DNA of 13,758 bases from NCBI GenBank assembly GCA_024280065.1, contig JAJRQX010000024.1:1-13758 (forward strand). The letters run 5' to 3'. The notes beneath the pieces were generated by a model. The model did no database searches. It was not told the DNA's origin and worked only from the letters and a program-made list of their open reading frames with translations. The position numbers and the translations under genes were made by a program. Below, piece after piece: positions 1 through 13,758 of this stretch. This DNA is from Aquificota bacterium (GTDB lineage Bacteria > Aquificota > Aquificia > Aquificales > Aquificaceae). Positions within the stretch are counted from its first letter, which is position 1, and each line of letters begins with the position of its first letter.

Positions 1-194
1 AGGGCCTCAAGGACATCAAGGACCTCTGTTGTGGTGTGCTTCTCATAGTCCATGTCCATAGCGAAGAAGGAGTAAGCACCTGTTCTCCTGAAGTAGTTTC
101 TGGCGAACTCTATCTTACCTCCCATCACGTTGGTTGCAAAGCCGTGAAGGTGTATCCACAGCCTTTCCGGGTTGTTGAGATCAAAGAAGAACAT
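1..194 (-). CDS. Alpha/beta-fold hydrolase, YqiA-like esterase (N-terminal part only)
   Basis: The first 64 codons of a gene run off the left edge. The translation starts MFFFDLNNPERLWIHLHGFATN. A short strand followed by HGF is the oxyanion-hole strand of alpha/beta hydrolases, and its position close to the N-terminus with a following GGK..FARNYF helix resembles the small YqiA/UPF0227 esterases. The nucleophile Ser and the Asp/His of the triad lie outside the window. The ATG at 194 is the only start in this frame, because an upstream ATG at 203 is followed at once by TAA. There is no Shine-Dalgarno sequence; a TATAAT lies 7 bases upstream, so the mRNA may be leaderless. The next gene, divergent, is another alpha/beta hydrolase. 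The fold is likely; the substrate is unknown. Confidence 0.7.
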   Translation of the reverse strand, partial: MFFFDLNNPERLWIHLHGFATNVMGGKIEFARNYFRRTGAYSFFAMDMDYEKHTTTEVLDVLEA

Positions 195-201
195 GGCTTA
201 C

Positions 202-207
202 ATTATA
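202..207 (-). promoter_or_regulatory. -10 hexamer (TATAAT) for the left-edge hydrolase gene
   Basis: The minus strand reads TATAAT, then 7 bases, then the ATG at 194, so transcription would begin at or next to the start codon. No good -35 is visible. The same bases read on the plus strand give TATAAG at 204-209, so the -10 elements of the two divergent genes may overlap. This is inferred from sequence alone. Confidence 0.4.
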
Positions 208-226
208 AGCGAGGAGGTTTGCGGTC

Positions 227-1087
227 ATGAGGTTTCTTATCCTTTTGATCCTAACAGTTTCCGTTTCCTTCGGGGTTCCGGTTTCCATAACGATTGAATA
301 CGAAGGGAGGAGGCTGATGGCCAACGCGGAGTGGTCTGTTCCGGAGGGCGTTGATCCCGCCAAGAAAGGGGCCGTCCTCTGGGTTCACGGACTTTTCCAG
401 ACCCACCGGATGCAGGAACCTATAACTGTTCAGAGGGAGCTGTGGGTCTCGGCGGGCTATCCCGTCCTGTCTCCCACGCTTACTTTGGGAGTTAACAACA
501 GAACCGAACCCTACGACTGCTCCTACCCGATGGACCATGTGTTTGACCTGAACCTCAGGGAGATAGAGGCCTGGGTGAGGTGGCTTGAGTCAAGAGGTAT
601 CAAGAAGGTGGTCCTCGCAGGACACTCCCTCGGAGGACTTCAGGTGATCCACGCAGCCTTGAGGCTGAAGGGAGGGAACGTGGTAGGTATAGTAGCCGTC
701 GCCCCCTCAAAGGGGACACCGAGGAAGCACCCTCTCCTGAAGAAGGCGGAGGAACTTTATAAGCAGAACGGAGGCAGAACATTCCTTGAGACTGAGTTCT
801 TTTACTGCCAGAAGGCCAAGGTAAGTGCGAGGACCCTTTACACCTACTACGGTGTTGACAGGAACGTGGGAGAGGCTCTGAAGAAGCTGACCATACCCGT
901 CCTTATAGTTGCGGGCGGTGAGGACACAAGAGTCAGGGACCTCCCTTCCTTCCTTAGGCCTTACCTTAAAGGTAAGAACAACGTGAGGGTTGAGGTCATA
1001 GACTACGCTGACCACTTCTTCAGAGACCTCGCAGCCGAGGACCTCGCCCAGATAGTTACCGACTTCCTTAAAGAAGTTCTGCCCTGA
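227..1087 (+). CDS. Exported alpha/beta hydrolase (esterase/lipase-like)
   Basis: A 286-residue alpha/beta-fold hydrolase. Residues 1-16 form a hydrophobic signal peptide, so it is likely exported or membrane-anchored. LWVHG (51-55) supplies the oxyanion-hole strand, GHSLGG (132-137) is the nucleophile elbow with Ser134, Asp233 in GGEDTRV is the probable acid, and His263 in YADHFF is the catalytic His. The triad is therefore complete and in the usual order. C97 and C193 could form a disulfide. The start is well set by GAGGAGGT at 211-218, eight bases before the ATG. It is transcribed away from another hydrolase gene, and its 3' end overlaps the convergent methyltransferase gene by 20 bp. The family includes esterases, lipases and peptidases; the substrate cannot be read from the sequence. 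Confidence 0.85.
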   Translation: MRFLILLILTVSVSFGVPVSITIEYEGRRLMANAEWSVPEGVDPAKKGAVLWVHGLFQTHRMQEPITVQRELWVSAGYPVLSPTLTLGVNNRTEPYDCSYPMDHVFDLNLREIEAWVRWLESRGIKKVVLAGHSLGGLQVIHAALRLKGGNVVGIVAVAPSKGTPRKHPLLKKAEELYKQNGGRTFLETEFFYCQKAKVSARTLYTYYGVDRNVGEALKKLTIPVLIVAGGEDTRVRDLPSFLRPYLKGKNNVRVEVIDYADHFFRDLAAEDLAQIVTDFLKEVLP

Positions 1088-1709
1088 CACAGGTGAACCC
1101 GGCGAGGTGGGACACACCTTCAACTACAGCCCTGTTCCTCACAGGGTTTTTGTCCTGAGGTTCCTCAAGGAGTGTGGAGAACACCTCCCTGATTATGAAG
1201 CCAGCACTCTTTAGCATAACCTCAAGCTCTCCGAAGGAGTAAAATCTCGCCTCCCTGTATATCGGGTGGCCCTTTTTAGCCTTCTCCATGTAAAACTCTG
1301 CCCACCTGCTCTCTCTCAGGATGAGACCCAGGACCAGACCGCCCCCTTTCTTAAGGACGCGCCTCACCTCCTTCAGTGCCCTTAACGGGTCCTTCAGAAA
1401 GCAGAGGGTGACAACCATAAGAACAAGGTCAAAGCTCCCCTCCCTGAAGGGCAGACTCCCAGCATCACCGACCACAGGGACTATACCCCTCTCCCTCGCC
1501 CTCTTTACCATACTGAAGGAGATGTCCACGCCGAACCTGACACCGAGTTTGGATGCGAACCTCCCGGTCCCGACACCCACCTCAAGACCCATCCTGAACT
1601 CGGGGGTCACCCTCCTCAGACACTCGCACTCAAGTCTGTAAGCTGACCTGCCGAAGGGTGTCTCATACCAAAGGTCGTATCTGTCTGCGAAGAGGTCAAA
1701 TACACTCAC
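1068..1709 (-). CDS. Class I SAM-dependent methyltransferase
   Basis: A 213-residue protein of the Methyltransf_11 / UbiE-like type. LEVGVGTGR (42-50) is the glycine-rich AdoMet loop (motif I), GVDIS (60-64) carries the acidic ribose-binding residue, GDAGSLPF (81-88) is the motif II region, and FDLVLMVVTLCFL with LKEVRRVLKKGGGLVLG matches the strand 4 and strand 5 motifs of the family. N-terminal FDLFADRYDLWYE is typical of small-molecule or lipid methyltransferases, but the acceptor is not predictable. It starts with GTG, overlapping the TGA of the GspM-like gene (GTGA), so it is translationally coupled as the third gene of that operon. Methyltransferases are not usual T2SS components. Its tail overlaps the convergent hydrolase gene by 20 bp. 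Confidence 0.88.
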   Translation of the reverse strand: MSVFDLFADRYDLWYETPFGRSAYRLECECLRRVTPEFRMGLEVGVGTGRFASKLGVRFGVDISFSMVKRARERGIVPVVGDAGSLPFREGSFDLVLMVVTLCFLKDPLRALKEVRRVLKKGGGLVLGLILRESRWAEFYMEKAKKGHPIYREARFYSFGELEVMLKSAGFIIREVFSTLLEEPQDKNPVRNRAVVEGVSHLAGFTCVRAELL

Positions 1710-2092
1710 CTTACGACGAACCTCACCCTGAACCTTCCCTTACCTGTATTGTCCACCGCCTCAAAGCTGACCAGTTTGAACCTCCCCTCAAGTTCCTTAA
1801 TGAATCCCGGTATGACCCTCCAGCTCAGGGTGTCTACGACTACCTCAATGCCGACTTCGGTTGTGATCACCTTCTCGGGTTCTATACCCAACTCCTTCAG
1901 GAGGTCCCTGACAGACTCTTCGTCCGCCCTCTCCTTTCTCTCCACCGTCCCCATCAGAAACAGGAACTCTTTATGTCTTAAATATTCCCTCAGAACCCTC
2001 TCTTTGGTCTCGGATATCTTCAAAGCTCCGTAGATCACGAAGAGAACTGCTATGAGCAGGGATACGAGGTCCAAGATCCTCCTCTTCCTCAC
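1706..2092 (-). CDS. GspM-like inner-membrane protein (type II secretion platform)
   Basis: A bitopic membrane protein of 128 residues. A basic N-terminus (MRKRR) precedes one hydrophobic segment at about 8-25, then a charged helix (about 28-60) and a small C-terminal alpha/beta domain (about 65-128). This is the GspM/PilO layout: short cytoplasmic tail, one TM, coiled coil and ferredoxin-like periplasmic domain. GspM is normally around 160 residues, so this one is short. The assignment rests on topology and on following directly after a GspL-like gene, the canonical L-M order, not on strong motifs. It starts with GTG, overlapping the GspL-like stop as GTGA; GAGGTGG just upstream can serve as the ribosome site. 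It could equally be a PilO-type subunit. Confidence 0.55.
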   Translation of the reverse strand: MRKRRILDLVSLLIAVLFVIYGALKISETKERVLREYLRHKEFLFLMGTVERKERADEESVRDLLKELGIEPEKVITTEVGIEVVVDTLSWRVIPGFIKELEGRFKLVSFEAVDNTGKGRFRVRFVVR

Positions 2093-3171
2093 CTCACCAC
2101 CACCTCAAACTCGTAACTCCCTTCCGGAGTCCTCCTTACCGTCTGGGGTTTGAGCGGATCTAAGGCGGTCCTGTCCTTAATCTCTCCCACTATCCTCAGT
2201 TCGGACCCGCTGAACTCTATCCTGTATACCCTCATACCCTCCTTCAGCCTGGGTGCTATCCTGGATAGGAGCTCGGTCATGCTGACACTCTCCCTCCTTA
2301 CCATAGCCCTTAGCTGGTCCACTATACCTGATGCGGGCAGGTGCGGGAAGGCCTCCTTAAAGGTCTCCTTCTGGACCCTCCTTATTTCATCCACGATCCT
2401 GTCCGTGAGCGTGTCTCCCAAAACCGCAGACATGATCATTAAAGCAAAGGCAAGTCCGTTGACGAGTATATACCTCCTGAGCTCTCTCCTGGAGACCTCC
2501 TCCTCCCTGAAATCAGGAGCCTCATCGGGAAGAACATATCTCAGGGATGCTCCGAATGCGGAGCAGAGGTGCGGAGGGGTGTATCTGTTCCTGAGAACCT
2601 TCCCGAATATGTCCTCGGGAGTTTCAAGACCATTCAGGTCTCCGCAGAGGAGGACCTCCTCTTCCGACAGGTCCCACCCTGAATCTTTAACTATATCCCT
2701 TAGTCCGTTCCCCTTCCTTATGTAGTCAGAACCCCTCAGGACAACCCTGTATGCCTTCATCCTTCCATCCCTGACCCTAACGAATGTGGTCCTGTTCTTT
2801 GCCACGTTCACCACGGTGCAGTTCTCAAAGCCGTTCGCCTTAGCACACCTGGCAAGGGAGAATACCTCAGGGTCAAGGGAGTAGGCGTCCCGGGGAGGTT
2901 CAAAGCCTTTAACGACCGCGACCACACACTCCCCGTTCAGGATCTTCAGGTCCCAAAGAGTCGGACCGAACCTTTCCTCAAGCTCAAGGCCCATCGCCTT
3001 CTTCAGGTCCCCCTCCCCCTTTATCTCCGTCCTCCTGAACCTGATCAGACATAGATCGGACGGGATCACGTAGATCCTTCTCCCGGTTCTTGAGGTGGGC
3101 CTCCACTCCCTCCTCAGTCTTGAAACTTCAACGCTGAACACCTTTTCTCCATCAACACCTGTCCAGACCAC
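2089..3171 (-). CDS. GspL-like type II secretion system protein
   Basis: A 360-residue protein with a large cytoplasmic part, one TM helix at about 234-252 and a C-terminal periplasmic domain of about 100 residues. After the TM comes FKEAFP (271-276), a linker with DQLRAM, a helix and a beta-rich end closing with EFEVVVR. This matches the GspL periplasmic pattern, where an (Y/F)xxxFP motif opens the domain. The N-terminal part, beginning TGVDGEKVFSVEV, would be the actin-like domain that in known systems binds the GspE ATPase. The GTG at 3171 keeps that first strand but has no clear ribosome site; a GTG at 3141 behind GGAGAAAAG is the alternative start. No gspC-K genes are nearby. A PilM-PilN fusion is a less likely reading. 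Confidence 0.65.
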   Translation of the reverse strand: MVWTGVDGEKVFSVEVSRLRREWRPTSRTGRRIYVIPSDLCLIRFRRTEIKGEGDLKKAMGLELEERFGPTLWDLKILNGECVVAVVKGFEPPRDAYSLDPEVFSLARCAKANGFENCTVVNVAKNRTTFVRVRDGRMKAYRVVLRGSDYIRKGNGLRDIVKDSGWDLSEEEVLLCGDLNGLETPEDIFGKVLRNRYTPPHLCSAFGASLRYVLPDEAPDFREEEVSRRELRRYILVNGLAFALMIMSAVLGDTLTDRIVDEIRRVQKETFKEAFPHLPASGIVDQLRAMVRRESVSMTELLSRIAPRLKEGMRVYRIEFSGSELRIVGEIKDRTALDPLKPQTVRRTPEGSYEFEVVVR

Positions 3172-3208
3172 GAGATCATTTTAAACCTAATCAGTATGTT
3201 AAAATGTT

Positions 3209-3227
3209 TGACACCTGATCTGGGTCA
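3209..3227. promoter_or_regulatory. Imperfect palindrome, candidate operator
   Basis: In the 77-bp divergent gap between the GspL-like and MBL-fold genes, TGACAC and GGGTCA form a 19-bp imperfect inverted repeat around a 7-base centre (five of six arm positions pair). A TTGACA hexamer (3208-3213) overlaps its left arm, but no -10 sits at normal distance from it. The size and spacing suit a dimeric regulator such as a CRP/FNR-type protein, although the half-site is neither the CRP nor the FNR consensus. Low confidence. Confidence 0.25.
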
Positions 3228-3248
3228 TATTTCGGCAGGGGGTAAGTC

Positions 3249-4007
3249 ATGGCAGGGAAGGTGATCTTTGACTCTCCTGATCACAAGGTATTCCTCTTTG
3301 AGGAACTGACGCCCGCGAGTGCGATTCAGGCTAACCAGTACCTCATAATTCATAAGGACGAGGCGATGCTCCTTGACCCGGGCGGTCACAAGGTCCAGTC
3401 CAGGCTATTTACGGACATATCCGTTCTCATACCACCCAAGCAGATAAGGTATATATTCCTCTCCCACCAGGACCCGGACATAGTGGCGAGTATAAACTAC
3501 TGGCTCATGACGACGGATGCGGAAGCGATAATATCCAAACTCTGGACGAGGTTCATACCCCACTTCGGTCTGGACTCTAAGCTGGAAGGCAGAGTGATTC
3601 CCGTAAACGACAGGGGTACCAGGATCACCCTCGGAGGGGATTGTGAGCTACTCATAATCCCGGCCCATTTCCTCCACTCTCCGGGGAACTTTCAGGTTTA
3701 CGATCCTGTGTCGAAGATACTCTTCTCGGGGGACTTGGGAGCCTCCCTGGGGCAGGATTACTTCTTCGTTGAGGACTTTGAGAGCCACGTAAAGTATATG
3801 GAAAGCTTCCACAAGAGATACATGGCCTCGGGAAAGATTCTAAAGCTGTGGCTCAAGATGGTCCGTCAGCTTGACATAGAAACGGTGGCACCCCAGCACG
3901 GGGCGGTTTTCAAGGGTAAGAGCCTGGTGGAGAAGCTGTTCTCCTGGCTTGAGAACCTTGAATGCGGAGTTGATATAATGAGTGAGGAGAACTATACTTT
4001 ACCATGA
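3249..4007 (+). CDS. MBL-fold di-iron protein, ODP / flavodiiron-like
   Basis: A 252-residue metallo-beta-lactamase-fold protein. SHQDPDI (72-78) corresponds to the HxExD metal loop of flavodiiron proteins; the remaining ligands appear as H140 and/or H143 in PAHFLHSPGNF, D162 in FSGDLGA and H217 in APQHGAVF. Phe-rich PGNFQVYDP and the SGDLG turn are typical of the ODP (oxygen-binding di-iron) group, which can bind or reduce O2 or NO. There is no fused flavodoxin domain, so it would need a separate electron donor or act as a sensor or binder. The start is set by AGGGGGT at 3237-3243. Its TGA overlaps the Sco1-like ATG (ATGA), so the two are translationally coupled. The family call is firm; the reaction is inferred. 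Confidence 0.82.
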   Translation: MAGKVIFDSPDHKVFLFEELTPASAIQANQYLIIHKDEAMLLDPGGHKVQSRLFTDISVLIPPKQIRYIFLSHQDPDIVASINYWLMTTDAEAIISKLWTRFIPHFGLDSKLEGRVIPVNDRGTRITLGGDCELLIIPAHFLHSPGNFQVYDPVSKILFSGDLGASLGQDYFFVEDFESHVKYMESFHKRYMASGKILKLWLKMVRQLDIETVAPQHGAVFKGKSLVEKLFSWLENLECGVDIMSEENYTLP

Positions 4008-4585
4008 TGAGGCTGATCGGGTTAGTAATCACTTCCTTGCTCAGCTTGTTTCTTCTGTCCTGCGAGGAGAAGTATAACGGTATAGTCAAGGGAGACCCTG
4101 CGGAGGACTTCTGTCTCAGTGGCTGGAAAGATGGCAAGGAGACTGAGGTCTGTCTAAGTGATTTCAGGGGCAAGGTGGTTCTCATCTTCTTCGGCTACAC
4201 CCACTGCCCCGATGTATGCCCTATGGCGATGGAGGTTCTTAAGAAGACGGTAAATCTGCTCGCGGAGGAGGAGAGGAAGAGGGTTCAGGTGATCTTCATA
4301 AGCGTGGACCCGGACAGGGACACGCCGGAGGTGGCACAGAAGTATGCTGAGTTCTTTAATCCGAGCTTCTTGGGTCTCACGGGTTCCCACGAGAAGCTGA
4401 AGCAGGTAACGAAGGCCTACTTCGCCTTCTACAGGAAAGTGGAGTCTCAGGATAAGGAAAACTACCTCGTGGACCACACCGGCTACATATACCTTATAGA
4501 CCCTGACGGCATCCTCAAGCTCATTTACCCATCACGCAGGCAGAAGCCGGAGCTCATAGCGGAGGACGTAAAGAGGATCCTCTGA
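4004..4585 (+). CDS. Sco1/SenC-family copper-binding lipoprotein
   Basis: A 193-residue Sco protein. Residues 1-19 are a lipoprotein signal with lipobox LLSC (Cys20), which would anchor it on the outer face of the inner membrane. The thioredoxin fold follows: FGYTHCPDVCP carries the CxxxC copper motif (Cys68, Cys72), ISVDPDRDTPE is a family signature, and His158 in VDHTGYIYLIDPDG is the third Cu ligand. All three ligands are present. Sco proteins deliver copper to, or reduce, the CuA site of cytochrome c oxidase. The start may be either of two adjacent ATGs (4004 or 4007); the first overlaps the upstream TGA. A PCu(A)C chaperone follows directly, the partner expected for this job. Confidence 0.95.
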   Translation: MMRLIGLVITSLLSLFLLSCEEKYNGIVKGDPAEDFCLSGWKDGKETEVCLSDFRGKVVLIFFGYTHCPDVCPMAMEVLKKTVNLLAEEERKRVQVIFISVDPDRDTPEVAQKYAEFFNPSFLGLTGSHEKLKQVTKAYFAFYRKVESQDKENYLVDHTGYIYLIDPDGILKLIYPSRRQKPELIAEDVKRIL

Positions 4586-4593
4586 AAGGAGGT
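4585..4593 (+). promoter_or_regulatory. Shine-Dalgarno site (AAAGGAGGT) deciding the PCu(A)C start
   Basis: A near-perfect ribosome-binding site begins in the last base of the Sco1-like stop codon. It lies 4 bases before the ATG at 4598 and overlaps an in-frame GTG at 4592, which rules out that GTG as the start. Confidence 0.85.
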
Positions 4594-4597
4594 GGTC

Positions 4598-5014
4598 ATG
4601 CTTTACCTGATAGTCCTTCTGCTTTCATTTACCCTTGGCACAGCAGGACCCAGGATAGTGGTTGAGGACCCTTGGGTAAGGGATGTACCTCCGGTGGCCA
4701 AAACCACAGCAGCCTTCATGAAGATAAGGAACACAGGCAACGAGGAGGATACCCTCATAGGTGTGGTGTCCGATGTAGCGGAGATGGCCGAGATCCACGA
4801 GACCGTAACTGACGACGGCATCGTGAGGATGAGGAGGATAGAGTCCCTATCCGTACCCCCCGGTTCAACCGTTATCCTGAAACCTATGGGGAAGCACATA
4901 ATGCTCATGGGCCTGAAGGAGAGCCTGAAGAAGGTGGGCAAGGTCAGGATAGTCCTCATATTCAGAAAGAGCGGTAGGATAGTGGTTGAGGCCCCTGTAA
5001 GAAGGCTTGAGTGA
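4598..5014 (+). CDS. PCu(A)C-type periplasmic copper chaperone
   Basis: A protein of 138 residues with a signal peptide (about 1-16) and a small beta-barrel domain. The family's copper site H-x10-M-x21-H-x-M is complete: His67, Met78, His100 and Met102. These proteins bind Cu(I) in the periplasm and pass it to Sco or directly to the CuA centre of cytochrome oxidase subunit II. WVRDVPPVAKTTAAFMKIRN is the usual N-terminal signature. The start is the ATG at 4598, because a full AAAGGAGGT lies just before it and covers the alternative GTG at 4592. It sits 12 bases after the Sco1-like gene, and its stop overlaps a possible GTG start of the next gene. Confidence 0.95.
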   Translation: MLYLIVLLLSFTLGTAGPRIVVEDPWVRDVPPVAKTTAAFMKIRNTGNEEDTLIGVVSDVAEMAEIHETVTDDGIVRMRRIESLSVPPGSTVILKPMGKHIMLMGLKESLKKVGKVRIVLIFRKSGRIVVEAPVRRLE

Positions 5015-5016
5015 GG

Positions 5017-5469
5017 ATGAGGATGTTCCTGATCATCCTGACAGCCTTTATCCTGACCTCCTGCACCGAAAGTGTTTATGAGGTAGTCCTTAAGGACCTG
5101 AACGGTCAGAGCGTAAGCCTGGGCAGGTTTAAAAACGGTAAGCTGGTGGTTTACGTATGGAGCGGAACCTGCGCGGGTCACGCCGAGGACCTTAAGAAGC
5201 TGACCCGTATTACTCCGAACTTAAAGGGAAGGGTTAAGCTCGTAAGCGTGGCCATAATGATGGACACGGAGGAGGTAAGGGAGATCCTTAGAAAAAACGG
5301 TATAGTCCCCAACTATCCCGTCCTCTCCGACCCGGACGGAGAGCTTGCAAAGAAGGTCACGATCCTGTTTTTACCCGCTACCATGGTCTTCAACAAAGAG
5401 GGCATCCCTGAAGCCAGCTATCCGGGGCTTCCCGAAGACCTAATCTCTCTTGTATCTCCCCATAAGTGA
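5017..5469 (+). CDS. Thioredoxin-fold (redoxin) lipoprotein with CAGH site
   Basis: A lipoprotein of about 150 residues. The signal ends in lipobox LTSC, followed by the opening strands (VVLKDLNGQSVSLGRF), VVYVWSGTCAGH, a VSVAIMMDTEEV strand-helix, and FLPATMVFNKEG with the cis-Pro. This is the TlpA/AhpC-TSA-like thioredoxin fold. The active site has only the first cysteine; the second CxxC position is His (C-A-G-H). It therefore cannot be a normal dithiol oxidoreductase and may bind a metal or act as a one-Cys reductase. Starts possible are GTG 5011, ATG 5017 or ATG 5023; AGGA at 5014-5017 best suits 5023, and all give the same mature protein. It is the last gene of the copper-delivery operon, and its tail overlaps the convergent PEBP gene by 30 bp. 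Confidence 0.8.
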   Translation: MRMFLIILTAFILTSCTESVYEVVLKDLNGQSVSLGRFKNGKLVVYVWSGTCAGHAEDLKKLTRITPNLKGRVKLVSVAIMMDTEEVREILRKNGIVPNYPVLSDPDGELAKKVTILFLPATMVFNKEGIPEASYPGLPEDLISLVSPHK

Positions 5470-5964
5470 CCCCTCCCCGAGTATGTGACCCTTCATCCTC
5501 TCCTCCACCTGCTTTCGCGTTGCCTTTGCGGGGAGGCCCAGGGTTTCTATGTCTAAGGCATAGACTTTGAAGTAATACCTGTGGTAACCGTGCCCCTTAG
5601 GAGGACAAGGGCCACCGTAACCTACGAATCCGAAGTCGTTGATACCCTGCTTGGCCACTCCTACCTGATCCGCCCTGGGTATCCCTTCCTCAAGGTCCCT
5701 CACGTCCGCAGGTATGTCGTAGATGACCCAGTGGGTAAAGGTCCCTATAGGTGCGTCCGGGTCGTCCATTATCAGGACGAAGCTCTTGGTCCCCTCGGGA
5801 ACGTTGGACCAGCTTATGGGAGGTGAGACGTCAATCCCATCGCAGGTATGCTTGGTGGGTATCACCTCTCCCTCCTTAAAGACCGGACTTTCCACCTTCA
5901 TAACCTTTCCTCCAGCGAAGGCTACGCCGAACCCGAAGAGGGCCGGCAGTATCAAACCTATCAA
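5440..5964 (-). CDS. Secreted PEBP / YbhB-YbcL family protein
   Basis: A protein of the phosphatidylethanolamine-binding-protein family. MDDPDAP (66-72), FTHWVIYDIP (76-85) and GYGGPCPPKGHGYHRYYFKVYALD (from 115) are the ligand-pocket motifs of bacterial YbhB/YbcL proteins, and CDGIDVSPPISWSNVP (41-56) is the usual N-terminal block. The role of these proteins in bacteria is poorly known. As the sequence stands, the frame opens with TTG at 5964, giving a signal peptide with no positive residue. An ATG at 5987 is out of frame by one base; with one more G in the run at 5973-5979 it would give MRKGGVWSLIGLILPALFGFGVAFA, a textbook signal peptide. The start is therefore uncertain: a frameshifted or phase-variable N-terminus, or a sequencing slip. 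Confidence 0.88.
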   Translation of the reverse strand: MIGLILPALFGFGVAFAGGKVMKVESPVFKEGEVIPTKHTCDGIDVSPPISWSNVPEGTKSFVLIMDDPDAPIGTFTHWVIYDIPADVRDLEEGIPRADQVGVAKQGINDFGFVGYGGPCPPKGHGYHRYYFKVYALDIETLGLPAKATRKQVEERMKGHILGEGSLMGRYKRD

Positions 5965-5972
5965 ACTCCAAA

Positions 5973-5979
5973 CCCCCCC
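5973..5979 (-). repeat. Homopolymeric G7 run at the PEBP gene start
   Basis: Seven C on the plus strand (seven G in the mRNA) lie between the ATG at 5987 and the TTG at 5964. With seven, the ATG frame meets TGA after eight codons; with eight or five, the ATG frame joins the PEBP frame and supplies a complete signal peptide. Such runs slip easily in replication and in sequencing. Confidence 0.9.
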
Positions 5980-6007
5980 TTCCTCATAGGATAAACAAAA
6001 CTCTAAA

Positions 6008-6013
6008 TATATT
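6008..6013 (+). promoter_or_regulatory. -10 hexamer (TATATT) for the MFS gene
   Basis: TATATT lies 10 bases before the ATG at 6024, placing the transcript start about 3-4 bases from the codon. The intervening CTACTTCTCC is pyrimidine-rich with no Shine-Dalgarno match. No convincing -35 is seen. A leaderless or near-leaderless mRNA is suggested. Confidence 0.4.
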
Positions 6014-6023
6014 CTACTTCTCC

Positions 6024-7370
6024 ATGGGCATAAGGAAGGTCAGGACGGATCTGACCGTCAGGCTTGACTCCCTGCCGTGGACTTCCTTTCACACGCGTTT
6101 CCTTATAGCTCTCGGTGTCACATGGGTACTGGACGCCTTTGAGGTGGTGATAGTGGGCAACGTTCTCGGGAGCATGAAGGAGTCTCTCGGGCTGACTCCC
6201 GTTCAGGGTTCCTTACTTGTGAGCGGTTTTCTCATAGGTGCTATCCTCGGCTCCTTCCTGTTCGGATACCTGGCTGACAGATACGGCAGGAAGAAGGTTT
6301 TCATAATCACACTGCTGACCTACTCCTTGGGGACTTTCCTCACAGGCTTTGCCTGGGACTTCTGGAGTGCCTTTATACTAAGGGTAATAGCTGGAGCGGG
6401 TATAGGCGGTGAGTTCGCAGCCATACACTCCGCGATAGACGAGTTCGTACCCTCAAGGCACAGAGGGAAGGTGGACGGCCTGGTGGTAGCTTCCTGGAAC
6501 GTGGGTAGCATATTCGCATCCCTCACAGCCCTCATCCTGCTCAAGAACATACCCCAGGAACTCGCCTGGAGGTTCGCCTTCTTCCTCGGAGGGATAATAG
6601 CTGTTTTTGTGGTTTACGTGAGAAGGCACGTACCGGAATCCCCGAGGTGGCTTCTCTCAAAGGGTATGTATGAGGAGGCGGAGCGTATAGTAAGGAGTTT
6701 AGAAGGACATGTGAACGTAAAACCCGATGGCAGACCCGTTGAGGTCCCTGTATTTGAAGAGGGCCTCCTTGAAGGTTTAAAAGTTCTGATCACAAGATAC
6801 AGGTGGCGGTTCCTCTTCTCAACCTCCGTCAGCTTCACTATACTCACCACCTACTACGGAATGATAACTCTAATACCGGTAAGCTTGGCTCCGGCCTTAG
6901 GCATAGACCAGAGTCAGGTTCCTATCATCTTCCTTATGGGCAGCGTGGGGGGTCTCGTGGGTGGTGTGATAGTGGCCTTTCTGGCGGACTCTGTAGGGAG
7001 AAAGCCCACCGGTGTGGGCATCCTGGTCCTGTCCGTTCTGTCCACACTGGCACTGATATACACGGATAACTTCTACCCGGCGTTCGCCTTATACTCTTTT
7101 ACCGCCTTCTCTTTCGCATGCGTTGGCTACGTCACGGCTATGGAGATATTTCCCTCATACATAAGGGCCACCGCCATAGGCCTGATATCCATAGTTGGCA
7201 GGATAGGAGGGACCTTGGCCCCTCCTTTTGTGATAAGCCTGTCCGAGGTAAGTTACCAGATGGGTCTTTACGGCGTGTTGGGTTTCTGGGTGTTCGGTCT
7301 TATATCCTTTACCCTCTGGAGTATCTTCGGTGTTGAGGCGAGCGGAAGGTCCATAGAGGAGATCACTTGA
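6024..7370 (+). CDS. MFS transporter (sugar/organic-acid porter type)
   Basis: A 448-residue polytopic protein with about 12 hydrophobic segments in two bundles. The TM2-TM3 loop carries the MFS signature GYLADRYGRKKV (81-92), repeated in degenerate form as ADSVGRKPTG (321-330) in the second half. PESPRWLLSKG (204-214) ahead of the central loop and PSYIRATAIG (387-396) are typical of the sugar-porter and metabolite:H+ symporter branches, as is the acidic DAFE (37-40) in TM1. It is an inner-membrane secondary transporter; candidate substrates are organic acids or aromatic acids, but nothing here fixes them. The ATG has no Shine-Dalgarno sequence, and a -10-like TATATT sits 10 bases upstream. 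The gene stands alone, and its TGA lies inside the -35 of the candidate promoter downstream. Confidence 0.9.
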   Translation: MGIRKVRTDLTVRLDSLPWTSFHTRFLIALGVTWVLDAFEVVIVGNVLGSMKESLGLTPVQGSLLVSGFLIGAILGSFLFGYLADRYGRKKVFIITLLTYSLGTFLTGFAWDFWSAFILRVIAGAGIGGEFAAIHSAIDEFVPSRHRGKVDGLVVASWNVGSIFASLTALILLKNIPQELAWRFAFFLGGIIAVFVVYVRRHVPESPRWLLSKGMYEEAERIVRSLEGHVNVKPDGRPVEVPVFEEGLLEGLKVLITRYRWRFLFSTSVSFTILTTYYGMITLIPVSLAPALGIDQSQVPIIFLMGSVGGLVGGVIVAFLADSVGRKPTGVGILVLSVLSTLALIYTDNFYPAFALYSFTAFSFACVGYVTAMEIFPSYIRATAIGLISIVGRIGGTLAPPFVISLSEVSYQMGLYGVLGFWVFGLISFTLWSIFGVEASGRSIEEIT

Positions 7371-7395
7371 CAGGGGATCTATAGACTGTTATATT
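7367..7395 (+). promoter_or_regulatory. Strong sigma70-type promoter in the convergent gap
   Basis: TTGACA (7367-7372), a 17-base spacer, and TATATT (7390-7395) preceded by TGT (7387-7389) give a consensus -35, the ideal spacing, an extended -10 and a 5/6 -10. The first four bases of the -35 include the MFS stop codon. It is the best promoter match I found in the window. It reads into no ORF, only into a C-rich hairpin and a terminator. Confidence 0.6.
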
Positions 7396-7421
7396 ATTTT
7401 ACAGATTTAGGTTGAGAAACT

Positions 7422-7439
7422 CCCTCCCCCTCCCTCCCC
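7422..7439 (-). other. G-quadruplex motif (minus strand)
   Basis: The minus strand reads GGGGAGGGAGGGGGAGGG: four runs of at least three G separated by single A residues. Single-base loops are the pattern for the most stable parallel quadruplexes. It lies after the thymidylate kinase stop in that gene's transcript direction, and on the template strand for the MFS or sRNA transcript, where it could pause polymerase. The plus strand is the matching C-rich tract of the candidate sRNA loop. Confidence 0.75.
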
Positions 7440-7449
7440 AAGAGTTTTT

Positions 7450-7480
7450 GCCCCTCCGCCCGGAGGGGCCTTTCTAATTT
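7450..7480 (+). terminator. Intrinsic terminator
   Basis: GCCCCTCCG (7450-7458) and CGGAGGGGC (7461-7469) form a 9-bp, almost all G-C stem; the loop is CC, or GCCC if the top pair opens. It is followed on the plus strand by CTTTCTAATTT, a moderate U tract. It ends plus-strand transcription from the MFS gene or the candidate sRNA. On the minus strand the stem is followed by AAAAACTC, so it is not a classic terminator for thymidylate kinase, though the following quadruplex motif may help there. Confidence 0.75.
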
Positions 7481-8066
7481 AAAATCCCATCCTCTTGGTG
7501 ATTATATCTTTGATGCGCTCAAACACATCCTCCTCAGGGACGGTGGCGTCCAGGACCACAACCCTCTTAGGGTTCTCCTTCGCTATTCTTAGGTAACCCT
7601 CCCTAACCTTCTTCAGGAATTCGGGGTTCTCAAAGCGGGTTCTTCTACTTAGCCTCTTCAGGGCTGTTTCCGGGTCAATGTCAAGGAGGAAGGTTAGGTC
7701 GGGTTCAAGGCCTCCCGTCGCCACCCTGTTCAGACTCTGTACAAGTTCGGGTTTAACACCCCTCCCGTAGCCCTGGTAGGCCAAGGTTGAGTCCGTAAAC
7801 CTGTCAAGGATGACCACATAGCCTTCTTCGGCGAGTTTCTTTATCTCCCTTACCAGCTCCACCCTGGAGGCCTCAAAGAGAAATAGCTCCGTTAGTGGTT
7901 CAAGCTCGCGGTTTATGAGTATCTCCCTGAGCAGATCTCCGACCTCCGTTCCGCCGGGCTCCTTCTTTAAAACTACTTTAAATCCCCTCCTCTCAAGGAA
8001 GTTCTTTAACTTAAGAGCCTGGGTGGTCTTCCCCGATCCGTCAATACCTTCAAAAGTTATGATCAT
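7479..8066 (-). CDS. tmk: Thymidylate kinase (dTMP kinase)
   Basis: A 195-residue enzyme phosphorylating dTMP to dTDP with ATP, in dTTP synthesis in the cytoplasm. All family motifs are seen: P-loop GIDGSGKTT (7-15), EPGGT (36-40), DRF (88-90) followed by TDSTLAYQGYGRG (91-103) for dTMP binding, and the Arg-rich lid RLSRRTRFENPEF (138-150). The P-loop has no Arg and the lid does, which is the bacterial (type II) arrangement. The length is normal. It follows the sulfite-oxidase-like gene by 12 bp. There is no Shine-Dalgarno sequence; the 18 bases TGATATAATTCCTGTATG run from the upstream stop through a perfect TATAAT to the start, so it probably has its own leaderless promoter. Confidence 0.97.
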   Translation of the reverse strand: MIITFEGIDGSGKTTQALKLKNFLERRGFKVVLKKEPGGTEVGDLLREILINRELEPLTELFLFEASRVELVREIKKLAEEGYVVILDRFTDSTLAYQGYGRGVKPELVQSLNRVATGGLEPDLTFLLDIDPETALKRLSRRTRFENPEFLKKVREGYLRIAKENPKRVVVLDATVPEEDVFERIKDIITKRMGF

Positions 8067-8072
8067 ACAGGA

Positions 8073-8081
8073 ATTATATCA
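8073..8081 (-). promoter_or_regulatory. Extended -10 of tmk, overlapping the upstream stop codon
   Basis: On the minus strand the TGA stop of the sulfite-oxidase-like gene is followed directly by TATAAT, giving TGn-TATAAT, a complete extended -10. Six bases later comes the tmk ATG, so transcription would begin at the start codon. No -35 is needed for a strong extended -10, and none is clear. Confidence 0.5.
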
Positions 8082-8681
8082 GTCTCCCCAGAACCTCTGC
8101 TCCTTCCAGGGGTCTCCTACCATGTGGTAACCCCTCTCCTCCCAGTAGCCCGGTTTGTCCTCCTTCCTGAACTCTATTCCCCAGACATACTTGGCACTCT
8201 TCCAAGCGTAGAGCTGGGGAACTACGAGTCTGAGAGGATATCCGTGTTCCTTCGGCAGGATCTCTCCGAACATCTTGTAGGCGAGTATGGAGTCCTCCTT
8301 TGCAAAGAACTCATATGGCATGTTTGTGGTGTATCCCTCAAGGCAGTAAACGAATACATACCTGGCTTCAGGTTTTGGTCTCACCAGCTTAATTATCTCG
8401 GATGTTGGTACACCTTCCCACAGGATCTCCTTGACGCTCCACCTTGTTACACAGTGAAAGTCCGCCACGAGCTCAACCGAGGGGAGCTTCAAGATCTCCT
8501 CGTAGGTCAGCTCTATGGGGTTCTCCACCTCACCCCAAACCCTGAACCTGTATCTTGATATATCAAAATCCGGAACCCTCTCAACTATGTCGTAGACTAT
8601 GGGATACTGGATCCAGTGCTGACCCGGAGGTAGCCTGTCCTTGCTGCTCACGTTGGGACTCACTATCCTCCTCTTACCCAT
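8079..8681 (-). CDS. Sulfite-oxidase-like molybdopterin oxidoreductase
   Basis: A 200-residue protein made of the molybdopterin-binding domain alone. DFHCVTRWS (74-82) holds the Mo-ligating Cys77 and the neighbouring Arg80. LPPGQHWIQYPIVYDI (17-32), HGYPLRLVVP (146-155) and WKSAKYVWGIEF (160-171) are the conserved cofactor-pocket blocks of the small archaeal/thermophile sulfite-oxidase-like group. There is no haem domain, no dimerisation domain and no Tat or Sec signal, so unlike periplasmic MsrP/YedY it should be cytoplasmic. The physiological substrate of this group is not established; sulfite is only a guess from the family name. The start ATG (8681) has a weak upstream AAGG. Its TGA forms part of the tmk promoter. 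Confidence 0.88.
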   Translation of the reverse strand: MGKRRIVSPNVSSKDRLPPGQHWIQYPIVYDIVERVPDFDISRYRFRVWGEVENPIELTYEEILKLPSVELVADFHCVTRWSVKEILWEGVPTSEIIKLVRPKPEARYVFVYCLEGYTTNMPYEFFAKEDSILAYKMFGEILPKEHGYPLRLVVPQLYAWKSAKYVWGIEFRKEDKPGYWEERGYHMVGDPWKEQRFWGD

Positions 8682-8719
8682 GCCTTAGGAGATCTTAATA
8701 CGGTTATCCCAACGAAAGT

Positions 8720-9064
8720 ATGATTAAAACTATAGTGATGATAGAAAAAGAGTCCTTGGATGAGGAGCTCCTGAGAGAGATAGCCTCAGTAGGTGGTGAA
8801 TACGGCTCAAGGCTTGAAAAGCTCATTGGGGATTTGAAAAGGCTGAGAAGGGCTATACTCTACCTGAGGAGAAGGATAGAGAGGCATAGGGGAACTCCCG
8901 TTTTCTCAATGCGTCTGATTATAAGGTTGAGAAAAGCCTTTCTTGAGAAGAGGAAAGAGGCGGTAGAGGTAAGGAGGTATCTGATCATATACAGGGAATC
9001 CCTAGGACTTCTGAAACACAAAGAGGTCTTTGAGGTTTACAACATAGAAAGCATAGAACTTTAA
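8720..9064 (+). CDS. Small basic helical protein, unknown function
   Basis: I do not recognise this 114-residue protein. It is lysine/arginine-rich, with two long predicted helices: about 28-57 (LKRLRRAILYLRRRIERHRG) and about 64-95 (RLIIRLRKAFLEKRKEAVEVRRYL), which could form an antiparallel hairpin binding nucleic acid or another protein. There is no signal peptide, Cys or His cluster. The ATG at 8720 has only a weak CGAAAG upstream; an ATG at 8738 is an alternative. It is the only plus-strand gene between two minus-strand operons. It starts 38 bp from the divergent sulfite-oxidase-like gene, and its stop shares the four bases TTAA with the stop of trpG. Coding is supported by its fit between neighbours, not by homology. 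Confidence 0.6.
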   Translation: MIKTIVMIEKESLDEELLREIASVGGEYGSRLEKLIGDLKRLRRAILYLRRRIERHRGTPVFSMRLIIRLRKAFLEKRKEAVEVRRYLIIYRESLGLLKHKEVFEVYNIESIEL

Positions 9065-9630
9065 AGCAATTCAAGGAAGTTCCTCAGAATATCCATACCG
9101 TACTCAGATAAAACGGACTCAGGGTGGAACTGGACGCCGAAGAGGGTATACTCCCTGTGCTGTATACCCATTATCTCTCCGTCCTCGGACCAGGCGGTTA
9201 CCTCAAGGGTGTCAGGTAAGCTCTCCCTGTCTATAACGAGGGAGTGGTACCTGACAGCTTTAAAGGGGCTCGGTATCCCTTTGAAAATACCCTTACCCGT
9301 GTGGGATATCTCGGACAACTTGCCGTGCATGAGTCTTTTTGCCCTCTCTATCCTCCCACCGAAGGCAAAACCTATGGACTGGTGTCCGAGGCAAACACCG
9401 AGGATGGGGATATCCTTGTAGTAAGTTCTGATAAGGTCAACAGACACCCCGGCCTCTTTCGGTGTGCACGGGCCAGGTGATATGACTATCCCCTTCGGCT
9501 TCAGGTTTTTAACCTCTTTGGTTTCAATCTCGTCATTTCTCTTTACTATAACGTCCGCACCCAGAACCTGAAGATACTGAACCAGATTGTAGGTAAAAGA
9601 GTCGTAGTTGTCTATCATCAAGACCTTCAT
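9061..9630 (-). CDS. trpG: Anthranilate / aminodeoxychorismate synthase glutaminase subunit
   Basis: A class I glutamine amidotransferase of 189 residues, the usual TrpG/PabA length. It begins with the family signature MIDNYDSFTYNLVQYL, then SPGP (51-54), the nucleophile elbow GVCLGHQ (78-84) with Cys80, MHGK (101-104), and FHPES (168-172) with His169 and Glu171 completing the triad. It releases ammonia from glutamine for anthranilate synthase (tryptophan) or, if shared, for aminodeoxychorismate synthase (folate); many thermophiles use one subunit for both. No trpE or pabB partner is in the window. It is last in the cluster, 12 bp after the phosphoribosyltransferase, with no Shine-Dalgarno sequence but a TATATT 6 bases before the ATG. 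Confidence 0.95.
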   Translation of the reverse strand: MKVLMIDNYDSFTYNLVQYLQVLGADVIVKRNDEIETKEVKNLKPKGIVISPGPCTPKEAGVSVDLIRTYYKDIPILGVCLGHQSIGFAFGGRIERAKRLMHGKLSEISHTGKGIFKGIPSPFKAVRYHSLVIDRESLPDTLEVTAWSEDGEIMGIQHREYTLFGVQFHPESVLSEYGMDILRNFLELL

Positions 9631-9636
9631 GAGAAT

Positions 9637-9645
9637 AATATATCA
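9637..9645 (-). promoter_or_regulatory. Extended -10 of trpG, overlapping the upstream stop codon
   Basis: The minus strand reads TGATATATTATTCTCATG: the phosphoribosyltransferase stop TGA, a TATATT hexamer, six bases and the trpG ATG. This is the same stop, -10, six bases, ATG order as at tmk, with TGA supplying TGn. An internal leaderless promoter is inferred. Confidence 0.45.
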
Positions 9646-10302
9646 GGGTTCAAAGAGGCCCTCCTCCTTGGCTCTCCTTATGTATTCTAAGGTCTCCTCG
9701 TCCGTCAGCTGGTGGAAGTCTCTGTAAAACATACCTACCGCAAAGCTGAACTCTCCGGAAGCGTGGTGGCATAAAAACTCGTCCGCCCTGCCTGAGAACC
9801 TCCTGTGCGCGTCCTTTGGGCAAACAGGAACAGCTACGATAACCTTCCCTGCCCCCCTCTTCTTTGCGAAGCCCGCAGCAGCCATGGCTGTGTAACCTGT
9901 GGCCACCCCGTCATCAACAACTATCGCTGTCCTTTCCCTTAAGTCTGGATAACCTTCCGGCATGTACTTCTTCTCCCTCTCTCTTATCTCCTCAAGCTCC
10001 CTCCTCGCTATCTCCCTGACCGTGCGTGGGTCCAGTTTTGCGTATGAGATGAGGTCTTCGTCAAGGTACGTGGAACCGTCGGGGTCTATGGCACCGAAGC
10101 CCGCCTCCTCGTTCCAGGGAAGTCCAAGCTTTCTGACCACGACTACACTCATGGGTATCCTCAGTTCCTTTGCTATGCTGTAAGCTACAGGTATCCCCCC
10201 TCTCGGTATGGCTAAGACTATGGGCTTCTCCTCAGGGAAGACCTTATCCTTAAGGTCCCGGGCGAGGACCCTTCCTGCCTCTTCCCTGGTTTCAAAGATC
10301 AT
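9643..10302 (-). CDS. Type I phosphoribosyltransferase family protein
   Basis: A 219-residue PRTase-fold protein. IVVDDGVATGYT (127-138) is the 13-residue PRPP-binding motif, AIPRGGIPVAYSIAKEL (31-47) holds the pyrophosphate-loop residues, and VVVRKLGLPWNEEAGFGAIDPDG (53-75) is characteristic of a widespread uncharacterised branch often annotated simply as phosphoribosyltransferase. The family transfers ribose-5-phosphate between PRPP and a base; the base here is unknown, and some members may be regulators. Its ATG overlaps the stop of the helical protein gene upstream (ATGA), so they are translationally coupled. It lies in one cluster with a LOG-like protein that could perform the reverse kind of chemistry. 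Confidence 0.85.
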   Translation of the reverse strand: MIFETREEAGRVLARDLKDKVFPEEKPIVLAIPRGGIPVAYSIAKELRIPMSVVVVRKLGLPWNEEAGFGAIDPDGSTYLDEDLISYAKLDPRTVREIARRELEEIREREKKYMPEGYPDLRERTAIVVDDGVATGYTAMAAAGFAKKRGAGKVIVAVPVCPKDAHRRFSGRADEFLCHHASGEFSFAVGMFYRDFHQLTDEETLEYIRRAKEEGLFEP

Positions 10303-10652
10303 ACCAGCTTCTCAAATAGAGAGTTTATGTTATCCAGCTTCCTGTAAGCCTGAACTATCACGTAGCTGAGCTGGTCCCCCTCCGCTATGGAAAGGTCATA
10401 AAGGATCATGCTGACGTCCTTCAGGACCTGATACAGGGTTGTGTAGTGGTCCTCGGTAAGCTTTTTCTCTGGGTTGGGTATGTCCCTGTATAGGTCCTTC
10501 ACCATATCGCTTATCTCCTTGAGATGAGAGGTTAAGGAGGCTATCTCATAATCGTTTCCGTAGATCTCCATCACCTCCCTGTACCTCTCCTCTATCTCGG
10601 AGAACATAGTGTTAAAGAGCATGTTTTCCAAGAGGCTGAGGTTCTTATCCAT
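10299..10652 (-). CDS. All-helical hypothetical protein
   Basis: I do not recognise this 117-residue protein. It is acidic and predicted helical throughout (MFSEIEERYREVMEIY, LTSHLKEISDMVKDLYRDI, YTTLYQVLKDVSMILYDL, SYVIVQAYRKLDNINSLFEKLV), with no signal peptide, TM segment or cysteine. The pattern suggests a small four-helix bundle. The frame is open up to a TTG at 10700, but the ATG at 10652 has a full GGAGGAGG just upstream and is the better start. It lies between the TIGR00725 gene (44-bp gap) and the phosphoribosyltransferase gene (ATGA overlap), so it is probably made with them. Confidence 0.72.
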   Translation of the reverse strand: MDKNLSLLENMLFNTMFSEIEERYREVMEIYGNDYEIASLTSHLKEISDMVKDLYRDIPNPEKKLTEDHYTTLYQVLKDVSMILYDLSIAEGDQLSYVIVQAYRKLDNINSLFEKLV

Positions 10653-10662
10653 GCCCTCCTCC
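10653..10662 (-). promoter_or_regulatory. Shine-Dalgarno site (GGAGGAGGGC) deciding a start
   Basis: This strong ribosome site lies immediately before the ATG at 10652 and argues against the in-frame TTG at 10700, which overlaps the upstream stop but has no ribosome site. The GGAGGG within it is a perfect complement to CCCUCC in the loop of the candidate small RNA. Confidence 0.75.
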
Positions 10663-10696
10663 GTTCCTAAATAATTTGGTCTGGTAGGGTCCTTTT

Positions 10697-11146
10697 TCAA
10701 CAGGAATAGAAGGCGTCCACCTCCTTCAGGATCTCATCAAGGGAACCCACCTCCTTCACACCTTCAACCCTGTGGGTTCTGTATCCTACCACCAGCTTTC
10801 CAAGGATCAGAGCGTAGGCTATCTCGGATAGCGTCCCGTAGTGTCCGCCTATGGCTACCACCATATCACCGCTCGCAACAACTATAGGATTCCTGTTCCA
10901 GTTCATACCTGTGTTTATCTTTATGTCCACGTAGGGGTTGGCTTCGTGTCCGTCGTAGGATGGCATTATGCCCACAGTGAGACCTCCTTCCTCCTTGGCT
11001 CCTTTACATACAGCTTCCATGACCCCTGTCCTCCCTCCGCAGAGAACGACTATACCTCTCCTTGCGAGCTCCTTACCGAGCCTGTAGGCCACCTCATATT
11101 CTTCCTCATTAGCGGATGAGGAACCTATCACCGAGATAACTCTCAT
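10697..11146 (-). CDS. TIGR00725 family protein, LOG / lysine-decarboxylase-like Rossmann fold
   Basis: A 149-residue protein with a Rossmann-like nucleotide fold. VIGSSSANEEEYEVAYRLGKELARRG (6-31) begins the fold, VLCGGRTGVMEAV (34-46) is the first glycine loop, and AIGGHYGTLSEIAYAL (98-113) carries GGxxGTxxE, the core of the PGGxGTxxE motif of LOG phosphoribohydrolases, with Arg85 in the expected position before it. LOG enzymes cleave the base from nucleoside 5'-monophosphates; TIGR00725 members are related but uncharacterised, and the Pro of the motif is Ile here. It appears to head the cluster with the helical protein, the phosphoribosyltransferase and trpG. Confidence 0.85.
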   Translation of the reverse strand: MRVISVIGSSSANEEEYEVAYRLGKELARRGIVVLCGGRTGVMEAVCKGAKEEGGLTVGIMPSYDGHEANPYVDIKINTGMNWNRNPIVVASGDMVVAIGGHYGTLSEIAYALILGKLVVGYRTHRVEGVKEVGSLDEILKEVDAFYSC

Positions 11147-11183
11147 CCTATAAACCGGGATCCGTTCTTAACGTTCTTCATTG

Positions 11184-11189
11184 ATTATA
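11184..11189 (-). promoter_or_regulatory. -10 hexamer (TATAAT) upstream of the TIGR00725 gene
   Basis: TATAAT lies on the minus strand between the aspS stop (11201) and the TIGR00725 ATG (11146). Transcription would begin near 11177, giving a leader of about 30 bases with no Shine-Dalgarno sequence beyond AGG next to the start. No clear -35 is seen. Confidence 0.35.
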
Positions 11190-11200
11190 AACCCGCGGGT

Positions 11201-13012
11201 TTACTCAACAACCTTTATGTGGACATCCTTGAGTTGCCCTGGTGTGACACGGTCCGGGGCGGAGGTGAGCATGCATATACCTTTCTGGGTCTTCGGGAAG
11301 GCTATAACATCCCTTATGGAATCAAGGCCTCTCATCAGGGCGACGAGCCTGTCAAGTCCGAAGGCGAAGCCTCCGTGAGGAGGTGCTCCGAACCTGAGGG
11401 CTTCCAGAAGAAAACCGAACTTATCCTTTGCCTCCTCTTCAGATATCTCAAGGAGCTTGAAGACGGTCTCCTGAAGGTCACTCCTGTGTATACGTATTGA
11501 CCCTCCTCCCACCTCCTCTCCGTTTATGACAAGGTCGTAGGCTCTCGCCCTTACTGCATGAACTATTCTCTTCCTCTCTTCAAGGTCTTCGGTCTTGAGA
11601 GCTTCCCTCAGCTTCTCCTCATCCTCCTCCTTCGGAGCGGTGAATGGGTGGTGTAGGGAAACGAACCTGCCTTCTTCTTCATCCCACTCCATAAGGGGGA
11701 AGTCAACCACCCACACGACGTCCCATTTTTGCCCATCCACAAGAGAGTATCTCCCTGCAAGCTCTAGCCTGAGGGAGCCCAGGATCCTGTGTACGATCTC
11801 CTCCCTGTCCGCTGAGAAGAATATGACGTCCCCCTCCTCTGCCTTAACCCTTTCAAGCAGTTTCTCGGTCTCTTCCTCTGAGAAGAACTTGACTATGGGT
11901 GAGGTGAGCTTTCCTTTCTCCACCTTTATCCAGGCCAGACCTTTAGCTCCAAGTTTCTGAACGAAGACTGTAAGCTCGTCTATCTCCTTCCTTGATAGGT
12001 TCCCGTTTTTGAAGTTTATGGCCTTGACCACTCCCCCCTGTTCGATCGCGTTCCTGAAGACTTTGAACTTGGTGTTTTTGAATACGTCCGTGAGATCTAT
12101 GAGTTCCAAGCCGAACCTCCTGTCCGGCTTGTCCGTCCCGAACCTTGACAGGGCCTCCTCGTAGGGTATCCTGTCAAAGGGCCTCCTTAGTTCAACACCA
12201 AGGAGTTCCTTGAACAGCCTGACAACCAGCCTCTCCACAACGTCCATTACATCCTCTTCGCTGACGAAGGACATCTCAAAGTCTATCTGGGTGAACTCCG
12301 GCTGGCGGTCCGCCCTCAGGTCTTCATCCCTGAAGCACTTGACTATCTGGAAGTATCTGTCAAAGCCTGCAACCATCAGGATCTGTTTGAAGAGCTGGGG
12401 GGACTGGGGCAGGGCGTAAAACTTGCCAGGGTGCAGTCTTGAAGGGACTATGAAATCCCTCGCCCCTTCCGGCGTTGATTTGGTCAGAAAAGGTGTCTCT
12501 ATCTCAACGAAACCCTCTTCCTCAAAAAATCTCCTGACCACCTGGTAGAACCTGTGCCTGAAGAGAAGGTTCTCCTTCATGAACTCCCTTCTTAGGTCTA
12601 TGTATCTGTATCTGAGCTTTATCTCCTCCGAGACGTGGGTCTCCTCATCCACAGGAAATGGTGGGGGATCCGATGTGTTGAATATCCTTATCTCTCTGGC
12701 TTTTATCTCCACGTATCCGGTCTTCAGCTTCGGGTTCTCCGTCCCTTCGGGTCTTCTCCTCACCTCCCCCCTGACGCCTATGACCCATTCCGGCTTTACC
12801 CTGTCAGCCTTCTCGTAGGCTTCAGGATCCGTTTTCTCTTCAACCACTACCTGAACTATCCCCTCCCTGTCCCTGAGGTCTATGAATATCACACCTCCGT
12901 GGTTCCTAACCCTGTGAACCCAGCCGCAGACCTTAAGCTCCCTGCCTACATCCTCAAGGGAGACCTCTCCACAGTATTTGTCCCTTTTGAAGTTCCCAAA
13001 GCTCTCTACCAT
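11201..13012 (-). CDS. aspS: Aspartyl-tRNA synthetase, probably non-discriminating
   Basis: A full-length bacterial-type class IIb synthetase (603 residues). An N-terminal OB-fold anticodon domain (about 1-110) contains GWVHRVRNHGGVIFIDLRDREG. The catalytic core has IETPFLTKSTPEGARDF (171-187), motif 2 FRDEDLRADRQPEFTQ (227-242) and motif 3 GGFAFGLDRL (547-556), and the bacterial GAD insertion lies at about 290-420. It charges tRNA-Asp with aspartate. His38 in RNHGG aligns with the His near position 31 of Pseudomonas AspRS, linked to relaxed anticodon recognition, so it may also make Asp-tRNA-Asn for GatCAB, as expected in Aquificota. There is no Shine-Dalgarno sequence; TATAAT lies 8 bases before the ATG. 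Confidence 0.97.
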   Translation of the reverse strand: MVESFGNFKRDKYCGEVSLEDVGRELKVCGWVHRVRNHGGVIFIDLRDREGIVQVVVEEKTDPEAYEKADRVKPEWVIGVRGEVRRRPEGTENPKLKTGYVEIKAREIRIFNTSDPPPFPVDEETHVSEEIKLRYRYIDLRREFMKENLLFRHRFYQVVRRFFEEEGFVEIETPFLTKSTPEGARDFIVPSRLHPGKFYALPQSPQLFKQILMVAGFDRYFQIVKCFRDEDLRADRQPEFTQIDFEMSFVSEEDVMDVVERLVVRLFKELLGVELRRPFDRIPYEEALSRFGTDKPDRRFGLELIDLTDVFKNTKFKVFRNAIEQGGVVKAINFKNGNLSRKEIDELTVFVQKLGAKGLAWIKVEKGKLTSPIVKFFSEEETEKLLERVKAEEGDVIFFSADREEIVHRILGSLRLELAGRYSLVDGQKWDVVWVVDFPLMEWDEEEGRFVSLHHPFTAPKEEDEEKLREALKTEDLEERKRIVHAVRARAYDLVINGEEVGGGSIRIHRSDLQETVFKLLEISEEEAKDKFGFLLEALRFGAPPHGGFAFGLDRLVALMRGLDSIRDVIAFPKTQKGICMLTSAPDRVTPGQLKDVHIKVVE

Positions 13013-13020
13013 AGAGGAAT

Positions 13021-13026
13021 ATTATA
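13021..13026 (-). promoter_or_regulatory. -10 hexamer (TATAAT) of aspS
   Basis: A perfect TATAAT is followed by eight bases (ATTCCTCT on the minus strand) and the aspS ATG, with no ribosome site between. The transcript would start within about two bases of the codon. No -35 is recognised. aspS may also be read from the cytochrome promoter upstream. Confidence 0.45.
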
Positions 13027-13045
13027 GGTAGGTTGGTTATCCGAA

Positions 13046-13061
13046 GGGGGCGAAGGCCCCC
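13046..13061 (-). terminator. GC-rich hairpin after the cytochrome gene, weak terminator
   Basis: GGGGGC and GCCCCC form a perfect 6-bp stem around a 4-base loop, 8 bases after the cytochrome stop. The bases that follow on the minus strand (TTCGGATAACC) do not form a U tract, so it may partly terminate or simply protect the 3' end of the cytochrome mRNA. Confidence 0.4.
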
Positions 13062-13069
13062 GGGTGTGA

Positions 13070-13384
13070 TCACTTGAAGCTCATTATGTAGTTGGCGAGT
13101 GCTTGAAACTCCTCATCCGAGAGGTTCTTTATAAGGGTGAGCTGGGGCATCATGATGGCCGCCTTTGCCGGGTCCACTATCGGCTTTGCCTGACCTTTTA
13201 GGAACTTAACCAACTGGTCCTCCTTCCCTACGTAGGCCTGGGCTATCTTCTTCAGAGAGGGACCTACCGTGTCTGCGGTCGGTTGGTGACAGGAGGCACA
13301 CCCTTTCGCCTTGAATATGGCTGCTCCATCGGCGGCAAGGGCCGTTCCTCCAAGGAGGGCAAACAGAACCACCAACTTTCTCAT
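13070..13384 (-). CDS. Class I monohaem cytochrome c, c555-like
   Basis: A protein of 104 residues: a signal peptide (about 1-18, MRKLVVLFALLGGTALAA) and a small cytochrome c domain. CASCH (29-33) binds haem with His33 as axial ligand; Met79 in IMMPQ is the probable sixth ligand; LSDEEFQALANYIMSF is the usual C-terminal helix. GPSLKKIAQAYVGKEDQLVKFLKG closely resembles cytochrome c555 of Aquifex as I recall it, a soluble periplasmic carrier feeding the terminal oxidase. The frame is open to 13405, but the ATG at 13384, six bases after AGGAGGT, fits the signal peptide. It has its own promoter and a hairpin after the stop. Confidence 0.95.
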   Translation of the reverse strand: MRKLVVLFALLGGTALAADGAAIFKAKGCASCHQPTADTVGPSLKKIAQAYVGKEDQLVKFLKGQAKPIVDPAKAAIMMPQLTLIKNLSDEEFQALANYIMSFK

Positions 13385-13390
13385 AACCTT

Positions 13391-13397
13391 ACCTCCT
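13391..13397 (-). promoter_or_regulatory. Shine-Dalgarno site (AGGAGGT) of the cytochrome gene
   Basis: It lies six bases before the ATG at 13384 and overrules the upstream in-frame ATG at 13405. It is one of the strongest ribosome sites in the window, as fits an abundant electron carrier. Confidence 0.85.
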
Positions 13398-13416
13398 TTC
13401 TTCATTCGGAAATTCT

Positions 13417-13446
13417 AATATAATCATACACCATTTTATTCTTCAA
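13417..13446 (-). promoter_or_regulatory. Promoter of the cytochrome c gene
   Basis: On the minus strand, TTGAAG (13446-13441), an 18-base spacer and TATATT (13422-13417) form a good sigma70-type promoter with a start near 13410 and a leader of about 26 bases carrying the ribosome site. The -35 lies in the last codons of the upstream gene. Confidence 0.5.
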
Positions 13447-13758
13447 GGGGTTTACATCTGTTTACCGAACCGAAGCAGTCTGGACATAGGTCAAAGAAAA
13501 CTAGAAGTCCCAAACCACCTATCATCATGTTCACCTGTGTGATCACCAAGTTCTCCTGTCTGTCAGGAAGGATCTGATACTCCTCAAGCTCCTTTCCGCA
13601 TGCGGTCTTGTTCTCCGCATCCCCGAGCTTGTGGAATTGGAAGACGAGCCTCTTTGTTCTTCTGCACTTCATCCACTTGGGCTTTAAGTCAAGTATAACG
13701 AAGTTTATCTGAACGTTCTCATCAACCAACTTAGCCTTCTCAACAAGCTTCTTTAGTC
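13436..13758 (-). CDS. Unknown cysteine-containing protein (3' part)
   Basis: The frame stays open to the right edge, so the start lies outside and the TTG at 13729 need not be the true one. About 107 residues are visible: a basic helix (LKKLVEKAKLVDENVQ), a beta-rich middle (NFVILDLKPKWMKCRRTKRLVFQFH), and a tail with a hydrophobic stretch (TQVNMMIGGLGLLVFFDLCPDCFGSVNRC). The cysteines (KCRR, TACGK, LCPDC, NRC) could make a small zinc site. I do not recognise the family. Its last codons hold the -35 of the cytochrome promoter, and it may belong to the same functional group, but nothing shows this. Confidence 0.6.
   Translation of the reverse strand, partial: LKKLVEKAKLVDENVQINFVILDLKPKWMKCRRTKRLVFQFHKLGDAENKTACGKELEEYQILPDRQENLVITQVNMMIGGLGLLVFFDLCPDCFGSVNRCKPLEE

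Follow-up and report, generated by a model that had tools for sequence, protein, structure and literature searches.

C-rich seeds that pair with ribosome-binding sites are characteristic of the small RNAs (sRNAs) RsaE/RoxS and IsrR of the Bacillota. In Xanthomonas, the C-rich motifs of the sRNA sX13 repress mRNAs that carry G-rich motifs near their start codons, according to the available part of the report on it (PMC3771888). The same part presents sX13 as a highly expressed and conserved sRNA with C-rich motifs, and the Aquificales sRNA presented here resembles it in kind, with no sequence homology claimed. However, sX13 is described there as 115 nt long, with three stem-loops and short 4C/5C motifs in loops, whereas in the Aquificales sRNA there is a single C/U tract, 20-25 nt long, and upstream stems are not conserved. 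RepG of Helicobacter pylori is likewise an sRNA, directed at a repeat of G in the leader of an mRNA, but it belongs to another lineage, has another architecture, and has a known target, as far as the available part of PMC8295292 goes. RsaE/RoxS and IsrR are the subject of PMC4409812 and PMC9410917. The comparison with them is one of descriptions; a scan of our DNA against Rfam gave no match at gathering score, and the best of nine matches obtained with two of the homologous copies (L142 and L186) at relaxed thresholds was whalefall-1, at 18.4 bits and E 0.43 against a gathering score of 37. In Aquifex aeolicus, Lechner et al. (2014) detected transcripts at two loci, n68 and n75, which the available part of their paper (PMC4227106) treats as two separate candidates, with regions of homology in 4/2 species for the first and 3/3 for the second, and to which it gives no family or function there. 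A search of the open-licence literature found no recognisable description of the family reported below.

The window analysed here, that is, the whole stretch of 13,758 nucleotides from an Aquificota bacterium (contig JAJRQX010000024.1), almost certainly contains an autonomous sRNA gene at positions 7367-7477, made up of a promoter, a C/U tract and a terminator. Its −35 box TTGACA (7367-7372) and −10 box TATATT (7390-7395) are on the plus strand, separated by 17 nt and with TG upstream of the −10 box. They match 11 of 12 consensus bases, which confirms the claim of a first-pass annotation that this near-consensus promoter is the best in the window: it is the sole 11/12 match, the next best having 10. 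The same annotation had noticed that the −35 box overlaps the end of the upstream neighbour, a transporter gene of the MFS type (6024-7370, plus strand; Pfam MFS_1 / Sugar_tr), and indeed its stop codon TGA (7368-7370) falls inside the box. On the far side, the gap is bounded by the stop codon (7479-7481) of the convergent thymidylate kinase gene tmk (7479-8066, minus strand; Pfam Thymidylate_kin). Both neighbouring reading frames lie outside the sRNA, and between them no open reading frame of at least 80 residues is listed, a frame of 21 codons being present.

The predicted RNA is about 75 nt long (7403-7477, plus strand), with its start set 7 nt after the −10 box and with support from homologous copies. 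It contains a 20-nt tract of C and U only, CTCCCTCCCCCTCCCTCCCC (7420-7439), which is presumed to be the seed, a linker AAGAGTTTTT with a U run at its end (7440-7449), a terminator hairpin (7450-7469) with a 4-nt loop, and the tail CTTTCTAA (7470-7477). The terminator had been noted before with a stem of 9 bp; the terminator stands, and the stem has 8 bp. Taken from the single sequence alone, the case for the gene is modest. The window has 13 promoter matches against a mean of 8.3 in shuffled sequences, its 11 terminator-like sites are no excess over the 13.1 of shuffles, and the fold of the transcript is only marginally more stable than those of shuffles (z −1.36 in one test and −1.83 in another). 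Comparison with relatives raises the sRNA gene far above chance.

We searched for homologous copies in related genomes. A DNA search with window positions 7360-7485 matched 38 of 61 genomes at E ≤ 0.1, and the best matches (E ≤ 1e-4) were all within the window's own family, which we call Aquificaceae because one of its genomes (G019) is that of A. aeolicus. A covariance model, R1, was then built from 29 Aquificaceae copies and run on 136 genomes of the phylum. At E ≤ 1e-6 it matched 54 of the 64 Aquificaceae genomes, in 10 of 11 genera, and also 16 of at least 38 genomes of a family that had contributed no sequence to it and that we take to be Hydrogenothermaceae-like (f3; Persephonella marina, Sulfurihydrogenibium). 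This total comprises 23 genomes listed with and 15 listed without a match at 0.01, a further 15 genomes of unassigned family being unlisted. The window copy scored 96.2 bits (E 4.7e-26, full length) as one of the training sequences; among the A. aeolicus copies, that at n68, also in the training set, scored 76 bits, and that at n75, excluded from it, 63.3 bits. Of the ten Aquificaceae genomes without a match at E ≤ 1e-6, two have a copy truncated at the end of a contig (G009, G013), two are assemblies that also lack tmk (G008, G010), and six are unexplained, one of which (G068) is 98% complete. The homologues mostly occur once per genome and in varied contexts.

The copies of the Hydrogenothermaceae-like family have the promoter immediately before the tract and keep tract, stem and tail; the purine-rich leader seen in many Aquificaceae copies is absent. 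A second model, R2, was built partly from sequences of this family, and its consensus structure is degraded, the stem being shifted between families in the underlying alignment (A2). Because R2 includes such sequences, only the R1 figures count as independent evidence for this family. Two matches with a different tract and no good promoter (L255, L274) were left out of its counts. In another family, f5, matches to R1 and R2 were weak (about 20-26 bits), and three of the six inspected (L271, L311, L313) combine TTGACA-16-TATTAT with a C-rich tract and a GC stem, arranged in the proper order, from which we judge that they probably belong to the sRNA family. L271-L273 were kept out of the family counts. 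The elements L272 and L273 of f5, each a C-rich stretch with a hairpin, follow closely on a tRNA-Glu gene and lack a good promoter of their own; they may be a tRNA-linked relative or due to chance. In f2, six listed genomes gave no R2 match at 0.001, and five had only weak R1 matches.

Conservation among the Aquificaceae copies is confined to the functional parts of the gene and ends at its edges. In 22 copies, a set that leaves out five with insertions or deletions (L168, L173, L179, L180, L182), mean pairwise identity reached 97% for the −35 box, 96% for the tract, 87% for the tail, 77% for stem and loop and 75% for the linker; the leader stood at 54%, the spacer at 34%, the 40 nt preceding the −35 box at 30%, and the sequence downstream of the tail at 32% and 28%. 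When all 29 rows of the Aquificaceae alignment (A1) were used and gaps counted as mismatches, the values were 51% for the leader, 93% for the tract, 71% for the linker, 74% for stem and loop, and 97% for the tail. A core beginning with AAACTCCCTCC is invariant or nearly so in the 29 copies. The terminator stem has eight pairs, none of them broken in any of the 29, and six of the eight show two-sided, compensatory changes. Relatives that keep the terminator alone, which the first-pass annotation would have counted against an sRNA, were not what we found; on the contrary, few parts are as conserved as the −35 box and the C tract.

The promoter was assessed in all copies with sufficient upstream sequence, which excluded L175, L176, L178, L181 and L183 and, from the count of 37 Aquificaceae copies, also L177. 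Exact TTGACA is found in 36 of these 37, and 33 have a promoter with 11-12 of 12 consensus bases, compared with 6 of 1480 shuffled upstream regions. The corresponding figures for the Hydrogenothermaceae-like family are 13 of 19 copies, one of which (L253) belongs to a second type (see below), and 5 of 760 shuffles. Some latitude is seen in size and detail: the predicted RNA is 75-119 nt long among Aquificaceae copies, the C/U tract measures 20-25 nt, and the number and lengths of the C runs differ in Aquifex copies and in copies of the type found in G025, G032 and G069. The comparison thereby fixes the strand, promoter, tract and terminator of the gene.

We then compared the two A. aeolicus copies with published transcripts. 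R1 located them at C1:989739-989816 (plus strand) and C1:1168991-1169069 (minus strand), where they coincide with n68 (also called Aae-65; 989704-989840, plus) and n75 (1168974-1169071, minus) as given in Table 3 of Lechner et al., in the part available (PMC4227106). The coordinates of our genome can be used for this comparison since two reference RNAs agree in position: Rfam placed tmRNA at 1153498-1153844 and SRP RNA at 1303772-1303857 on contig 1 of G019, and that table has them at 1153499-1153856 and 1303758-1303875. The start of n68 predicted by the rule of 7 nt after the −10 box is 989704, identical with the published boundary, and that of n75 is 1169069, 2 nt from the published boundary on the 5′ side of the minus-strand RNA; both published values are boundaries of read clusters, not mapped starts. 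Together with the promoter counts, the agreement at n68 supports the independent sRNA that the first-pass annotation had proposed. According to the same source, n68 accounts for 476 of the 33,697 reads of the primary-enriched (+)-library and for 756 of the 25,816 of the (−)-library, and because its reads are not enriched in the former, its 5′ end is not demonstrated as primary. For n75 the numbers are 158 and 79. The published 3′ boundaries extend 24 nt (n68) and 17 nt (n75) past the predicted tails, for which we found no explanation.

The n75 promoter is weak (TTGCAA and TAAATT, 8 of 12), and none of five complete copies of the n75 type reaches 11 matches, a count that leaves out L261, which a contig end truncates. 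R1 gives at least two matches in each of the seven genomes that make up the Aquifex-like genus g4, some of them cut by contig ends. In Northern analysis, n75 gave signals from both strands and of sizes other than expected, and its authors left the polarity open, as reported in the available part of PMC4227106. The conserved terminator and tail would point to the minus strand for n75, without denying an antisense RNA. Hence n68 and n75 are paralogues of one conserved family, which is new.

Also new is that the Hydrogenothermaceae-like family carries further copies behind a palindrome. R2 gave a second match in many of its genomes, and we defined a second type by eye as the 14 fetched copies with a tract like GCATCCCCC, namely 13 of 20 fetched stretches and L253 (L296-L305, L307, L310, L315, L253). 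The palindrome ATGATNNNNATCAT is present upstream of 13 of the 14, centred 55-59 nt before the tract in 11 of them, and is found in none of 27 Aquificaceae copies and none of 18 first-type copies of the same family. Second-type copies have no TTGACA box. The 5-4-5 form of the palindrome resembles a CRP/FNR site.

The neighbourhood of the gene was inspected for 33 copies, of which 31 had a downstream gene in the fetched stretch (L161 and L177 had none and were left out). That gene is convergent in 17 copies and co-directional in 14. The convergent neighbours are tmk in 13, a DeoR/NosL-domain protein in three and a SpoU methylase in one; the co-directional ones are SfsA in eight, a Mem_trans permease in three, and PurD, an ABC transporter and another gene in one each, with Pfam names taken from one representative per cluster. 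Matches to tract and terminator persist where tmk is elsewhere, as in G024, with the copy at C1:312,236 and tmk at C1:1,140,629. Since the neighbours vary, the sRNA gene is not tied to one operon. The trans-acting role proposed in the first-pass annotation would follow from the changing neighbourhoods. Where tmk is linked, read-through would make the tmk message antisense to the sRNA, and in the window organism a message extended in this way would carry a G-quadruplex-type motif in its 3′ end. In the SfsA-linked copies (L156, L166, L167, L169-L172, L174) the SfsA frame starts 3-7 nt past the sRNA tail in six of eight, so near that the 3′ strand of the terminator stem may also serve as the SfsA ribosome-binding site.

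These neighbourhoods bear on several other explanations of the element. A cis-acting leader or attenuator of the next gene would suit the 14 of 31 copies in which that gene is co-directional, above all the eight in which it starts 3-7 nt past the tail, six of these being SfsA. It is highly improbable, however, for 17 of 31 copies, the window's included, are followed by a convergent gene, the C tract is equally conserved in them, and the following genes come from unrelated families. Still less credible is a terminator of the MFS gene joined to a chance promoter: the promoter does overlap the MFS stop codon, and read-through from that gene would end at the stem, but the same promoter and tract stand beside tmk, SfsA, PurD and other genes where no MFS gene is present. 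A translated product fares no better. The 21-residue frame of the window copy runs from TTG at 7412 to TAA at 7475, and both start codon and frame are intact in 19 of 37 Aquificaceae copies, but the other 18 lack one or the other, including 8 of 9 from Aquifex-like (g4) and g10 genomes, and the changes in the terminator are compensatory at the RNA level and, by eye, alter residues; we regard such a peptide as extremely improbable. The conserved object could also be the DNA itself, with transcription merely passing through a G-quadruplex-type motif on the opposite strand. The complement of the C tract (7422-7439, minus strand), GGGGAGGGAGGGGGAGGG, is the only motif of four G runs in the window, the plus strand having none. 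Promoter strand, U run, terminator and tail, all of which a quadruplex could do without, are nevertheless conserved in one orientation across contexts, and this makes the explanation quite improbable.

The structure of the RNA was examined by folding and by covariation. The first-pass annotation had described a hairpin, AAACTC/GAGTTT, that displays a 19-nt C-rich loop. This is indeed the predicted fold of the window's own copy, but as a conserved element it was rejected: 68.8% of alignment cells are paired against a shuffled mean of 69.1%, and no two-sided change is seen. Of the comparison among relatives that the annotation had suggested, promoter conservation and compensatory changes in the terminator stem were borne out, and the 19-nt loop proved not to be general. 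Many Aquificaceae copies have a purine-rich leader whose GGGAG is able to pair with the first CUCCC of the tract (76.7% of cells paired). This 5′ hairpin shows no two-sided change in the Aquificaceae alignment and is absent, by eye, from copies of the Hydrogenothermaceae-like family, and the window copy, with its short leader, lacks the pairing. We therefore keep it only as a putative trait of the Aquificaceae. The tract is predicted to be unpaired, on average, to 48% at 37 °C and 61% at 80 °C in the Aquificaceae and to 99% in the Hydrogenothermaceae-like family, which is consistent with a C-rich single-stranded seed, unpaired in the latter and about half unpaired in the former.

How might such an RNA work? 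A strong sigma-70-type promoter is predicted to give rise to an RNA of about 75 nt ended by the intrinsic terminator, and this RNA would act in trans. Its C tract would pair with G-rich, Shine-Dalgarno-like segments near start codons and block ribosome entry, with Hfq perhaps engaged on the U run. In many Aquificaceae copies, the purine-rich 5′ leader folded on the first C runs would first need to be displaced. This pairing is modelled on sX13 and RepG and on the conservation of the tract, and we are somewhat inclined to accept the autonomous sRNA gene together with this mechanism. Hfq was found in 58 of 61 genomes, and not in the window's own assembly, which is 79% complete. Two Hfq matches were obtained in 53 of the 61 genomes (usually one of 92-103 bits and one of 69-86 bits), which probably represent two paralogues; five genomes have one and three have none. 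A structure of A. aeolicus Hfq with U-rich RNA has been published (PMC5379935, available in part).

Predicted pairing was compared between start regions and gene interiors. Start regions pair better with the tract (means −10.4 and −10.6 versus −6.6 and −6.4 kcal/mol), in a sample of 106 genes of A. aeolicus and 130 of G007 that was selected for having a Shine-Dalgarno sequence and thus favours any C-rich RNA; shuffled C/U seeds pair about equally well with these start regions (means −10.3 and −10.1). The pattern GGGRGGGGN{3,9}ATG was rarer in 10 genomes than its reversed control (34 matches versus 49). Among 20 of the 34 places that were fetched, three begin frames of at least 150 residues (L317, PEBP; L318, activase; L334, another gene). 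The orthologue leaders of activase and PEBP were read, and neither gene was exceptional against background as a target. For activase the energies of the leaders range from −31.4 to −4.4, and values of −15.4 or better were obtained for 21.5% of the 130 genes sampled; the G-rich stretch of activase is, by eye, part of the upstream gene as well.

A search of 37 genomes with GGGAGGGGGAGGG, allowing one mismatch, gave many matches, and its reversed control was uninformative since the pattern reads the same backwards. Twenty places among the matches listed were fetched, 19 with GGGAGAGGGAGGG and one perfect (L235). In 12 of them the site is followed by AATCGAACCC or AATTGAACCC, seven lie in reading frames, and the remaining one is the perfect match. 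The 12 were rejected as targets, because ARAGORN calls a tRNA-SeC on the opposite strand in 10 and nothing in two, and an earlier reading of them as antisense to tRNA-Ser was dropped on the same calls. GGGAGAGGGAGGG thus recurs opposite tRNA-SeC genes (L218, L220, L222, L224-L227, L231-L233), which means that a C-rich stretch resembling the tract of the sRNA is present in tRNA-SeC itself. A likeness of the tail CCTTTCTAA to the 3′ end of 16S rRNA was also rejected, as the A. aeolicus 16S rRNA reads CACCTCCTTTATAAC.

The chief rival to mRNA pairing is a protein decoy, in which the C-rich single strand would bind a C- or pyrimidine-binding protein such as Rho, a protein with an S1, KH or cold-shock domain, or Hfq. 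A tract that is near-invariant over two families is what one conserved partner would lead us to expect, C-rich unstructured RNA is a preferred ligand of Rho, and the target searches yielded no specific mRNA. The number and lengths of C runs vary, however, in Aquifex copies and in those of the G025, G032 and G069 type, and on balance we consider a decoy unlikely.

The pairing model, which we prefer, invites a wider reading that we put forward as possible though doubtful. The family would be an ancient, class-wide regulator of translation in hyperthermophiles, with tandem CCUCCC, resembling anti-Shine-Dalgarno sequences, that competes with 16S rRNA for G-rich start sites or else engages one conserved protein partner. 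It would be near-identical throughout the Aquificaceae and the Hydrogenothermaceae-like family, traceable in a third family, and accompanied by paralogues under other promoters (n75 in Aquifex and the copy behind the CRP/FNR-like palindrome). Regulatory RNA in this deep-branching group of thermophiles is, to our knowledge, still poorly known. Two candidates that stood unconnected in 2014 become one kind of gene, whose strand is fixed, whose C tract is near-invariant and whose start fits the published transcript boundaries, and which is open to deletion, probing and cross-linking in cultivable species. The family also raises the question of how short RNA-RNA pairing could serve regulation at these growth temperatures; most sequences pair less strongly than a C-rich tract does. 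Elsewhere in the window, positions 3249-5014 hold, by eye, an MBL-fold reading frame followed by SCO1-like and PCuAC-like frames.
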